A stretch of DNA of 64,000 nt. Source: Agriterribacter humi (GTDB lineage: Bacteria > Bacteroidota > Bacteroidia > Chitinophagales > Chitinophagaceae). Position numbers and translations under genes: made by a program. This document shows positions 1-64,000 of the stretch, one piece after another; position 1 is the stretch's first letter; each line of letters opens with the position of its first letter. The notes beneath the pieces were generated by a model. That model was not told the origin of the DNA. It worked only from the letters and a program-made list of their open reading frames with translations, and ran no database searches. The DNA lies in contig NZ_VOHQ01000010.1 of NCBI RefSeq assembly GCF_009192765.1, forward strand, positions 1-64,000. The letters are read 5' to 3'.

Positions 1-38
1 CAACAATTAATCATTATTAACCCTCAATCAAAACAGTT

Positions 39-3000
39 ATGAAAAGAAAACCATCTTTTTCAAAACGCTGCTTAGGGACAATGTTGACGGCCGTATTGTT
101 TTTACTGGCCACAACCGGGGCATGGGCGCAGGATATAGCTGCCCTTTCCCCTTCCTTAGTAAACAAAACCAACCTTGCTGCGGGAAGCGATCTGAAAACA
201 ACTTCCCTGCAGGAGTTTATGAATGAATTTAAAAAAACGTATCAAAACATTTATTACAGCTATGAATCAAACACCCTCAAATCGGTAAGCGTAAATTACG
301 ATGTGCTGGATGCTTCCAAACAAAGCAATCCCGACATTGCACTGAACAAAGTGCTTTCTACTGCTGGTTTGGTGTTTGAAAAAGTGAAAGAAGTATATGT
401 AATAAAAGAAGCAACACAAAAAAAGAAAGAAGAAAATTTTGCAATTAGTGCTTCGGTGATCACCGCCGCTGCTGATGCCGCTGATTTTTCCGTAAGAGGC
501 AGGATAAGTGATGAAAATGGCAGCGTAGCCGGCGCAACGGTAACAGAAAAGGGTACCGGCAATGTTACTACAACAAATAGTAATGGTGAGTTTGCAATAA
601 CTGTAAGCAGTGCCAATGCTGTGTTGGTAATAAGCCATGTTAGCTATGATACAAGGGAAGTTGCTGTATCTGGCAAAGCAGTGCTGGACATTACGCTTGA
701 TGCATCAAGCAGGGAATTAGAGCAGGTGGTAGTAACTTCTCTCGGTATAAAAAGGGAGAAAAGAGCGCTGGGGTACAGCATTTCTTCTGTTGAAGCTAAA
801 GATATGGAAACCGGTGGCGCCTCCAATGTATTGAAATCAGTGGAAGGTAAAGTTACGGGAGTACAAATGAACAGCGTTACATCCTCACCCACCTCTTCTG
901 TAATGTTCAACATACGCGGGGCTACCTCATTGAAAGGTATAATGGGGGCAAGTAATATTAACAACGAAACCCAACCCCTGATCGTGCTGAATGGCGTACA
1001 GTTGGGTTCCAACACCGTTGGAGCCACCGCAGGTATTGATGCAGGCAACTTTATATCCTCCCTTAACCCCAACGACATTGAGAGCATCTCTGTGCTGAAA
1101 GGGGCCAGCGCTGCAGCGCTTTACGGATCCCAGGCAGGTAATGGCGTGATCCTGATCACCACCAAATCGGGTGCGGGAGCTAAAAAAGGGCTCGGTATTT
1201 CGGTAAGTAGCGCTACTTCTTTCGACCAGGCTTATAGTGCCCCTCCGGTGCAAAGAAGATTTTTCCAGGGCGATGAAGACGGAAGCGCATTAACCGAAGA
1301 TAAAAAGGGACTCGGCTGGGCAATAGATGACAAGGTGAACAACAACGAACCTGTGTGGAGGTGGAATATCCTTACACAGGAATGGGAAGAATCGGTGCTG
1401 GAAGCCCGCGGAGATAAAAATCCGCTACTGGCTTTCCTGAGAACAGGGGTGATGACCGACAATAACGTAGCGGTAACCGGCAACTACGAAAAGGGTAACT
1501 ACCGGCTCAACCTCGGCAACCTCGTACACAATGCCGTAATACCTGGCAACAAAACAACCCGGAACAGCGTTTCCTTTGATGCTAAATACAATATAAACGA
1601 CAGGCTTTCAGTTACTTCTCAGGCATCATGGTCTCATACCTTTGTGCCCAACCAGTCGCACGTTCAGGATAAAAGAGAAGACAACCCACTGGCTCATGCC
1701 ATGTCTATGCCCATCAATATGCCCAAAATGTCGGAATGGGAAAAGGCTGACCCCTGGATCACCGACTGGGAAGGACAATACCAGAACACGCCTTATTTAA
1801 AGGGACCGGGAGAAGATCGCCTGAGGTATAATGCAGTTGGCAAAAACGGACCTTACTTTGCTGCTGAAAACATTATCAGAACCTATACCAAAGACGTATT
1901 TTTCGGAAAGGTACAATTGGATTATAAAATAGGTGAGCCATTCCTGCTCACTTTGCGCTCAGGCATCAGCCATGAAAACTTTGCGTTTGAAAGAAAAAGC
2001 CCATGGGATGCAGAACGCAGGCCGCAAGGCATATACGAACAACAGCACAGCAACAATCTTAATGTAAGAAATGACCTGTTGCTTTCTTACAACAAGCGTT
2101 TTCTTGGCAGCAGGCTGTCGCTTGATGCTTTAGGCGGCTTTTCCTATAACTATGGCGAAAGCAACAATTCCGGGTTTGGCGGCGAAATACTGGCAACTCC
2201 CAACTCCTTTAGCTATAGTTCATTGCCTGCGGCAGTAAGGCAGGCTGCCTATTTCAACAGGGGTTACCCCGGTCGCAACTACGGCGCTTATGCCACTGCC
2301 AGCATCGGATGGCAAAATATGGTTTACTTAGAGTTGTCGGGCCGTAACGACTGGGTAGGTATACTGGGCCATGAAAAGGATAACCATTTCTACCCCGGTG
2401 CATCCTTAAGCTGGATAGCATCTGAAACCTTTGATATGGGTAACGTATTTAACTTCCTCAAACTGAGAGGAGGGTATGCAGAAACCGGATATGGTATTGG
2501 ACGACCTGTTAACCAGGACAGCTACGGTATTTCAGGAAATACATGGAACGGCGTTGCTATGGGAACCATCGGCGGTGACCCTGTTGACGCGAATATTAAG
2601 CCCGAGCTGAACGTAACCAAAGAAGCAGGTATAGACTTCAGAGCGCTTGATAACCGTATATCGGGAGAATTTACCGTTTATTCTAAAAATCATATCAACC
2701 AGATCCAGACCCTGCCGGTGGTAACGTCTTCAGGATTTGGCTCGATACTTACCAATATGGGTGCGGTGAAATCAACCGGTCTGGAAGCAGCCTTAACGGT
2801 AACGCCTGTACGCACCAAAAACTGGGTGGTAAACCTCACCGGTAACATCAGTACTTTCAAATCTGTTATTGATGACCTGGACCCACGCTTCTCAGAGAGA
2901 TTCTATAACTATGACGGAGCTTCCTATTTGGCTTTGTTCAAAGGTTCACGCGTAGGAGACATGTATGCACGGCAACCGATTGGCTATATCCAAAGCGGCA

Positions 3001-3845
3001 AATACCAAGGAATGATGCTGACCGGTATTGACGGTATTATTGAGGAAGCTGTCACCACTACAGACTATATCAAAAAGAACGGGTACTTAGGCAATATGAA
3101 TCCCAAAGCCATCTATGGGTTTGTTGCGGATGCCAGGTACAAAAACTTCCGGCTCAATGTTGTTGCCAGCATGAGAGTGGGTGGTATATTTATTTCCGAA
3201 ACGCAGAAGATCATGATTGACGATGGTATGGCAGACATTATGGCGCTCTATGGCGACAAATACAACGAGTACTGGACAGGCGGTCGTTTCGCCGGTGGCT
3301 TGCCCAGTATGCCGAATCCCGATGATATGTTCACAGAGCCGGGCTTTGAAAACTACAGGGAAAAAATGCAGGAACTCATGACCATGTACAATGGCGACCC
3401 GCGCTACTTCGGCTACTGGAACGCGGTATTTATCAACCCTGCCGTTGACCAGTCTCAAATGACCCCGGAAGAAAAGCTGAGCCTCTCGGATGGGGATTAT
3501 ATCAGGAATGGAGATGATCCTGCCAGAACCCTCTTTATGAACCCTTATAACATGGAAGGACAGGAGTTATGGTCCGGCGCCCAGTTCAGAACGCATGACG
3601 CTACTTCCTTCAAGATCAAGGAGATCAATCTCACCTATTCCCTTGATAGGTCGCTGGCGCAGCGGTTGCGTTGTCAGGATGTTTCTCTTACCGTTTTCGC
3701 CAAGAACGTAATGTTCTGGGCAAAAAACAAAATGAATGAAGATCCGGAAACGGCTTTCTACGATGGTGTGAGAGGTATGGGTGTAGCAGACTTCGGATTA
3801 CCTCCAATCCGCACTATGGGCGTAAGATTGAATGTTAGTTTTTAG
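39..3845 (+). CDS. SusC/RagA-family TonB-dependent outer-membrane transporter with STN domain
   Basis: An outer-membrane channel that, with the SusD-like lipoprotein encoded next, imports a ligand (often an oligosaccharide) using TonB energy. A signal peptide covers about residues 1-30 (cleavage after AWA). An STN (secretin/TonB N-terminal) domain lies at about 55-122, a carboxypeptidase-regulatory-like beta-sandwich at 151-223, a TonB-box-like EQVVVTSLG at 228-236, then the plug and a long beta barrel ending in an aromatic residue (NVSF). The 1268 aa length is normal for the STN-bearing SusC subgroup. The STN domain suggests signalling to a FecR-type anti-sigma factor, which would lie upstream of the window (inference). 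The substrate cannot be read from the sequence. It is probably co-transcribed with the SusD gene 29 bp downstream. Confidence 0.95.
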   Translation: MKRKPSFSKRCLGTMLTAVLFLLATTGAWAQDIAALSPSLVNKTNLAAGSDLKTTSLQEFMNEFKKTYQNIYYSYESNTLKSVSVNYDVLDASKQSNPDIALNKVLSTAGLVFEKVKEVYVIKEATQKKKEENFAISASVITAAADAADFSVRGRISDENGSVAGATVTEKGTGNVTTTNSNGEFAITVSSANAVLVISHVSYDTREVAVSGKAVLDITLDASSRELEQVVVTSLGIKREKRALGYSISSVEAKDMETGGASNVLKSVEGKVTGVQMNSVTSSPTSSVMFNIRGATSLKGIMGASNINNETQPLIVLNGVQLGSNTVGATAGIDAGNFISSLNPNDIESISVLKGASAAALYGSQAGNGVILITTKSGAGAKKGLGISVSSATSFDQAYSAPPVQRRFFQGDEDGSALTEDKKGLGWAIDDKVNNNEPVWRWNILTQEWEESVLEARGDKNPLLAFLRTGVMTDNNVAVTGNYEKGNYRLNLGNLVHNAVIPGNKTTRNSVSFDAKYNINDRLSVTSQASWSHTFVPNQSHVQDKREDNPLAHAMSMPINMPKMSEWEKADPWITDWEGQYQNTPYLKGPGEDRLRYNAVGKNGPYFAAENIIRTYTKDVFFGKVQLDYKIGEPFLLTLRSGISHENFAFERKSPWDAERRPQGIYEQQHSNNLNVRNDLLLSYNKRFLGSRLSLDALGGFSYNYGESNNSGFGGEILATPNSFSYSSLPAAVRQAAYFNRGYPGRNYGAYATASIGWQNMVYLELSGRNDWVGILGHEKDNHFYPGASLSWIASETFDMGNVFNFLKLRGGYAETGYGIGRPVNQDSYGISGNTWNGVAMGTIGGDPVDANIKPELNVTKEAGIDFRALDNRISGEFTVYSKNHINQIQTLPVVTSSGFGSILTNMGAVKSTGLEAALTVTPVRTKNWVVNLTGNISTFKSVIDDLDPRFSERFYNYDGASYLALFKGSRVGDMYARQPIGYIQSGKYQGMMLTGIDGIIEEAVTTTDYIKKNGYLGNMNPKAIYGFVADARYKNFRLNVVASMRVGGIFISETQKIMIDDGMADIMALYGDKYNEYWTGGRFAGGLPSMPNPDDMFTEPGFENYREKMQELMTMYNGDPRYFGYWNAVFINPAVDQSQMTPEEKLSLSDGDYIRNGDDPARTLFMNPYNMEGQELWSGAQFRTHDATSFKIKEINLTYSLDRSLAQRLRCQDVSLTVFAKNVMFWAKNKMNEDPETAFYDGVRGMGVADFGLPPIRTMGVRLNVSF

Positions 3846-3874
3846 GAGTAATCAAATTAATTTGTAAAAATATT

Positions 3875-5611
3875 ATGACGATGAAAACAATAAGATATAT
3901 CATGCTTGGATCGCTGCTACTTGCCGGCGTATCCTGCAGTAAGGATCAACTGCGAATGGACGAACGGGAAACGTCATTCAACGTTAATTACTTCACCTAT
4001 TCACGATACCAGCTTACTACGGCTATTGTAGATGTTGCATACCAATATGGCAAAGGAGTAATTGACGAGCCGGTTGAAGAAGCAAACCTCTATTTTTTGG
4101 AATGTTACAACGGTGGTTCGCAGGCAGCTACGCTCTACACCAACGCCGCCCAGAACTGGGATTACCAGGGCAGCAATCCTTATACACAGCAGTTGAGAAC
4201 GCTTGGAGCGGTCACAAAACTGGCAACCGATGAAAATAACATGGCGAATGTAGCAGTCGCTAATATCCTGAAATGTGTTGTAGGCGGATCTGTTACCGAA
4301 AAATACGGAGATATCCCCTTCAGCGAAGCTATGCAGGGAAGATCCGGTGATCTGTTTCCCAAATTCGATTCCCAGAAAGAAGTATATGAGCAAATGTTTA
4401 CCCTGCTGGATGATGCGGTTTCTATTTTGTCGGATGCCGGCAGCAAAGGATTGCCAGCCGAACACGATGTTTTGTTCAATGGAGACAGATCCAAATGGAT
4501 AAAATTTGCCAATTCTCTGAAGTTCAGGCTCATGGTACATTCCTATGAGGCATTCAAAAAAGCCGGCAGGGACCTGAGCGGCGAAATGCAGGCGATTGCC
4601 AGTGGCAACAACTATATGTCTGCTGTAGCCGATAATGCAGGGCTTGAGTTTTCGGGCGTTAGCGAGCGGGAATCGTGGTACCTGCAAACAACCTGGGGAA
4701 CCGGGAACAACTTTACTGAGCAGAAGCCTTCCAAGTATTTGATTGACCAGATGGTAGCCCTCGATGACCCGCGTATGTATGTGATCTTTGCCCCGGCGCT
4801 TTCCCCAATATCAGCTAAAGCCACGGAATCCAGCGAAGACATCAAGATAAATGGCTATACTTATAATATCACTTATTACCCTTCTTCACTGTATGAACCC
4901 TCGGAAATAGTAGCATCCGGAAGAGACCTGGATGGTAATGTTATATCAGTGCCCTATCCCCTGGATGCAAAATGGGTAGGAGCTCCGAACCCGATAAACG
5001 TTCAGACACAGTATGCAAGCTCCACCAGCCTTCCCGGAACCAACAGCTTTTATGACAACCGCCGGATTACAGGACTTTCAAGGCTGGTAGCAGGCACCAA
5101 CGGCCCCAGCCTCAAAGGAGTGATGATGGAAGCAAGTGAAATGATGTTCCTTCTTGCTGAAGCACGTCAGAAAGGATGGATATCGGCGGGAAACACTAAA
5201 GATTACTATGAAAATGGTATAAAACTGTCGTTCGAAAGGTGGCAGATTGAGAACGGAACGAAACCGGCGACCCAAATTGGTTCAGACAAGATAGTGGATA
5301 ATTTCAGTACCTACTACGCAAAACCTGCTGTAGCATTGGATGGCTCTGCTGCCGATCTTGATAAAATCGCTATCCAGAAATGGCTGTCTATGCTTATGAC
5401 CAATCACACAGAAGCATATACTGACTATAGGAGAACCGGTAAGCCTGCGTTTGTCGGCAAAATCGTTACGTCATTTTCTACATACGAATACCCCATGCGG
5501 TATCTGTATCCGCTGGATGAATCGAGCAACAATAAAGAACAATACGATGCTGCCGTATCCGCAATGGGAGGCAAGGATATAGCCTCTGTTAAGATGTGGA
5601 TATTACAATAG
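3875..5611 (+). CDS. SusD/RagB-family nutrient-binding outer-membrane lipoprotein
   Basis: The surface lipoprotein lid of the SusCD uptake complex. The N-terminus is a lipoprotein signal with the lipidated Cys at about residue 21 (LLAGVSC), followed by the alpha-helical, TPR-like SusD fold: residues around KYGDIPFSEA and the helical repeats after it are typical of the SusD-like group that partners STN-type SusC proteins. Length 578 aa is normal. The start at the first ATG is used; an ATG two codons later is equally possible. No polysaccharide-degrading enzyme lies next to it, so the ligand is unknown. A rho-independent terminator follows about 25 bp after the stop. Confidence 0.93.
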   Translation: MTMKTIRYIMLGSLLLAGVSCSKDQLRMDERETSFNVNYFTYSRYQLTTAIVDVAYQYGKGVIDEPVEEANLYFLECYNGGSQAATLYTNAAQNWDYQGSNPYTQQLRTLGAVTKLATDENNMANVAVANILKCVVGGSVTEKYGDIPFSEAMQGRSGDLFPKFDSQKEVYEQMFTLLDDAVSILSDAGSKGLPAEHDVLFNGDRSKWIKFANSLKFRLMVHSYEAFKKAGRDLSGEMQAIASGNNYMSAVADNAGLEFSGVSERESWYLQTTWGTGNNFTEQKPSKYLIDQMVALDDPRMYVIFAPALSPISAKATESSEDIKINGYTYNITYYPSSLYEPSEIVASGRDLDGNVISVPYPLDAKWVGAPNPINVQTQYASSTSLPGTNSFYDNRRITGLSRLVAGTNGPSLKGVMMEASEMMFLLAEARQKGWISAGNTKDYYENGIKLSFERWQIENGTKPATQIGSDKIVDNFSTYYAKPAVALDGSAADLDKIAIQKWLSMLMTNHTEAYTDYRRTGKPAFVGKIVTSFSTYEYPMRYLYPLDESSNNKEQYDAAVSAMGGKDIASVKMWILQ

Positions 5612-5636
5612 AGATATTAAAGTATAATTTTTAATA

Positions 5637-5679
5637 AACCTGCAAGGCTTGCCCAAATAACCTTGCAGGTTTTCTTTTG
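5637..5679 (+). terminator. Rho-independent terminator of the susCD operon
   Basis: An 11-bp perfect stem AACCTGCAAGG / CCTTGCAGGTT with a 13-nt loop is followed by a T-rich tail (TTTCTTTTG). It lies 25 bp after the SusD stop codon. Confidence 0.85.
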
Positions 5680-5870
5680 ATTTAATGTTTATGAAAAAAA
5701 CTGAAGTTTGATGAAGATGAGGAGATTTGAAATTTAAAATTTGAGATCCGCCATATGAATCAAAGCCAATTGCTGATTGCTGACCGCTGATAGCCAGTTA
5801 CGATTCTTTTCAGATGCGGTCTGACCCTCCTTACGTTGGGTACCGGCCACATCTTTTACATTCATACAAT

Positions 5871-8081
5871 ATGAAAAATAAATTATTCTTTTTCTGTTTA
5901 TTATTCAATGGCATTTTACCATGTACCGCTCATGCCCAGCTATTGTATACACCGGCCAGCATGAAAGACACGGCTTTCTGGCAGGAATATCACGAAGCAT
6001 ACCGCATAGGAAAAAAGCCGGGTGACAATGAAATAAGAAGCATTACTGTTGATCATGAATCGAATGTGTGGGCTGCCACTGCCGAAGGAATATATATGAA
6101 AAAGCCCGGAACATCTGCATGGATAAACATGATTACCGGTGATGATAACGGCCCTGCATATGTTGTAACAACAGATGATGAAAAGGCAGTATGGTTAGGA
6201 ACATGGAATGGTGTTTATTTTTATAAAAACAACACACTAAAAAAAATATCCGGTACAACAGGACCCATTTCTGCATTATGCGCTGCAAAAAATGAGTTGT
6301 ATGCTTTTGGTCCGAAAGGCGTATGGGTATATAGCCGGAACCAGCTCTTCAAAAAGGATTATGCTATCGCCCGTTCTATACGGAATGCCGTTGCAGGTGC
6401 TGACAATAGTATATGGGTAGCCAGTGATGTGGGATTATATCATATAGGCAACAAACAACTGCTGCATTTTAAAGATAGCAGCGCATTACTCAGCGCTTAT
6501 ACAAAGGGGTTAGCATTCGACAATAAACAACAGCTATGGGCAGGTGGTCTCGGTGGTGTAACCATCATCCAAAATAATAAAAAAGTACAGGCACTTCAGC
6601 CTTCCAATGGTATGCCTTCCATTTATGTTAACTGCCTGGAGCATTCACCCGATGGAAGTATGTGGGTCGGAACAGACGCGGGTATAGTGCGTTATGCGCC
6701 GGATGGCTCACACACATTGCGTTTCAGCAGACGCTGGTTGTTGGATGATAAAGTAAATGATATTGCTTTTGATAAAGAAGGCAATGCATGGGTGGCTACG
6801 CCCAAAGGGGTAAGCGCTGTTAAGAAAAGAAAAATGACCCTGGCACAAAAACAGGATTTCTTTTATGACATTACCATGAAGCGGCATGTTCGTGAACCAT
6901 GGATAGTAGGCCCTGCCCGTTTAAAAGACCCGGAAGATGTGAATAGCTGGCAACCGGAAGATGATGACAACGATGGGGAGTTCACGGCCAATTATTTGGC
7001 CATGGAAAGTTTTCGTTATGCGGCAACCAAAAGTAAGGATGCCAAAGATAAAGCAAAGAAGGCCTTTGATTTTTTGAAGCTGTTGCAAACCATAACCGGC
7101 ACTGATGGCTTTTTTGCCAGAACAATAGTGCCGGTAAGCTGGGGAAATAATGTGCATGACCCTAACAGGAAATATACAGAAAGAGAACTGGCGGAAGAAC
7201 TGGTGAAAGAGCCACGGTTTAAACCCGTTGAAACGCGGTGGCGAAAATCGAAAGATGGCAAATGGCTGTGGAAAGGCGATACCAGCAGCGATGAATGGTG
7301 CGGGCATATGATGGGCTATTATTTTTATTACGAACTGGTGGCCGATGATAAAGAAAAACAAATCATTCGTGAACACGTTGCCCGTCTTGTTGATCATTTG
7401 ATCACTCACAATTTTAACATGGCAGATATTGACGGTACCCATACCCGCTGGTCTGTATGGAGCCCGGATAAACTCAACCGCGATCCTGAATGGACACCCG
7501 ATCAGCATCAAAACTCAATGGAGCTATTGGCTTTTTTAAAACTAGCCTATTACATGACCGGGAACGCCAAATACCAGGATCATTATCTGCGGCTGATCAG
7601 GGAAGAAAACTACCTGGGAAACATGGCAAAGGTTCCTGAACAAAATCCTGCTTTTTTTATTTATTTTGATGTGATACTCCAGGCCTACCTCTACCCTGTT
7701 CTGATTGGCTGTGAAAAGGATCCTGCATTGCTGGCCTTTTACGAAAACCATATGGATAACTGGATGGAAAAACGTAAGGGCGATAAAAGTCCGCTGATCA
7801 ATTTTCTGTATTGTTATGCACGCAACAAAAAGCTGGAACTGATCTCCTCTGTTGAGTTTCTGAAAGATACACCGCTTGATCTTGTGAACTGGAGATTTGA
7901 TCACAGCAAAAGAGAAGATGTAAAGATGGTGCGCGAACCTGTGCTGGATGATCTGCAGGTGAATGAATTGCCCCCGGCCAGCATTCGCACTGCAGTGCGG
8001 TGGGACAAAAATCCCTGGTCCGCTATAAATGGCCATCCCGATATAGAAAGAGAACCAGTGTTTTGGCTGCTGCCTTACTGA
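5871..8081 (+). CDS. Secreted protein: N-terminal Reg_prop-type beta-propeller plus C-terminal helical (alpha/alpha-toroid-like) domain
   Basis: A 736 aa protein with a signal peptide at 1-23 (ends AHAQ). An upstream in-frame ATG at 5814 is ignored because it would bury the signal peptide. The first half holds propeller blades of the kind found in hybrid two-component regulators (NSIWVASDVGLYHI, GSMWVGTDAGIVRY, GNAWVATPKGVSAV), but there is no Y_Y_Y, kinase or receiver module. From about residue 350, a helical region rich in D/E and aromatic residues (DDDNDGEF, DEWCGHMMGYYFYYEL, DQHQNSMELLAFLKLAYYMTG) resembles an alpha/alpha-toroid enzyme or lectin domain. No catalytic assignment is possible. 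Its place after susCD suggests, but does not prove, a role at the cell surface or in the periplasm on the same substrate. Confidence 0.75.
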   Translation: MKNKLFFFCLLFNGILPCTAHAQLLYTPASMKDTAFWQEYHEAYRIGKKPGDNEIRSITVDHESNVWAATAEGIYMKKPGTSAWINMITGDDNGPAYVVTTDDEKAVWLGTWNGVYFYKNNTLKKISGTTGPISALCAAKNELYAFGPKGVWVYSRNQLFKKDYAIARSIRNAVAGADNSIWVASDVGLYHIGNKQLLHFKDSSALLSAYTKGLAFDNKQQLWAGGLGGVTIIQNNKKVQALQPSNGMPSIYVNCLEHSPDGSMWVGTDAGIVRYAPDGSHTLRFSRRWLLDDKVNDIAFDKEGNAWVATPKGVSAVKKRKMTLAQKQDFFYDITMKRHVREPWIVGPARLKDPEDVNSWQPEDDDNDGEFTANYLAMESFRYAATKSKDAKDKAKKAFDFLKLLQTITGTDGFFARTIVPVSWGNNVHDPNRKYTERELAEELVKEPRFKPVETRWRKSKDGKWLWKGDTSSDEWCGHMMGYYFYYELVADDKEKQIIREHVARLVDHLITHNFNMADIDGTHTRWSVWSPDKLNRDPEWTPDQHQNSMELLAFLKLAYYMTGNAKYQDHYLRLIREENYLGNMAKVPEQNPAFFIYFDVILQAYLYPVLIGCEKDPALLAFYENHMDNWMEKRKGDKSPLINFLYCYARNKKLELISSVEFLKDTPLDLVNWRFDHSKREDVKMVREPVLDDLQVNELPPASIRTAVRWDKNPWSAINGHPDIEREPVFWLLPY

Positions 8082-8258
8082 ATGGGACGCTATTTGAAAA
8101 TGATTGAATGAGGTTATAAGAGGCAGGTTACAGGGCACAGGGTGCCGAAAGAATGGGCCAGATTGTGGGTAAAAAAAGGGGAACCTCCTGCATAATTTAT
8201 TGTATTTTCTTTAGATTGTGATTGCTATAACCCTGTTTGAAAAGATAAAAAACTTGCC

Positions 8259-9182
8259 ATGCAAATCGGTCAGTACCTCTGTGCGTTTGTTATTTTCGCA
8301 TCCGCTTTATTAACTTCCTACCGCAATGAACATACTGTTTCATTAACCGGCAACAAGGTAAAGCACGGAGCTGTTATCAGGCATCAGTCGTACACGGAAA
8401 TACCCGATGTACAGTATGGCGATGCTGATAACGATTTCCAACTCCTTGATGCCTATTTACCGGATGAGCACAACAGCAATACCAAAGTGATCGTATATAT
8501 TCATGGTGGAAGCTGGGTGCAGGGCGATAAAGCCGAATTTCCAAAACCATTGATCGAAGAACTCGTAGGTAACCGAAAATATGCTTTGGCATCCTTAAAT
8601 TACCGTTTGGTGAAAGATGGGAAAAATATCTTTCCTGCGCAAATAGAAGATATACAAAAAGCATTGGCATTTATTTCAGCAAATGCGGGTGAAAATAAAT
8701 ATGATGGTAATGGTTTTGCATTAATAGGCGCCAGTGCCGGCGCTCACCTGGCCATGTTATACGCGTATGGATACGATCGTTTGAAGCAAGTAAAAACTAT
8801 TGTGGATATTTTTGGACCTACAGACCTGTCGGATGAAGCAGTGCGTAAACCGGGAATGGAAAGCAATGATATTATTATCAATTTCCTTGGAACACCCGAT
8901 ACTGCTGCAAAGATTGTAAAACAGGCCAGTCCTTATTTTCATCTCACGCAAAAAACCGGCGTACCTACCATTTTATTTCATGGCACGGCCGATGAACTGG
9001 TTCCGGTTGGCCAGTCTGAGAAATTGTACAAAAAATTGCAACAATTAGGTATTCCATCGCAAATAAAATTATATCCCGGTGAAAAACATGAATTACGGAC
9101 ACCTATAGCCGCAGATGTATTCTCCGGCATGATTGGCTGGCTGGAGAAGTATTATCCTGCGGGGATACAAGAGGGTGAGTAG
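8259..9182 (+). CDS. Alpha/beta hydrolase (BD-FAE / esterase-lipase type), exported
   Basis: Predicted serine hydrolase of the alpha/beta fold. It has an N-terminal hydrophobic signal (about 1-20), the oxyanion-hole motif HGGSW at about 82-86, a nucleophile elbow GASAG with Ser159, an acid Asp245 in GTADELVP and His277 in GEKHEL. This arrangement matches small carbohydrate-ester or carboxylester hydrolases (BD-FAE and DeoC/acetyl-esterase relatives). Length 307 aa is normal. It may remove acyl groups from the substrate handled by the upstream Sus locus, but this rests only on proximity. The stop lies in a drifting AGTAGTGAG-type repeat. Confidence 0.85.
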   Translation: MQIGQYLCAFVIFASALLTSYRNEHTVSLTGNKVKHGAVIRHQSYTEIPDVQYGDADNDFQLLDAYLPDEHNSNTKVIVYIHGGSWVQGDKAEFPKPLIEELVGNRKYALASLNYRLVKDGKNIFPAQIEDIQKALAFISANAGENKYDGNGFALIGASAGAHLAMLYAYGYDRLKQVKTIVDIFGPTDLSDEAVRKPGMESNDIIINFLGTPDTAAKIVKQASPYFHLTQKTGVPTILFHGTADELVPVGQSEKLYKKLQQLGIPSQIKLYPGEKHELRTPIAADVFSGMIGWLEKYYPAGIQEGE

Positions 9183-9211
9183 TGAGAAGTCAGTAGTGAG
9201 TGGCTGATTGG

Positions 9212-9973
9212 TTATTGCGCTGCATAAGATGTTACCGGATAACCGGGAGGATAATTCACTTTTGCTAAAAACAATCCATGGCCGGGCACTGCAAAATTTG
9301 CTTTTGTACAATCCCTGTCCTCAATAATTTTACGAAAAGCATCTATGCTTATTTTACCCCTGCCTGCCTGTAGCATTGTGCCAACCAGTCCTCTTACCAT
9401 ACCTCTCAAAAAACGATTGGCTTTTACATGGTAGACGATATGATCATTCACCACTTTCCACCGGCTTTCCTGCACCTGGCATATAAAATTCTTCACCTGC
9501 GTATTGCGTTTGGAAAAACTTGTAAAATCCGTGTACTGTAATATTACTGATGCCGCCTGTTGTAACAGATCAAAATCAATTGTATAGGGGAAATAATATG
9601 CCCTGTCGCGCAGGAAGGGGTTTTTAGTTTTGTATACAAAATACATATACTCCCTGCTTATAGCATCGAACCTGCAATGTGCGTTTGCCTGAACGGGAAT
9701 AATGCGGTTTATTACAATAACGGGGGGGAGTATGGCATTGAGATTATAGATATAGTGCTCCGGTATGGGCTGATCAAAGTCGAAATGAAAAAAATTCTGC
9801 AATGCATTTACTTCAGCATCTGTTCGCGATGACCCGGTAAGTAATATATCCTGTTTAAAAAGAACAGTCATCGCCTTTTGAATCTCCGATTGTATGGTAA
9901 CCGCATTTTCCTGTATCTGAAAACCGGCATACCCTGCTCCTTTATATGCTATTTCAATAAAATATCGTTTCAT
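9212..9973 (-). CDS. truA: tRNA pseudouridine(38-40) synthase TruA
   Basis: Converts U38-U40 in the anticodon arm of tRNAs to pseudouridine. The N-terminus (YFIEIAYKGAGYAGFQIQ) and the catalytic-Asp motif SRTDAEVNALQNFFHFD are diagnostic; catalytic Asp is about residue 52. The usual DAGVHA sequence reads DAEVNA here, a departure at two well-conserved sites next to the catalytic Asp, which itself is kept. The second family region (RFDAISREYMYFVY, about 136-150) and the C-terminal RFLRGMVRGLVGTML are present. Length 253 aa is normal. A promoter -7 element lies about 27 bp upstream of the ATG. Confidence 0.9.
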   Translation of the reverse strand: MKRYFIEIAYKGAGYAGFQIQENAVTIQSEIQKAMTVLFKQDILLTGSSRTDAEVNALQNFFHFDFDQPIPEHYIYNLNAILPPVIVINRIIPVQANAHCRFDAISREYMYFVYKTKNPFLRDRAYYFPYTIDFDLLQQAASVILQYTDFTSFSKRNTQVKNFICQVQESRWKVVNDHIVYHVKANRFLRGMVRGLVGTMLQAGRGKISIDAFRKIIEDRDCTKANFAVPGHGLFLAKVNYPPGYPVTSYAAQ

Positions 9974-9999
9974 TCATACTCAATTAAACCGGGTAACCG

Positions 10000-10007
10000 C
10001 AAAACTA
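10000..10007 (-). promoter_or_regulatory. Bacteroidota -7 element for truA
   Basis: The minus strand reads TAGTTTTG, an exact match to TAnnTTTG, 26 bp before the truA ATG. No well-placed TTTG was found at the -33 distance, so the call rests on the -7 element alone. Confidence 0.5.
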
Positions 10008-10348
10008 AAAGAAAGAGCCAAGAACACAATAACAAATCGGCAGTTGGGCCGAAGCCCTAAAAGAAGCACCAAGAACCAAAAAGCAAGAGCCAAACCTGTC
10101 CGCCGTGGCGGATAAATCTCAAACACAAAATCCGAAAGCGGAATGCAATCTCAACGTTCAAATAAAACAGCTATTGCACACACTACTAAAAAATGAGAAA
10201 CCAGCAGCGAAATAAGGCTGAAACTACTAGTAAAAAAGCTCAACAAGACTCCCGGCCGCGGCGAACAAATTGCCAATGACACACCATGCTGTTGGCTCTT
10301 TTTCAACTATTTGGTAAAGTATGATTTTCACATGAGTCACGTATGAAA

Positions 10349-10445
10349 CTGAAATGAGACATTTCAGGACATTTATTGTTCGACCCTTTCAGGGTCGTAA
10401 TACTTTTTATCGCATAGTTATAAACGTTTAGACCCTTTTAGGGTC
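10349..10445. repeat. Cluster of three REP-like hairpins with 3-nt loops
   Basis: Three perfect stems with 3-nt loops: CTGAAATG-AGA-CATTTCAG (10349-10367), CGACCCT-TTC-AGGGTCG (10381-10397) and GACCCT-TTT-AGGGTC (10431-10445). The last two share the arm GACCCT and are 49 bp apart. None has a clear U-tract, so they are not typical terminators. They resemble the short extragenic palindromes scattered in Bacteroidota genomes; that origin is inference. Confidence 0.6.
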
Positions 10446-10634
10446 AATGCAAGTCCTTATGTGTAAAGTAGTCGGCACTCCGCAATGTCAATGCCGTTTA
10501 ACCATACTTTTACTGCAGCTTTTCCGTTTCATAAAAGCATTACGTAAAGGGATGTTTCCATTGCGAAATACAGGTTTAAAGCCGGATTTGATATATTTTA
10601 ATATTTCTTTATGGCTGTCGCTGCCAGGGAGTAG

Positions 10635-10642
10635 TATATTTG
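10635..10642 (+). promoter_or_regulatory. Bacteroidota -7 element for the DUF4197 gene
   Basis: TATATTTG is an exact TAnnTTTG match, 23 bp before the ATG at 10666. A weak -33 candidate (TTTATGG region near 10608) lies upstream. This promoter also argues against the longer upstream reading frame being translated. Confidence 0.6.
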
Positions 10643-10665
10643 TGTGCGTATTTAAAATCATTCTT

Positions 10666-11427
10666 ATGAAAATCAATAAAGTTCTTCTTTATTTAACCAC
10701 AGTTCTATTTCTTTTTATTTCAGCTTCCGTTCAGGCTCAACTGCTCAAAAAAGTGCTGGGCGATAAAAAGGACTCCTCATCCTCAACAAATATTCTCAAC
10801 AATGTTTTAGGTAAAGGCGGTACTTTAAGTACTGACGATATTGCAGCCGGACTTAAAGAGGCATTGTCTGTTGGCGCCGAAAAAGCAGGCAAAAACCTGT
10901 CTTCTATTGATGGATATTTTGCCAACGCTGCTATTAAAATATTAATGCCTGAAGAAGCTAAAAAAGCAGAGCAAAAACTGCGGGCCATTGGATTGGGTAA
11001 ACAGGTAGATGAAGCCATACTTTCCATGAACCGCGCCGCAGAAGATGCAGCTAAATCTGCCACCCCTATTTTTGTAAATGCCATTAAACAAATGAGCATA
11101 CAGGATGCGGCAGGCATATTAAAGGGAGGCGATTTTGCGGCAACCGATTACCTGAAAGACAAAACCACTTCGGCACTTACTGCATCTTTTCGTCCCGTAA
11201 TAGAAAAATCGCTCGAAAAAGTAGATGCTACCAAATACTGGAATACTGTATTTACTGCTTATAATAAGTTTTCAGCCAACAAAATCAATCCCGATCTTCC
11301 GGCATATGTTACAGAAAAGGCATTAAGCGGAATTTTTTACCAGGTAGCACAGGAAGAGCAGCAGATCAGGAAAAACCCTGTGGCAAGAACATCCGAAATA
11401 CTCAAAAAAGTATTTGATACAAATTAA
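10666..11427 (+). CDS. DUF4197 domain-containing exported protein
   Basis: A 253 aa protein with a signal peptide at about 1-24 (ends VQAQ), followed by a DUF4197-type all-helical domain: GLKEALSVGAEKAGKNLSS, DGYFANAAIKILMPEEAKK and AAEDAAKSATPIFVNAIKQM are characteristic. The family is found in periplasm or outer-membrane fractions of Gram-negative bacteria and has no established function. The open frame extends upstream to 10447, but the start at 10666 is chosen because it gives a proper signal peptide and sits 23 bp after a consensus -7 element. It stands alone between convergent neighbours. Confidence 0.85.
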   Translation: MKINKVLLYLTTVLFLFISASVQAQLLKKVLGDKKDSSSSTNILNNVLGKGGTLSTDDIAAGLKEALSVGAEKAGKNLSSIDGYFANAAIKILMPEEAKKAEQKLRAIGLGKQVDEAILSMNRAAEDAAKSATPIFVNAIKQMSIQDAAGILKGGDFAATDYLKDKTTSALTASFRPVIEKSLEKVDATKYWNTVFTAYNKFSANKINPDLPAYVTEKALSGIFYQVAQEEQQIRKNPVARTSEILKKVFDTN

Positions 11428-11464
11428 GCATTACTGTTTTATAAGGCGCCGTTCGGATCTCCTG

Positions 11465-12415
11465 TTAATTTTTCTCAATAATAAATGCTGCCGGAACAGG
11501 CCTTTGTTTTTTATCCGACGGGCTTATCGTTTCCTTACCATTCACAAGCATACAACTGCTGCCACCGCCATCTAAGTTGAGGGCTTCCAGGCAACCTAAT
11601 TCTTTAAACAGTTTTGCCTCCTGTATTAATGATGCACCTTCAGCAATTCCTTTATTCCGTCCTTCTATTACCAGAATAATGAGCTTATAGTTTTTGGTGT
11701 AGCCCATGCCTGTGCGGGGGTGCTTATCATCAATAGCCTTGCCTGCAAATTTTAATTCCTCGTTATTCGTGATTTTTATTTCCCCATCCTGCAACAATAC
11801 AGGACCTCCTCCCACAGCCGTTCTCATTTTCCATTTCACAGCGCCTGAATCAAGAATATTCACCGCATTTATTCCGGGTTTATAAAAGTTACTTGAATCA
11901 GCGAATGCATTTACCGGGTTTTGTAAAGCCATCACTTTTCCCTTTATGCTATCGGTATACAACCAGGCGATATCCGCCTTCCTGCGCTTGGAGATGCCGA
12001 TAGCGCTACCGAATGTATGCAGGTAAGTAAAACCATCCTTCCGCTTCCTGGAATGCGCATCATAGCTTACCAACTTCCCGGCCTTGATTACCGGGTTGAG
12101 ATTTTGATTGGTAGCAAAAGAAAAAAAAGTACAATTAACAACTACAACAGGATTATTATTTTTGGTGTAGAATTGTTGTGGGGTCAGTCTTCTTTTATGA
12201 GTTGTATCTGAAGTAAAATTCAATCTCCTGTCTTTAAGATCAGCTTCTACATAATAAGCGATATTGGGTTTGCCATCCAGCGGGTCTGTTGTTTTATAAA
12301 CATGTACAGATGCCGGCAGAATCCCAAACAGGGAATCCACATTGATCCATTTTATTTGAGCCTGTAATTTAAATGCTATAAAAGCAAGGTAGACAATAAA
12401 GCATATTCTTTTCAT
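11465..12415 (-). CDS. Phosphodiester glycosidase (NAGPA) domain protein, exported
   Basis: A 316 aa protein with a signal peptide at 1-20 (MKRICFIVYLAFIAFKLQAQ). The family (NAGPA domain, named after the mammalian GlcNAc-1-phosphodiester uncovering enzyme) includes bacterial exopolysaccharide-linked proteins; the C-terminal half shows the hallmarks RTGMGYTKNYKLIILVIEGR and LGCLEALNLDGGGSSCM. The longer frame starting at 12466 would overlap rpiA and hide the signal peptide, so the start at 12415 is preferred. It lies 19 bp after rpiA and is probably co-transcribed with rpiA and the DUF1080 gene. Its substrate is unknown. Confidence 0.83.
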   Translation of the reverse strand: MKRICFIVYLAFIAFKLQAQIKWINVDSLFGILPASVHVYKTTDPLDGKPNIAYYVEADLKDRRLNFTSDTTHKRRLTPQQFYTKNNNPVVVVNCTFFSFATNQNLNPVIKAGKLVSYDAHSRKRKDGFTYLHTFGSAIGISKRRKADIAWLYTDSIKGKVMALQNPVNAFADSSNFYKPGINAVNILDSGAVKWKMRTAVGGGPVLLQDGEIKITNNEELKFAGKAIDDKHPRTGMGYTKNYKLIILVIEGRNKGIAEGASLIQEAKLFKELGCLEALNLDGGGSSCMLVNGKETISPSDKKQRPVPAAFIIEKN

Positions 12416-12434
12416 AGAATGCAGGCATTGTTGT

Positions 12435-13100
12435 TCACGAAAATTCTCCCGCCGTGCCATCGTCATATCCTATCACTATCCGGGTAGCCATTTTCACAAA
12501 AAGGCCATTTTCTACAACGCCGGGTGTATTATTGATTTGCTGTTGCAATACAGCAGGATCAGGAATGGGACCGAATTGACAATCCAGTATATAATTTCCA
12601 TTATCGGTTATAAATGGCTTCGCTTCTTTTTGCCGCAGTGTTGTTTGGCAACCTAACAATGCCAGGTGCCTGGCGGTATGCTGCCAGCCAAATGGAATAA
12701 TCTCGACCGGCAGCGGAAATTGCCCAAGCATTTCCACCATCTTGCTTCCATCTGCTATAACAATAAAAGTTTTACTACCTGCGGCTACAATTTTTTCTCT
12801 TAATAATGCTCCTCCCCCTCCTTTAATAAGGTTGAGCCTGCGATCTATTTCGTCTGCACCGTCAATATCTATATCAATATGGTCAACAGCATCCATTTCA
12901 CTGACCTTTATGCCGCATTCCAACGCTAATCTTTCTGTTTCACCAGAAGTTGCTATTGCAGTAATCCGCATACCCTGTTTCACTTTTTCTCCCAGGTACT
13001 GAATAGCCCAGTAAGCTGTAGAGCCAGTGCCCAATCCAACTATCATTCCATCCTTAATGTACTGCACAGCCTTATGAGCCGCTGCCTGTTTAGCATTCAT
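12435..13100 (-). CDS. rpiA: Ribose-5-phosphate isomerase A
   Basis: Interconverts ribose-5-phosphate and ribulose-5-phosphate in the non-oxidative pentose phosphate pathway (cytoplasm). Diagnostic RpiA motifs: phosphate-binding GLGTGSTA at about 22-29, the DGADEID substrate/catalytic motif near residue 83, and KGGGGALLREK near residue 95. Length 221 aa is standard. It sits 1 bp after the DUF1080 gene and 19 bp before the NAGPA-like gene, so a three-gene operon is likely. Confidence 0.96.
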   Translation of the reverse strand: MNAKQAAAHKAVQYIKDGMIVGLGTGSTAYWAIQYLGEKVKQGMRITAIATSGETERLALECGIKVSEMDAVDHIDIDIDGADEIDRRLNLIKGGGGALLREKIVAAGSKTFIVIADGSKMVEMLGQFPLPVEIIPFGWQHTARHLALLGCQTTLRQKEAKPFITDNGNYILDCQFGPIPDPAVLQQQINNTPGVVENGLFVKMATRIVIGYDDGTAGEFS

Positions 13101-13101
13101 A

Positions 13102-13701
13102 TTATTTAAGTTTCCGGTAATATAAATTCCGTGCTTCCACCATCATACCCGGGTTATGGCACTGGATTGCAAATTTTCCTTTTTTATATTCACTATCGCT
13201 ATAACTCATTACCAACTGATCCTTCACCCAAATGTTTATACTGTCACCTATCGCCCTCACCTTCATCGGGAACCATTCTCCATCTTTGGTGAGCAACGCT
13301 GTAGCTTTACCGGTAGGCTTTCCGGGCTTCCACAGCCAACCAGTATACGCTTCCTGGCTATTGCATATTTGTGCTTCGTATCCACGTGGAAAGCCATTGG
13401 GGTCATTTTCCGGTTCATTGGCCCGTATATATAAACCGCTGTTGGCGCCTTTACCCTGGTCGGTTATCCGGAATTCGCCTTTCACTTCCAAATTTTCAAC
13501 TACAGGTGCGGCATACAGGTGTCCCCGTCCGTTTTGCCCGATGATCACTCCGTCCCTCACCTTCCACATTGCATCACCTCTCACTATCCATCCGCCAAGA
13601 TCTTTTCCATTAAAAAGTGAGATCCATTTGGGTTGTATTGCCCATGAGCCGGCAATAAAAACCATGCAAAGCATTATCAGACCGGTAAAACGATTTTTCA
13701 T
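13102..13701 (-). CDS. DUF1080 (3-keto-disaccharide hydrolase / LamG-like) exported protein
   Basis: A 199 aa protein with an N-terminal signal peptide (about 1-22) and a single DUF1080 domain: WISLFNGKDLGGWIVRGDAMWKV, GEFRITDQGKGANSGLYIRA and GYEAQICNS are typical. The family has a concanavalin-like fold; some members hydrolyse 3-keto-glycosides, others are only annotated by fold. Here it is the first gene of an operon with rpiA and a NAGPA-like gene, a context that hints at sugar metabolism but does not fix a substrate. Confidence 0.88.
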   Translation of the reverse strand: MKNRFTGLIMLCMVFIAGSWAIQPKWISLFNGKDLGGWIVRGDAMWKVRDGVIIGQNGRGHLYAAPVVENLEVKGEFRITDQGKGANSGLYIRANEPENDPNGFPRGYEAQICNSQEAYTGWLWKPGKPTGKATALLTKDGEWFPMKVRAIGDSINIWVKDQLVMSYSDSEYKKGKFAIQCHNPGMMVEARNLYYRKLK

Positions 13702-13804
13702 TATTTATTTTATTTTATCTGGTTATAGCATGATAATGATATGAGATAAATTTTACAGCTATATACCGGAATTTGGTCTGAAAATTTCATTCCTGCACAA
13801 CCTG

Positions 13805-14509
13805 TTAAGCCGCCAGGTATTTTACAATAATGCCTGTTATTACGGATATGGAAAAGCTGATCAGCGATCCGATTAAAACATATTCGGTTTTCTCTTCCTG
13901 CTTGTCTTTTTCACTAAAGCGGAGCAATCCCTTTGCCGTAATTAAAAGACCAATCGCTGCATATTGGTTTTGCAGCAGAAAAGTTAGAATAAGGATACGT
14001 TCTAAAATGCCAATCCACTTGCCTGCATTAGCAAGCCCGGCACTGCGGGGCAACTGGTCACTCCATTTACGGGTCATTTGCCCGATCATAATACCTGCCG
14101 GGAAACTCAAAGATACATAGGCTGTTGTTACGAGCCAGAAACGATCGTTGCTGCCGGTTGCCTGTAACCATTCTTTTACATCTGCAATGGTGTAAAAAGT
14201 ATAATACCAGCAGGCTATAATAACCAGCAGGTGCATTAACTGGTCTGCCAAGAAATACAATACGGTTTGTGGGCGATATGATTTCCAGCCATCAATAAGA
14301 GTATGCGATATAAAGATGGCCAGGGCAAAATACCAATAGTGAAAGCCTGTAAAAACCAGTGCCAATGCAGCAGCTATCAAAGTATGCAGGTAGAGCCACG
14401 GAGATAAAAAATGCCTGGCACAACGGTCATTAACCCATTTCCGGGGTTGCAGTACAAAGTCTGCCAGCAGGTGCGACAGGATCAGTTTTATCAGCCAGAT
14501 TGTGCTCAT
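13805..14509 (-). CDS. DUF3307 integral membrane protein
   Basis: A 234 aa polytopic membrane protein. The N-terminus LIKLILSHLLADFVLQPRKWVNDR is the DUF3307 signature (a conserved HLLADF motif in the first membrane helix), followed by about six further hydrophobic segments. No function is established for the family. Its ATG overlaps the stop of the SatD-like gene by 4 bp (ATGA), so the two are translationally coupled and almost certainly act together. Expression should follow the palindrome-flanked promoter upstream of the SatD-like gene. Confidence 0.85.
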   Translation of the reverse strand: MSTIWLIKLILSHLLADFVLQPRKWVNDRCARHFLSPWLYLHTLIAAALALVFTGFHYWYFALAIFISHTLIDGWKSYRPQTVLYFLADQLMHLLVIIACWYYTFYTIADVKEWLQATGSNDRFWLVTTAYVSLSFPAGIMIGQMTRKWSDQLPRSAGLANAGKWIGILERILILTFLLQNQYAAIGLLITAKGLLRFSEKDKQEEKTEYVLIGSLISFSISVITGIIVKYLAA

Positions 14510-15117
14510 GCCAGGTTAAATTGAGTAATCACTTGATTGTATTCGTACAGTAGCTTTTCTATTTCCGCCCACCCTGCCGACTGCGCATGTTTGTTGATGG
14601 TAGACTGTTTTATTTTTAGCTTCTTTGATACCTCTGTCTGGGTTTGTTCTTTCAAAAGCTCCAGTACAACTTCGGCCTGCCTTGAGGTTAGCCGTTTCAG
14701 AATATAATCCGTGAAATATGCAATAACCCTGAAGGCAACGTTTGCGTTTTCATTTGCCGACTGAATCCATAAACGCTGATCATCCTTTAACTGTTCAAAC
14801 ATTCTTCCCGATAAAACGAATGCTTCACTGTTGGCCGTTCGCAAAGTTTGCACAGTTCTAATCGCTTTGCCTATTCCTATGCTGATGCGCACATCGTATA
14901 TACCGGAAAAACCTTTGGCAGCAGTTCTTAACCGGATGGCTAATTTTAATACTGCTGAAATATCTTTAGTGTACACCTGGAAACTGTCACCGCGGTAGAA
15001 TTCGAATTTGTAATTTTTTAAAACAGCGCTGAGCCGTGCTACCAGCTTCTTCCCCATAGCGGTTCCGGCAACTGTGGAGTTAACAATATCAGCGGTTATA
15101 ACGGCGGCAAGAGGCAT
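14506..15117 (-). CDS. SatD-like protein: nucleotide-cyclase-like fold plus C-terminal helix-turn-helix
   Basis: A 203 aa protein. Residues 1-130 resemble SatD and the class III cyclase fold (VITADIVNST at 6-15, YRGDSFQVY at 41-49, VRISIGIGKA at 76-85). The C-terminus (about 142-180) is a sigma-70-region-4/LuxR-like HTH: LTSRQAEVVLELL, TEVSKKLKIKQSTINKHAQS. The start at 15117 is chosen over the in-frame ATG at 15138 because the -7 element (15136-15143) overlaps 15138, so an mRNA from this promoter could not contain that codon, and because SatD proteins begin near MxxVITxDIV. Its role is not known; the HTH and the palindromes upstream suggest an autoregulator controlling the coupled DUF3307 gene. 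Cyclase activity is not implied. Confidence 0.8.
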   Translation of the reverse strand: MPLAAVITADIVNSTVAGTAMGKKLVARLSAVLKNYKFEFYRGDSFQVYTKDISAVLKLAIRLRTAAKGFSGIYDVRISIGIGKAIRTVQTLRTANSEAFVLSGRMFEQLKDDQRLWIQSANENANVAFRVIAYFTDYILKRLTSRQAEVVLELLKEQTQTEVSKKLKIKQSTINKHAQSAGWAEIEKLLYEYNQVITQFNLA

Positions 15118-15135
15118 ACGCAATTCTTTTAATTT

Positions 15136-15167
15136 CAAATATAGCCTAAAAAGGCGATATTATTAAA
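15136..15167 (-). promoter_or_regulatory. Promoter of the SatD-like/DUF3307 operon
   Basis: On the minus strand the -7 element is TATATTTG (15136-15143), an exact TAnnTTTG match; TTTA lies 20 bp upstream at the -33 position (15164-15167). Transcription would begin near 15129, leaving a leader of about 12 nt before the ATG at 15117. The proximal palindrome (15140-15159) overlaps the -7 element and fills the spacer. Confidence 0.75.
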
Positions 15168-15217
15168 TTATAGCCTAAAAAGGCTATATTTTTAAATTAT
15201 AGCTTAAAAAGGCTATA
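15140..15217. promoter_or_regulatory. Three tandem 20-bp palindromes with exact 29-bp period (predicted operator)
   Basis: The copies are TATAGCCTAAAAAGGCGATA (15140-15159), TATAGCCTAAAAAGGCTATA (15169-15188) and TATAGCTTAAAAAGGCTATA (15198-15217). Each is a near-perfect inverted repeat TATAGCCT / AGGCTATA around an A-rich centre; the spacers are both 9 bp (TTATTAAAT, TTTTTAAAT). The first covers the promoter spacer and the edge of the -7 element. The most likely ligand is the HTH of the SatD-like protein (inference). Confidence 0.8.
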
Positions 15218-15301
15218 ATTACAATTTACAGGATGAAATTAGCGTAACAGGAAATATCATCTGCCTTTCTGTGCGCAGCACTCCTACTGTGCTTTTGCAT
15301 T

Positions 15302-18253
15302 CTAATCTTCCAGCCCCCATACTTTTCCTTTCATAACGGCGGGCACTCCTTCGCTCAGCCATTGTGCAGGACGATGTCCTTTCAACTGCCAGTCAAAAAA
15401 CTGCTGCTCCCTTATTTGCAAATCTTTTCTGTTCTTTCTTTCCATTACATTATGCGCCTCACCATTGTAATTGAGCAGCCATACAGGTTTATTCAAACGC
15501 CGCAAGCCTGTAAATAATTCAATCCCCTGGTACCAGGGTACGGCTCCGTCATTATCATTGTGCATGATCACCAATGGAGTAGTTACCTTTGGCAGGTAAA
15601 ACAAGGGCGAATTTTCTATATACAATTGCGGCTTTTGCCATAAGGTAGCGCCTATGCGACTTTGGGTTTTTTCATATTGAAACTGCCTGTTCATGCCGGT
15701 TGACCAGCGGATACCACCATAAGCGCTCGTCATATTACCAACAGGAGCTCCGGCCCATGCAGCTTTGAATAATTTGGTTTGGGTAATAACATAAGCCGTT
15801 TGATAACCGCCCCAGCTTTGTCCCTGTATTCCTATCCGGGTACTGTCTGCCCATCCTTTTTTAATCAATGCCCTTGCACCGCTTACAATATAATTATAGG
15901 CGCTTTTGCCCGGGTGACCGGTTGTATACGAAATATCCGGAACAAAAACAATATAGCCCCTGCTCACAAAAAAAGAAATATTCAAACGGCTGGGGGTAGG
16001 CGCCGGGGGAATATACTGGTACAATCCATCGCTAAGCTTTTCATAGAAATAACAGATGGCAGGATATTTTTTCTTCGGATCAAAGTCCTCAGGTTTATAC
16101 ACAATGCCTGTTGCCCGTTTGCCGTTATAGGCTTTCCATTTAAATAACTCCGCAGTGCCCCAGTTATAATTTGCCTGCTGCGGATTAATAGCACTTAACC
16201 TGGCTTCCTGCTGCCATCCTGCATTTACATACAGATCAGGCGGGTGCACATAGCTCTCCTTTGTATAAATATAAATACTGCTATCCTTTGCTTTAGCTAT
16301 CCTGTTGCTATTAATGGCAAAAGCTCCGTTTACAACAGTAACAGGTTTTGCAGTGCTCAATACCTTATATGTAGCTATACCAGCATGTTTATTATCATCA
16401 GCAAACATATGCAGGAGTATCTCCTGCGAAGGCGTAATGAATTTTTTTTCGGGATCGGTACGAACATACCTGTACGTTACTTTATTTTTACGCCCTTCAC
16501 CTGCCGTGATATTAAGAGGAGCAACAACCCTGTCGGGATCCAATTGCCAGATGTCAAATTTGTCGTATACCAGGACAGACAGATCACTTTGCGTCCAGGC
16601 CATTACGCCATAAGAAGATGGATCAGTTGGCATATCAAAATCCTCATCGTATAATTTTGTACGGATCTCTGAAGAAATATTCTTTGTTTTACCGTTTCGC
16701 CAGGTAAAATACTGGTGTGCTTTTGCATCATACCACAGCACATACTTACCAGCAGGTGATACAGTAACATACCCCGAAAGATTTTTTTTAATTAACTTCC
16801 GGGTTCCGTCTTCCGGCTGTATGATATAAATATCTTTCAGGGTTCTTCCTTCCCATTGCAGCGCAGCACGTTTACCCGTATCCGTAATACCCACAAAGAA
16901 ATCGCTGTCACCCTCATTCCCGGATATAATATCTTCAACTTCCCGGTCTGCAAGCTGAACGAATTTTTTATTATCCAGGTCAATCATTGCAGTGTAGCTT
17001 TTTTTAACATCCTTATCCAGGTTCTTCAATTGTATGGATTGCAGGTAGTCGTCTTTATAATTCCAGATATCAACTTTCACCAGGTCAATATCTATAAGGG
17101 ATGTATCTTTTGGCGGTTGAACAGGCGCAGATCCTGCAAAGAGCCGTTTCCCCGACTTACTGAAATGCACACCCGCATGCTCACTTACACTCCAGCCTAC
17201 AGGCATGCCGGCAATATTTTTATCGGCGATCACTACAGCACTGTCATAACCATTTTGCCAATACCACAGCTTGTACATTTTTTGAAGTGCCTTAGCGCTG
17301 CTATCTCTTTCAGCAACAAAAGCCAACTGGTACCCCTGTTCATCAATAGCGTAATTGCGAAAATCATTCCCTCCTTTCATAATCGTATCAAACCGGCCTT
17401 CAACTGTTCTGAAAATACATACTGCAGCTTTGCGCAAACTGTCTTTTTTTGAAGTTGTCGTTTCTGTTATTAAAATATTTCCGGTTTTGCTCCATACATA
17501 TTCACTTACAAAATCCAGGGTTTGCTCTATACTATCCCGCAGATTAAAAATAACCAATGCTGTGCCTTCCTCCTTTTTTTCTCCCGAACCAGGTTCGTCC
17601 TCAGCCTCGTTATAAGCAAATGCAGGATTGTTTAATAAAATCATCTCATCATCATTTTTAATAACAGGCGGATTAGTGATCCGCTGTCTTTTCTTTGCCT
17701 GTTCGGCGGTAGGTTCTGCAACAGATCTTTTTAATGAATCTATCTGCTTCGCTAATGAATCGGGTGCAGCTTTCCTTTTGGAAGTATCCGCTATTGGTTT
17801 TTCCATTTGCCAGGCTATCCACTGTGCATTTTTCTCAGGTACTTTATACGATTTAACCCGGGCAGCTCTCACAACTATGCCCTTACCCAATTCCACGATA
17901 ACCAATGAATCTTTAGGAAACTGATCGGGTGTTTTCTTTTGTATACGGGCCTGCCTTATGGCGGCATAAGGCGGTTTTATTTTAAAAACAGCATACCTGC
18001 TGTCTTCCGTAATGGTAATATTATAACCCCTGGCAATCGTTTCCCTGTATTTTGAATCAGCAGATTGTATAACAAGCGTTCCATCTCCTTCCTGAACTTC
18101 AATTGTATACACAATCCATCTGCCGTCATTGCTTATCTCTCTTTCACCAATGGATTGCCAGCTATCATATACCGTATGATCAAGAGGTTTTTTATTTTGT
18201 GCATTTACCTTTACTGCCAGCAGTATGATTATAATAAAAAATACCTTTCTCAT
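15302..18253 (-). CDS. S9 family prolyl-oligopeptidase-like serine peptidase, exported
   Basis: A 983 aa protein with a signal peptide at 1-18 (MRKVFFIIIILLAVKVNA). A long N-terminal beta-propeller-like region (about 20-690) precedes an alpha/beta-hydrolase peptidase domain. The catalytic serine lies in GQSWGGYQ, the acid residue in HNDNDGAVPW, and the His in NGEAHNV, in the S9 order Ser-Asp-His. It belongs to the large exported S9 peptidases of Bacteroidota, likely cleaving peptides in the periplasm. It is a single gene on the minus strand. Confidence 0.93.
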   Translation of the reverse strand: MRKVFFIIIILLAVKVNAQNKKPLDHTVYDSWQSIGEREISNDGRWIVYTIEVQEGDGTLVIQSADSKYRETIARGYNITITEDSRYAVFKIKPPYAAIRQARIQKKTPDQFPKDSLVIVELGKGIVVRAARVKSYKVPEKNAQWIAWQMEKPIADTSKRKAAPDSLAKQIDSLKRSVAEPTAEQAKKRQRITNPPVIKNDDEMILLNNPAFAYNEAEDEPGSGEKKEEGTALVIFNLRDSIEQTLDFVSEYVWSKTGNILITETTTSKKDSLRKAAVCIFRTVEGRFDTIMKGGNDFRNYAIDEQGYQLAFVAERDSSAKALQKMYKLWYWQNGYDSAVVIADKNIAGMPVGWSVSEHAGVHFSKSGKRLFAGSAPVQPPKDTSLIDIDLVKVDIWNYKDDYLQSIQLKNLDKDVKKSYTAMIDLDNKKFVQLADREVEDIISGNEGDSDFFVGITDTGKRAALQWEGRTLKDIYIIQPEDGTRKLIKKNLSGYVTVSPAGKYVLWYDAKAHQYFTWRNGKTKNISSEIRTKLYDEDFDMPTDPSSYGVMAWTQSDLSVLVYDKFDIWQLDPDRVVAPLNITAGEGRKNKVTYRYVRTDPEKKFITPSQEILLHMFADDNKHAGIATYKVLSTAKPVTVVNGAFAINSNRIAKAKDSSIYIYTKESYVHPPDLYVNAGWQQEARLSAINPQQANYNWGTAELFKWKAYNGKRATGIVYKPEDFDPKKKYPAICYFYEKLSDGLYQYIPPAPTPSRLNISFFVSRGYIVFVPDISYTTGHPGKSAYNYIVSGARALIKKGWADSTRIGIQGQSWGGYQTAYVITQTKLFKAAWAGAPVGNMTSAYGGIRWSTGMNRQFQYEKTQSRIGATLWQKPQLYIENSPLFYLPKVTTPLVIMHNDNDGAVPWYQGIELFTGLRRLNKPVWLLNYNGEAHNVMERKNRKDLQIREQQFFDWQLKGHRPAQWLSEGVPAVMKGKVWGLED

Positions 18254-18302
18254 ATTCTTTTATATTTTTCTGATCAGTTCGCAAGATAAGATTAAACTTC
18301 TT

Positions 18303-19172
18303 TTATACCTTCCTGTGGTATAGCCTCCGGGTTTGTAAAACCACTGTTAACAGTATCAATGATAATCCATAATAAAAACCACTGCTCAAATACGCATTCT
18401 CATTATACACAATAAAGGCGAGTATAATACCATATACCGGCTCAAGATTATAACTGAGATTTACGGTAAAGGGAGATATTTTTTTTAATGCCTGAAGCGA
18501 CAGGTTAAAGGCAAGGACGGTACAAAACCAACTCAACACCAGCAGCCAAAAAAAATCTCCGGCTGTAGGCAGGATATGATCTTTTGGAAAAGAACTGATA
18601 TAAAAAGGCATGCCTAAAGTTAATACAATAAGCCCGCCCGAGAGCTCATAAAAAGTAAGACTTTGCGGAGATATGTGTTCAATTAATTTTTTATTGAACA
18701 CAGGAAATAAGGCGGCAAATAAAGAAGAGATGATGCCCAGCAGTATTCCAAACTTATACTGTTTATCGAAATGAAAAATCAACCAGATTCCTGCAATGGT
18801 CAATGCGCCAAACAGCACTTCAATCCAATCCATTTTTTTACGCAATATCAGAGGTTCAAAAAAAGCAGAAAAAAAACCAATAGCAGAAAAACATATTAAA
18901 GCAACAGAAACATTGGCATATTTAACACTGCCATAAAAAAACACCCAGTGTAACGCAACAACAGCGCCTGTTCCCAGTATCCGGAAATGGAGAGAAAGCG
19001 TAACTTTCTGCAAATGGCCCGTAAATAAGAAAATTATTGCCAGGGTGCATGAAGTGATAAAAAGCCGCCACCATACAAGCAATCCTTCGTTTAGCGTAAT
19101 AAGCCGGCCCAGTATGCCTGTAAAGCCCGCCAGGAATACAGCTGCATGTAAAGACAATAAAGCCTTCTTCAT
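18303..19172 (-). CDS. EamA/DMT-superfamily transporter
   Basis: A 289 aa inner-membrane protein with about ten hydrophobic helices in two five-helix EamA repeats (the second begins near FGILLGIISSLFAALFPVFNK). It is an exporter-like permease of unknown metabolite. The frame opens at 19226, but the start at 19172 (MKKALLSLHAAVFLAGFTG) gives the normal family N-terminus and lies 8 bp after a -7-like TTAATTTG (7 of 8 positions), so the leader would be very short. Confidence 0.87.
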   Translation of the reverse strand: MKKALLSLHAAVFLAGFTGILGRLITLNEGLLVWWRLFITSCTLAIIFLFTGHLQKVTLSLHFRILGTGAVVALHWVFFYGSVKYANVSVALICFSAIGFFSAFFEPLILRKKMDWIEVLFGALTIAGIWLIFHFDKQYKFGILLGIISSLFAALFPVFNKKLIEHISPQSLTFYELSGGLIVLTLGMPFYISSFPKDHILPTAGDFFWLLVLSWFCTVLAFNLSLQALKKISPFTVNLSYNLEPVYGIILAFIVYNENAYLSSGFYYGLSLILLTVVLQTRRLYHRKV

Positions 19173-19254
19173 TAAAAAATTCAAATTAATTGTATACACC
19201 GGAAAGCGCACTTTTGTATCATGCACTATACTGTATGATTAAGCAGCACAGGTT

Positions 19255-20034
19255 TTAACTTAATACTTCAGCGCGGAGCGTTGATGCGGGAATAAAACTA
19301 TTACGTACTTTTCTGCGGTAATTTTTAAACATACTTTGCCACTGTATCTTAAGCACTCCCAATATACCTTCCTTTACAATATTCTTATTCATTTTTGAAG
19401 TACCGAATTTGCGGTCAACAAAAGTGATAGGTATTTCAATAACTTTAAAGCCAAGTTTCCAGGCGGCAAATTTCATTTCTATCTGGAAAGCATACCCTAC
19501 AAAATTGATCTGATCAAAATTAATGGTTTCCAGCACTTCTTTTCTGTAGCAAATAAACCCTGCGGTAGGATCTTTAACCGGCATCCAGGTTAATATGCGT
19601 GTATACAATGCTCCACCTTTGGAAAGTACATTCCTGTAGCGGCTCCAGTTTACTGTTTTACCTCCTTTTACATACCGCGAACCCACAACAACATCGGCTT
19701 TGTGCGCACATGCCTGGTACAATCGTTCGAGGTCTTTCGGATTATGAGAAAAATCGGCATCCATTTCAAATACATACCTGTATCCCCTGTCTATCGCCCA
19801 TCTAAATCCATAAATATAGGCAGTGCCTAACCCCTGTTTACCTTCACGTACCTGCAGAAATAACTGACCGGGATATTCTTTTTGTATTTCCCGTACCAAA
19901 CCGGCAGTGCCATCGGGGGAGTTATCATCAACAACCAGCACATGAAAATTCAGATCCATTCCTAAAATAGCATGAAGAATGGGTTTTATATTTTCACTTT
20001 CATTATAAGTAGGTATGACCACCAGCTTTTCCAA
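19255..20034 (-). CDS. Polyprenol-phosphate mannosyltransferase-like family 2 glycosyltransferase (DPM1-like), TTG start
   Basis: A 259 aa GT2 enzyme of the dolichol/polyprenol-phosphate mannose synthase type. It transfers a sugar from a nucleotide donor to polyprenol phosphate at the cytoplasmic face. Motifs: VVIPTYNESENI at the N-terminus, VVDDNSPDGT, EMDADFSHNP (the DAD metal site), GSRYVKGG, DPTAGFICYR, and IPITFVDRKFGTSKM near the C-terminus. It lacks the C-terminal membrane helices of two-domain relatives. The start codon is TTG at 20034; no ATG lies nearby in frame, and this position matches the usual family start. Confidence 0.92.
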   Translation of the reverse strand: MEKLVVIPTYNESENIKPILHAILGMDLNFHVLVVDDNSPDGTAGLVREIQKEYPGQLFLQVREGKQGLGTAYIYGFRWAIDRGYRYVFEMDADFSHNPKDLERLYQACAHKADVVVGSRYVKGGKTVNWSRYRNVLSKGGALYTRILTWMPVKDPTAGFICYRKEVLETINFDQINFVGYAFQIEMKFAAWKLGFKVIEIPITFVDRKFGTSKMNKNIVKEGILGVLKIQWQSMFKNYRRKVRNSFIPASTLRAEVLS

Positions 20035-20092
20035 CAGATATCGTATTTTTTGTACTATAAAATTACTTTATACTCTTTTTTTTAAAATGATT

Positions 20093-20863
20093 TTACGCTT
20101 TCTTTAACAAGGTTCGGTTAAGTATTTCTGTAAGCTTTTGCTTGGTATGCATAGGAAAATCCCCCTTCATCATCCAGTCGTAATACTGGGGTTCGGCTTT
20201 AAGGACTTCGGTTACAGGCTTGCCCTTATGTTTTCCGAAATTAAAGATTTCTACTCCATTTTCCATAATAAAACGCCGGGCGAAATCCACAATTTGTTCC
20301 TGCCCTGTAAATTTAATAATAGATTCTACCGTTGCACCCGCCTGGGGGTATCTTTGCAATTGTGATTCCAGTATTTCAAAAGTTGCCATAGCATCAACCT
20401 CTGCACTATGCGCATTATCAAGATTCTTCTCACAATAAAATTTATACGCGGCACTTAATGTGCGGGGCTCCATCATATGATAAAGCTTTTGTACATCCAG
20501 CAAATGCCGGCTGGTAACATCAAATTCCAGGCCTGAACGCAAAAATTCTTCTACCAGCATAGGAATGTCAAAACGATTGGAATTGTATCCGGCCAAATCG
20601 CAATTGTCTAAAAACTGGCGTATTTCATTGGCTATCTGCTTGAAGGAAGGTGCATCCTTAACCATATCATCGGTAATGCCATGCACATCGGAAGAGGCTT
20701 TAGGAACCGGCATTTGAGGATTAACCAGTTTCCTCTTCACCACCCGGCTACCATCTGGTTGCACTTTTACAATAGCTAACTCAACAATACGATCAACAGC
20801 AAGGTTAATACCGGTTGTTTCCAGGTCAATAACAGCTAACGGACGGGCTAATTGTAATGGCAT
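20093..20863 (-). CDS. DEDDh 3'-5' exonuclease (DnaQ/exonuclease-X-like)
   Basis: A 256 aa nuclease. The N-terminal DnaQ-type fold has Asp13 and Glu15 in IDLETTG, a second acidic site in FDIPML and His/Asp in HSAEVDA, the DEDDh set. The C-terminal 50 residues (NFGKHKGKPVTEVLKAEPQYYDWMM) form the small domain common to exonuclease X-like and DUF3820 proteins. It probably acts in DNA repair or processing; it is not the polymerase III epsilon subunit by context. A single gene. Confidence 0.92.
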   Translation of the reverse strand: MPLQLARPLAVIDLETTGINLAVDRIVELAIVKVQPDGSRVVKRKLVNPQMPVPKASSDVHGITDDMVKDAPSFKQIANEIRQFLDNCDLAGYNSNRFDIPMLVEEFLRSGLEFDVTSRHLLDVQKLYHMMEPRTLSAAYKFYCEKNLDNAHSAEVDAMATFEILESQLQRYPQAGATVESIIKFTGQEQIVDFARRFIMENGVEIFNFGKHKGKPVTEVLKAEPQYYDWMMKGDFPMHTKQKLTEILNRTLLKKA

Positions 20864-20975
20864 AGCGTGAACAATAATTATTTAATGTGGCAAAATAGCT
20901 AAAAATATAATACTATTGGCCTTCTGTTAACATAAGTCAAACAATTCTGTGTCCAAAGAAAAGCAATTTATAAAA

Positions 20976-21007
20976 TTTGTTTATTCAGCTTAATGTTTGT
21001 TTATTTG
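20976..21007 (+). promoter_or_regulatory. Candidate promoter of the small lipoprotein gene
   Basis: TTTG (20976-20979), a 20-bp spacer and TTTATTTG (21000-21007; 7 of 8 positions of TAnnTTTG). Transcription would start near 21014, giving a leader of about 115 nt before the ATG at 21128, long for this genome. Confidence 0.55.
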
Positions 21008-21127
21008 CACGTCTCTTTACGTGTATTCTGCGTATTTCCAATTCCCCCTTTGAAGAATAACATTATCTCCTACTCCTACGGGCGCCATGCTTGGAAAATG
21101 TTATTGTTTTACCTAAAAACTTCAAAA

Positions 21128-21244
21128 ATGAAAAAAGTTTTCGCTATCGCTCTGCTCGTTATCACCCTGGGGGCCGCTTTGGCTTCATGCACCTCCTCAA
21201 GAGGCGGATGTAAAGCTACACAAGGAATGGTTGGTTACAAATAA
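21128..21244 (+). CDS. Very small lipoprotein (38 aa)
   Basis: The precursor begins MKKVFAIALLVITLGAALAS, a textbook lipoprotein signal with lipidated Cys21. The mature peptide is only 18 residues, contains a second Cys in SRGGCK and ends MVGYK. Support: a proper signal and lipobox, a start preceded by an A-rich stretch, a promoter upstream and a strong terminator 27 bp downstream. I believe short lipoproteins with a similar Cys-containing tail ending in an MVGY-like motif occur in related genomes, but I cannot verify it here. Function unknown. Confidence 0.8.
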   Translation: MKKVFAIALLVITLGAALASCTSSRGGCKATQGMVGYK

Positions 21245-21270
21245 GTTTTTGCCTCAAATATTATTTTATA

Positions 21271-21297
21271 AAGGTTATCATTGCGATAACCTTTTTT
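21271..21297 (+). terminator. Rho-independent terminator of the small lipoprotein gene
   Basis: Perfect 9-bp stem AAGGTTATC / GATAACCTT with a 5-nt loop, running directly into a T6 tract. Confidence 0.9.
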
Positions 21298-21396
21298 ACT
21301 TTAGCCTCAATGCAGTTAACAGAAATTAATATAGAACGACTACCGAACAATCAGGTCCCGTAATAAATTACCCTCCTCACATGAGTTGTATCACAT

Positions 21397-21430
21397 AAAA
21401 ACACCCCGGTTTATTGGCCGGGGTGTTTTT
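21397..21430 (-). terminator. Terminator of the OmpA-family gene (bidirectional shape)
   Basis: Stem AAAAACACCCCGG / CCGGGGTGTTTTT with an 8-nt loop. Read on the minus strand it ends in a T5 run about 20 bp after the OmpA-family stop codon; its symmetry would also allow it to act on the plus strand. Confidence 0.85.
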
Positions 21431-21447
21431 TATCTTCAAAAGTTATA

Positions 21448-22791
21448 TTAGTTATAGTGCAGTTTAAGGTCTACACGACGATTTTTAGCGCGGCCTGCAG
21501 CCGTTTTATTATCTGCAACCGGCTGATCCTGGCCAAAACCTGCGGATATAAGACGCGCTGGATCAACACCTCCCTTTGCAGTTAAATAATCCACTACAGA
21601 CTGGGCTCTCTGCTCGCTCAAAATCTGGTTCTTATCCGGTTTACCGGTATTATCTGTATGTCCCTCCACATCTAATTTAAGATTGGGATCTTCATTAAGA
21701 ATTTTTGCAACTTCATTCAATGATTTGAATGATTTTGACAACAGTTTAGAGCTGCCTGTAGCAAAAAATACATTTTTCGCTGCCACATCAATACGTTTTT
21801 TCACTTCTTCTTTTATTTCGGGACAACCCTGGTTGCTGGCAGGTCCTGCAAGAGCGGGACATTTATCTTCTTCATCATTTACGCCATCACTATCCGTATC
21901 CGGAATGGGGCAGCCCTGGTATTTAGCAACCCCTGCTTCATTGGGGCATTTATCTTCTTCATCATGTATTCCATCGCTATCGGTATCGGGTATGGGACAA
22001 CCATCGTATTTTTCAAGACCCTTTACTTCAGGACATTTATCATTCTTATCTTCAATGCCATCACCGTCTTTATCAGGGCAGCCTTTGAACTGAGCCAGTC
22101 CTGCAACATCGGGACAAGCATCAAGTGAATCAACAATACCGTCATTGTCTGTATCGGCTGGTGGCGGAGGAGGAGGAATTACTTTAGGCTCTTTTTTCTC
22201 AAACAAAGAACCTGCAACGCCTAAACTGTAAAACAAATGATTGGCAGTAGTACCGGTAGTTACGGCAACACGGTATTGCGCATTAAAATTAATAAAAGCC
22301 TGGTCTAATAAATTAACCTGTACACCCAGCCCCAGTGGCACATAAGCACCCCAGTAGCCATTCCATTGCGAGCCACCGATGCCGGCCGTTAAATACGGCG
22401 TAACCCAATATCTGTCGCTCAGCAATTTGGCATTGATATTGGCATCCAATTCGGCAAGCAACTTATCATTGCCGCCTTGTGGCTTATCGGGCACCGGATA
22501 GTCTGTGAAAGTACCGCCTAAGCGGGCCATAAAATCAAAATGATCGGTAAGTCCCTGAAAATAAGACAGCGCTAAACCGGGACTCATGCGCCCTGTTTTA
22601 TACCATTGTTTGTCTTTTAAAACCTGGTTAAGTGAAGTGTTCTTTAAATCTTGTGCAGTTTGAAAATCATGAAAGGTAAATGAAAAGCCAAATGCCGGTT
22701 TCTTTTTGTAAGGATTTTTTATGGCATTTTCCTGGGCGAAAGCAGTGCTGAGTATGCATACTGCCAATAAGCTTAATAACGGTTTTCTCAT
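21448..22791 (-). CDS. OmpA-family outer-membrane protein with thrombospondin type 3 repeats
   Basis: A 447 aa protein: signal peptide (about 1-19), an N-terminal eight-stranded-barrel-like domain (to about 205), a proline hinge, four TSP3 calcium-binding repeats (pattern DxDxDGxxDxxDxCP at about 213-330), and a C-terminal OmpA peptidoglycan-binding domain with NVFFATGSSKL, VEGHTDNTG and the NRRVDLKL end. It anchors the outer membrane to peptidoglycan. It has one of the clearest promoters in the window and a strong terminator, in keeping with an abundant structural protein. Confidence 0.95.
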   Translation of the reverse strand: MRKPLLSLLAVCILSTAFAQENAIKNPYKKKPAFGFSFTFHDFQTAQDLKNTSLNQVLKDKQWYKTGRMSPGLALSYFQGLTDHFDFMARLGGTFTDYPVPDKPQGGNDKLLAELDANINAKLLSDRYWVTPYLTAGIGGSQWNGYWGAYVPLGLGVQVNLLDQAFINFNAQYRVAVTTGTTANHLFYSLGVAGSLFEKKEPKVIPPPPPPADTDNDGIVDSLDACPDVAGLAQFKGCPDKDGDGIEDKNDKCPEVKGLEKYDGCPIPDTDSDGIHDEEDKCPNEAGVAKYQGCPIPDTDSDGVNDEEDKCPALAGPASNQGCPEIKEEVKKRIDVAAKNVFFATGSSKLLSKSFKSLNEVAKILNEDPNLKLDVEGHTDNTGKPDKNQILSEQRAQSVVDYLTAKGGVDPARLISAGFGQDQPVADNKTAAGRAKNRRVDLKLHYN

Positions 22792-22817
22792 AAAATGTAA
22801 TTTGATTAAAAGTTATG

Positions 22818-22850
22818 CAAAGGTATAAGGATGATTAATAACGATCCAAA
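22818..22850 (-). promoter_or_regulatory. Consensus promoter of the OmpA-family gene
   Basis: On the minus strand TTTG (22847-22850), a 21-bp spacer and TACCTTTG (22818-22825), an exact match to the Bacteroidota consensus, 26 bp before the ATG. Confidence 0.82.
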
Positions 22851-22886
22851 TTATTTGCCCTGTTTGTCCTACTGTTCATCAGCCTT

Positions 22887-23279
22887 TTATGGCTTTTTAA
22901 TGACCTCAACTTTTACTCTGGTAAGCCCCTTTTTTATAAATCCTAATTTTTTTGCAGCGGCTTTTGAAACATCAATAATCCGTTTGTTTTTAGGATGCAT
23001 GCGGTCGGTAATTTGAACTATGACGGTTTTTTTATTTGAAAGGTTGCTTACTTTTATCCAGGTTCCCAAAGCGAAACGATTACCCGCTGCCGTCAGTTTA
23101 TGCTGATCATACTTTCTTCCGTTAGCCATTAATCTTCCCTGGAATTTATCTGCATAAAAACTGGCTACCCCCTGCTGAACTGCAGGATATTTACTGGCTT
23201 TCTTTGCCGGAGAACGCTGAGCCGTTGTATATGTACAGATACAAAAGAGAGCGATAAATAATAACAGGAATTGTTTCAT
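22887..23279 (-). CDS. RlpA-like double-psi beta-barrel protein
   Basis: A 130 aa exported protein. A signal peptide (about 1-20) precedes a complete RlpA/DPBB domain: GVASFYADKFQGRLMANGRKYD, LTAAGNRFALGTWIKVSNL, VIVQITDRM and RIIDVSKAAAKKLGF. In characterised relatives this domain is a lytic transglycosylase acting on denuded glycan. There is no SPOR domain, as in other short Bacteroidota members. It is next to the OmpA and L,D-transpeptidase genes, both also cell-envelope proteins. A -7-like CAATTTTG (7 of 8) lies 38 bp upstream. Confidence 0.92.
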   Translation of the reverse strand: MKQFLLLFIALFCICTYTTAQRSPAKKASKYPAVQQGVASFYADKFQGRLMANGRKYDQHKLTAAGNRFALGTWIKVSNLSNKKTVIVQITDRMHPKNKRIIDVSKAAAKKLGFIKKGLTRVKVEVIKKP

Positions 23280-23443
23280 TACAACCGGTTTTCTGGTGGC
23301 AGAACAAGAATATTCTGCAAAATTGAGACCACAATCTTTTTCACTTCTCTCCTTTCCCTACTTCTGGTGGTCATTCATATACATAAAATAAATAACCGGG
23401 TCCATCAATTGATTTACCCGGATATTCACTTAAAATACAGCAG

Positions 23444-25141
23444 CTATAACGTTAACAGGTTGTATTTATTGCTGAACCAGTTTTGCCTTGCAATCTTGTC
23501 TTCGGCATAAACGTCATCAAAAAAAACGACTTTTCCCTCCCTTGCTTCGCAGGTAAAGTAGCGAATAAATATGGGTATTTTACGGGAGAAATTAACGGTA
23601 TGTTTTTCTTTTCTAGCCATCCATGCAGTAAGGGTATCGGGCTTGTAACGGACGCTGTCATTCTTTACCAGGTAATCAGATAACTTTTGCCACTGCTGCA
23701 CCCGCACACATCCGTGACTGAGCGCCCTGTTTGTTTTTGAAAAAAGCCAGCGGGCATTCGTATCATGCAAATACACGCTATACTTATTTCTGAAATTAAA
23801 TTTAATTATACCCAATGAATTGTCATCTCCTTCCCGTTGTTTCAATAAATAAGGGAAATATTTTTTATTCAGCCTGAACCAGTTAATACTGTCGGGTGCT
23901 ATTATACTGTCGTTTTTGTCAACTACCATCAGGTTTTGTTCATCAAGGTATCCCACATCTTCACGAATTTTAGGCAGCATTTCCTTAAATATAATACTAA
24001 AAGGTACCGTCCATTGAGGAAAAACAATAAAATTGGTAAGTGTACTGGTAAGTAGCGGGGTTCTTGTCTGAGACCGGCCAACAATTATTTTTGATTCGAG
24101 TTTTAAGGTATCTGTATCCCATAAACGCAACCGGTACGAAGGAATATTTACCCACACATACCGTACCGGCATGGTATCCGGCAATTGCTTGTACCGGTCT
24201 AAATTAATGGCAATGGTCTTAAATTTTTCCTGGTCGTTATTGTTGAGTGATTTAACTACCATTGGCCCGGCTTTGCCATCCACCTTCAGATCATTTTGTG
24301 CCTGGTATGCTTTTACTGCGGCGGTTAATTCTGCAGTATCCGCAGGCCGGTTATTAAATGCCAGGAACCCACCTTCAAATAAGCGGGTTTGCAGGTTTTT
24401 AATAAACGCCAGTGAATCGGACGGAATTTCAAAAGGATAAGACAGGTAAGTGAAATTCGTTCTGTTCATTGAATCAAGAAAGTTTTTCAATGCTGCCTTT
24501 AATTGAACATATCCTTCATGCCTGGGCTCAAGTTCCTGAAGCAGTGGCGTTAATTCTTTTTTATCGTGAACGTTTTTTAACAGCGATACATAGAAAGAAT
24601 CTGTAAGCACGGTATCCTTCCTGAGCGTAACGCTGTCTGCGTCCAGTCTTCCCAATTTTATGTCTTTGGCTATTTGCATAAATGCATCGGTAAATAAAAG
24701 ATCGGCACGTGCCCACATAGCCGCATCAAACATGGCAAGAGAATCCGTTTTTAGTTTATGATAAACGAGGTTTAACTGACTGAAATGATAATCGGAAGGA
24801 AACAAACCATAGTTTTCACTATGCCCGATAAAAGTATACAATGAATCGGCCATCCGCAACCATTCTTCACGGTTGCTCCAGGTGCGCAGTGAATCGCGTG
24901 TATTATACCAGGCTTTAACAGCCGGCAGCACATTAAATGATGTGCTGTCATTTAACTTTCCATTATTCTCTGAGGCAAAAGCAATACCAGCAACAATATT
25001 TTCATTGGTCTTTTTATTCAAATTTTCAGGCTGACGAACAATTTCTACAGTTTTAGGCTTTTGCGAAGTTTCATTACAGGAAAATAATAATACTGCCGGC
25101 AGGAATATCCAGCATATATATATACAACACTTCTTTATCAT
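23444..25141 (-). CDS. L,D-transpeptidase (YcbB/LdtD type) lipoprotein
   Basis: A 565 aa protein forming peptidoglycan cross-links at mDAP residues or attaching proteins to it. N-terminal lipoprotein signal with Cys22 (PAVLLFSC), an N-terminal helical/scaffold region, a peptidoglycan-binding-1 domain (AVKAYQAQNDLKVDGKAGP), and the YkuD catalytic domain with the active-site motif SHGCVRVQQW and the supporting His in YLHDTNARWLF. The frame is open up to 25285, but the start at 25141 gives the lipoprotein signal and a normal length. A -7 element (TATCTTTG, 25297-25304, minus) lies upstream and would give a leader of about 150 nt. Confidence 0.92.
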   Translation of the reverse strand: MIKKCCIYICWIFLPAVLLFSCNETSQKPKTVEIVRQPENLNKKTNENIVAGIAFASENNGKLNDSTSFNVLPAVKAWYNTRDSLRTWSNREEWLRMADSLYTFIGHSENYGLFPSDYHFSQLNLVYHKLKTDSLAMFDAAMWARADLLFTDAFMQIAKDIKLGRLDADSVTLRKDTVLTDSFYVSLLKNVHDKKELTPLLQELEPRHEGYVQLKAALKNFLDSMNRTNFTYLSYPFEIPSDSLAFIKNLQTRLFEGGFLAFNNRPADTAELTAAVKAYQAQNDLKVDGKAGPMVVKSLNNNDQEKFKTIAINLDRYKQLPDTMPVRYVWVNIPSYRLRLWDTDTLKLESKIIVGRSQTRTPLLTSTLTNFIVFPQWTVPFSIIFKEMLPKIREDVGYLDEQNLMVVDKNDSIIAPDSINWFRLNKKYFPYLLKQREGDDNSLGIIKFNFRNKYSVYLHDTNARWLFSKTNRALSHGCVRVQQWQKLSDYLVKNDSVRYKPDTLTAWMARKEKHTVNFSRKIPIFIRYFTCEAREGKVVFFDDVYAEDKIARQNWFSNKYNLLTL

Positions 25142-25539
25142 AAGTCCGGGTGAATTGAAATGAAGGCGCTTTAGTTTGATCACAGCCTGAATGTAAATTG
25201 CAGAATAATGTCTGAAATAACAAAAGCCGTTAATTATTATTATATGCAGGTCTGTCTCTTTTTGATGTGATTTCATAATTAGCATTAATCAATCTGCAAA
25301 GATAAACCCATTAATTTAACGGGCAGAGCAGATAAAAAGGGGCATTTCAAATTGTCGCACTGCTTTGCTTCTTGTGGGCGGTGAGGACCTGCCTGCCGAT
25401 AGGCAAGCACCACCCACGGCGGGCCGCCCCGGCTGGTGTCCCCACCAGCCGGCAACAGACACTGGTTCTGAGCAGATAAAATACGGAGATTTCCAAAAAG
25501 TATTGTTAGTTTGCTTAAATTCATCAGGTATTTATTTTT
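25142..25539. other. Intergenic region between divergent genes, with GC-rich hairpin
   Basis: Holds the leader of the L,D-transpeptidase gene with a minus-strand TATCTTTG at 25297-25304, then a GC-rich block (25380-25455) containing the broken palindrome CCTGCCGATAGGCA and a perfect 10-bp hairpin CCGGCTGGTG-TCCC-CACCAGCCGG at 25429-25452, then a -7-like TTAGTTTG at 25506-25513 that could serve the SDR operon. The GC-rich block stands out in composition from its neighbours and looks inserted. Confidence 0.55.
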
Positions 25540-26331
25540 ATGAGTGAAGGCTGGCTGGCACAAAAAAACATAGTAATTATTGGTGGAACAACCGGTATGG
25601 GATTATCGGCTGCCAAAGCTTTTGTTGCGCAGGGTGCCCGCGTAATAGTAGCAGGCAGGAACCAGCAAACATGCGATGATGCGGAGCAACAACTGAAAGG
25701 CAAAGGGATTGCCATTTGTGCCGATGCTATTGATCCGTCTACCGCTGCAAATGCCATTCATATTTGCGAACAACAATTCGGTACATTTCACGGATTATAT
25801 CATATAGCCGGCGGCAGTGGCCGCAAAATGGGTGATGGTCCCTTACATGAGCTAACACTGGAAGGATGGAACAAAACATTTGAGCTAAACCTCACTTCAC
25901 TCATGCTCTCTAACCAGGCCGCTGTAAAATGGTTTCTGCAGCACAACACCGGTGGCGCCATTCTTAACATGAGTTCGGTATTGGGAGTCTCCCCTTCTCC
26001 TGTTCATTTTGCAACACATGCATATGCAGCCAGCAAATCGGCTGTAACAGGTTTTACGAAATCTATAGCAGCTTATTATGCAAAAGATAATATCCGTATC
26101 AATACCATAGCCCCGGCACTTGTAGAAACACCCATGGCGCAGAGAGCAGCCAAAAACAATGCTATCCTTTCATTTATCAAAACAAAGCAGCCATTAGATG
26201 GAGGAAGAATAGGCCGTCCTGAAGATACAGACGGGCTGGCCTGCTATTTTATGTCGGATTATGCAAAGTTTACTACCGGGCAGGTGGTATATGTTGACGG
26301 GGGATGGACAGTAAGCGAAGGTCAGATTTGA
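25540..26331 (+). CDS. SDR-family oxidoreductase
   Basis: A 263 aa NAD(P)-dependent short-chain dehydrogenase. Motifs: nucleotide-binding GGTTGMGLS at about 16-24, catalytic Ser in NMSSVLG, YAASK with the catalytic Tyr and Lys, and the C-terminal VYVDGGWTV. The substrate is not readable. It is the first gene of a tight five-gene operon with a ROK protein, a SIS isomerase, a MetE-like protein and an MBL hydrolase, and may oxidise a sugar or sugar-derived alcohol in that pathway. Confidence 0.92.
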   Translation: MSEGWLAQKNIVIIGGTTGMGLSAAKAFVAQGARVIVAGRNQQTCDDAEQQLKGKGIAICADAIDPSTAANAIHICEQQFGTFHGLYHIAGGSGRKMGDGPLHELTLEGWNKTFELNLTSLMLSNQAAVKWFLQHNTGGAILNMSSVLGVSPSPVHFATHAYAASKSAVTGFTKSIAAYYAKDNIRINTIAPALVETPMAQRAAKNNAILSFIKTKQPLDGGRIGRPEDTDGLACYFMSDYAKFTTGQVVYVDGGWTVSEGQI

Positions 26332-26354
26332 ATACTTTTTTAAATAATAATACT

Positions 26355-27248
26355 ATGCAGTCAATCGGCATTGACATGGGAGGCACCAATATCAAAGGCG
26401 TACTGATAACCGAAGATGGCATCATCCTGCATGAAATGCAATACAAGACCAACGAAAAGGAAGCCTTTCACTGGAAAGGAGTGGTAGCCGACATGCTGCA
26501 TAGCCTTCAACAAAAATCGGTCAGCAAAAATACGCCTGTAGGTTTATCTGCACCGGGATTGGCAGGCAGCAACAATGATTGCATAAAACTAATGCCCGGC
26601 CGGCTGGAAGGTCTGGAAAATTTTGTTTGGACTGATTATCTCAAAACGCAAACATGGGTGCTCAATGATGCGCATGCCGCTTTAATGGCAGAGGCAAAAT
26701 TTGGCGCGGGCAAAGGATGCAGTCATGTTATTTTATTAACACTGGGCACGGGTGTAGGCGGAGGCATTATGATAAACGGCGAATTACATCAGGGCTTATT
26801 AAACAGGGCGGGGCATATGGGTCATGTAATGCTAAACGCAGACAGCGATGGATGTGATGTTACCAATATGCCGGCCAGCCTTGAAGATGCAATAGGCAAT
26901 TGCACCATAGAACAACGGAGCTTCGGAAAATTTTCTTCAACCTATGAACTGGTTCAGGCATATAAAGGAGGCGATACCTTTGCAACGTATGTATGGCTGC
27001 ATTCTATAAAACGATTAGCTGTAGCACTTTGTTCATTTATCAATATTGTTTCTCCTGATATTATTATTCTTGGCGGAGGCATAGCACAGGCAGGTGATGA
27101 TCTATTCAAGCCTCTTGACGGGTTTATGAATATCTTTGAATGGCATCATTCGGGTGTGCGCACGCCTGTTGTGCAGGCCGTATTTGATGAATATTCCGGC
27201 GCCGTGGGAGCCGCTAGTTTTGCTTTACACAAATCATTACCACATTAA
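26355..27248 (+). CDS. ROK-family sugar kinase-like protein with degenerate zinc motif
   Basis: A 297 aa ROK protein. Phosphate motif GIDMGGTNIKG at the N-terminus, catalytic Asp in WVLNDAHAA, LTLGTGVGGGI, and a C-terminal IIILGGGIAQAGD. The usual CxCGxxGCxE zinc-binding motif is not intact: the corresponding stretch reads DGCDVTNMPASLEDAIG. Start at 26355 is preferred to the open frame from 26304, which would overlap the SDR gene. Lying between an SDR and a SIS isomerase, it probably phosphorylates a sugar or amino sugar; no HTH is present, so it is not a ROK repressor. Confidence 0.85.
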   Translation: MQSIGIDMGGTNIKGVLITEDGIILHEMQYKTNEKEAFHWKGVVADMLHSLQQKSVSKNTPVGLSAPGLAGSNNDCIKLMPGRLEGLENFVWTDYLKTQTWVLNDAHAALMAEAKFGAGKGCSHVILLTLGTGVGGGIMINGELHQGLLNRAGHMGHVMLNADSDGCDVTNMPASLEDAIGNCTIEQRSFGKFSSTYELVQAYKGGDTFATYVWLHSIKRLAVALCSFINIVSPDIIILGGGIAQAGDDLFKPLDGFMNIFEWHHSGVRTPVVQAVFDEYSGAVGAASFALHKSLPH

Positions 27249-27257
27249 ATTTTTATC

Positions 27258-28037
27258 ATGAATGTTATCTGGGATTATCTGCAACACTCCCGAAAAATTA
27301 TTGAAACCGTTGAAGCGCAGCAGAAAAGTATACAACAAGCTGCGCAATGGTTTGCAGAAAGTATTTTGCAGGGCAGGATGGTGCATGTATTCGGTTCGGG
27401 ACACAGCCGCATTATGGTGGAAGAAATGTGGCCGCGTTATGGATCATTTCCAGGGTTTAATCCTATAGTAGAGCTATCGCTCACCTTTCACAATCTGGTG
27501 GTTGGCTCCAATGGTCAGCGGCAGGCCATGTTTCTTGAAAATGTAGAAGGGTTTGCAGAAAGGATTTTGCGAAACTTTGATATAAAGGAAAGCGATAGTG
27601 CGCTCATCATTTCATCCGGCGGATGTAATATTGTACCTATTGAAATGGCGGAACTATTTCAGCAAAAAAAAGTGAAGGTAACGGCGATCCTTACCCAAAA
27701 ACACGCCGATGTTTCTTCCAGCAAAAGAAAAGATGGAAAAAAATTGGGTGATTTTGCAGACCTGGTTTTGGATACAGGTGCACCTGCCGGTGATGCCATG
27801 ATCCGGATCCCCGGACTGGAAACACCCGTTGCACCAGGCTCAACAGTAGGTGGTATTTTACTCATAAATTCCATTAAAGCAGAAACAGCCAGGCTGCTAA
27901 CCGAAGCGGGAAAACCTCCAAAAGTATTATCGGCCGCATGTGTAGTAGGCGCAGAAAAAGCAAAGGAGTTGTTTGAGAGCGCTTATGACGAACATGCACA
28001 TCGCCTTGCCGGTTTATATAAAAATGTAGGAAATTAA
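27258..28037 (+). CDS. SIS-domain sugar-phosphate isomerase-like protein (UPF0309 type)
   Basis: A 259 aa protein with a SIS fold: VFGSGHSRIMVEEMWPRYG (conserved phosphosugar-binding loop), SALIISSGGCNIVPIEMAE, and PGSTVGGILLINSIKAETA. These match the UPF0309/sugar-isomerase-domain family, which has no firmly assigned substrate. It starts 9 bp after the ROK gene. With a kinase before it, a ROK-made phosphosugar is its plausible substrate (inference). Confidence 0.85.
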   Translation: MNVIWDYLQHSRKIIETVEAQQKSIQQAAQWFAESILQGRMVHVFGSGHSRIMVEEMWPRYGSFPGFNPIVELSLTFHNLVVGSNGQRQAMFLENVEGFAERILRNFDIKESDSALIISSGGCNIVPIEMAELFQQKKVKVTAILTQKHADVSSSKRKDGKKLGDFADLVLDTGAPAGDAMIRIPGLETPVAPGSTVGGILLINSIKAETARLLTEAGKPPKVLSAACVVGAEKAKELFESAYDEHAHRLAGLYKNVGN

Positions 28038-28052
28038 ATACAATACAATAAT

Positions 28053-29078
28053 ATGCATACACCCATACGTACAACGGTAATTGGCAGTTATCCTTTCCCG
28101 GGATGGCTGGAATTTGCAGCGCAGCACTTAAATGAATTTGGACCCGCAGATATAGAAGAAGCAATTGAAGATGCCGTTATTGCCGCTATACATGATCAAA
28201 CAACGGCCGGGCTTGACGTAATTACTGACGGGGAACAGACAAGGCTTGATTTCAATTTATCTTTTTATGGCTATATCAAAGGGATATCGCCAGATGAAAG
28301 CGAAACGAGGCGTTTTGGACCTGCCGCACACGACCAGAGGGGAAAACACCGGATCACCGAAACACTTTCCGCACCAAAAGGATTGGGCGTGGTGAAAGAA
28401 TTTTTACGTTTAAAAAAATTAGCTCCGCAGGGACCTGTGCTAAAAGCCAGCATACCGGGGCCGTATACTTTAAGCGGAAGATTATTGCCAAACAATGAAT
28501 ACAAAGACCGGTACGCGATAACCGAAGCCCTCCTTCCATTTATACAAAAGGAGTTAGAAGATTTAGTAGCAGCAGGATGCACTGAAATTACAGTAGATGA
28601 ACCATCCATGAGCTGCTATGCGTATAAAGAAGACACCAAAAGGTTTGCGGCTATATTCAACAAAACAGTTGAGCCTGTGGCAGGCAAATGCAATCTTTCC
28701 ACGCATTTATGCTTTGGCAACTTTAAAGGAAGACCCGTAGGCTACAGGAGTATCAAACCGATGATACCGGATTTTCTGGAGCTTAAAGTAAATGAAATAC
28801 ATATTGAAATGGCGAACCGCGAATTTGCGGAGATAGAATTACTCGAAACTTTTTCCAAACGAATGAATGTTGCAGTGGGGATTATTGATGTAAAGAATTA
28901 CTATATTGAAACCCCGGAAGATGTGGTGGAAAGAATTAAAAGATGCCTGCAATATATTCCCGCGGAAAAACTATCTGTAGCTCCCGACTGCGGATTGAGC
29001 CAAACTGCAAGATGGGCTTCAAGACAAAAATTAATTAACATGGTGAAGGGCGCGAAAATGGTGAGGGCTGTGATTTGA
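28053..29078 (+). CDS. MetE C-terminal-like (cobalamin-independent methionine synthase family) protein
   Basis: A 341 aa single-domain relative of the MetE catalytic (C-terminal) half: TVIGSYPFP at the N-terminus, VITDGEQTR, an internal ITVDEPSM, and zinc-ligand candidates His and Cys in THLCFGNF plus Cys in APDCGL. There is no N-terminal MetE half. Stand-alone members are not proven methionine synthases; some take other methyl donors or act on other thiols, and many have no known role. It sits in the SDR-ROK-SIS-MBL operon, which points away from routine methionine synthesis. Confidence 0.82.
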   Translation: MHTPIRTTVIGSYPFPGWLEFAAQHLNEFGPADIEEAIEDAVIAAIHDQTTAGLDVITDGEQTRLDFNLSFYGYIKGISPDESETRRFGPAAHDQRGKHRITETLSAPKGLGVVKEFLRLKKLAPQGPVLKASIPGPYTLSGRLLPNNEYKDRYAITEALLPFIQKELEDLVAAGCTEITVDEPSMSCYAYKEDTKRFAAIFNKTVEPVAGKCNLSTHLCFGNFKGRPVGYRSIKPMIPDFLELKVNEIHIEMANREFAEIELLETFSKRMNVAVGIIDVKNYYIETPEDVVERIKRCLQYIPAEKLSVAPDCGLSQTARWASRQKLINMVKGAKMVRAVI

Positions 29079-29120
29079 GACCTGCCTGCCGGCAGGTAGG
29101 TTTGAGATTTGAAATTAGGT

Positions 29121-29969
29121 ATGATGATACAGGCTGTTATAAAAGACGATGCTTTTATTGCGCAGGTGCAGCAGTATGAAAATGATAAAAAATATTTTCA
29201 CCTGTGGTGGCTGGGGCAAAGCGGCTACCTGCTGCTATGGCAGGGAAAGAAGCTATTGATTGATCCCTATCTTTCGGATTCCCTCACAAAAAAATATGCA
29301 GACACCCCTAAGCCGCATACTCGAATGAGTGAGCGGGTGGTGAACCCTGAATTATTAAAAAACATTTCCATTGTAAGTTCCAGCCATAACCACACTGATC
29401 ACTTAGATGCGGAAACATTAATACCTGTTATTAAAAATAATCCCGGCATCAGCTTCATTATTCCCGAAGCCAACAGAAGTTTTGTTGCCGGCAGAACACA
29501 AACGCCGGAAGCATTTCCTTTAGGGCTAAATGAAGGAAAGCATATAACCTCTGGTGATTTTACTTTTCATGGTATTGCTGCTGCCCACAATGCCGTTGAC
29601 CGGAATGAAAAAGGAGAATGCCTTTATATGGGGTACATTATACAGTTTGGCAATTATACCATTTACCATAGCGGCGATACGCTTTGGTATGCAGGACTGG
29701 AAAAAATACTGCGCCCATTTCAAATAAACCTGGCATTGCTTCCCATTAACGGAAATGATCCGGCAAGAGGCGTTGCAGGCAATCTTAATGTGCAGGAAGC
29801 TGCAGATTTAGCTAAAGCTGCGGGCGTACAACATGTTATTCCCTGTCATTATGATATGTTTACTTTCAACACTGCAAACCCGGTTGATTTTGCTGCTAAA
29901 GCCGAAGCGGTTCAGCAGGCCTATACTATTTTACCTATTGGAGGACATTGGAACAGCGAAGTTTTATAA
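29121..29969 (+). CDS. MBL-fold metallo-hydrolase (UlaG-like)
   Basis: A 282 aa metallo-beta-lactamase-fold hydrolase with the metal-binding SHNHTDHLD motif (HxHxDH), the N-terminal LWWLGQSGYLL and IDPYLSDSLTKKY, HSGDTLW and a later HVIPCHYDMF. The N-terminal half resembles UlaG, the L-ascorbate-6-phosphate lactonase. A TTG at 29109 would extend the frame, but the ATG at 29121 (or 29124) is more likely. The 42-bp gap after the MetE-like gene holds a CCTGCCGGCAGG palindrome and part of an ATTTGAAATT word repeat. It is the last gene of the operon; lactone hydrolysis is an inference. Confidence 0.85.
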   Translation: MMIQAVIKDDAFIAQVQQYENDKKYFHLWWLGQSGYLLLWQGKKLLIDPYLSDSLTKKYADTPKPHTRMSERVVNPELLKNISIVSSSHNHTDHLDAETLIPVIKNNPGISFIIPEANRSFVAGRTQTPEAFPLGLNEGKHITSGDFTFHGIAAAHNAVDRNEKGECLYMGYIIQFGNYTIYHSGDTLWYAGLEKILRPFQINLALLPINGNDPARGVAGNLNVQEAADLAKAAGVQHVIPCHYDMFTFNTANPVDFAAKAEAVQQAYTILPIGGHWNSEVL

Positions 29970-29990
29970 GCATTAAAAATGCAATCTGTA

Positions 29991-30398
29991 TTATTTCAAT
30001 TCAGTTGCATGATCTATAAAGAAACAGTGCTCGTGCCGCTTCATTCCAATATGCGGATAATAATGTACAGCAGCAGGAGCCGCCAGCAAAATCAGTTTTG
30101 CCTTAGGCGCTTCTAATTGTGTGCGCCGTATCAATTCCTTTCCTATGCCTTTATGCTGGTAATCCTTATCAACAGCGAGGTCTGATAGATAGGTACAAAA
30201 TGAAAAATCGGTTAATGAACGGGCTACACCAACAATTTTGCCATTATCCCTTGCCGTTAGTATAAGGTTCCCGTGCGCAAGCATACCGGCAATACGTTCG
30301 GGATCATTAACCGGCCTGCGCTCCCCAAGTGTGGATCGTTGCAATACCTGTACAAACGCTTCCGCACTTAAATCATTTTCAACCTGGTAGCTTATCAT
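29991..30398 (-). CDS. GNAT-family N-acetyltransferase
   Basis: A 135 aa acetyltransferase with the acetyl-CoA-binding motif DKDYQHKGIGKELI and the upstream beta strand YLSDLAV. The substrate is unknown. The start at 30398 (MISYQVEND) is chosen: the longer frame runs into the gene above. It is 10 bp after the larger GNAT-like gene and probably in its operon. Confidence 0.85.
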   Translation of the reverse strand: MISYQVENDLSAEAFVQVLQRSTLGERRPVNDPERIAGMLAHGNLILTARDNGKIVGVARSLTDFSFCTYLSDLAVDKDYQHKGIGKELIRRTQLEAPKAKLILLAAPAAVHYYPHIGMKRHEHCFFIDHATELK

Positions 30399-30408
30399 TG
30401 CGATTTGT

Positions 30409-31530
30409 TTAAAAGATATACCTATAGGTGATATGCTTTTTAGAAAAAGTAGCGCCTGTTGCCTCATGCAGCGCAATCATTTTGGTATTAAAATCACCAA
30501 CCCACGATAATTCCAGCTCTTTATACTGTTGCAGCGGCAAAACATATTCCTTTAGCTTGATGATCATGGCAGCTTCCAATCCATGCTTTTGAAATTTTGC
30601 TTTGGTTCCCATAATAATGGCCCGCATCCGCTTATTCTTACGACTCCATTTGTTCACCAGGAACTTTAGTTTGCCCAACAACCCCAGCTTGCCATTCAAA
30701 TTGCTGATCAGTTCATTGGTGTCGGGAACAATAACCACCAGCGATGCCGGTTCCCCGTTTACATAAGCAAACCAGATCAGTTTTTCGTCCATAATGATCT
30801 TTATCTTTTCAAATGTTTCCCGGATAGTAATGTCTGTTATGGGAGTAAAGTTTTCAAAATCTTTCCATGCATCGTTGTATATCTCTTTAAAATCATTAGC
30901 AAAGCGCTGAAACTCATTTTTCTTCAGGTGTTCAAAATTATATCCCGGTTTTTTCACCACCCATTCTGCAATCTTGGTAAAGCGCTCAGGAAAAGGTTTA
31001 TATATTTCTATTGAATTGGAAATTTGCTCATACAGGGGCTCAAAGCCATAGCGCTCAAACAATCTTTTGTAATAAGGCGGATGATAGTTCATACCATAAT
31101 ATGGTACGGCAAAACCTTCTACCAGCAGTCCCCACCACATATCATTCTCCCCAAAATTTACCGGGCCATCCATCGCCTTCATTCCATTTCCGGCAAGCCA
31201 GGCTTTAGCCGTATCAAATAACAGGTCGGCAGCATCCTGGTTATCGGTGCATTCAAAAAAACCACAGCCCCCTGTGGTTAGTTCAGACAGGTATGCTTTT
31301 TTATTATTAACGAAAGCGGCTATGCGGCCAATTACCCTTCCATCTTTGTCTTTCAATACCCATCGTATACATTTACCGTTTTGATGATAATTGTTTTTGC
31401 GGGGATCGAACACCGATTCAATATCGTTGTTTAAAGGACAAACCCAGTTGGGATCATTTTTATATATTTTTCTGGGAAGATCAAGAAAGGATTTTCTTGT
31501 GGCGGCACTGTTAACTTCTATAATTTCCAT
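30409..31530 (-). CDS. GNAT-fold hypothetical protein (373 aa)
   Basis: A 373 aa cytoplasmic protein of the acyl-CoA N-acyltransferase fold that recurs in Bacteroidota as an uncharacterised family. Recognisable stretches: PRKIYKNDPNWVCPLNNDIE at the N-terminus, GRVIGRIAAFVN, GPVNFGENDMWWGLLVEGF and a C-terminal ELSWVGDFNTKMIALHEATGA that matches the end of duplicated GNAT domains. The canonical acetyl-CoA loop is weak, so catalysis is uncertain. No signal peptide or membrane helix. Together with the small GNAT gene downstream it forms a two-gene operon. Confidence 0.75.
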   Translation of the reverse strand: MEIIEVNSAATRKSFLDLPRKIYKNDPNWVCPLNNDIESVFDPRKNNYHQNGKCIRWVLKDKDGRVIGRIAAFVNNKKAYLSELTTGGCGFFECTDNQDAADLLFDTAKAWLAGNGMKAMDGPVNFGENDMWWGLLVEGFAVPYYGMNYHPPYYKRLFERYGFEPLYEQISNSIEIYKPFPERFTKIAEWVVKKPGYNFEHLKKNEFQRFANDFKEIYNDAWKDFENFTPITDITIRETFEKIKIIMDEKLIWFAYVNGEPASLVVIVPDTNELISNLNGKLGLLGKLKFLVNKWSRKNKRMRAIIMGTKAKFQKHGLEAAMIIKLKEYVLPLQQYKELELSWVGDFNTKMIALHEATGATFSKKHITYRYIF

Positions 31531-31597
31531 ATGTATTACGCTTAGCTACTGCATTTCTACAAAATAACATAAAAAAAGGATTGAAGCCACATATCCT

Positions 31598-31605
31598 TAT
31601 TTTTG
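31598..31605 (+). promoter_or_regulatory. -7 element of the argS promoter
   Basis: TATTTTTG matches TAnnTTTG exactly and is followed by GCAGTC, 22 bp before the ATG. The same TTTGCAGTC context occurs before aspS, which supports both. No good -33 TTTG was seen. Confidence 0.55.
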
Positions 31606-31627
31606 CAGTCTTTTAAAATGTGGGGTC

Positions 31628-33406
31628 ATGTCCGTTACATCAAGTATTCAGCAGGCTGTTGTTAAAGCATTGGCGCAAATATATAACCATGCATTTAGTG
31701 CAAGGGATTTCCAGATCAATCAAACCAAACCTGAGTTTGAAGGCGATTATACCGTTGTTTTATTCAGCTTGTTAAAACCGCTAAAACAATCGCCTGATGC
31801 CTTGGGAAAAGGTCTGGGCGAACATTTAATACAAACATATCCCTCCTTATTTTCTTCCTTTAATGTGATCAAAGGTTTTTTGAATCTCACTATCACCGAT
31901 GGTTACTGGGGCGCCGTGCTGAACGATCATTACATGAATACTGCATATGGCAAAAATGAAAAGAAAGGAAAAACAATCGTGGTGGAATACTCTTCACCCA
32001 ATACCAATAAACCCCTGCATCTCGGGCACCTGCGCAATAATTTTTTGGGATGGAGTGTATCGGAAATTTTAAAAGCGGATGGATACGATGTGGTTAAAAC
32101 ATGCATTGCCAACGACAGGGGCATACATATATGCAAAAGCATGGTTGCCTGGCAAAAATTTGCCAACGGAGCCACCCCCGAAAGTACCGGCACAAAAGGA
32201 GATCATTTTGTTGGAGATTATTATGTACAGTTTGGAACGGAATTTAAAAAAGAAGTAAAGACTTTAACAGCCGCCGGGATGAGCGAAGAAGCCGCGGAAA
32301 AAGAAGCGCCTATTATGAAAGCGGCCCAGCAAATGCTGGTAGACTGGGAAGCAGGAAAGCCTGATGTGATTGCATTATGGAAAGAAATGAATAACTGGGT
32401 ATACGCAGGCTTTGATATTACGTATAAAAGAATTGGCAGCGATTTCGATAAAATGTATTACGAGAGTGATACCTATTTACTCGGGAAAAAATTAGTGGAA
32501 GAAGGATTACAAAAGGGCATATTCTTTAAAAAAGAAGACAACAGTGTGTGGGTTGACCTGACTGCCGAAGGCCTTGACGAAAAGATAGTACAACGAAAAG
32601 ACGGAACAGCGGTTTATATTACGCAGGACATAGGGTTAGCTGTTAATAAATACGAAGCCTACCAATACGATCAGAGCATTTATGTAGTGGGCGATGAACA
32701 GAATTATCACTTTAAGGTACTGAAACTGATATGTGAAAAACTGGGCTTACCTTCCGAAGGCATTTACCATCTCAGCTATGGTATGGTGGAGCTGCCTTCG
32801 GGGCGCATGAAAACGAGGGAAGGAACAGTGGTTGATGCGGATGATATTATTGATGAGATGATAAAAGTGGCGGCGCAGAAAACGGAGGAATTGGGCAAAG
32901 TAAAAGATTTTACTGCCGGGGAGCTCGGTAACCTCTATAATACGATTGGACTTGGCGCATTGAAATTTTTTATTCTGCGGGTTGATCCCAGAAAAAGAAT
33001 GGTCTTCAACCCGGAGGAGAGCATAGACTTTCATGGCTTCACAGCTTCCTTTGTGCAATTTTCGCATGCCAGGGCAAAAGCCATTCTCAGGAATGAACAA
33101 CCCGATAACAATTTTACACTGCAACACAACGAAGCCCTGCTGCCTTTAGAAAAGGAACTGATCATTTTATTGGAAAGATACCCGGCTGTTATACAACAGG
33201 CGGCGTTTGAACACAATCCCTCCGTAATAGTGAACTATTGCTACGAGCTTGCAAAAACATTCAATTCCTTTGTAACGGAACACCGTGTGCTGAAGGCCGA
33301 AACGGATAATAAAAAACAATTGCGCCTGCGCATCTGCCGGATGACTGCTAATGTTATTGCCTCGGGTATGGCACTTGTAGGAATTGAAGTACCGGAGAGA
33401 ATGTGA
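31628..33406 (+). CDS. argS: Arginyl-tRNA synthetase
   Basis: Charges tRNA-Arg with arginine (class I aminoacyl-tRNA synthetase). The ArgRS-specific N-terminal domain covers about 1-115. The HIGH motif appears as HLGH at 131-134 in SSPNTNKPLHLGHLRNN. The KMSKS region reads SGRMKTREG. The C-terminal DALR anticodon-binding domain begins near SFVQFSHARAKAIL and ends with LVGIEVPERM. Length 592 aa is normal. The gene is single, with a short leader. Confidence 0.97.
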   Translation: MSVTSSIQQAVVKALAQIYNHAFSARDFQINQTKPEFEGDYTVVLFSLLKPLKQSPDALGKGLGEHLIQTYPSLFSSFNVIKGFLNLTITDGYWGAVLNDHYMNTAYGKNEKKGKTIVVEYSSPNTNKPLHLGHLRNNFLGWSVSEILKADGYDVVKTCIANDRGIHICKSMVAWQKFANGATPESTGTKGDHFVGDYYVQFGTEFKKEVKTLTAAGMSEEAAEKEAPIMKAAQQMLVDWEAGKPDVIALWKEMNNWVYAGFDITYKRIGSDFDKMYYESDTYLLGKKLVEEGLQKGIFFKKEDNSVWVDLTAEGLDEKIVQRKDGTAVYITQDIGLAVNKYEAYQYDQSIYVVGDEQNYHFKVLKLICEKLGLPSEGIYHLSYGMVELPSGRMKTREGTVVDADDIIDEMIKVAAQKTEELGKVKDFTAGELGNLYNTIGLGALKFFILRVDPRKRMVFNPEESIDFHGFTASFVQFSHARAKAILRNEQPDNNFTLQHNEALLPLEKELIILLERYPAVIQQAAFEHNPSVIVNYCYELAKTFNSFVTEHRVLKAETDNKKQLRLRICRMTANVIASGMALVGIEVPERM

Positions 33407-33523
33407 AAATTTGAAAATGAAAAATACATTTTGATTACGCCAGACACCTGTGCCTCCATGTTCCAAAAAACGCTTTTAAGCCGGAAGACCCATGTCTTGA
33501 CCTGATACCTCATACCTGAAACC

Positions 33524-33982
33524 TCATCCCCGTCCCCGTTCCCGTTCCGGCTGCCTGCGCATTTGTTCATCTACAGAAATAGGGCCGCTGCCGCTTACCA
33601 AAAAAAAGATCAGCAATGCCAAAACCAGTATGGACAGCCAAAGCCCCTCATTAGGCGACAAAAAACCCGCGTCTGCATTAACAAAAAAAACAGCTCCTAA
33701 TAAGATAGGCATCTGCACTAAGCAGGCAAGACGGGTAAGCAGCCCAAAAGCAATCAATGCCCCGCCCACGATATGCGCGAACACTACATAATGCGCCAAC
33801 ACGCCAAGCGACATGGAACCGAAAAATTCGCTTTTAGCCATGAGGGCGCTCAACTGATCCATATTATTGATAAATTCCACACCGCGTATAAAAAGAAATA
33901 TACCCAGCAACATACGGATGAAATCAAGCCATTTGGGGTGATGGGTGTCTCCCCATCTTTCCATACTGTGAAGGAAGTTCAT
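33524..33982 (-). CDS. DoxX-family membrane protein
   Basis: A 152 aa inner-membrane protein with four hydrophobic segments: about 18-38 (WLDFIRMLLGIFLFIRGVEF), about 61-82, 89-104 and 112-130. LGIFLFIRG, GGALIAFGLLTRLACLVQMPILLGAVFF and the glycine/arginine-rich cytoplasmic tail are typical of DoxX-like proteins. The role is uncertain in bacteria. The start at 33982 is preferred to the longer frame from 34081, whose extra part lacks family similarity and falls in hairpin-rich DNA. The C-terminal tail (RRQPERERGRG) is encoded in a low-complexity repeat. Confidence 0.8.
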   Translation of the reverse strand: MNFLHSMERWGDTHHPKWLDFIRMLLGIFLFIRGVEFINNMDQLSALMAKSEFFGSMSLGVLAHYVVFAHIVGGALIAFGLLTRLACLVQMPILLGAVFFVNADAGFLSPNEGLWLSILVLALLIFFLVSGSGPISVDEQMRRQPERERGRG

Positions 33983-34335
33983 ATGGCAAAGTTTTAGATG
34001 AAGAAAGGAGTGAATACAAAATACAAAATTCTTCGGGAATATTATATAGATGATTGGCGGGACAGAGTCCCGGGAGAACATAATTGATACGCAGTCCGGA
34101 GAGACTGCGTATAGCGGAAATTATGATACATAGAAACATATAGCAATTGCCGGAAATGGAAATTTACAACTGTTTAACAGGCAGTATTGATAACAACAGC
34201 TACAACATATCTTATAATCAAATCGTTTATTAGAAGTATTTACAACCGGCTTTTACGAACTTGTAAGAATATTCTGCAAATCATAAATAAGACATCGTCT
34301 TCCGCAAAAAACCTGGAAGCATTGGTATACCTGAA
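33983..34335. other. Intergenic region with two hairpins
   Basis: About 350 bp between the DoxX gene and the T9SS-type pseudogene. Two hairpins occupy 34058-34112 (separate entry). The rest is AT-rich with no convincing gene. A possible leader for the pseudogene precedes 34336. Confidence 0.55.
34058..34112. repeat. Pair of REP-like hairpins
   Basis: CGGGAC-AGA-GTCCCG (34058-34072) and ATACGCAGTC-CGGAGA-GACTGCGTAT (34087-34112, perfect 10-bp stem). There is no U-tract. The layout of short perfect stems with small loops, set close together, resembles the cluster at 10349-10445, though the arms differ in sequence. Confidence 0.6.
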
Positions 34336-35541
34336 ATGAAAGCCCTTTTTTTATCACTGGCTACTTGTTTTTGGATACTTTTTACCGAAAAGGCTATTAC
34401 GATGCCGGTATGGTGCTGCAGGCCAGTGAAAATATTATTACGCGTGACGGTTCCACGGTAATAACAGGCAGATATACCAACACAGGTGATGGCAAAATAG
34501 CTTTATTCATAACTAAGCTCAATCCGTTTGGTGCCGTTGTATGGAGCAAAAAAATAACAAATGGATCATATAATGCCAGCATAGCAATTAAGGGTGTAAA
34601 AGAAATGAGCAACGGGAACCTTGTTCTTATATACTCCTACCTGGAAAACACTACCACTCTAAGTATGCATATTATCCTGTTGAATGCGGCAGGCAACCTA
34701 TCGTGGGCAAAAAAGCTTCCCTTTGCCCACGATAGCTTTCTGAACGCCCAAATGACCGTTACCGATAATAATGACATTATAATAGCCGCTACTATAGTTG
34801 TAGAAGAATGGCCATATCCAGGGAACTGGGTACCCCTGATCATCAAAATGGATAATAACGGCAATATAGTATACAACAGGTGGTTTGCCGGCAACACCTG
34901 CAGCCAGCGGCTTTAGCAGCTATCTATGGCAGGATGGCTCAACCGGCAGCAGTATGATAATACAAACACCGGAAAAATACAAAGTAACGGTGAGCAACCT
35001 GCATGGCTGCACTGCATCCGACAGCATAATCATTACAAAAATAGCACAGACACCCGCCGGCTTCGTGCCTGCAGATACTGCTATCTGTGCATCGGATCCA
35101 TTTATCATACATCCGCTTAAATTATTCAATGAACATGTGTGGAGTACTGGCGCTTCAGCAAACAGCATTACGGTACAAACGCCGGGAATATACCGGCTAC
35201 AGGTAAAAGATAATGACGTGTGCATTGGCCGGGATTCTATTGGCATATTTACCAAAGATTGCAGCATCCGTTTTTTTGTTCCCGATACGTTTACCCCAAA
35301 CAATGATGGCATCAATGATTCTTTTAAGCCGCTGATCAGCGGACGCATAAGCGATTATGAGTTTACCGTGTATAATATTTACGGGCAGATCGTTTTCAAC
35401 AGCCGCAGAATCAATGATGGCTGGAACGGAATGTACAGGAACCTGCCTCAAAATGCCGGAACCTATGTTTGGATATGCCGGTATAAAGCAACAAACGAAG
35501 CAGCCCATCTTTCCAAAGGATCTGTTCTGCTGATGCGGTAG
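34336..35541 (+). pseudogene. Broken gliding-motility/T9SS type B-sorted protein gene
   Basis: Three pieces in different frames read as one decayed gene. A signal-like start MKALFLSLATCFWI (34336) runs out of frame; a second frame (about 34371-34916) has a beta-propeller-like repeat region (GDGKIALFITKLNPFGAVVWSKK, MSNGNLVLIYSY); a third (34885-35541) has FSSYLWQDGSTG, a PKD-like segment, and a C-terminal gliding-motility/type IX sorting domain (FVPDTFTPNNDGIND, YNIYGQIVFNS, GWNGMYRN, NAGTYVWICRYKA) at about 35275-35541. At least one frameshift near 34370-34385 and one junction near 34890-34915, probably with loss of internal sequence, separate them. Sequencing error cannot be ruled out. Confidence 0.65.
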
Positions 35542-35671
35542 TGGGCAAGTTACAGGTTACAGGGTGCAGGTTTCAAGGAGGCCTCCGTGGTATGTACACC
35601 ATTTTACTGTGTTTTAAAGCGAAGCACGTGTTTTTCATTTCCACATTTTCAAATTTTCAAATCAAATTAGC

Positions 35672-37366
35672 TCATTTCGCCAGCTTACTGTTCCTGTACC
35701 CATACAAAAAATAAATGGCTAACCCCAATCCCATCCACACAAAAAACCACAGCCAGCTAACGGCGGGTATTTCAATCATGAGGTATAAACAAAACAACAC
35801 ACCCAGGATGGGAATAAGCGAATATTTTCGGATAATCGTTAGTAAAGTGAGTATCAGCGCAATAACAATAAAAAGCAGGAAAAGCACTTCCTGATAATTT
35901 TCGTGTCCCAGGTTTTGTACAGCGTCCGCCATACGCTGCCGGAACAGGTAAATAAATACAGCCAGTAATGCGGGTACAATATATCTTCCATTAATATACG
36001 GCAACTTAAACCCTGTGTCGGTGGCCGGTCTTGGAGGCAATAGCAATACTCCGCCCGATACCAGCACAAAAGCAAACAGGGTACCTATACTGGTTAAATC
36101 GGTAACTACACCCGAAGCAATGAACAATGAAGGTATGCCTACAATAATACCGGTAACTATAGTGGCGAATGATGGTGTTTGATATTTGGGATGAATGGTC
36201 TGAAATTTTTTAGGCAATAATCCATCGCGGCTCATGCTCATCCATATACGCGGCTGACCGAGTTGAAACACAAGCAACACGCTGGTAGTGGCTACTACGG
36301 CGCTTACCGAAACGATCTTTTCTATCCATGGTGCACGTTGCTCAAAAACAAATGCCAGCGGATCATTAATATCCTTAAAGTTGGAATAATTTTCAATACC
36401 CGTTAGTACCAGCGCGATAAGAATATACAATACTGTACAAATGATCAAAGAATAGATCATGCCCCTGGGCATATCGCGCTGCGGATTCCTGCATTCTTCC
36501 GCCGTGGTAGAAATAGCATCGAAGCCTATATAGGCATAAAACACAGCGGATACTCCTTTTAACACCCCTTCGAAACCATTGGGCAAAAAGGGCCGCCAGT
36601 TATTGGTATCTACAAAAAAAGCGCCTGCTACTATAACAAAGATGATGACAGCAATTTTAAAGATCACCATAAAGTTGGCCATGCGCTTGCTTTCCTTCAT
36701 GCCTATATAAGCCAGCCAGGTAATAAGCCCTACGATAATAAAAGCGGGCAGGTTAAAAAATAATTTACCGTTTCCAAATGAGGGTGCATTGTTCCAGGCA
36801 TCTACTGCAAACTGGTATTTACTGTTGTCTGCAGCAGATAACGATCCGCCTGCCAGCGCCCGTGTGGCTTCCGTGTAAGCGCTTTGAGCCGTAGCAGGAT
36901 CAACCAGCATCCAGTCGGGCAAATGAATATGAAAAAGATGTACAAGAAGATTGTTGAAATACCCGCTCCATGATATGGCCACCACTACGTTACCTATGGC
37001 ATATTCCAGTATCAGCGCCCAGCCTATTACCCACGCGATGATCTCCCCGAACGTAACATACGAGTATGTATAAGCGCTGCCGGCAACGGGAACACGGCTG
37101 GCAAACTCCGCATAGCATAAGGCCGAAAAACCACAGGTAACTGCAGTAATAATAAATAGTACAGATATACCGGGACCACCATTAAAGGCAGCATTGCCGA
37201 TGGTAGAGAAAATACCGGCGCCCACAACCGCGGCGATGCCCAAAAAGGTAAGATCACGTACCCCCAGTACTTTTTTCAACCCACGATTATGCTCGTCCGC
37301 GTCCCTTGCCTGCGCGTCTTCAATAATTTTATTTATAGATTTTTTTCTGAAAAGCGGGTGACCCAT
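35672..37366 (-). CDS. APC-superfamily amino acid permease (cationic amino acid transporter type)
   Basis: A 564 aa inner-membrane transporter with about 12-14 hydrophobic segments. The N-terminus (LKKVLGVRDLTFLGIAAVVGAGIFSTIG) holds the substrate-binding GAGIF motif of APC transporters; EFASRVPVAGSAYTYSYVTFGE and YIGFDAISTTAEECRNPQRDMPRGM are typical of the cationic amino acid transporter branch. The exact substrate is unknown. It lies alone; spacing to the next gene on the minus strand is about 240 bp. Confidence 0.92.
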   Translation of the reverse strand: MGHPLFRKKSINKIIEDAQARDADEHNRGLKKVLGVRDLTFLGIAAVVGAGIFSTIGNAAFNGGPGISVLFIITAVTCGFSALCYAEFASRVPVAGSAYTYSYVTFGEIIAWVIGWALILEYAIGNVVVAISWSGYFNNLLVHLFHIHLPDWMLVDPATAQSAYTEATRALAGGSLSAADNSKYQFAVDAWNNAPSFGNGKLFFNLPAFIIVGLITWLAYIGMKESKRMANFMVIFKIAVIIFVIVAGAFFVDTNNWRPFLPNGFEGVLKGVSAVFYAYIGFDAISTTAEECRNPQRDMPRGMIYSLIICTVLYILIALVLTGIENYSNFKDINDPLAFVFEQRAPWIEKIVSVSAVVATTSVLLVFQLGQPRIWMSMSRDGLLPKKFQTIHPKYQTPSFATIVTGIIVGIPSLFIASGVVTDLTSIGTLFAFVLVSGGVLLLPPRPATDTGFKLPYINGRYIVPALLAVFIYLFRQRMADAVQNLGHENYQEVLFLLFIVIALILTLLTIIRKYSLIPILGVLFCLYLMIEIPAVSWLWFFVWMGLGLAIYFLYGYRNSKLAK

Positions 37367-37606
37367 ACGGATGTGTTTTGGTTATTTCAATCCTCCAAAA
37401 TAATTTAAAATCGGGTAAGGGAGAGGAAAAATAACAAGAACCAAATGACAAGAACCAAGAAAAACCCGAAAATTAAATTCGAAGTCGGAAGCACGAAATC
37501 CGAAGAAAAGCACGAAGAATAAAAATTACAAGAATACCAAACGACAAGAACCAAAAAAAATTCTCCACGGTCTGACGCTCCTTTGGTCGCGTACTGACCG
37601 CACATT

Positions 37607-38572
37607 TCAATGTTCCCTCTGCACCAAAAACAACGCAAGTTCCTGCAATGGTTGTTTGCGACTGCTTATAACAGCGGTATCTTCTAAGTGCTGTAAAGCC
37701 AGGCTCAGGTACTTGTCTTTCAAATTTTTTGCCCATACATCTACTTCACAATCCTTGAAAATTTGTAACACGCTATCCACTTTGTCAGGAGGATTTTCTT
37801 TCATTAAACGCAACAATTCCTTTTTCTGAACCGGGGTTGCTGCTTCAAGCGCCTGTATGGTAAGAAAGGTTTTTTTATTGGCCATGATATCGCCACCCGG
37901 CTGTTTGCCAAATTTTTCAGGATCGCCAAACGCATCTAAATAATCGTCCTGCAACTGGAAAGCGATACCCAGGTTTTTGCCAAAGGCATATAAATGATCC
38001 TGGTTGCCTTCACCGCTTCCACCCAGCATAGCGCCCATTTGTAAGCTGGCTGCCAGCAATACCGATGTTTTTAAAGTAACCATATGCATGTATTCTTCCA
38101 GCGTTACTTCCTGCCTTTCTTCAAAGTCCATATCCAGCTGCTGCCCTTCACACACTTCCCTGGCGGTTTTATTAAACAGGTGCATGATCTTAGGCAGGTG
38201 AAGCGGGGTTATCTTGCTCAGGTAATCATAAGCCGCCACTATCATTACATCACCGGCGAGCAAAGCAGTAGACTCGTTGTACTTTACATGAACCGTTTGC
38301 ATCCCGCGCCTGAGCGGCGCTTTATCCATAATATCATCGTGAATGAGTGTAAAGTTGTGAAATAGTTCTACAGCATGGGCCACATGCCACGCATCGGGTT
38401 GAATAGCATCGAACAATTCATTACCCATCAGGCATATCACCGGACGGATTCTTTTTCCACCAATAGACAGAAAATATTCCGCCGGCTGGTATAAGGAAGG
38501 CAGTGTTCCAGGAAAATGCCTGGTATTGAATTTATCAGAAAATTGTTTTGCCAGCGTTTCAAATGAAAACAT
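37607..38572 (-). CDS. Polyprenyl (isoprenyl) diphosphate synthase
   Basis: A 321 aa trans-prenyltransferase that elongates allylic diphosphates with isopentenyl diphosphate. Both Asp-rich motifs are intact: LIHDDIMD (Asp79, 80, 83) and LQDDYLD (Asp209, 210, 213), with GGKRIRP at 38-44. The residues 5 and 4 before the first Asp are Phe74 and Thr75; an aromatic at the -5 site only is the pattern of C20 (geranylgeranyl) enzymes, so it could supply GGPP for the carotenoid genes at 61.4 kb. Chain length remains an inference. Neighbours are rnr upstream and a permease downstream. Confidence 0.92.
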   Translation of the reverse strand: MFSFETLAKQFSDKFNTRHFPGTLPSLYQPAEYFLSIGGKRIRPVICLMGNELFDAIQPDAWHVAHAVELFHNFTLIHDDIMDKAPLRRGMQTVHVKYNESTALLAGDVMIVAAYDYLSKITPLHLPKIMHLFNKTAREVCEGQQLDMDFEERQEVTLEEYMHMVTLKTSVLLAASLQMGAMLGGSGEGNQDHLYAFGKNLGIAFQLQDDYLDAFGDPEKFGKQPGGDIMANKKTFLTIQALEAATPVQKKELLRLMKENPPDKVDSVLQIFKDCEVDVWAKNLKDKYLSLALQHLEDTAVISSRKQPLQELALFLVQREH

Positions 38573-38752
38573 AATGTTGTTTAATAAACCCGAAGCCGGG
38601 AATTCGAAATCCGAAGGAAATACAAAGCACCAGGCCTGTCCGCCGTGGCGGAAACCAAATCACAGGAACCAAATAAATCTCAAATCCGAAATCGTAAATC
38701 CCAAATCCGAAGGAGGGTGCACTCCTGTAACCTGAAACCTGAGACCTCAAAT
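38573..38752. repeat. Degenerate intergenic word repeats between rnr and the polyprenyl synthase gene
   Basis: Contains drifting words AACCAAATAAATCTCAAATC, GAAATCCGAAGG, the palindrome GTCCGCCGTGGCGGA and, at about 38718-38755, a CCTGAAACCTGAGACCTC series. The same vocabulary occurs in other gaps (9990-10150, 37430-37600, 42450-42510, 55310-55460, 57610-57760). No gene is supported. Confidence 0.55.
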
Positions 38753-40786
38753 CTATCTCCTTCTCTTCCTTCCCTCTTTATTTTTATGCGATTTTATTTT
38801 TTCGGTATGATCTCCGTTATCGCCCTCCATATCTCCGGGCTTTAATATCCACTCGTAATCCAATTGCCTTTTTCCCAAATCCGCCGATATGGCTTTTATC
38901 CAAACTTTGTCTCCCATTCTGAATGTTCTGCCGCTCCTTCTTCCGGTAAGGCAGTATTCTGTTTCTATCAACCGGAAATCATCATAATCCAGCAGACTTT
39001 GAATGCTTACGAGGCCTTCGCATTTATGCTGAACCGTTTCTACCCAAAAACCAAAAGCAGCCACACCACTGATCACACCTTCAAATTCTTCACCCAGGTA
39101 TTGCTGCATAAATTCAACCTGCTTGTATTTATTAGCCGCCCTTTCCGCTTCCATGGCCGCCCTTTCCCGTGCACTGCTGTGCAGACATTTTTCTCCCATT
39201 TTTTTATCCACTTTCGGATGCCCGTCAAGCACTTCCTGCAAAATGCGATGCACTATTATATCGGGGTACCGGCGAATGGGCGAAGTAAAATGACAATAGT
39301 TTTCAAAGCCTAAACCATAATGTCCTATATTTTCGGGTGTGTATGCCGCTTTGGCCATTGTACGTATTCCTAATTGTTCAAGCACATGCTGCTCGGGCTT
39401 TCCCTGTACTTCTGCAAGCATTTTATTAAATGAAGCAGCTATGCCGGCCGGCGTTTTGGTATCGAAGCGATGTCCGAATTTTTTAGCGAATTCCACAAAT
39501 GGTAAAAGCTTTTCTTCATCCGGCGTATCGTGCACCCGGTATGGAAACGGAAGCGGCTGTTTATTGACCTTTATTTTTCCAACCTGCTCCGCTACGGTTC
39601 TGTTGGCCAGCAACATAAACTCTTCAATTAGCTGATGCGCCTCTTTGCTTTCTTTAACTACTATACCTACCGGCTTTCCATTTTCATCCAATGTAAACCG
39701 CACTTCCTGCGAGGAAAAATTAATAGCGCCATTTTTAAACCGTTGTTTACGGAATTTTTGCGCCAGCTCATTCAGCCATATTATTTCATCTTTGTATATA
39801 CCTTCTTTGGTTTCAATGATCTGCTGCGCTTCTTCGTATGTAAAGCGATGATTGGAATGAATAACCGTTCTGCCCAACCAGAAATCTTTGATCTCTCCTT
39901 TGGCTGTAATTTCAAAAATAGCGGAGAACGTTAATTTGTCTTCATCCGGACGAAGGCTGCATAATACATTGGAGATGTGCTCCGGCAGCATGGGCAATAC
40001 CCTGTCGGGCAAATATACCGAAGTAGCCCTGTTGTATGCATTTTCATTGAGCACTGTACCTGGTTCAACATAATGACTTACATCTGCAATATGAACGCCA
40101 ACTTCATATTGTCCGTTTTTTAATTTCCTGAAGCTGATGGCATCGTCAAAATCTTTAGCGTCTGCAGGGTCAATGGTAAAGGTGAGTATATCCCGTACAT
40201 CTTTGCGCTTTTTAATTTCTGAATCGCCAATAGTATCCGGCATCCTTGCAGCCTCTTCCATTGCGTCATCATCAAATTCAAGTGTAAAGCCGGCGTCAAC
40301 CAATATTTGCTTCATCGCCATATCGTTCTCATCTGCAGCGTTCAAAACACTTACTACTTCACCATTGGGGCTTTTGGCTTTCCTGTCCCACTCGGTTATG
40401 CGCACCACTACTCTGTCGCCATCTTTGGCGCCATTGAATTTGCCGGCCGGTATATACATATCAGGCGTTCCCTTTGCTTTATCCGGAATAAAAAAAGCAA
40501 AGTCAACATTCATTTCCAAACGGCCGATAAATTCAGATTGTTTTCGTTCAACCACGTCCGTTACTTCGCCTTCCATTTTTCCGGTTCGCGGATTATGCCT
40601 GGTAACATTCACTCTAACCTTATCGCCATGGAGGGCGCGGTTAAAATCCTGCGGACGTACGAAAATATCTTTTTCCTGGTTTTCAACTATTACATATCCA
40701 ATGCCCGAACGGGTAACATCCAGGGTTCCTTCATAAGTATGTGTTTGAGGTTTAGCTTTTGTTTTCCTGTTGTTCTTATGTTTCAT
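38753..40786 (-). CDS. rnr: Ribonuclease R
   Basis: A 677 aa processive 3'-5' exoribonuclease of the RNB family. It has a basic N-terminus, OB/cold-shock-like domains (about 15-160), the RNB catalytic domain starting near TIDPADAKDFDDAIS (about 213-228; metal-binding Asp residues), HIADVSHYV, DRVLPMLPEHISN, and a C-terminal S1 domain (EGVISGVAAFGFWVE). It is slightly shorter than E. coli RNase R and lacks its long basic C-terminal tail. It starts 8 bp after lpxK. Confidence 0.96.
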   Translation of the reverse strand: MKHKNNRKTKAKPQTHTYEGTLDVTRSGIGYVIVENQEKDIFVRPQDFNRALHGDKVRVNVTRHNPRTGKMEGEVTDVVERKQSEFIGRLEMNVDFAFFIPDKAKGTPDMYIPAGKFNGAKDGDRVVVRITEWDRKAKSPNGEVVSVLNAADENDMAMKQILVDAGFTLEFDDDAMEEAARMPDTIGDSEIKKRKDVRDILTFTIDPADAKDFDDAISFRKLKNGQYEVGVHIADVSHYVEPGTVLNENAYNRATSVYLPDRVLPMLPEHISNVLCSLRPDEDKLTFSAIFEITAKGEIKDFWLGRTVIHSNHRFTYEEAQQIIETKEGIYKDEIIWLNELAQKFRKQRFKNGAINFSSQEVRFTLDENGKPVGIVVKESKEAHQLIEEFMLLANRTVAEQVGKIKVNKQPLPFPYRVHDTPDEEKLLPFVEFAKKFGHRFDTKTPAGIAASFNKMLAEVQGKPEQHVLEQLGIRTMAKAAYTPENIGHYGLGFENYCHFTSPIRRYPDIIVHRILQEVLDGHPKVDKKMGEKCLHSSARERAAMEAERAANKYKQVEFMQQYLGEEFEGVISGVAAFGFWVETVQHKCEGLVSIQSLLDYDDFRLIETEYCLTGRRSGRTFRMGDKVWIKAISADLGKRQLDYEWILKPGDMEGDNGDHTEKIKSHKNKEGRKRRR

Positions 40787-40794
40787 AAGTGCAA

Positions 40795-41871
40795 TTAAGA
40801 TTTTATTTTAAAATCCTGTATAAATTTTTCGATTAAAAAATTGAATCGTTGCGATTCGTTAAATAAAAAATACGTTTCAATAGGCTGCACATACACCGGC
40901 ATATCTTTCAGCTCCGCAGCAAATTTCACCAATCGTACCGCATCTTTTTCGGTTACAAGGATCATTTTATCCGCTGCTTTAATTTTTTCAAATCTCTGCC
41001 GGATCTCTTTCAGATCATCAATAGTAAAAATATAATGATCCCGGTAATATATAGCATCATAACTGGCGCTCTCTTCCTGAATGTATTGTTTTAATGGACC
41101 GGGATTGGCGATGCCACAGGCCAGCAATACTTCCGTTTCTTTAGACATGCGTTTGATAGCCCTTGAAATAATATGATAGGGTGCGCCGTACCGGATGCCG
41201 GTAAAAAAAAGGTGCTGCCGGGCTAAGGGCTGTATTTCCGATGTGACCTTTTCCTTTTCAGCGCTGCCAAAATTATCGCTGCATTTGGTAACAATTATAA
41301 TATTGGCTCTTTTATAGCTGCTCCTGCTATCGCGTAAATCGCCGGTAGGCAAAAACATATCCCTTGTAAAAAGATTATTGTAATCGGTAAGCAAAATATT
41401 AAGTCCCGCTTTTACCGTCCGGTGCTGCAAAGCATCATCAAGTATAATAACATCCGTTTCGGGCCGGTCGAACAACAATTGTGGAATAGCGATAGCCCGC
41501 TCTTCACCTGCCGCCACCGTAACTTCGGGAAATTTAATATGAAACTGCATAGGCTCATCACCAATATCAAGCGCCGTGGTTTTATCATCGGCCAGCACAT
41601 AACCCCTCGTTTTGCGTTTATAGCCGCGGCTGAGGGTTGCCGTTTTATAGCGGTGAACCAGCAGTCTTAACAGGTATTCCACCATAGGCGACTTACCTGT
41701 GCCACCCACTGAAATGTTACCGATGCATATTACAGGGAAATTAAATTCTATGGATTGAATGATCTCATTATCATATAAATAATTCCTCACCTTAACGGCA
41801 GTTCCGTATAAAAAGGCAAATGGGAACAATAACACTCTAAACGACCTGAGCCAGACGGAACTAAAATTCAT
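40795..41871 (-). CDS. lpxK: Tetraacyldisaccharide 4'-kinase
   Basis: Phosphorylates the 4' position of lipid A disaccharide at the inner membrane. A membrane-associated N-terminus (VWLRSFRVLLFPFAFLYGTAV) precedes the Walker A motif NISVGGTGKSP at about 52-62; DDALQHR and the C-terminal ILVTEKDAVRLVKF are characteristic. Length 358 aa is normal. The start overlaps the stop of the upstream 5-formyl-THF cyclo-ligase gene by 11 bp, indicating co-transcription. Confidence 0.95.
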   Translation of the reverse strand: MNFSSVWLRSFRVLLFPFAFLYGTAVKVRNYLYDNEIIQSIEFNFPVICIGNISVGGTGKSPMVEYLLRLLVHRYKTATLSRGYKRKTRGYVLADDKTTALDIGDEPMQFHIKFPEVTVAAGEERAIAIPQLLFDRPETDVIILDDALQHRTVKAGLNILLTDYNNLFTRDMFLPTGDLRDSRSSYKRANIIIVTKCSDNFGSAEKEKVTSEIQPLARQHLFFTGIRYGAPYHIISRAIKRMSKETEVLLACGIANPGPLKQYIQEESASYDAIYYRDHYIFTIDDLKEIRQRFEKIKAADKMILVTEKDAVRLVKFAAELKDMPVYVQPIETYFLFNESQRFNFLIEKFIQDFKIKS

Positions 41872-42430
41872 ATACCTTTTGTGGTGTTACACAATAGGTT
41901 AAAGGTATATCAAATTCGTCAGTATCTTCTATAAGCGGTTCCGCCTCAAAAAAAGACAAACCTACTTTAATTACATCTTTACGGCATTGTGCCAGGAACC
42001 TGTCGTAAAACCCTTTTCCATAGCCCACCCTGTTGCCCCGTTCATCAAAAGCAAGCAGTGGAACCAACACCAGGTCAATATTGCTGCTGGCTACCCGATT
42101 ACCTCCTGCAGGCTCCATAATGTGATGTACATTTTTTACCAAAACAGTATGTTCATCGTACAGGTAATGGATCATAGCGCTTCCTTCAGGATTGGTTTTG
42201 GGAACAACAATATTCAAACCCGGATTGGAAAATTTCAAAAATTCCATAACAGGATAGGTATCCACTTCCTTTTGTATATCCATGGGGAGGTATGTATGCA
42301 GGTAATGCAGGAAAGGCAGCGGCAATTGCTGAAACTGAATCATTATAAGGTCCTGCATTTTATCCGTCTCTGTTTCGCCCAGCAGGGTTCGTTTTTGTTT
42401 GTAGATATTCCGAAGCTCTTTTTTGGTCAT
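41861..42430 (-). CDS. 5-formyltetrahydrofolate cyclo-ligase
   Basis: A 189 aa enzyme of folate metabolism making 5,10-methenyl-THF from 5-formyl-THF with ATP. Motifs: KKELRNIYKQKR at the N-terminus, VPKTNPEGSAMIHYLY, LVLVPLLAFDERGNRVGYGKGFYDRFL (family signature). The frame starts at 42466, but the start at 42430 matches the family. It precedes lpxK with an 11-bp overlap. The 81-bp gap before it holds a CCTGAAACCTG word repeat. Confidence 0.93.
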   Translation of the reverse strand: MTKKELRNIYKQKRTLLGETETDKMQDLIMIQFQQLPLPFLHYLHTYLPMDIQKEVDTYPVMEFLKFSNPGLNIVVPKTNPEGSAMIHYLYDEHTVLVKNVHHIMEPAGGNRVASSNIDLVLVPLLAFDERGNRVGYGKGFYDRFLAQCRKDVIKVGLSFFEAEPLIEDTDEFDIPLTYCVTPQKVYEF

Positions 42431-42511
42431 ACTAGTTTTATGTGTGGTGCAAGTTGCAAGGTTCAAGTTACAGGGAAATGCACCTGAAACCTGAAACCTG
42501 TAACCTGCAAC

Positions 42512-43057
42512 TCATGCCTCACTATTTATGAAAATTGAAAATACCGTTGTGCCGTAACTTCTGGCGGTTTTGAAGTGAGGATGTTTTTCATAATTATTCC
42601 TGGGTGTATGTTCCAGCACAAACCATCCTTTTTGAAACAACAGGCCATTTTTAAACACTTCAGCCGGCAGATCATCAATATTGCCTAAGGCGTAGGGCGG
42701 ACCTGCAAAAATAAAATCAAACTGCTCATTGCATTGCCGCATGAATGCAAAAACGTCCATTTTAACGACCTGTATATTTTCAAACCCGAATGATTCAATA
42801 TTTTTAGCAATAAATGCATGCATCTTAGGGTCTTTCTCCACTACCGTAAGTGATTTTGCGCCTCTTGAAGCCAGTTCATAGCTGATGTTCCCGGTTCCGC
42901 CAAAAAGATCAAGCGTTTTTAAAATGCTGATATCGAGGTTATTTTCAATGATATTGAACAAGCCTTCTTTTGCAATATCGGTAGTAGGACGCGTATAAGG
43001 CATTTTAGCCGGCGGGTTAAATCTTCTTCCCCCCGCTGTGCCGCTAATTATTCGCAT
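42512..43057 (-). CDS. rsmD: 16S rRNA (guanine966-N2)-methyltransferase RsmD, with altered catalytic motif
   Basis: A 181 aa SAM-dependent methyltransferase for G966 of 16S rRNA. Signature N-terminus MRIISGTAGGRR and PTTDIAKEGLFNII, SAM site LDLFGGTGNISYELASRGA. The catalytic DPPY/NPPF-type motif reads FAGPPYAL (Gly119-Pro-Pro-Tyr), so the expected Asp/Asn is glycine. Whether it is catalytically active is not settled by sequence alone; everything else is intact. It overlaps the DUF3822 stop by 10 bp. Confidence 0.9.
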   Translation of the reverse strand: MRIISGTAGGRRFNPPAKMPYTRPTTDIAKEGLFNIIENNLDISILKTLDLFGGTGNISYELASRGAKSLTVVEKDPKMHAFIAKNIESFGFENIQVVKMDVFAFMRQCNEQFDFIFAGPPYALGNIDDLPAEVFKNGLLFQKGWFVLEHTPRNNYEKHPHFKTARSYGTTVFSIFINSEA

Positions 43058-43890
43058 AAAGCGGTATTGAATAAGGAAGTGAAAAAATGAAGTGGATATT
43101 CGTTAAACGCTTCATTGTATTTAAAATCCGCAGGACGTTCATCTAACTCAATATTCAGAAAATACTTTTGTAGCTCTGAATATACAGATGAATGGTCATC
43201 CAAAAGCCCAGATACCGTAAGTATGATCTGTTCACAATCTGCATTAAACTGCCGGCATGCATTCAGCAAATGCCAGGTTACATCTTCTGCCGTTTCATAT
43301 TCAAAAGTTTGCATTATTTGCAGTTCACCGTTCCGGAACAATGCAAAAAGAAGCTTATTCGGATAAAAGATCAGGGTGGCTTCATCGCCTTCTGTCTTTT
43401 TGCTGATCTGCTCTTTTCTTCTCAATACTACGGTATAAGCGTGGTAAAAATGTCCTTTGGGAAAATGTGCTCCCAATAATTGATGCAATGCCACGGGTAC
43501 CCGGTACACATTGTATAAATTCCAGCCAGGCAGTTTATCGGTGAGTATTTCGCCCTTATCCAGATCGCCATAGATAAGATCAATGGAGGCTTTATTCAAA
43601 TTTTCATCATAAACCTGCCCGGGAACCAATATACTTTCGGGAAAATAATATACTACAGTTACCCTGTTATACGACCGTGCAAGCCATTCATTATGATAGA
43701 TCAGCTCTTTACAATGATTGAAAGCATTGTATTTGTCAAGATTAACATATTGCAATGCAATAAATTCATGCTTATTATTGTCCAAAATGCCAAAAAGGAG
43801 ATGATCCGCGGCTACTTCAACGTATAAATTACATTGGGCGGCATCTTCTATTTCCGTAACCGGCACCTGTATTTGGTATGCAACATTCAC
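43048..43890 (-). CDS. DUF3822 protein (GTG start)
   Basis: A 280 aa protein of the Bacteroidota-restricted DUF3822 family, which is regularly found directly before rsmD; its fold recalls actin-like ATPases, but no activity is known. Support: family-like stretches AADHLLFGILDNNKHEFIALQY and LLGAHFPKGHFYHAYTVV, no signal peptide. The start codon is GTG at 43890. It overlaps rsmD by 10 bp, so translation is coupled. The divergent suf operon begins 121 bp away. Confidence 0.85.
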   Translation of the reverse strand: MNVAYQIQVPVTEIEDAAQCNLYVEVAADHLLFGILDNNKHEFIALQYVNLDKYNAFNHCKELIYHNEWLARSYNRVTVVYYFPESILVPGQVYDENLNKASIDLIYGDLDKGEILTDKLPGWNLYNVYRVPVALHQLLGAHFPKGHFYHAYTVVLRRKEQISKKTEGDEATLIFYPNKLLFALFRNGELQIMQTFEYETAEDVTWHLLNACRQFNADCEQIILTVSGLLDDHSSVYSELQKYFLNIELDERPADFKYNEAFNEYPLHFFTSLFNTALCE

Positions 43891-44010
43891 GCTTATGATT
43901 TATTGCCGCAATAATAACACATTTTACAGTATATTTCCTTGTTTTCCGCTTTGCGACAATATTCTTATCAGCAAAAATCGTAACTTCGCAAATAGTATAA
44001 AACATTTATT

Positions 44011-44337
44011 ATGATCACTGTTTCGGCTTCTGCAAAAGACTATCTGGACCGGTTGATGGCAGAAGAAAAAAAAGAAGAAGAAACCTTTGTAAGGGTAGGT
44101 GTAAAAGGGGGAGGATGCTCCGGGCTTGAATATAACCTGCATTTCGACAACCAAAGAAAAGCCGGTGATGAATTATATGAAGACAAAGGTATTAAGATAG
44201 TTGTTGATATGAAGAGTCTTTTATATCTCTACGGCACCGAGTTAGATTATTCAGGCGGCCTAAACGGAAAGGGTTTGGTGTTTAAAAATCCGAATGCCAG
44301 CAGAACCTGTAGCTGTGGGGAAAGTTTTTCGGTATAG
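44011..44337 (+). CDS. A-type Fe-S carrier (IscA/SufA family)
   Basis: A 108 aa Fe-S cluster carrier with the three conserved Cys: one in GGGCSGLEY and two in the C-terminal CSCGESF. First gene of the suf operon, 33 bp before sufB. In Bacteroidota this position is held by a SufA-like protein. A weak -7-like TAACTTCG lies upstream, about 24 bp before the ATG; no Fur or IscR site was recognised. Confidence 0.93.
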   Translation: MITVSASAKDYLDRLMAEEKKEEETFVRVGVKGGGCSGLEYNLHFDNQRKAGDELYEDKGIKIVVDMKSLLYLYGTELDYSGGLNGKGLVFKNPNASRTCSCGESFSV

Positions 44338-44370
44338 TTTTTTGGTAGTCTGGGATAATACATTATAATT

Positions 44371-45819
44371 ATGGCTAATAACAGTGCTGACATATTAGAG
44401 GAATATAGTGACAAAGAGTATGAATTTGGCTTTGTAACGGATATTGAGATGGATATAGCCCCCAGGGGATTAAATGAAGACACCATACATTTTATATCCG
44501 CTAAAAAAAAGGAACCTCAATGGTTGCTTGACTGGCGTTTAAAGGCCTACCAGTCATTTTTAAAACAGCCTGAGCCGCACTGGCAGAATTTTGAACTCCC
44601 AAAGATTGATTTTCAGAATATATCCTATTATGCCGCCCCCAAATCCAAGGCAAAGTACAAGGATATGAATGAAGTTGATCCTGAACTGATCGCTACATTC
44701 GAAAAACTGGGTATCCCTCTTTCAGAACAAAAAATATTAGCTGGTGTGGCTGTTGACGCAGTTTTTGACAGTGTTTCCGTAGCCACCACTTTTAAGGAGA
44801 CTTTAAAAGAGCAGGGCATCATCTTTTCATCCATAAGTGAAGCGGTTAAGGAACATCCCGAATTGATACAAAAATATCTGGGTTCGGTTGTACCCCATTC
44901 CGATAATATATATGCCGCTTTGAACGCGGCCGTTTTTTCCGACGGATCCTTTGTATATATTCCCAAAGGTGTTCGTTGTCCCATGGAATTGTCTACTTAT
45001 TTCAGGATCAACTCTGAAAATACCGGGCAGTTTGAACGCACGCTCATCATTGCCGATGAAGGCAGCTATGTAAGTTACTTAGAAGGCTGCACGGCGCCGA
45101 AGCGCGATGAAAACCAGATGCATGCGGCCGTAGTTGAGCTTGTAGCGCTTGAAAACGCGGAAATTAAATATAGTACAGTACAAAACTGGTATCCCGGCGA
45201 TAAGGAAGGCAAAGGCGGCATCTACAATTTTGTAACCAAACGGGGAGTTTGCAGGGGCGCTCATGCCAAGATATCGTGGACGCAGGTAGAAACCGGATCG
45301 GCCATTACGTGGAAATATCCCAGTGTAATTTTGCAGGGCGATTATTCAAGTGGCGAATTTTATTCGGTTGCCGTTACTAAAAATAAACAGATTGCCGATA
45401 CAGGTACCAAAATGTACCATATTGGTAAGGGCACCAAAAGCAGGATCATTTCTAAAGGCATTTCAGCAGGACAGGGACAGAATAGCTACCGCGGACTGGT
45501 GCAGGTAGGCAGTAAGGCAGAAAATGCAAGAAACTTTACCCAATGCGATTCTTTATTGATCGGAGACCGTTGTGGCGCTCATACTTTCCCATATATCGAA
45601 TCCAAAAACAAATCCGCTACTATTGAGCATGAAGCCACCACTTCAAAAATTGGGGAAGACCAGATATTTTACCTGAACCAGCGGGGAATAGATACTGAAA
45701 AAGCAGTAGCGCTTATTGTTAATGGCTATGCCAAGGAAGTACTGAACCAGTTACCCATGGAGTTTGCTGTGGAGGCACAAAAGCTTTTATCCATTACACT
45801 GGAAGGAAGTGTGGGATAG
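44371..45819 (+). CDS. sufB: Fe-S assembly scaffold SufB
   Basis: A 482 aa subunit of the SufBCD complex where Fe-S clusters form. Conserved stretches: [19 protein letters not shown] near the N-terminus, [41 protein letters not shown], and C-terminal [11 protein letters not shown] and [17 protein letters not shown]. Length is normal. The gap to sufC is 144 bp, larger than elsewhere in the operon, and holds a GTAGTGAGTAG-type low-complexity repeat. Confidence 0.97.
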
Positions 45820-45963
45820 AGAGTGGTAAGTAGTGAGTAGTAAGTGGTGAGAGGTGAGAGGTGGAAGAAAAAAAGATTCTTTGTTCTAATTAAAATATAA
45901 TTAATTAACGAATTCAGTTCCCAAAGGGGTTATTAAACAAAATAAGAAATACAGCAATATATC

Positions 45964-46725
45964 ATGTTAAGCATAAAAAATCTACAGGCGAAGGTTGAGG
46001 ATAAACAGATTTTAAAAGGGATTAACCTGCAGGTAAATGCGGGTGAAGTGCATGCGATTATGGGACCAAATGGTTCAGGCAAAAGTTCTCTTGCCTCCGT
46101 GCTAACCGGTAGAGAAAATTTTGAAGTTACGGGTGGAGAAGTACTGTTTGATGGCAAAGACCTGCTGGAATTTTCTCCGGAAGACAGGGCCCGGGAGGGC
46201 TTGTTCCTTGCTTTTCAATACCCGATCGAGATACCGGGCGTTTCCAATATTAACTTTTTACGAACCGCTTTAAATGAAATAAGGGCTTATCATAACGAGC
46301 CGCCTTTAGAAGCGAAAGAGTTTCTCCGGTTAACAAGGGAAAAGCAGAAACTGGTGGAATTTGACGCCAAGCTCACCAACCGCTCTTTAAATGAAGGTTT
46401 TTCCGGCGGCGAAAAAAAGCGGAATGAAATATTCCAGTTGGCCATGCTCAATCCTAAATTGTCCATCCTTGATGAAACGGATTCCGGACTGGATATTGAT
46501 GCTTTGCGCATTGTATCCAACGGCGTAAATAAATTGCGCTCCGAAAAGAATGCTTTTATTGTAATTACGCACTACCAGCGTTTATTAGAATATATTGTTC
46601 CCGATTTTGTGCACGTATTATACGATGGCAGGATTGTTAAATCGGGTACCAAAGAATTAGCGCTGGAACTGGAAGAAAAAGGCTACGACTGGATTAAAGA
46701 ACCCGTTACCACGGCATCGGTTTGA
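45964..46725 (+). CDS. sufC: Fe-S assembly ATPase SufC
   Basis: A 253 aa ABC-type ATPase of SufBCD. Walker A GPNGSGKSSL at about 37-46, the SufC-specific GLFLAFQYPIEIPGV, ABC signature FSGGEKKRNEI and Walker B LSILDETDSGLDIDAL. Length normal; no membrane segment, as expected. It precedes sufD by 19 bp. Confidence 0.97.
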   Translation: MLSIKNLQAKVEDKQILKGINLQVNAGEVHAIMGPNGSGKSSLASVLTGRENFEVTGGEVLFDGKDLLEFSPEDRAREGLFLAFQYPIEIPGVSNINFLRTALNEIRAYHNEPPLEAKEFLRLTREKQKLVEFDAKLTNRSLNEGFSGGEKKRNEIFQLAMLNPKLSILDETDSGLDIDALRIVSNGVNKLRSEKNAFIVITHYQRLLEYIVPDFVHVLYDGRIVKSGTKELALELEEKGYDWIKEPVTTASV

Positions 46726-46744
46726 TGAATAACGCAACTTCGAA

Positions 46745-48037
46745 ATGATTACTACTACATCACTATACGACCAGTTTATTACTTTATACAGGGAAAAAGA
46801 AACAACGCAGGATAATGATTGGTTAAAAGATTTACGTGAAACCGCGTTTGAAGCATTTTCCGGTAAAGGCTTTCCTACAACTAAGCTCGAAGATTGGCGG
46901 TTTACCAATGTGTCTCCTTTTTTAAAGGAAGATTTTCGCCTTCAGCCCGGTGCAGCCTCTTTACACGGGCTGCACAATGCGGCGCATATACCTTTGCTGG
47001 ATGCTTATGAAGTGGTTTTAAAAAATGGAATGCTGAATGAAGATGTAAGGATTCCGGGTGTAAAAATCTCACCCCTTCGCACTGCATTGAAAAACGAAAA
47101 CCTTCAGTCTTATTTTGGCAGGTATATAAATACCGAAAAGCATTCCTTCGCGGCATTAAATACAGCTTTATTTGAAAATGGTATAGTTATAGAAGCAGAT
47201 AAAAATATTATTTGCGATAAGCCCGTTCATATCACTCATGTATACAATGCGGAAGAAGCCGTTTTTATTCAGCCAAGAATTTTGATCATCGCTCATAAGA
47301 GCAGCAAGATCCAGATCGTTGAATCGGTAGTAGTGATTGGTGATAAGCCTTTATTTATAAACAATGTAACGGAATGCTATGTTGCGGAAAATGCCCAGGT
47401 AGATCAATACAACCTGCAAATTGCCCCCTCTAATACACATCTTGTTAATTTTAACCAGACTGTGCAGCAAAGCAACAGCCTGTTTAATAATTACACCTAT
47501 AGCCTGCCCGATGCAGTATTTGTGCGCAACAATCTTCATCTTGATCTGAACGGCACCAATACAGAAAGTCATTTGTATGGATTGTACCTCGCAGGTGGTA
47601 ACCAGTTAACAGACAATCACACGGTAGTGAACCATTTGTTTCCCAACTGCCTCAGTAATGAATTGTATAAAGGGGTGTTGTTAGACAATGCAAGGGCGGT
47701 CTTCAGCGGCAGAATTTACGTTCATCAGGATGCTCAAAAAACAAATGCTTTTCAGCAGAATAATAATATACTGCTGAGCAATAAAGCGGTGGTGGATTCA
47801 AAACCGCAATTAGAAATTTTTGCGGATGATGTAAAATGCAGTCATGGCTCTACTGTGGGCAGCCTCAACAAAGAAGCGTTATTTTATTTACAGTCGAGGG
47901 GCATTGGTGAAACTGCTGCAAGAAATTTGCTGGTGAGGGCATTTGCGTTTGATGTTACCAATAAAATTCAGATCCCTGCCGTGAGAGAATATGTTGAAAA
48001 ACTGATCACCCGTAAAATGGCAGAAGCGTATGACTAA
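46745..48037 (+). CDS. sufD: Fe-S assembly protein SufD
   Basis: A 430 aa SufB paralogue in SufBCD. N-terminal helical part (GFPTTKLEDWRFTNVSPFLK), then the beta-helix core and the C-terminal SufB/D motif KCSHGSTVGSLNKEALFYLQSRGIG. Overlaps sufS by 8 bp (start of sufS inside the last codons), showing translational coupling. Confidence 0.96.
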   Translation: MITTTSLYDQFITLYREKETTQDNDWLKDLRETAFEAFSGKGFPTTKLEDWRFTNVSPFLKEDFRLQPGAASLHGLHNAAHIPLLDAYEVVLKNGMLNEDVRIPGVKISPLRTALKNENLQSYFGRYINTEKHSFAALNTALFENGIVIEADKNIICDKPVHITHVYNAEEAVFIQPRILIIAHKSSKIQIVESVVVIGDKPLFINNVTECYVAENAQVDQYNLQIAPSNTHLVNFNQTVQQSNSLFNNYTYSLPDAVFVRNNLHLDLNGTNTESHLYGLYLAGGNQLTDNHTVVNHLFPNCLSNELYKGVLLDNARAVFSGRIYVHQDAQKTNAFQQNNNILLSNKAVVDSKPQLEIFADDVKCSHGSTVGSLNKEALFYLQSRGIGETAARNLLVRAFAFDVTNKIQIPAVREYVEKLITRKMAEAYD

Positions 48038-49277
48038 CAGTGAGCCGATAACAGACAGTGTACTGGATATTGAAAAGATCAGGAAAGATTTTCCAATACT
48101 GCAAACAAAGGTTTACGGCAAACCATTAATATATTTAGACAATGCGGCTACCACGCAAAAACCACGCACTGTTCTGCAATCGCTTGAAACCTATTATACC
48201 CAATACAACAGCAATGTGCACCGCGGTGTTCACTTCTTAAGCCAGCAGGCTACTGAAGCCTATGAAGAAGCGCGAAAAAAAATAGCGGCTTATATCAATG
48301 CACGTTTTGATCACGAAATTATTTTTACAAAAGGTACTACCAATGGCATTAACCTGGTCGCTTCTTCTTTTGGAAAGAAATTTTTGAAAGCGGGGGATGA
48401 AGTGCTGATCTCTGCCATGGAGCATCATTCCAATATCGTTCCCTGGCAATTGATCTGCGAAGAAAAGGGAGCCACCTTAAAAGTGATCCCTATTAATGAG
48501 CAGGGCGAATTAAAAATGGATGCTTTTGATGAGTTGCTGAACAGTAAGGTAAAAATAGTAGCCGTTACCTATGTTTCTAACAGCTTGGGTACGGTAAATC
48601 CTGTATTTGAAATGATACAGAAAGCGCATGCGCTGAACATACCCGTGCTTATAGACGGGGCGCAGGCCATCCAGCATATCCCAATAGATATACAGCAATT
48701 GGATGCTGACTTTTTCGCTTTTTCGGGACATAAAATTTACGGACCAACCGGGGTAGGCGTTTTATACGGAAAAGAAAAATGGCTCAATGAAATGCCTCCT
48801 TATGAAGGTGGTGGCGACATGATCAAAAATGTAACTTTCGCTAAAACCACTTATAACGAACTGCCTTTTAAATTTGAAGCGGGCACACCCGATATTTCGG
48901 GCGGCATTGCATTAGGCGCTGCAATAGATTATGTTCAGCAAATAGGTGCCGCCACCATTCAGCAGGCCGAAGAAGAAGTAGTAGCCTATGCCTTCGACCG
49001 GCTTTCTGCAATATCTTCCCTGCGCTTTATTGGAGATGCCAAGCACCGTTCAGGCGCCATTTCTTTCTTGGTGGGCAATATACATCCCTTCGACCTGGGT
49101 GAAATATTAGACAAGCAGTCTATCGCAGTACGAACTGGGCACCATTGCACGCAACCGCTCATGGATTTCTTCCATATTCCGGGCACAGTAAGAGCTTCGT
49201 TTGCATTTTATAATACAAAGGCCGAGGTGGATGAGCTGGTGAAGGGCATTGAAAAGGCCAAACGCATGCTGGAATAA
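48030..49277 (+). CDS. sufS: Cysteine desulfurase SufS
   Basis: A 415 aa group II PLP-dependent desulfurase delivering sulfur from cysteine. PLP-binding Lys lies in FAFSGHKIYGPTGVGVLYG, the active-site Cys in RTGHHCTQPLMDF near residue 372. The N-terminal substrate region YLDNAATTQKP is intact. Partner of the SufE encoded next. Length is normal. Confidence 0.97.
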   Translation: MTNSEPITDSVLDIEKIRKDFPILQTKVYGKPLIYLDNAATTQKPRTVLQSLETYYTQYNSNVHRGVHFLSQQATEAYEEARKKIAAYINARFDHEIIFTKGTTNGINLVASSFGKKFLKAGDEVLISAMEHHSNIVPWQLICEEKGATLKVIPINEQGELKMDAFDELLNSKVKIVAVTYVSNSLGTVNPVFEMIQKAHALNIPVLIDGAQAIQHIPIDIQQLDADFFAFSGHKIYGPTGVGVLYGKEKWLNEMPPYEGGGDMIKNVTFAKTTYNELPFKFEAGTPDISGGIALGAAIDYVQQIGAATIQQAEEEVVAYAFDRLSAISSLRFIGDAKHRSGAISFLVGNIHPFDLGEILDKQSIAVRTGHHCTQPLMDFFHIPGTVRASFAFYNTKAEVDELVKGIEKAKRMLE

Positions 49278-49346
49278 TTGCTATCTTTTTCTCTCCGCTA
49301 AAATCACTTGAAAGTTCGGAACTTTGCAGTAAGGAGCAAATGTACA

Positions 49347-49769
49347 ATGACTATAAAAGAACAACAGGATACGATTATAGAAGAATTCAGTTTTTTTACA
49401 GACTGGACGGAAAAATATGAATACATTATTCAGTTGGGCAAAGACCTGCCATTGATTGATGAACAGTATAAGAAAGAAGAAAATCTTATCAAGGGCTGCC
49501 AGAGTAAAGTATGGCTGCATGCCGAACACAGGGATGGAAAAATATTTTTTACTGCGGATAGCGATGCAATAATCACCAAAGGGTTGGTAAGCATGGTAGT
49601 GCGGGTATTATCGGGGCAATCGCCGGCAGCTATTGCTGATGCTGAAATATATTTTGTTGACGCCATTGGTTTAAAAAGCCATTTATCGCTTACCCGTTCC
49701 AACGGGCTGCTGTCTATGCTGAAGCAGATGAAGATGTATGGAGTGGCGTTGAAGGCGAGAGGGATTTGA
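49347..49769 (+). CDS. sufE: Sulfur acceptor SufE
   Basis: A 140 aa SufE enhancing SufS activity by accepting persulfide. Conserved Cys in NLIKGCQSKVWL, SGQSPAAIADAE and GLKSHLSLTRSNGLLSML. The frame opens at 49308 with TTG; the ATG at 49347 gives the normal start and is used. The 95-bp gap to the DUF59 gene is an AT-rich imperfect inverted repeat. Confidence 0.94.
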   Translation: MTIKEQQDTIIEEFSFFTDWTEKYEYIIQLGKDLPLIDEQYKKEENLIKGCQSKVWLHAEHRDGKIFFTADSDAIITKGLVSMVVRVLSGQSPAAIADAEIYFVDAIGLKSHLSLTRSNGLLSMLKQMKMYGVALKARGI

Positions 49770-49862
49770 AATTTAAGATTTCCGATCTAAGCATATCCTG
49801 CATTAATAAAAAGATAAGGAGTTGAAGCATATCAAATCTCAAATTTTAAATTTCAAATTCAA
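49767..49862. repeat. Imperfect AT-rich inverted repeat between sufE and the DUF59 gene
   Basis: The left arm, GATTTGAAATTTAAGATTT, and the right arm, AAATCTCAAATTTTAAATTT followed by CAAATTC, are reverse complements with a few differences, about 45 bp apart. The stretch fills the whole gap. Fragments of the same word occur at 5725-5755, 29093-29118 and 55306-55380. Confidence 0.55.
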
Positions 49863-49864
49863 TC

Positions 49865-50164
49865 ATGCTCTACGATAAAATAGAAGAAGTTTTAAGAACG
49901 GTATATGATCCCGAGATCCCTGTGAACATCATGGACCTGGGACTGGTATATGAGCTGCAGGCTGATGAAAATGGTAAAGTAAAAATCATTATGACCCTTA
50001 CTGCACCCGGCTGCCCCGTTGCAGGCGATATTGTGGCAGAAGTACAGCAAAAAACAGAAGCCATTGAAGGCGTAACCGATGTGTATGTGCACCTTACTTT
50101 TGACCCGCCATGGAACAGGGAAATGATGACAGAAGAGGCCAAGCTGGAACTGGGATTTTTGTAG
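49865..50164 (+). CDS. DUF59/MIP18-family Fe-S assembly protein (SufT-like)
   Basis: A 99 aa member of the DUF59 family: VYDPEIPVNIMDLGLVYEL and MTLTAPGCPVAGDI hold the conserved Asp-Pro-Glu and Cys, with FDPPW near the end. Such proteins help mature Fe-S proteins and often close suf operons in Bacteroidota. Orthology to SufT is likely but not exact. Last gene of the operon. Confidence 0.9.
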   Translation: MLYDKIEEVLRTVYDPEIPVNIMDLGLVYELQADENGKVKIIMTLTAPGCPVAGDIVAEVQQKTEAIEGVTDVYVHLTFDPPWNREMMTEEAKLELGFL

Positions 50165-50495
50165 TGAGTAGTGAGTTGACCTGGCAGTTTCGACGCGCAT
50201 TTTTTCTTGCTTCCGAATAATTCGTTTTTATTTCCGGGATATAATCCCGGAAGAAAACACAACAGTTACAAAGAGTCTGCTTCATACAGTAACGCTTCCC
50301 CGATGATCATAGATTTCGCATATCCTCCTCCATACGGGGTATTTTTTCCACGGATTGAATATCGTTTGTTAAGAATAGATTAGGTGTACGCTTGTGCATT
50401 CATAAGCGGGATTGTAATTCATTCATTTCATCTCTGGCACTTTTTTGGTATAACCATTAGCATAAAAAACTGATTTATAATTAAACAGAACTTAT
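50165..50495. other. Intergenic region with one strong hairpin
   Basis: Starts with a GTAGTGAGTAGTGAG word repeat after the stop codon. It holds the perfect 9-bp hairpin TTCCGGGAT-ATA-ATCCCGGAA at 50232-50252, possibly the suf operon terminator (only a short A/T tail follows) or a REP-like palindrome. The remainder is AT-rich leader sequence for the next gene; no RNA gene was recognised. Confidence 0.55.
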
Positions 50496-50984
50496 ATGAA
50501 AAAGATATTTTTTTTCGTTGCTATTGCCGTTGCTGTCGTTGCCTGCAATAACAATTCCGGGGATGCAGCAATGAGCGGCGATGATACGGCTACACTGCAA
50601 ACGCCGCCGGCAGATCATACGCATATAGATATGGATGCCACCGCAACGTACCAGGCCGAAGAAGGTGATGTGAGGTGGCAGAACGAAAAATTACTCGCTT
50701 ATAAAAACGGAACCTGGGTAGAAGCTGAAAAAAATATTACGCTGGATGATGGTACAGTAATTACAGTAAAAGGTGATGCCAGGAAAGAGGGTAAGACCAT
50801 CACGCTTAAAGAAGGGGAATCTGTAAAAAAGACCGGCCGTTTTTTTGATAAAGCAGGAAAGGCTGTTTCCAACGCATGGGATGCTACGAAGGAAGCTGTA
50901 AAAGATGCAGGGGAAGCTGTGAAAGAAGGTGCGAATAAAGCTGGGAAAAAAGCCAAAGAACTGGTTGACTCCGTTAAAAATTAA
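50496..50984 (+). CDS. Lipoprotein with DUF6799-like segment and amphipathic helical tail
   Basis: A 162 aa protein. Lipoprotein signal with Cys17 (AVAVVAC). Middle part (about 60-105: QNEKLLAYKNGTWVEAEKNI, GTVITVKGDARKEGKTITLKEGE) resembles DUF6799 repeats seen in Bacteroidota. The C-terminal 50 residues are Lys/Glu/Ala-rich with an 11-residue-like rhythm (AWDATKEAVKDAGEAVKEGAN), a surface amphipathic helix of the LEA/apolipoprotein kind. Function unknown; envelope or stress role is a guess. Confidence 0.7.
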   Translation: MKKIFFFVAIAVAVVACNNNSGDAAMSGDDTATLQTPPADHTHIDMDATATYQAEEGDVRWQNEKLLAYKNGTWVEAEKNITLDDGTVITVKGDARKEGKTITLKEGESVKKTGRFFDKAGKAVSNAWDATKEAVKDAGEAVKEGANKAGKKAKELVDSVKN

Positions 50985-51293
50985 TTTTCCCGTCATTACA
51001 TATTACCGCCAATTGATCGAAAGGTAGAATTTATGTTTCACGTTATGCGCGGCGACTTCGCCGCTCATTTTTTTATTATCGCCTCCCGGCGATTGAAGTA
51101 TTTAACTTTTGTTTTTGGGGATGCAGTCCTGGAAGCACATAGCAGGTATTTTGCAGATGCTGCGGTAAAATGAACCGGAATTTATTACTAAAATATAATA
51201 ATAGCCCATATGTTGCGTTGAAACAAAACGGGTACCTCATTTAATTGCCCTAACACTGCACATTACACAATTTGCACAACCCTCATCTATATT
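50985..51293. other. Intergenic region with two hairpins
   Basis: Holds a GC-rich stem at 51049-51064 (GCGGCG-ACTT-CGCCGC) followed by TCATTTTTTTA, which could end the lipoprotein transcript, and a second, ATCGCC-TCCC-GGCGAT at 51078-51093, without a U-tract. The rest is AT-rich leader for the next gene. Confidence 0.5.
51049..51073 (+). terminator. Probable terminator of the lipoprotein gene
   Basis: A 6-bp GC stem with tetraloop followed by a T-rich run (ATTTTTTTA), 64 bp after the lipoprotein stop codon. A second hairpin lies just after. Confidence 0.55.
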
Positions 51294-52892
51294 ATGAAAA
51301 AAATTTTCCTCATCATCGCCTGTATATCAGCCACTATTGTTTTCGGACAAAGTAAAAAATTTCAGTTTAAAACAGGTACTGAATATGGTTTACCCAAAAA
51401 AGCAGAAGATCTTTCTTTTTTTGGAAACGACAAGGACGGGATTGTAAATCTCTCTTTAAAAAAAGAAGCGCTTTATATTACACGCTTCAATCCCAAAAAC
51501 CTGGCACAAACCGGTGAAAAGGTAATTGCGCTATCTGATGCTACCAAAAACATGAACAGTGAAATAGTTGCAGATTTTAACAACAATTATTTTTGGCTGA
51601 GAAGCGACTGGGATAAGAATACTCAAAAAGAAATATTATATGCCACTTCAATAGATGTAAAAAATGGCAGGATAAGCGATCTCAACCAGAAAATAATTGA
51701 AACACCCAAATTGGCCGGCGATGCCGTGATGACTGGTTTATACAGGTATAAGAAAGTAAATAAATTCGATTTCAATTTTGATGCGGATCATACTAAATTA
51801 TTGGTAAGCTACAGGATTGCACCTGAATCAAAAAAAGATAAAAACAGCTTTGACAAAATAGGTATTCATGTTTTTGATGAAACACTTCATAAAATATGGG
51901 GGAACGAATTTATCATGCCTTATACGGAGGCAAGAATGGACAATGCGGACTTTTCTATTGATTCAAAAGGAAACGCCTACCTGCTGGCGAAAGTATATGA
52001 CTCCGATGCAAGAAAGGAAACAGACAAAGCCACAGGCAATCCGGCATATCACTTAGAAGTATTTAAGTTCACTAAAGATAATAAGCAGGTTATACATGCA
52101 ACTGTTTCTATTGATGCGTATTTTATCCGGGAATCAACGCTTATTGAAAACGCACTGCATGATATGATCATAGCCTGCACATACAGCAAAAACGCGAAAA
52201 ACAAAGGAACGGAAGGTATTTTTCTGGGCATACTCAATACAGAAGGAAAAGTTGACGGCTACATGAAAGGCCATTATAAATTTCCCGTGTCGGAACTGGA
52301 AAAATTTGAATCGGCCCGCAAACGCAGAAAAATGGAAAAAAAGGATGATTATGAGATCCCAAACTTAACGGTAAGAGATGTGGCGGTTGAAAAGGACGGC
52401 AGTGTGTTTTTAGCTTGTGAGGAATATTACATTCTGCAAAAATCCAGGATGGATGGAAACGGCCGTTTTACCTATTATACTACCTTTCACTATGAAGATA
52501 TACTGGCCACCAAAATAGATGCTTCCGGAAATTTTCAATGGATAAAGAAAATACCCAAACGGCAGGAAGGCAGCAGAGGTAGGGGAACGATGGGTTTTAA
52601 ACTGATCAGCGATGCTACAGGATATTATTTTTTATACCTTGATAATTTAAAGAATTTGCATCTTGAGGAAGATGACACGCCGGCTAAACATGTTGATGGA
52701 CTGGGCGGACAGGTGTTTGTAAGCAAGGTGGATCATAACGGAAACATATCCAAAGAACTGGTGTTTAACACGAGGGAAGAAGATATTATGATCTTCCCTT
52801 CCGAGTTCACTAAAATCAATGGCAAGCAATTTATTGGCAGGGCAAAGCTTAAGAAAACACTTTTTAAACCGCTGCTTATTACGGTTAATTAG
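51294..52892 (+). CDS. Secreted protein of unknown function (532 aa)
   Basis: A 532 aa exported protein with a signal peptide (about 1-19, ends VFGQ). The mature part is beta-strand-rich with several blade-like repeats (SIDSKGNAYLLAKVYD, VEKDGSVFLACEEYYI, KIDASGNFQWIKKIP), suggesting a propeller-type fold. No catalytic motif, lipobox or type IX C-terminal signal was seen. Not recognised as a named family. Its neighbours (lipoprotein, TonB-like protein) are also envelope proteins. Confidence 0.65.
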   Translation: MKKIFLIIACISATIVFGQSKKFQFKTGTEYGLPKKAEDLSFFGNDKDGIVNLSLKKEALYITRFNPKNLAQTGEKVIALSDATKNMNSEIVADFNNNYFWLRSDWDKNTQKEILYATSIDVKNGRISDLNQKIIETPKLAGDAVMTGLYRYKKVNKFDFNFDADHTKLLVSYRIAPESKKDKNSFDKIGIHVFDETLHKIWGNEFIMPYTEARMDNADFSIDSKGNAYLLAKVYDSDARKETDKATGNPAYHLEVFKFTKDNKQVIHATVSIDAYFIRESTLIENALHDMIIACTYSKNAKNKGTEGIFLGILNTEGKVDGYMKGHYKFPVSELEKFESARKRRKMEKKDDYEIPNLTVRDVAVEKDGSVFLACEEYYILQKSRMDGNGRFTYYTTFHYEDILATKIDASGNFQWIKKIPKRQEGSRGRGTMGFKLISDATGYYFLYLDNLKNLHLEEDDTPAKHVDGLGGQVFVSKVDHNGNISKELVFNTREEDIMIFPSEFTKINGKQFIGRAKLKKTLFKPLLITVN

Positions 52893-53231
52893 TTATTGTT
52901 TCCTGACTCAGAGCTTTTGCACAAATCTTAAGAGAGGTTTCTTTCTCCGCGGTGTCTCCCCACGAGGCCTGTGCTTTTGACGGGGACGCTGCTGTATGTT
53001 ATTATTACCACCTCGGTGTCAAATCAATATCCTGTAACAGCATATAATCTGTTACTTCAGAAATACACGATTTAATGTTTATTTAATCACCCATCGCCAT
53101 CCGTAATATTCCCGCAGCATCGTCTGCCTCCCAATGGCTTTGCACGACAGACACTGCGGAGAATCAAATATAAAGCTATTACTTTCCGAAGGCTATCAAC
53201 AGTCTCAGTACTTAGCCGGCAACAGGAATCG
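52893..53231. other. Intergenic region holding repeat copy 1
   Basis: Apart from about 50 bp after the preceding stop codon and about 70 bp before the TonB-like gene, the region is the 221-bp inverted-repeat element described separately. No gene is supported. Confidence 0.6.
52943..53163. repeat. MITE-like element, copy 1 (221 bp)
   Basis: Terminal inverted repeats TTCTCCGCGGTGTCTC (left) and reverse complement of AGACACTGCGGAGAA (right) share TTCTCCGCrGTGTCT with one difference. It matches copy 2 at 53838-54054 over the whole length (same blocks TCAATATCCTG, GTTTATTTAATCA, CCATCCGTAATATTCCCGCA, GACAGACACTGCGGAGAATC). The orientation is the same. On the minus strand the right half carries a remnant reading frame ending REYYGWRWVIK and stop, interrupted by an indel. 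Confidence 0.75.
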
Positions 53232-53711
53232 TTAAAAATCAAATCTCATAATTCTCCATTTGTCAACCGAAACTTTAAGCTGCACCTGTTGAGTTGATGG
53301 TATAGGTTTTCCATTGATCTTTTTCGGAGTCCATTCAGGACCTTCTTTCAAATATTTGGTTATCAGATTGGCAATGTAGGGGATGTTATCTTCAATGAGA
53401 ACAAAGTCTTTTAAATTGCCGGTTTCATCTACCGTAAACTGAACGTTTACAGTACCCTGCCTATTCTGGATGGAGTCCTTATAAAACTTGTCTGCATTAA
53501 TCAGGCGACTTAGATAGTTTGCCCGTTCCCGCTCCCCGCCAGGGAATGAAGCGTTTACCGTATCCCGTCTCTCCGCGTTAACAAGTTGGGAAACGGAAAA
53601 CTTATTTTTTTCGGCTTTTGCGGCAAACGCAATTACCAGTAACACGGCAAGCGGTAATAACAGTCTAACGCCTTGCAAATGCGAATCGTTCTTTTTCTGA
53701 TGAGTAATCAT
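53232..53711 (-). CDS. TonB C-terminal-like (energy-transducer) protein
   Basis: A 159 aa protein. One N-terminal membrane segment (about 17-34, LLLPLAVLLVIAFAAKA) precedes a TonB C-terminal-like domain at about 85-155 (VNVQFTVDETGNLKDFVL, WTPKKINGKPIPSTQQVQLKVSV). It is shorter than true TonB and has no proline-rich linker, so it may be a TonB paralogue or a signalling relative. It lies between the two copies of the repeat element. Confidence 0.75.
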   Translation of the reverse strand: MITHQKKNDSHLQGVRLLLPLAVLLVIAFAAKAEKNKFSVSQLVNAERRDTVNASFPGGERERANYLSRLINADKFYKDSIQNRQGTVNVQFTVDETGNLKDFVLIEDNIPYIANLITKYLKEGPEWTPKKINGKPIPSTQQVQLKVSVDKWRIMRFDF

Positions 53712-54085
53712 GGCTAATCTTCTTTTTTTAGATGATGCAAAAAAATGACTAACAATATAATTAAACTGGTTGTTGAAAGCAGTTGTTAACAGTAGAAGGG
53801 GAAAGTTCTTCCGTTTGCCCGTTTTTCACCGCTTTCTTTCTCCGCACTGTCTCCCCACAGGACTTTGTACGTTTGCCGGGGACGGTGCAATGCGCTATTA
53901 TTACCCTCTTTGTCAAAATCAATATCCTGCAACAGCAATGCTGTTGCTTCCTAAATATACGATTTTATGTTTATTTAATCATCCGCCGCCATCCGTAATA
54001 TTCCCGCACGTTGTCTGCTTCCCACTGGCTTTGCGTGACAGACACTGCGGAGAATCAAGCTGTTTAGTTTCATGCCATAATGTTT
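53712..54085. other. Intergenic region holding repeat copy 2
   Basis: About 120 bp of AT-rich sequence (leader of the TonB-like gene), then repeat copy 2, then about 30 bp before the stop codon of the TIR gene. No gene is supported. Confidence 0.6.
53838..54054. repeat. MITE-like element, copy 2 (217 bp)
   Basis: Same structure as copy 1: left end TTCTCCGCACTGTCTC, right end AGACACTGCGGAGAA, orientation the same. On the minus strand an uninterrupted frame across the right half reads SVTQSQWEADNVREYYGWRR followed by MIK and stop; copy 1 has the same frame broken by an indel. No start codon belongs to it, so it is at most a C-terminal fragment. Confidence 0.75.
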
Positions 54086-55279
54086 TCAATCCACTTTCGC
54101 AAAACGGAATGAATATACAAAAGGCTCCAGTATTATTCCGGGTGAAAGTTCAGCAGGAGTAGTCCGCTGAACTTTTATCACCACTGTTTTATTGTTTACC
54201 AGGTGCAGCGTAACAGATGCGCGGATAGACTTATTAGAACCCTCATTCATTATGGTATCGCCCGACTTTCCTATACCCGGCTGATCTTCTTTTAAAATTT
54301 TATAGCGTTGTGTGGCAACTGCAATATCCTCTGCGGTAATTTTCATTTCCTCCTGTAATTTACACGACGCGCAGCCGGCAAACCCATTAAATATGCTTAA
54401 AAAAGCAGTGTCGTTTGTTTTAGGATAATAGAACTGAATATAGCTTTTGATCTTCACCTTTTCTTCATCCAGTTCATCTATTTTCAGGTATCCCCTATGC
54501 GAGGCGGCCTTGGGTTCCACATCAACTAATTGCCAGTCTCCTCCAAAAGTTTCATTTAAGTTTACTCTTTTTCTTTCTGCTGTTTTATTGCCAGTTCCGG
54601 GCTTTATCGTTTTTTTTTCTGCCTCTTCTGTACCACGCGTTTCACTTTTTGCCGGCATTTTGGAATCAATATCCACTACATCTTCTTCACCTGTAGTTGT
54701 ATCATTCGCATTTACTATTTTATCAGAACTGCCATTTACCGCTTCTTTATTTTTTGCTGAATACATAACAACCGCAGCTATTGCAATAACAAGAAAAGTA
54801 ATGATTAATATAAGTGATGAAGTTTTTGTAAAAAATGATCTGGCATTTTTTTGTTGCACTTTGCTTTCTCCTGGTTGGAAAAATTCAGTAGCCGCACTAC
54901 CATTTAATTCTCTTATTAAATGGGTAAGCCCTGCATTATAATCTTTTGTAAAATCTACATGCTGTAACCGTTGCAGCCTGAAAGGCGTTTTGCTGTCATG
55001 AAGAATAACCGGTATAACCTTTTTATCCTGATCCAGTGCGTAATACACTTCATCCAGCACATTATTGGAGATTACTGATTTTTCCGTTTCTATAAACAAT
55101 AAGCAATCACAGGTTTCTAATGCTTTTTCTATTTCAAGGTCCCATTCGGAGCCTGCCCTGATATCCTGCTGATCAATCCATACATTAAAGCCCTCTTTCT
55201 TAAGATCGAGTGCAAGCCGCAAAGCAAAGTCCGAGCCATCGGCCCTGGAATAACTAAAGAAGATTTTTTTTAGCTCCAT
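54086..55279 (-). CDS. TIR-domain protein with one membrane helix and a C-terminal extracytoplasmic domain
   Basis: A 397 aa protein: TIR domain at about 4-125 (IFFSYSRADG, NVWIDQQDIRAGSEWDLEIE, KKVIPVILH), one membrane helix at about 155-173 (SLILIITFLVIAIAAVVMYS), an acidic/basic linker, and a C-terminal beta-rich domain (about 245-397). At the place of the catalytic Glu of NAD-cleaving TIR domains the sequence has Asp47 (in SEWDLE), so NADase activity is doubtful. Possible roles are signalling or defence; no effector partner gene is adjacent. Confidence 0.8.
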   Translation of the reverse strand: MELKKIFFSYSRADGSDFALRLALDLKKEGFNVWIDQQDIRAGSEWDLEIEKALETCDCLLFIETEKSVISNNVLDEVYYALDQDKKVIPVILHDSKTPFRLQRLQHVDFTKDYNAGLTHLIRELNGSAATEFFQPGESKVQQKNARSFFTKTSSLILIITFLVIAIAAVVMYSAKNKEAVNGSSDKIVNANDTTTGEEDVVDIDSKMPAKSETRGTEEAEKKTIKPGTGNKTAERKRVNLNETFGGDWQLVDVEPKAASHRGYLKIDELDEEKVKIKSYIQFYYPKTNDTAFLSIFNGFAGCASCKLQEEMKITAEDIAVATQRYKILKEDQPGIGKSGDTIMNEGSNKSIRASVTLHLVNNKTVVIKVQRTTPAELSPGIILEPFVYSFRFAKVD

Positions 55280-55494
55280 GGAAAAGGTATGTTACCTGAA
55301 AATACAGTTTAAAATTCAAAATTTAAATACCGAAGTCTGAAATCCGAAGCGAAATGCAATATCAAATATTAAATCTCAAATCATTCCCTTCCAAAACGAT
55401 TTTGTGCAACGAAAGCATAACAATAAATCAAAAATCATAAAATCTCAAATCGGGAAATTCCCCGTCTCACTTTCTTCTCTCAACTTTTCACCTT

Positions 55495-57063
55495 TCACTT
55501 CTCTCCTTTCCCCTTTCCCCTTCCATACCTCGCCCCTTCTCCCCGCTTAGGTATCGTTCTCAAAATAAAATCGCACAGGTGCTGATTGCTCGTAGCCAGG
55601 TCTTCCTTGCGCAGGTACATCATGTGCCCGCTGCGGTAACCTTCCCATGTCATACGGCTTTGCAACTTACCGCCCGGGTCCATTTGCCACATATTGTATT
55701 TGGCATTGAAATAATCGCAGGCGCCATCGTAATAGCCGCTTTGCACCAGCAGGTGCAGATAGGGATTTTGCGCCATCGCCTGGCGGAGGTTTTCGCCGGT
55801 TTTGTTATTTTCATTGTCCCATGGAAATACATTGCCGAACATATTGTAAGGCAGGTCTGTTTTATAATTCAACTCATCGCGCAGGTAGATGTTGATGGCG
55901 GGGGTAAAGGCATGCAGCCATGCTGTTAGCTCGGCATTGTAATCCGGACGTTCACCACCATCTTTTTTATCTACGCCAAGATAGCGGGAGTCTAATCGTC
56001 CTACGGTATAACCTTTATCCCTCAATAATTCTTTCCAGAAAAAATTAGTGGAAATAGAAAGATTATTTTGCAGCACCGCTTTTTCACTCAGCCCGGAATA
56101 ACGGACTACCTTAGCCGCTATTTGTTTTCTCCCGGCTTCACTAAGCGTACCGCCTTTTGCCAGCGCCGGCAAATATTCATTAATGGTAAAAGCTTCCACT
56201 TCGGGCAGCACAGCGCTAAGATCTTTTTGCTGTAAATCGGCGGGCAGCACTTTGTGATACCAGGCTGTTGCAGCGTAATAGGGCAGCAACAGCGCGGCGT
56301 CCATCACTCCTCCCCTTTCAATGCCCAGGTCGGTTGGCGAAACCAGTATCACGCCATTCAGGTATATCCATTGTGCATTCTGCAGTTCCAGCGCCAGTCC
56401 CGATACCCTTGTAGTGCCATAACTTTCACCAATCAGGTATTTGGGAGAAGCCCAGCGTTTGTACCGGCTGATGAAAGTACTGATCCATTCCGCCAGGTAT
56501 TTGATATCGGCATTAACACCAAAAAATTTTGTCTTTGGTATATCCTTGTTCACAGCTCTTGAAAAACCGGTATTCACCGGGTCTACATATACAATATCCG
56601 CAACATCTAATATAGAATACGGGTTATCCCGCATGCCATAAGGCTGAACGGGGTACCCTTCGTCATCTATTTGAAGTATCCGCGGGCCTGTATAGCCGAT
56701 CTCCATCCATACAGAGGGCGTACCCGGTCCGCCGTTGAATGAAATGACCAGCGGACGGGATGATCGGTCGTTCACATCAGATCTTTCGTAGTATGTGTAA
56801 AACACGCCGGCAAGTGGTTTTCCATTCTCATCCCATACGGGAATCGTGCCTGCGATAACGGTATAGGGCACGCGCTGACTTTTAATGGTTATCGCATTTT
56901 TTACAGTAACGGCAGAATCTATATTAAGCTTACGCACCAAAGCTTCCGTTTCCTTAGCTGATGGCGATGAAGGGACTTCAGGCTGCTTATTGTTTTGCTT
57001 TTGAGAAAATAGCGCCGGTAAAAATCCGAAGAACAGCAGGGCGAGCAAACATGTTTTTTTCAT
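55495..57063 (-). CDS. S10 family serine carboxypeptidase, exported
   Basis: A 522 aa peptidase with a signal peptide (about 1-20, ends LFSQ). Carboxypeptidase motifs: FNGGPGTPSVWMEIGYTGP (oxyanion region), catalytic Ser in GESYGTTRVSG, and later Asp/His in GYYDGACDY and GHMMYLRK. It removes C-terminal residues from peptides, presumably in the periplasm. The last dozen residues (GARYGRGKGKGEK) are encoded by a purine-rich low-complexity run, so the C-terminus seems to have extended into repeat DNA. Confidence 0.92.
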   Translation of the reverse strand: MKKTCLLALLFFGFLPALFSQKQNNKQPEVPSSPSAKETEALVRKLNIDSAVTVKNAITIKSQRVPYTVIAGTIPVWDENGKPLAGVFYTYYERSDVNDRSSRPLVISFNGGPGTPSVWMEIGYTGPRILQIDDEGYPVQPYGMRDNPYSILDVADIVYVDPVNTGFSRAVNKDIPKTKFFGVNADIKYLAEWISTFISRYKRWASPKYLIGESYGTTRVSGLALELQNAQWIYLNGVILVSPTDLGIERGGVMDAALLLPYYAATAWYHKVLPADLQQKDLSAVLPEVEAFTINEYLPALAKGGTLSEAGRKQIAAKVVRYSGLSEKAVLQNNLSISTNFFWKELLRDKGYTVGRLDSRYLGVDKKDGGERPDYNAELTAWLHAFTPAINIYLRDELNYKTDLPYNMFGNVFPWDNENNKTGENLRQAMAQNPYLHLLVQSGYYDGACDYFNAKYNMWQMDPGGKLQSRMTWEGYRSGHMMYLRKEDLATSNQHLCDFILRTIPKRGEGARYGRGKGKGEK

Positions 57064-57181
57064 GCCAGGTAGATTTAAGCGTTAAAAACCGCTGTGCTTA
57101 AAAGTATTAAATAAAAATTTATTTTTGAAAAGTTAAGGCTATCCTTCGGGAAGTATAATATTTATTTTTTGTTTCAATTCC

Positions 57182-57607
57182 ATGAATGATAATAACGATG
57201 TGTACAGCATCCCCGCCCGTTTCCGGCGTGTAGAAAACCTGCATATTTTATTATGGTTGCTTAAAGATATTTGCTGGGCTTTAGATTTTCACATCATGGG
57301 CATGATCATGATCATACCCACGCTTACCGTTGCTATTACCATTACCTGGCAAACGCGCAAGCTCATTGCAGAACTTTTACACAACCTGGCAGTGGTGCTA
57401 TGGATAACGGCAAATTGCCTGTGGATGACAGGAGAATTTTATGGCTGGGATGAAGGTGCATGGGGCGCCCGCCACCTGGCACTTATTCCGTTTGGCATGG
57501 GCTTGTGTATACTGGTTTATTATTATTTCTTTTTAGGTCACAAAAAAAGCTTTAGAAAGAAAATGATATTAAAAGCGGGTGAACTGGCGAGGGAGGAAAA
57601 GATATAA
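57182..57607 (+). CDS. Small integral membrane protein (unknown)
   Basis: A 141 aa protein with about four membrane segments (DFHIMGMIMIIPTLTVAITI, LLHNLAVVLWITANCLWM, ALIPFGMGLCILVYYYFFLG and a weaker first one at 24-35). Basic C-terminus. No family was recognised. It is divergent from the S10 peptidase gene (about 118 bp apart) and followed by 260 bp of word-repeat DNA. Confidence 0.7.
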   Translation: MNDNNDVYSIPARFRRVENLHILLWLLKDICWALDFHIMGMIMIIPTLTVAITITWQTRKLIAELLHNLAVVLWITANCLWMTGEFYGWDEGAWGARHLALIPFGMGLCILVYYYFFLGHKKSFRKKMILKAGELAREEKI

Positions 57608-57838
57608 AGAATGCAAATACAAAGAACCAAATTATAAGAACCAAATAAAACCTGTCTGCAGTGGCGGATAAAATAGCGAAAGCCCAAAGCCTGAAATCCG
57701 AAATTCGAAGCAATACAAAGAAATAAGAACCAAATTATATACAGATGGTTCGTTCCTGCCAATGACAAGCAAAATCCGGAACACAACGCTAAACTACAAA
57801 TCACAGTCCACAAATCCTGCTATCCTGCTTAAATGATT

Positions 57839-57846
57839 TACCTTTG
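57839..57846 (+). promoter_or_regulatory. -7 element of the aspS promoter
   Basis: TACCTTTG matches TAnnTTTG exactly and is followed by CAGTCC, 22 bp before the ATG, the same layout as before argS. No good TTTG at -33 was found. Confidence 0.6.
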
Positions 57847-57868
57847 CAGTCCTTAAAAAAGCACAGGA

Positions 57869-59716
57869 ATGTACAGGACACACACATGCGGGGCATTAAG
57901 CATACAGGATACCGGAAAAACAGTAACACTTGCCGGCTGGGTACAAACCATCAGGAAGTTCGGCGCCATTACCTTTATTGACCTGCGCGACCGCTATGGC
58001 ATTACGCAATTATTATTCGGCGAAGAACTGAACCGGCAACTGGAAGAACATCCCCTGGGCCGGGAATTTGTTTTGCAGGCAAAAGGAGTTGTTGTGGAAC
58101 GCAGCAATAAAAATCCTAATCTTTCTACCGGTGAAATTGAAATTAATATACTTTCATTTACCGTTCTTAACCAATCGGCGACGCCACCTTTTACCATACA
58201 GGACGATACCGATGGTGGCGATGATCTTCGCATGAGATACAGGTACCTGGATCTGCGCCGCAATGCGGTTAAACGCAATCTCGAACTACGTTATGCTGTG
58301 AGCCGTTCTGCCAGGAACTACCTGCACGAGAACAGCTTTATGGATATTGAAACTCCATTCCTTATCAAATCAACGCCCGAAGGAGCCAGAGATTTTGTAG
58401 TGCCTTCGCGCATGAATACCGGGCAGTTTTACGCATTGCCACAAAGTCCGCAAACTTTTAAGCAATTGCTTATGGTAAGCGGTTACGACCGGTATTACCA
58501 GGTGGTGAAATGTTTCAGGGATGAAGACCTGCGGGCAGACCGTCAGCCGGAGTTTACACAAATTGATTGCGAGATGAGCTTCGTGGATCAGGAAGATATA
58601 CTCAACATGTTTGAAGGACTGATCAAGCGGATTTTTAAAGATATAAAAGGCATTGATTATACGGAACCGGTGGAAAGGATGACCTGGGAAGATGCGATGT
58701 GGGATTACGGTAACGATAAACCCGATATCCGTTTTGGAATGCAGGTGGCCAATTTGAAAGTGCCGCCGCATGTATATCTCAGCAGGCAGCAAACGATTCC
58801 TAAAACGCCTGTTGGCGAAGGCGGTTTTAAAGTATTCGATGAGGCCGAAACCCTTGTAGCTATTTCCGTACCGGGTTGCAGCGAATATTCCCGCAAACAA
58901 ACAGATGAGCTAACGGAATGGGTTAAACGCCCACAAATTGGCATGAAAGGGCTGGCGTTTATAAAATGCAATGCAGATGGAAGCTTTAAGAGCAGTATAG
59001 ATAAATTTTATACCGGGGAACAATTAAAACTTATCGCTACAGCGGTTAAGGCCAATGCCGGCGACCTGGTTTTAATTCTTGCCGGACCCGAAGAAAGAAC
59101 CCGGAAAGCCATCAGTGAGCTGAGATTGGAAATGGGTAAACGCCTCGGCTTTAGAAAAGACAATGAATTTAAACTGCTGTGGGTGCTCGATTTCCCATTG
59201 TTTGAATATGCAGCCGATGATAACCGCTGGGTAGCGCGGCATCATCCGTTTACCTCACCCCGGCCTTCCGATATTGACACTATGATCGCCCATTCGCCGG
59301 CCATTGAAGATGCCGCAAAATACCTTGAGCACCCCTATGCGAATATCAAAGCCAATGCATATGATATGGTTTTGAACGGAAATGAAATTGGTGGCGGATC
59401 CATCAGGATCTTTCAAAGGGGATTACAGGAAAAAATGTTTGCCGCACTGGGCATGAGCAGGGAAGAATCGCTGCACAAGTTCGGTTTTTTATTAGGCGCT
59501 TTCGAATATGGCGCTCCGCCTCACGGTGGTATTGCGTTCGGGTTCGACCGCCTCTGTGCCATACTGGGTGGCAGCGAGAGCATCCGCGATTTTATCGCTT
59601 TCCCCAAAAACAACAGCGGAAGAGATATGATGCTGGATGCCCCATCTACTATTGATGAAAAACAATTAGAAGAATTAGCTATTCAATTAAAGACCATAGA
59701 TCAAACATCACTTTAA
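57869..59716 (+). CDS. aspS: Aspartyl-tRNA synthetase (bacterial type)
   Basis: A 615 aa class II synthetase. N-terminal OB-fold anticodon domain (about 1-110, [25 protein letters not shown]), class II motif 2 ([25 protein letters not shown]), the bacterial GAD insertion domain (about 300-430), and motif 3 ([17 protein letters not shown]). The length and GAD domain identify the bacterial AspRS rather than the archaeal type. Confidence 0.97.
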
Positions 59717-59723
59717 TACCAAC

Positions 59724-60206
59724 ATGAAAAAAGCTTTAAAAATATCGAATATACTATCCTGGATCAACCTCATCATTGGAGGGATACTGGTGCTTGGCGG
59801 TTTACTGAGCATGCTGATGACCCCCAATGCTTCCATTTTGCTGGTATCTATTGTGCTGACCGGGTCTATTGTATTACACAGTTATGCCGCATTGCAATTG
59901 CGTAAAAGTATTGTACACCCCGAAATTCCTTTAAATAAACAAACGCCTACAGGCATAAAGCTTATTGGCTTCATGGCTTTATTTTTCGCCGTACTCAATA
60001 TCGGCAATGCAGTGGTTATCATTCAAAATGCGGCAGAAGTAGTAAAGCAGGTTCAGCTTCCGTTTAAACCCGAAGGTGTAGATCTTGTTGCCGCCATTCG
60101 GGGTGCAGGCATTTTTTCGTTGCTCTTTAGCATAGGCATTGCCGTTAATGTATTGCTGAGCATAAGGTTGCTGAGATGTTACCTGGCATCAAATCAGGAG
60201 GAGTAA
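59724..60206 (+). CDS. Four-helix integral membrane protein (unknown)
   Basis: A 160 aa protein with four hydrophobic segments (about 10-32, 36-54, 72-92, 128-150). No family recognised. Its start is 7 bp after aspS, so it is probably co-transcribed with it. Confidence 0.7.
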   Translation: MKKALKISNILSWINLIIGGILVLGGLLSMLMTPNASILLVSIVLTGSIVLHSYAALQLRKSIVHPEIPLNKQTPTGIKLIGFMALFFAVLNIGNAVVIIQNAAEVVKQVQLPFKPEGVDLVAAIRGAGIFSLLFSIGIAVNVLLSIRLLRCYLASNQEE

Positions 60207-60454
60207 CCTAATACCCATACACAGCTATTATAACGGCTGCTCTCAGCTCTCCAAAAAAATGGTTGTCCTAAACTTTTTCGGCTATTCCACGGAAAGAAGC
60301 TATTATGCTATTGTGATTTCATGTATCTCATCGACAAAGTTAAACATGGTATAAATTATCCCCCTCCCCCCACGTTCAAATGAATATACCCGGCATTTAT
60401 TTTCAGCACGCCCGTCTTTCTGCAAAATAAGGGGAAAAAAATTTTTAAAACCCA

Positions 60455-60490
60455 TTTTGTTTAAATATTTTTATAAAAATTTAAACAAAA
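60455..60490. promoter_or_regulatory. Large palindrome before the CarH-like regulator gene (predicted operator)
   Basis: Perfect 12-bp arms TTTTGTTTAAAT (60455-60466) and ATTTAAACAAAA (60479-60490) separated by 12 bp of A/T. It ends 3 bp before the ATG at 60494, so bound protein would block transcription or translation start. The most likely binder is the MerR-type regulator encoded next (inference). Confidence 0.7.
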
Positions 60491-60493
60491 GAA

Positions 60494-61393
60494 ATGGACT
60501 TGTTTTCTATTTCCCAGCTTGCACAATTTTCGGGAATTAAGCCACATACCATCAGAATGTGGGAACAACGTTATAATGCTCTGAAGCCTGATCGTTCTGA
60601 AGGAAACACAAGATATTATGACAATGTACAACTGAGGAGGTTGCTGAATATTGTTAGTTTGCAGCAACAAAGGTATAAAGTCTCAGAGTTATGCGCAATG
60701 TCCGATAAGCAAATTTATAAACTGATAGGCGATCTGCCCGATAACACGGACAACAATAAGGCAGATGACTATTTTATCTCCCAGCTTATAGCAGCAGGCA
60801 TGAGCTACGATGAAATACATTTTGAAAAAACATTTTCTCATTGCCTCCTCAAGTATGGAATGAAAGAAGCCTACACAAAAGTGATATACCCGATGCTGGT
60901 ACGGCTAGGACTCTTGTGGACAAAGGATTCAATACCTCCTGCGCAGGAACATTATATCAGCAATTTACTGCGTCAAAAGTTTTTTACAGCAATTGATGCA
61001 CTGCCCCCAGCAAAGTCCGGATCGGATTGCTGGCTATTGTATTTACCAGAAAATGAATTTCATGAAATAGGTTTATTACATGCTTTCTACCTGATCAGGC
61101 TTTCGGGTTCAAAGGCCATTTACCTGGGAGCTAATTTGCCAGTTGACTCCCTGAATGAAGCCGTGGATCAATTTTCGCCGGAGCATTTGCTTCTCTTCCT
61201 GGTACATAACAATTTGCCCCGTGATACGGAAGATTACCTCAATGAGATAGCCCGTCGTTTTACATCGAAAAAAATATTTGTAGCCTGCCAACACAAAATC
61301 ATCACCCAGGTTAAAACGCCAAAAAATGTTCAATGGCTGGCTTCTGTTGCAGATCTTGAACAGCAACTGGCAAGTAATAGTGTTATAAATTAG
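60494..61393 (+). CDS. MerR-family regulator with cobalamin-binding domain (CarH/LitR-like)
   Basis: A 299 aa regulator: MerR HTH at about 5-70 (FSISQLAQFSGIKPHTIRMWEQRY), a helical cap (about 90-170) and a B12-binding Rossmann domain (about 178-290). The hallmarks of AdoCbl photoreceptors are complete: W142 then nine residues then E152-H153 (W-x9-EH), and the lower axial His190 in EFHEIG (ExHxxG). In the dark such proteins repress carotenoid genes; light breaks the Co-C bond and releases DNA. It directly precedes crtI and crtB. Autoregulation through the palindrome upstream is likely. Confidence 0.9.
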   Translation: MDLFSISQLAQFSGIKPHTIRMWEQRYNALKPDRSEGNTRYYDNVQLRRLLNIVSLQQQRYKVSELCAMSDKQIYKLIGDLPDNTDNNKADDYFISQLIAAGMSYDEIHFEKTFSHCLLKYGMKEAYTKVIYPMLVRLGLLWTKDSIPPAQEHYISNLLRQKFFTAIDALPPAKSGSDCWLLYLPENEFHEIGLLHAFYLIRLSGSKAIYLGANLPVDSLNEAVDQFSPEHLLLFLVHNNLPRDTEDYLNEIARRFTSKKIFVACQHKIITQVKTPKNVQWLASVADLEQQLASNSVIN

Positions 61394-61417
61394 TAACCAA
61401 AATATAAACAACGATTC

Positions 61418-62914
61418 ATGTCCAAAATTGCAGTCATTGGCTCAGGATTTTCAGGTTTAAGCGCAGCCGCTTATTTATCAGCCTCGGGTCATGAAGTGCA
61501 TGTGTTTGAAAAAAATGAAACAGCCGGTGGCAGGGCACGGCAATTGAAAACAGATAACGGCTATCTTTTTGATATGGGTCCGAGCTGGTACTGGATGCCG
61601 GATATATTTGAAAGTTTTTTCAATGATTTCGGATACAGGGTTGAGGAACTTTATAAATTAACATTACTTGATCCTTCTTTTGATATTGTTTTTTCCGGGC
61701 AGCAAACACTAACCATTCCTGCAAACTATAGTGCATTATGCGACCTGTTTGAATCCATAGAGAACGGAAGTGCACGCAGGCTGGAAACATTTATGCAGGA
61801 AGCACGGTATAAGTATGAAACGGGAATGCGAAAGCTGGCGTATATGCCAGGTTTATCGCCTCTGGAATTTGCCGATCCCCAATTAATAAAAGGAGCAATG
61901 CGTTTGCAGCTATTTTCCAGCTTCAGCAAACACGTACGCAAATATTTTTCGAATCCCAAATTGATTGCCTTAATGGAATTTCCCGTGTTGTTTTTGGGTG
62001 CAATGCCCGGGCAAACGCCGGCTTTGTACAGTTTGATGAATTATGCGGGCTTACAATTAGGAACATGGTATCCCCAGGGTGGATTCGGGAAAGTTATCGC
62101 AGCCATGGTGCAGGTGTGCCAAAAACAGTCCGTCTACTTTCATTTCAATAGCCCGGTTGAAAAAATTGTGGTTGAAGACAATCTTGTCCGGGGCGTTATT
62201 ATAAAGGGAACGGAAAATGCGTTTGATGCAATAATAGGCTCAGCCGATTACCACCATATTGAAAGCGCGTTACTCCCTGTATCGCACCGGAATTATACGG
62301 AAGCCTACTGGGGTAAAAGAACGCTTGCTCCTTCCTGCCTCATTTATTATGTTGGTGTTAGTAAAAAAATAACATTGTTGCAGCATCATACTTTATTCTT
62401 TGAAGAGCCGCTTTTACAGCATGCTGAAGACATTTACAAATATCCAAAATGGCCGGTAAAGCCCCTGTTTTATGTATGCTGCCCATCCAGGACAGATAAT
62501 GAAGTGGCGCCTTACGGGCATGAGAATTTATTTCTTTTAATGCCATTGGCTCCTGCACTGGAAGATAATAATATCCTGCGGGAAAAGTATTTTGAAATAA
62601 TGATGCAACGCCTCGAAAAGCAAACCGGCGAGGACATAATGTCATACATTGATTACAAAAAAAGCTATTGCCTCAGCGATTTCATTACTGATTTTAATGC
62701 CTATAAAGGCAATGCGTACGGACTGGCCAACACATTAATGCAAACGGCTATATTGAAACCCAGCATCCGGAATAAAAAAATAAAAAACCTCCTGTATGCA
62801 GGGCAGCTCACTGTTCCGGGTCCCGGCGTTCCGCCTTCTCTTATTTCCGGAAAAATTGCAGCAGAACAGTTACTAAAATACCTCAAAAAACAAAAGTATG
62901 AAGCCGCTATTTGA
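61418..62914 (+). CDS. crtI: Phytoene desaturase
   Basis: A 498 aa FAD-dependent CrtI-type desaturase making lycopene (or a shorter conjugated product) from phytoene. FAD-binding AVIGSGFSGLSAAAYLSASG at 5-24, FEKNETAGGRARQ, FDMGPSWYWMPD, and C-terminal AGQLTVPGPGVPPSLISG. It starts 25 bp after the regulator and overlaps crtB by 17 bp. Confidence 0.94.
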   Translation: MSKIAVIGSGFSGLSAAAYLSASGHEVHVFEKNETAGGRARQLKTDNGYLFDMGPSWYWMPDIFESFFNDFGYRVEELYKLTLLDPSFDIVFSGQQTLTIPANYSALCDLFESIENGSARRLETFMQEARYKYETGMRKLAYMPGLSPLEFADPQLIKGAMRLQLFSSFSKHVRKYFSNPKLIALMEFPVLFLGAMPGQTPALYSLMNYAGLQLGTWYPQGGFGKVIAAMVQVCQKQSVYFHFNSPVEKIVVEDNLVRGVIIKGTENAFDAIIGSADYHHIESALLPVSHRNYTEAYWGKRTLAPSCLIYYVGVSKKITLLQHHTLFFEEPLLQHAEDIYKYPKWPVKPLFYVCCPSRTDNEVAPYGHENLFLLMPLAPALEDNNILREKYFEIMMQRLEKQTGEDIMSYIDYKKSYCLSDFITDFNAYKGNAYGLANTLMQTAILKPSIRNKKIKNLLYAGQLTVPGPGVPPSLISGKIAAEQLLKYLKKQKYEAAI

Positions 62915-63734
62915 TCATTTGTCCGCCCAGGTAAGCAAAATGACTACCCGCACCTATAGTACCAGTTTTTCATTGGGTATCTACTTTTTGAATAACAGGC
63001 TACACAATGGTATTTATTCCATATATGGCTTTGTAAGAGTTGCCGATGAAATAGTAGATAGTTTTGAAGGATACGACAAGCAATCCCTGCTTCAAAAATT
63101 CAGGCAGGAAACCAATGAAGCGATAGTAAACCGGATATCGGTTAATCCTATTTTAAATGCTTTCCAGGATACGGTTCATCGGTACAACATAAAACCTGAA
63201 TTGATTGAAACTTTTTTTTGCAGTATGGAAATGGATTTGGAAAAAATACAGTATACCCCTGAAAAGTACCGGCAATATATTTTGGGTTCTGCAGAGGTAG
63301 TGGGTTTAATGTGCCTGCAGGTATTTACCGGCGGAGACAGAAAAATGTATGACGAATTGAAATTATATGCCATGAAACTGGGAGCAGCATTTCAGAAAGT
63401 AAATTTTTTAAGGGATATGAAAGACGATTACCAGTTGCTGGAAAGAAGCTACTTCCCTGAGGTAGATATGACAGCCTTTAGCGGAACCCAAAAAAAACAA
63501 ATTGAAAGAGAAATTGAGCAGGATTTTAAAATAGCCTTAACCGGCATTAAAAAACTCCCCGCTTCCTCCAGGGGCGGCGTTTACCTCGCATATGTATATT
63601 ACCGGTCTTTATTTAATAAAATAAAAAAATTGCCCCCTCAAAAGATATTCACGGAAAGGATAAGAATTAATAATGGAAAAAAAATTGGCATATTGCTTAA
63701 TAGCATGCTACAATATAAAATGCATTGGATATAA
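62898..63734 (+). CDS. crtB: Phytoene synthase
   Basis: A 278 aa prenyltransferase joining two GGPP to phytoene. First Asp-rich motif VADEIVDSFE at about 49-58, second NFLRDMKDDYQLLERSYFP near residue 170, and the YCYFVAG-like region replaced by YCS/IYGFVR as in other Bacteroidota. Normal length. The start is inside crtI, so translation is coupled. Confidence 0.93.
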   Translation: MKPLFDHLSAQVSKMTTRTYSTSFSLGIYFLNNRLHNGIYSIYGFVRVADEIVDSFEGYDKQSLLQKFRQETNEAIVNRISVNPILNAFQDTVHRYNIKPELIETFFCSMEMDLEKIQYTPEKYRQYILGSAEVVGLMCLQVFTGGDRKMYDELKLYAMKLGAAFQKVNFLRDMKDDYQLLERSYFPEVDMTAFSGTQKKQIEREIEQDFKIALTGIKKLPASSRGGVYLAYVYYRSLFNKIKKLPPQKIFTERIRINNGKKIGILLNSMLQYKMHWI

Positions 63735-63813
63735 AGCGGATTATGAACTTATACCGGCTGTAAGCGCCGATATTGCTAACCCCAACCTGAATAGCTTGCT
63801 AAAGCGTTAAACA

Positions 63814-64000
63814 ATGAATCCATTTATTTATAGAACAGAACAGTTTTTGCCTGTAGACATCGGCACTGCGTGGGATTTCTTTTCATCGCCCCAAAACCTT
63901 GCAGTGATAACACCTCCCGAACTTCACTTTAAAATGCTAACCGTTCCCACTCATAACGGGATTTACGAAGGAATGATTATTGATTATACGATAAGGCCTT
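63814..64000 (+). CDS. SRPBCC-family protein (partial, cut by window end)
   Basis: The visible 62 codons read MNPFIYRTEQFLPVDIGTAW, then FFSSPQNLAVITPPEL, IYEGMIIDYTI; the pattern WDFFSSPxNLxxITPP is typical of START/SRPBCC (polyketide-cyclase-like) proteins that often sit in Bacteroidota carotenoid clusters. The end is outside the window, so the function cannot be judged. It lies 79 bp after crtB. Confidence 0.8.
   Translation, partial: MNPFIYRTEQFLPVDIGTAWDFFSSPQNLAVITPPELHFKMLTVPTHNGIYEGMIIDYTIRP

Follow-up and report, generated by a model that had tools for sequence, protein, structure and literature searches.

A palindromic array of fixed pitch upstream of satD-DUF3307 operons as the probable operator of the SatD-like protein

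The window analyzed here, a 64,000-nt stretch of the Agriterribacter humi genome, carries on its minus strand an operon in which a gene for a SatD-like regulator precedes one for a DUF3307 protein (Table 1). Between the stop codon of a prolyl-oligopeptidase-type gene (15302, minus) and the ATG of the SatD-like gene (15117, minus) lies a row of three palindromes. An earlier reading made from the letters alone (the sequence-only reading) had described them as 20-bp units at an exact 29-bp pitch, with two 9-bp spacers composed of A and T and a single substitution in each outer copy. The analysis bears out all of these particulars: a repeat search returned spacings of 29 and 29, both spacers read as described in the window sequence, and sites 1 and 3 each have one arm mismatch, site 2 being perfect. 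Tandem Repeats Finder reports the array as a repeat of period 29 with 93% matches. With up to three mismatches allowed, the pattern occurs three times in the window, each time at the array (0.29 expected), and none of 100 shuffled windows had three matches. These sites are also the only ones in the whole genome with zero or one mismatch, no place outside the array coming within one mismatch of the pattern; looser genome matches are about as frequent as in the control, with 37 forward matches in all versus 30 for the reversed pattern. Another tandem repeat in the window (21857-22064; period 87 bp, or 29 codons; 2.4 copies) is unrelated to the array as far as seen.

Table 1. Coordinates of the operon, its upstream array and the SatD-type arrays located away from satD
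Feature	Position	Strand	Remarks
Palindromic site 1, promoter-proximal	15140-15159	.	TATAGCCTAAAAAGGCGATA; one arm mismatch
Palindromic site 2	15169-15188	.	arms TATAGCCT/AGGCTATA; no mismatch
Palindromic site 3	15198-15217	.	TATAGCTTAAAAAGGCTATA; one arm mismatch
TATATTTG, candidate -7 element	15136-15143	minus	form TAnnTTTG; box TATA is the end of site 1
SatD-like regulator, 203 aa	14506-15117	minus	cyclase-fold domain and C-terminal helix-turn-helix
Class III cyclase-like domain, residues 3-120	14758-15111	minus	Asp10 and Gly43-Asp44 invariant in 64 aligned sequences
Codons 171-176 (QSTINK), start of recognition helix	14590-14607	minus	171, 172, 173 and 176 covary with half-site positions 2, 4, 5 and 6
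DUF3307 protein (PF11750), 234 aa	13805-14509	minus	overlaps satD stop by four bases
Arrays away from satD	L313 4119-4196; L317 4495-4543; L318 4371-4419		SatD-type
Arrays away from satD	L315 4022-4103; L302 3563-3611; L303 3854-3902		SatD-type

The family assignments of the two proteins differ in firmness. The DUF3307 protein scores 89.5 bits against PF11750, well above the cut-off of 23. The regulator resembles the SatD family, PF16264, in length (203 aa against the 211 of the profile), and falls below the family cut-off with 18 bits against 29. Among 64 aligned homologues, 39 match PF16264 at E ≤0.1, the best at 1.1e-10, and haloarchaeal neighbors of DUF3307 are annotated as SatD family; a search of the window's own genome with the PF16264 model gave no match, and control genomes were equally silent. 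Helix-turn-helix matches in Pfam and NCBIfam fall below cut-off. The family takes its name from the sat operon of Streptococcus mutans (Kremer et al. 2001, cited in PMC10326533), and one Fusobacterium protein is called SatD family in PMC10326533.

The predicted structure of the SatD-like protein (pLDDT 96.8) has a helix at residues 171-180 in the recognition region, and Foldseek ranks class III nucleotide cyclases as its closest matches, with a best E of 3.4e-05 and a probability of 1.00. Asp10 and Gly43-Asp44 line up with the D and GD found in Ma1120 and 3mr7 (weak E, 0.03-0.1). The protein shares with class III cyclases such as Ma1120 and 3et6 both the fold and the metal-binding aspartates (D10, D44), but differs from them in being fused to a helix-turn-helix and in lacking conservation of the Asn/Arg residues that true class III cyclases use in the transition state. 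After residue 83, the 64 aligned rows contain no invariant or near-invariant Asn or Arg, equivalence being judged by sequence only. Because these later residues are unconserved, a nucleotide sensor is favored over a cyclase as the likely role of the domain. The DUF3307 model (pLDDT 94.4) is all-helical and carries an invariant His/Asp set, the residues invariant in 48 sequences including H13, D17, H42, H69, D73, D89 and H93, and the protein may therefore resemble a membrane metalloenzyme; comparison with solved folds gave no Foldseek match at E <0.001, nor any match by sequence. The PADLOC defense models matched none of the three DUF3307 proteins tested, and gave weak CARF3 matches over the helix-turn-helix part of two of three SatD proteins, short of a defense-system call.

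The promoter is likely to lie at the near end of the array. TATATTTG fits TAnnTTTG, which we take to be the -7 element consensus, and ends 18 bases from the ATG of the SatD-like gene. According to the sequence-only reading, the proximal copy overlaps this box and fills the spacer between it and a -33 element; the overlap stands, TATATTTG sharing 4 bp with that copy, but no clear -33 TTG is seen at the usual distance, so the spacer claim is half borne out. TAnnTTTG recurs at the identical offset (16) from the last site in 39 of the 157 array loci defined below, and the exact motif is absent near the last site in 72 of them. Among the 27 loci without an array, 8 have a same-strand open reading frame (ORF) that ends within 40 nt of satD; among the 174 with an array, a single locus does, which is what an array acting on satD's own promoter would lead one to expect. 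By eye, seven of the eight frames at array-free loci end like ABC-F proteins, and the remaining one (L032) is probably a chance ORF. At eight Bacteroidota loci (L116, L124, L131, L140, L141, L144, L147 and L148), satD has no array and starts 5-59 bp after a gene that by eye is ABC-F-like.

The sequence-only reading had tied its proposal to the recurrence of the array upstream of orthologues, and recurrence is what we find. The 215 upstream regions collected included 202 distinct ones, one of which was dropped for N, and each of the remaining 201 was scored at periods 21-40 for two or three 20-bp palindromes sharing one half-site. With two copies, 87 of the 201 scored best at period 28 and 98 at period 29 (9.6 and 9.3 in shuffles); with three, 88 did so at 28 and 95 at 29. 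Taken together, 28 or 29 was best in 185 of 201 distinct upstreams against about 19 in shuffles. Upstreams of other ORFs at the same loci gave 28 in 12 and 29 in 35 of 439, the latter somewhat higher than the shuffle rate. This free period search is the test of pitch, since spacing counts in the TAnnTTTG set are confined to 27-30 by construction. Under strict criteria, an array of two to six copies is present at 174 of the 201 loci and lacking at 27; in a second, more distant set, 25 of 51 loci have one and 26 do not.

What is conserved is the pitch and the length of the palindrome, not the letters. The 157 in-frame arrays contain 35 different six-letter half-sites, a safer figure than the 81 eight-letter consensuses of all 174 arrays, which include frame variants; eight-letter examples are TATAGCCT, TATAAGCC, TATAGTAC, TATCGGCT and GTTCGTAT. 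A tree built on the cyclase-like domain shows no fewer than 56 changes of the six-letter half-site. Looking in related genomes for TATAGCCT-N4-AGGCTATA, as had been proposed, would miss nearly all arrays, that half-site occurring in 3 of 174. Since the letters of the window, when sought elsewhere in its own genome, find this operon only, the conservation was hidden, and it was the scan for any palindrome at any pitch that revealed it. The set of 157 results from a frame filter that required T as the third letter and A or T as the second, and that removed 17 of the 174 arrays before covariation was analyzed. For most of the 17, the scan seems to have picked up the outward frame; three of them (L098, L162 and L195), however, are in frame and combine G at position 2 with Arg at residue 171, so that the filter conceals one further residue-base pairing.

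Because outward-facing arms at a pitch of 28 can also form 20-bp palindromes, we considered a continuous lattice of half-sites. The half-site match is 0.93 within arrays (a fitted value), 0.35 and 0.34 in the two flanks and 0.29 in background, and flanks with five of the six letters make up 8% and 6% versus 1%. With the array match high and the flanks near background, whole inward-facing palindromes are favored as the unit and the lattice was rejected.

A link between the array and the protein beside it comes from comparing the half-site bases of the 157 in-frame arrays with every column of the SatD alignment by mutual information. The strongest partner of position 5 is residue 173, at 0.85 bits against 0.35 for the runner-up column; for position 6 it is residue 176 (0.77 against 0.29), and for position 4 residue 172 (0.47 against 0.35). 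Residue 171 is associated with positions 1 (0.45) and 2 (0.48), and position 7 has no clear partner. Columns of DUF3307, which has the same history as satD, reach at most 0.35 bits (153 loci). At residue 171, Gln goes with A in 138 of 140 loci and Lys with T in 11 of 11; at 172, Pro goes with A in 36 of 36, and Ser is mixed (42 C and 38 A of 87). At 173, Ala goes with A (56/62), Thr with G (27/29) and Ser with G (38/55); at 176, Lys (24/27) and Arg (9/10) go with C, which is G on the opposite strand, and Glu (24/27) and Gln (49/69) with G. The looser pairings are those of Ser at 172 and 173 and of Gln at 176.

Shared ancestry was addressed in two ways. Among 75 disjoint nearest (sister) pairs and 204 columns, the matching residue is top-ranked for position 2 (residue 171) and position 5 (residue 173), and is runner-up for position 4 (residue 172, after residue 199) and position 6 (residue 176, after residue 125). 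On supported branches of the tree, independent changes are few and none of the single tests is significant; mean numbers of pairs in the expected and the other direction were 4.0/0, 2.2/0, 4.6/0, 3.0/0 and 3.4/0, and 2.8/0.8 for G at position 6 with Glu or Gln.

The resulting recognition rule was fixed before new DNA was taken up. Sixty-three further loci, less 12 duplicates, gave 51 new upstreams, some of them related to training loci; 25 had an array, 20 of these in frame. The rule gave the right base in 52 of 57 cases, or 49 of 53 without the doubtful locus L280 (TTTAAAAA), which was counted in frame and is probably an A/T-rich chance match. By residue, it was right in 20 of 20 (171), 5 of 5 (172), 16 of 18 (173) and 11 of 14 (176). 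Since position 2 is almost invariably A (19 of 20, with L280 the sole Lys-171 case), the residue-171 part is hardly a test, and the weight falls on residues 173 and 176, whose bases vary: 12 G, 7 A and 1 T at position 5, and 9 G, 4 C, 4 T and 3 A at position 6. With L260 and L261 as exceptions, the 26 array-free held-out loci mostly have other helices (RQAVGDSL, SEVAVYKNI and KSLIWKR types), which places the array in one large branch of SatD, more distant subfamilies being without it.

The spread of SatD is patchy. Protein searches found a homologue in 78 of 294 genomes of the family and 43 of its 101 genera, including 3 of the 5 listed genomes of the window's own genus, with one satD match listed in the window's own genome; profile searches found it in 107 of 395 genomes across the phylum and 51 of 395 across the class. 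An alignment scan for DUF3307 named 80 loci, the closest 80 of 575 and so silent on distant DUF3307 genes; most are from Bacteroidota, and they include two planctomycetes, Proteus and a Methanosarcinaceae bin. A SatD-profile match turned up in 223 of 224 loci, among them every DUF3307 locus examined; the remaining locus, L004, had entered the set through a chance match to the pattern. Two-copy arrays precede satD in the planctomycetes (L129, L180), the Methanosarcinaceae bin (L151) and Proteus (L162), with the caveat that bins can be contaminated.

Arrays extend to Proteobacteria, planctomycetes and archaea, and some lie on plasmids. Ten of 17 matches in a plasmid collection were examined for them: a conjugative Vibrio lentus plasmid has three copies at 28 bp (z 11), two haloarchaeal plasmids have two copies each at 29 bp (z 6-7) and Pseudoalteromonas has a weaker array (z 3.8), with borderline cases in Segatella (z ~4) and Salinivibrio (z 2-4) and nothing convincing on pEC34A or the Sphingomonas, Enterobacter and Fusobacterium plasmid records. 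The Vibrio helix fits the rule at residues 173 and 176; in the haloarchaeal helices, residues 171 and 173 conform to it, and residue 176 violates it. The window's DUF3307 protein had no match in a phage collection. On a Sphingomonas insulae plasmid (L295, 1701-5696), satD-DUF3307, here with no array, adjoins an annotated Pycsar effector, an E2 domain-associated cysteine-rich protein and a nucleotide cyclase, a defense-type neighborhood. The E. coli plasmid pEC34A (L292, 3770 bp) is small and mobilizable, with mobA, a satD homologue and DUF3307 (three of five features seen), and five Klebsiella records of 3.8-4.4 kb also match DUF3307.

Because the arrays are conserved, the recognition helix covaries with them and the held-out rule fits, it is very probable that the array is bound by SatD and that SatD controls its own satD-DUF3307 operon, the core of the sequence-only reading, which the wide occurrence of arrays and the helix covariation support. 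From the array, its conserved pitch, the covariation and the fold, we infer the following picture, to which we assign a probability of about 0.83 as the account of the array. A SatD dimer would bind each 20-bp palindrome through the C-terminal helix-turn-helix, with residues 171, 172, 173 and 176 reading half-site positions 2, 4, 5 and 6, and two to six dimers would sit side by side, perhaps cooperatively, at a fixed pitch of 28 or 29 bp. With 10.5 bp per helical turn of DNA, this pitch is about 2.7 turns, so neighboring dimers would not share one face and would instead wind around the helix. In the window, the last dimer would cover the -7 box, and expression of the satD-DUF3307 operon would be held down by autorepression. 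The role of the cyclase-like domain is probably to sense a nucleotide with metal, or to turn it over, and a nucleotide-related signal would free SatD from the DNA, so that DUF3307 would be induced.

The same binding could instead serve activation, or dual regulation, of the operon. Two of the three window sites lie upstream of the promoter core, and at some loci the array stops far short of the start codon, as an activator would have it; the last site falls on the -7 box in the window, however, and TAnnTTTG keeps its offset in 39 of 157 loci. Protein bound there should stand in the way of polymerase, which makes this alternative distinctly unlikely. Assigning the array to an unrelated host DNA-binding protein, with SatD a mere passenger, is a good deal less probable again. 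Nothing was found in its favor beyond the fact that a helix-turn-helix gene beside a palindrome is common, and it sits poorly with covariation that involves the SatD recognition helix and neither the rest of SatD nor DUF3307, with an array that accompanies satD in other phyla and with arrays before satD at loci showing no DUF3307 (L027, L221 and L255 (A-rich, out of frame); not L274).

We give the least credence of all to the palindromes acting as RNA hairpins, serving the upstream peptidase gene as its terminator, or being a neutral tandem repeat. Site 2 did score as terminator-like on the plus strand, and the peptidase gene ends nearby, at 15302 on the minus strand; that score, however, is on the strand without the neighboring genes, and the window has no Rfam match. 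The pitch holds through the many half-site changes counted on the tree, and neither an RNA element nor a neutral repeat would be expected to covary with a protein helix.

The sequence-only reading knew of no described regulatory system of this form for such gene pairs. This holds for the open-access literature searched and extends no further: there, no operator or mechanism is described for the SatD family and no regulation for satD-DUF3307, and DUF3307 is named in a single paper. Covariation between recognition helix and operator is reported for the GntR, IclR and MerR families (PMC4494728, PMC8222616, PMC5045206); the residue-to-base correlation is of the same kind, but in the SatD homologues it is carried by one operon with 35 half-sites in 157 arrays, two to six sites per array and a single pitch within each. 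ParA, according to PMC8465637, is a nucleotide-binding autoregulator of plasmid partition operons for which promoter cover by three cooperating dimers is proposed; it differs in that it belongs to another protein class, that its sites overlap and that each inverted repeat encloses a 28-bp spacer, and no kinship is implied.

An uncharacterized gene pair of Bacteria and Archaea thus gains a predicted regulator, a predicted operator and a recognition code that appears partly readable, making targets predictable from sequence. Array letters change in step with the SatD protein and the 28-29 base spacing stays constant, so this fixed architecture with its at least 56 half-site changes offers a natural series for the joint change of a protein and its DNA site. 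The cyclase-fold domain, for its part, points to a nucleotide signal that can be tested. One speculative extension, which we regard as doubtful yet worth stating, is that satD-DUF3307 might be a mobile, self-insulating, nucleotide-sensing membrane module for stress or anti-phage functions. SatD dimers, set in a helical row along a promoter lattice of fixed pitch, would come apart upon nucleotide occupancy, helix and operator would drift as a matched pair such that cassettes in one cell avoid cross-talk, and in some genomes the code would also command a second, unlinked gene.

SatD-type arrays stand at a second place, remote from satD, in some genomes. One genus has a two-site pattern of TATA type in 9 of 10 genomes, and an extra array remote from satD is present in five genomes (G253, G288, G1010, G1012 and G1013) and in one of another genus (G230), each with a single satD match; neither the window's genome nor G028 shows such a second array. 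In G253 and G230, no suitably starting gene was seen beside the extra array. In G288, G1012 and G1013, the second array lies 144-214 bp upstream of genes for homologous proteins of about 245 aa (58-69% identical, with no Pfam match over cut-off), and the one in G1010 precedes a NIF-type phosphatase gene by 72 bp. On the other side, divergent genes 224-323 bp away encode a protoglobin (G288), an acetyltransferase (G1012) and a homologue of that acetyltransferase (G1013), which makes the target gene uncertain. In five cases, the second array has the same letters as the satD array of its genome; G1013 (L318) differs, with TATAAGG versus TATAGTA, and its mismatched array is perhaps the relic of an exchanged cassette.
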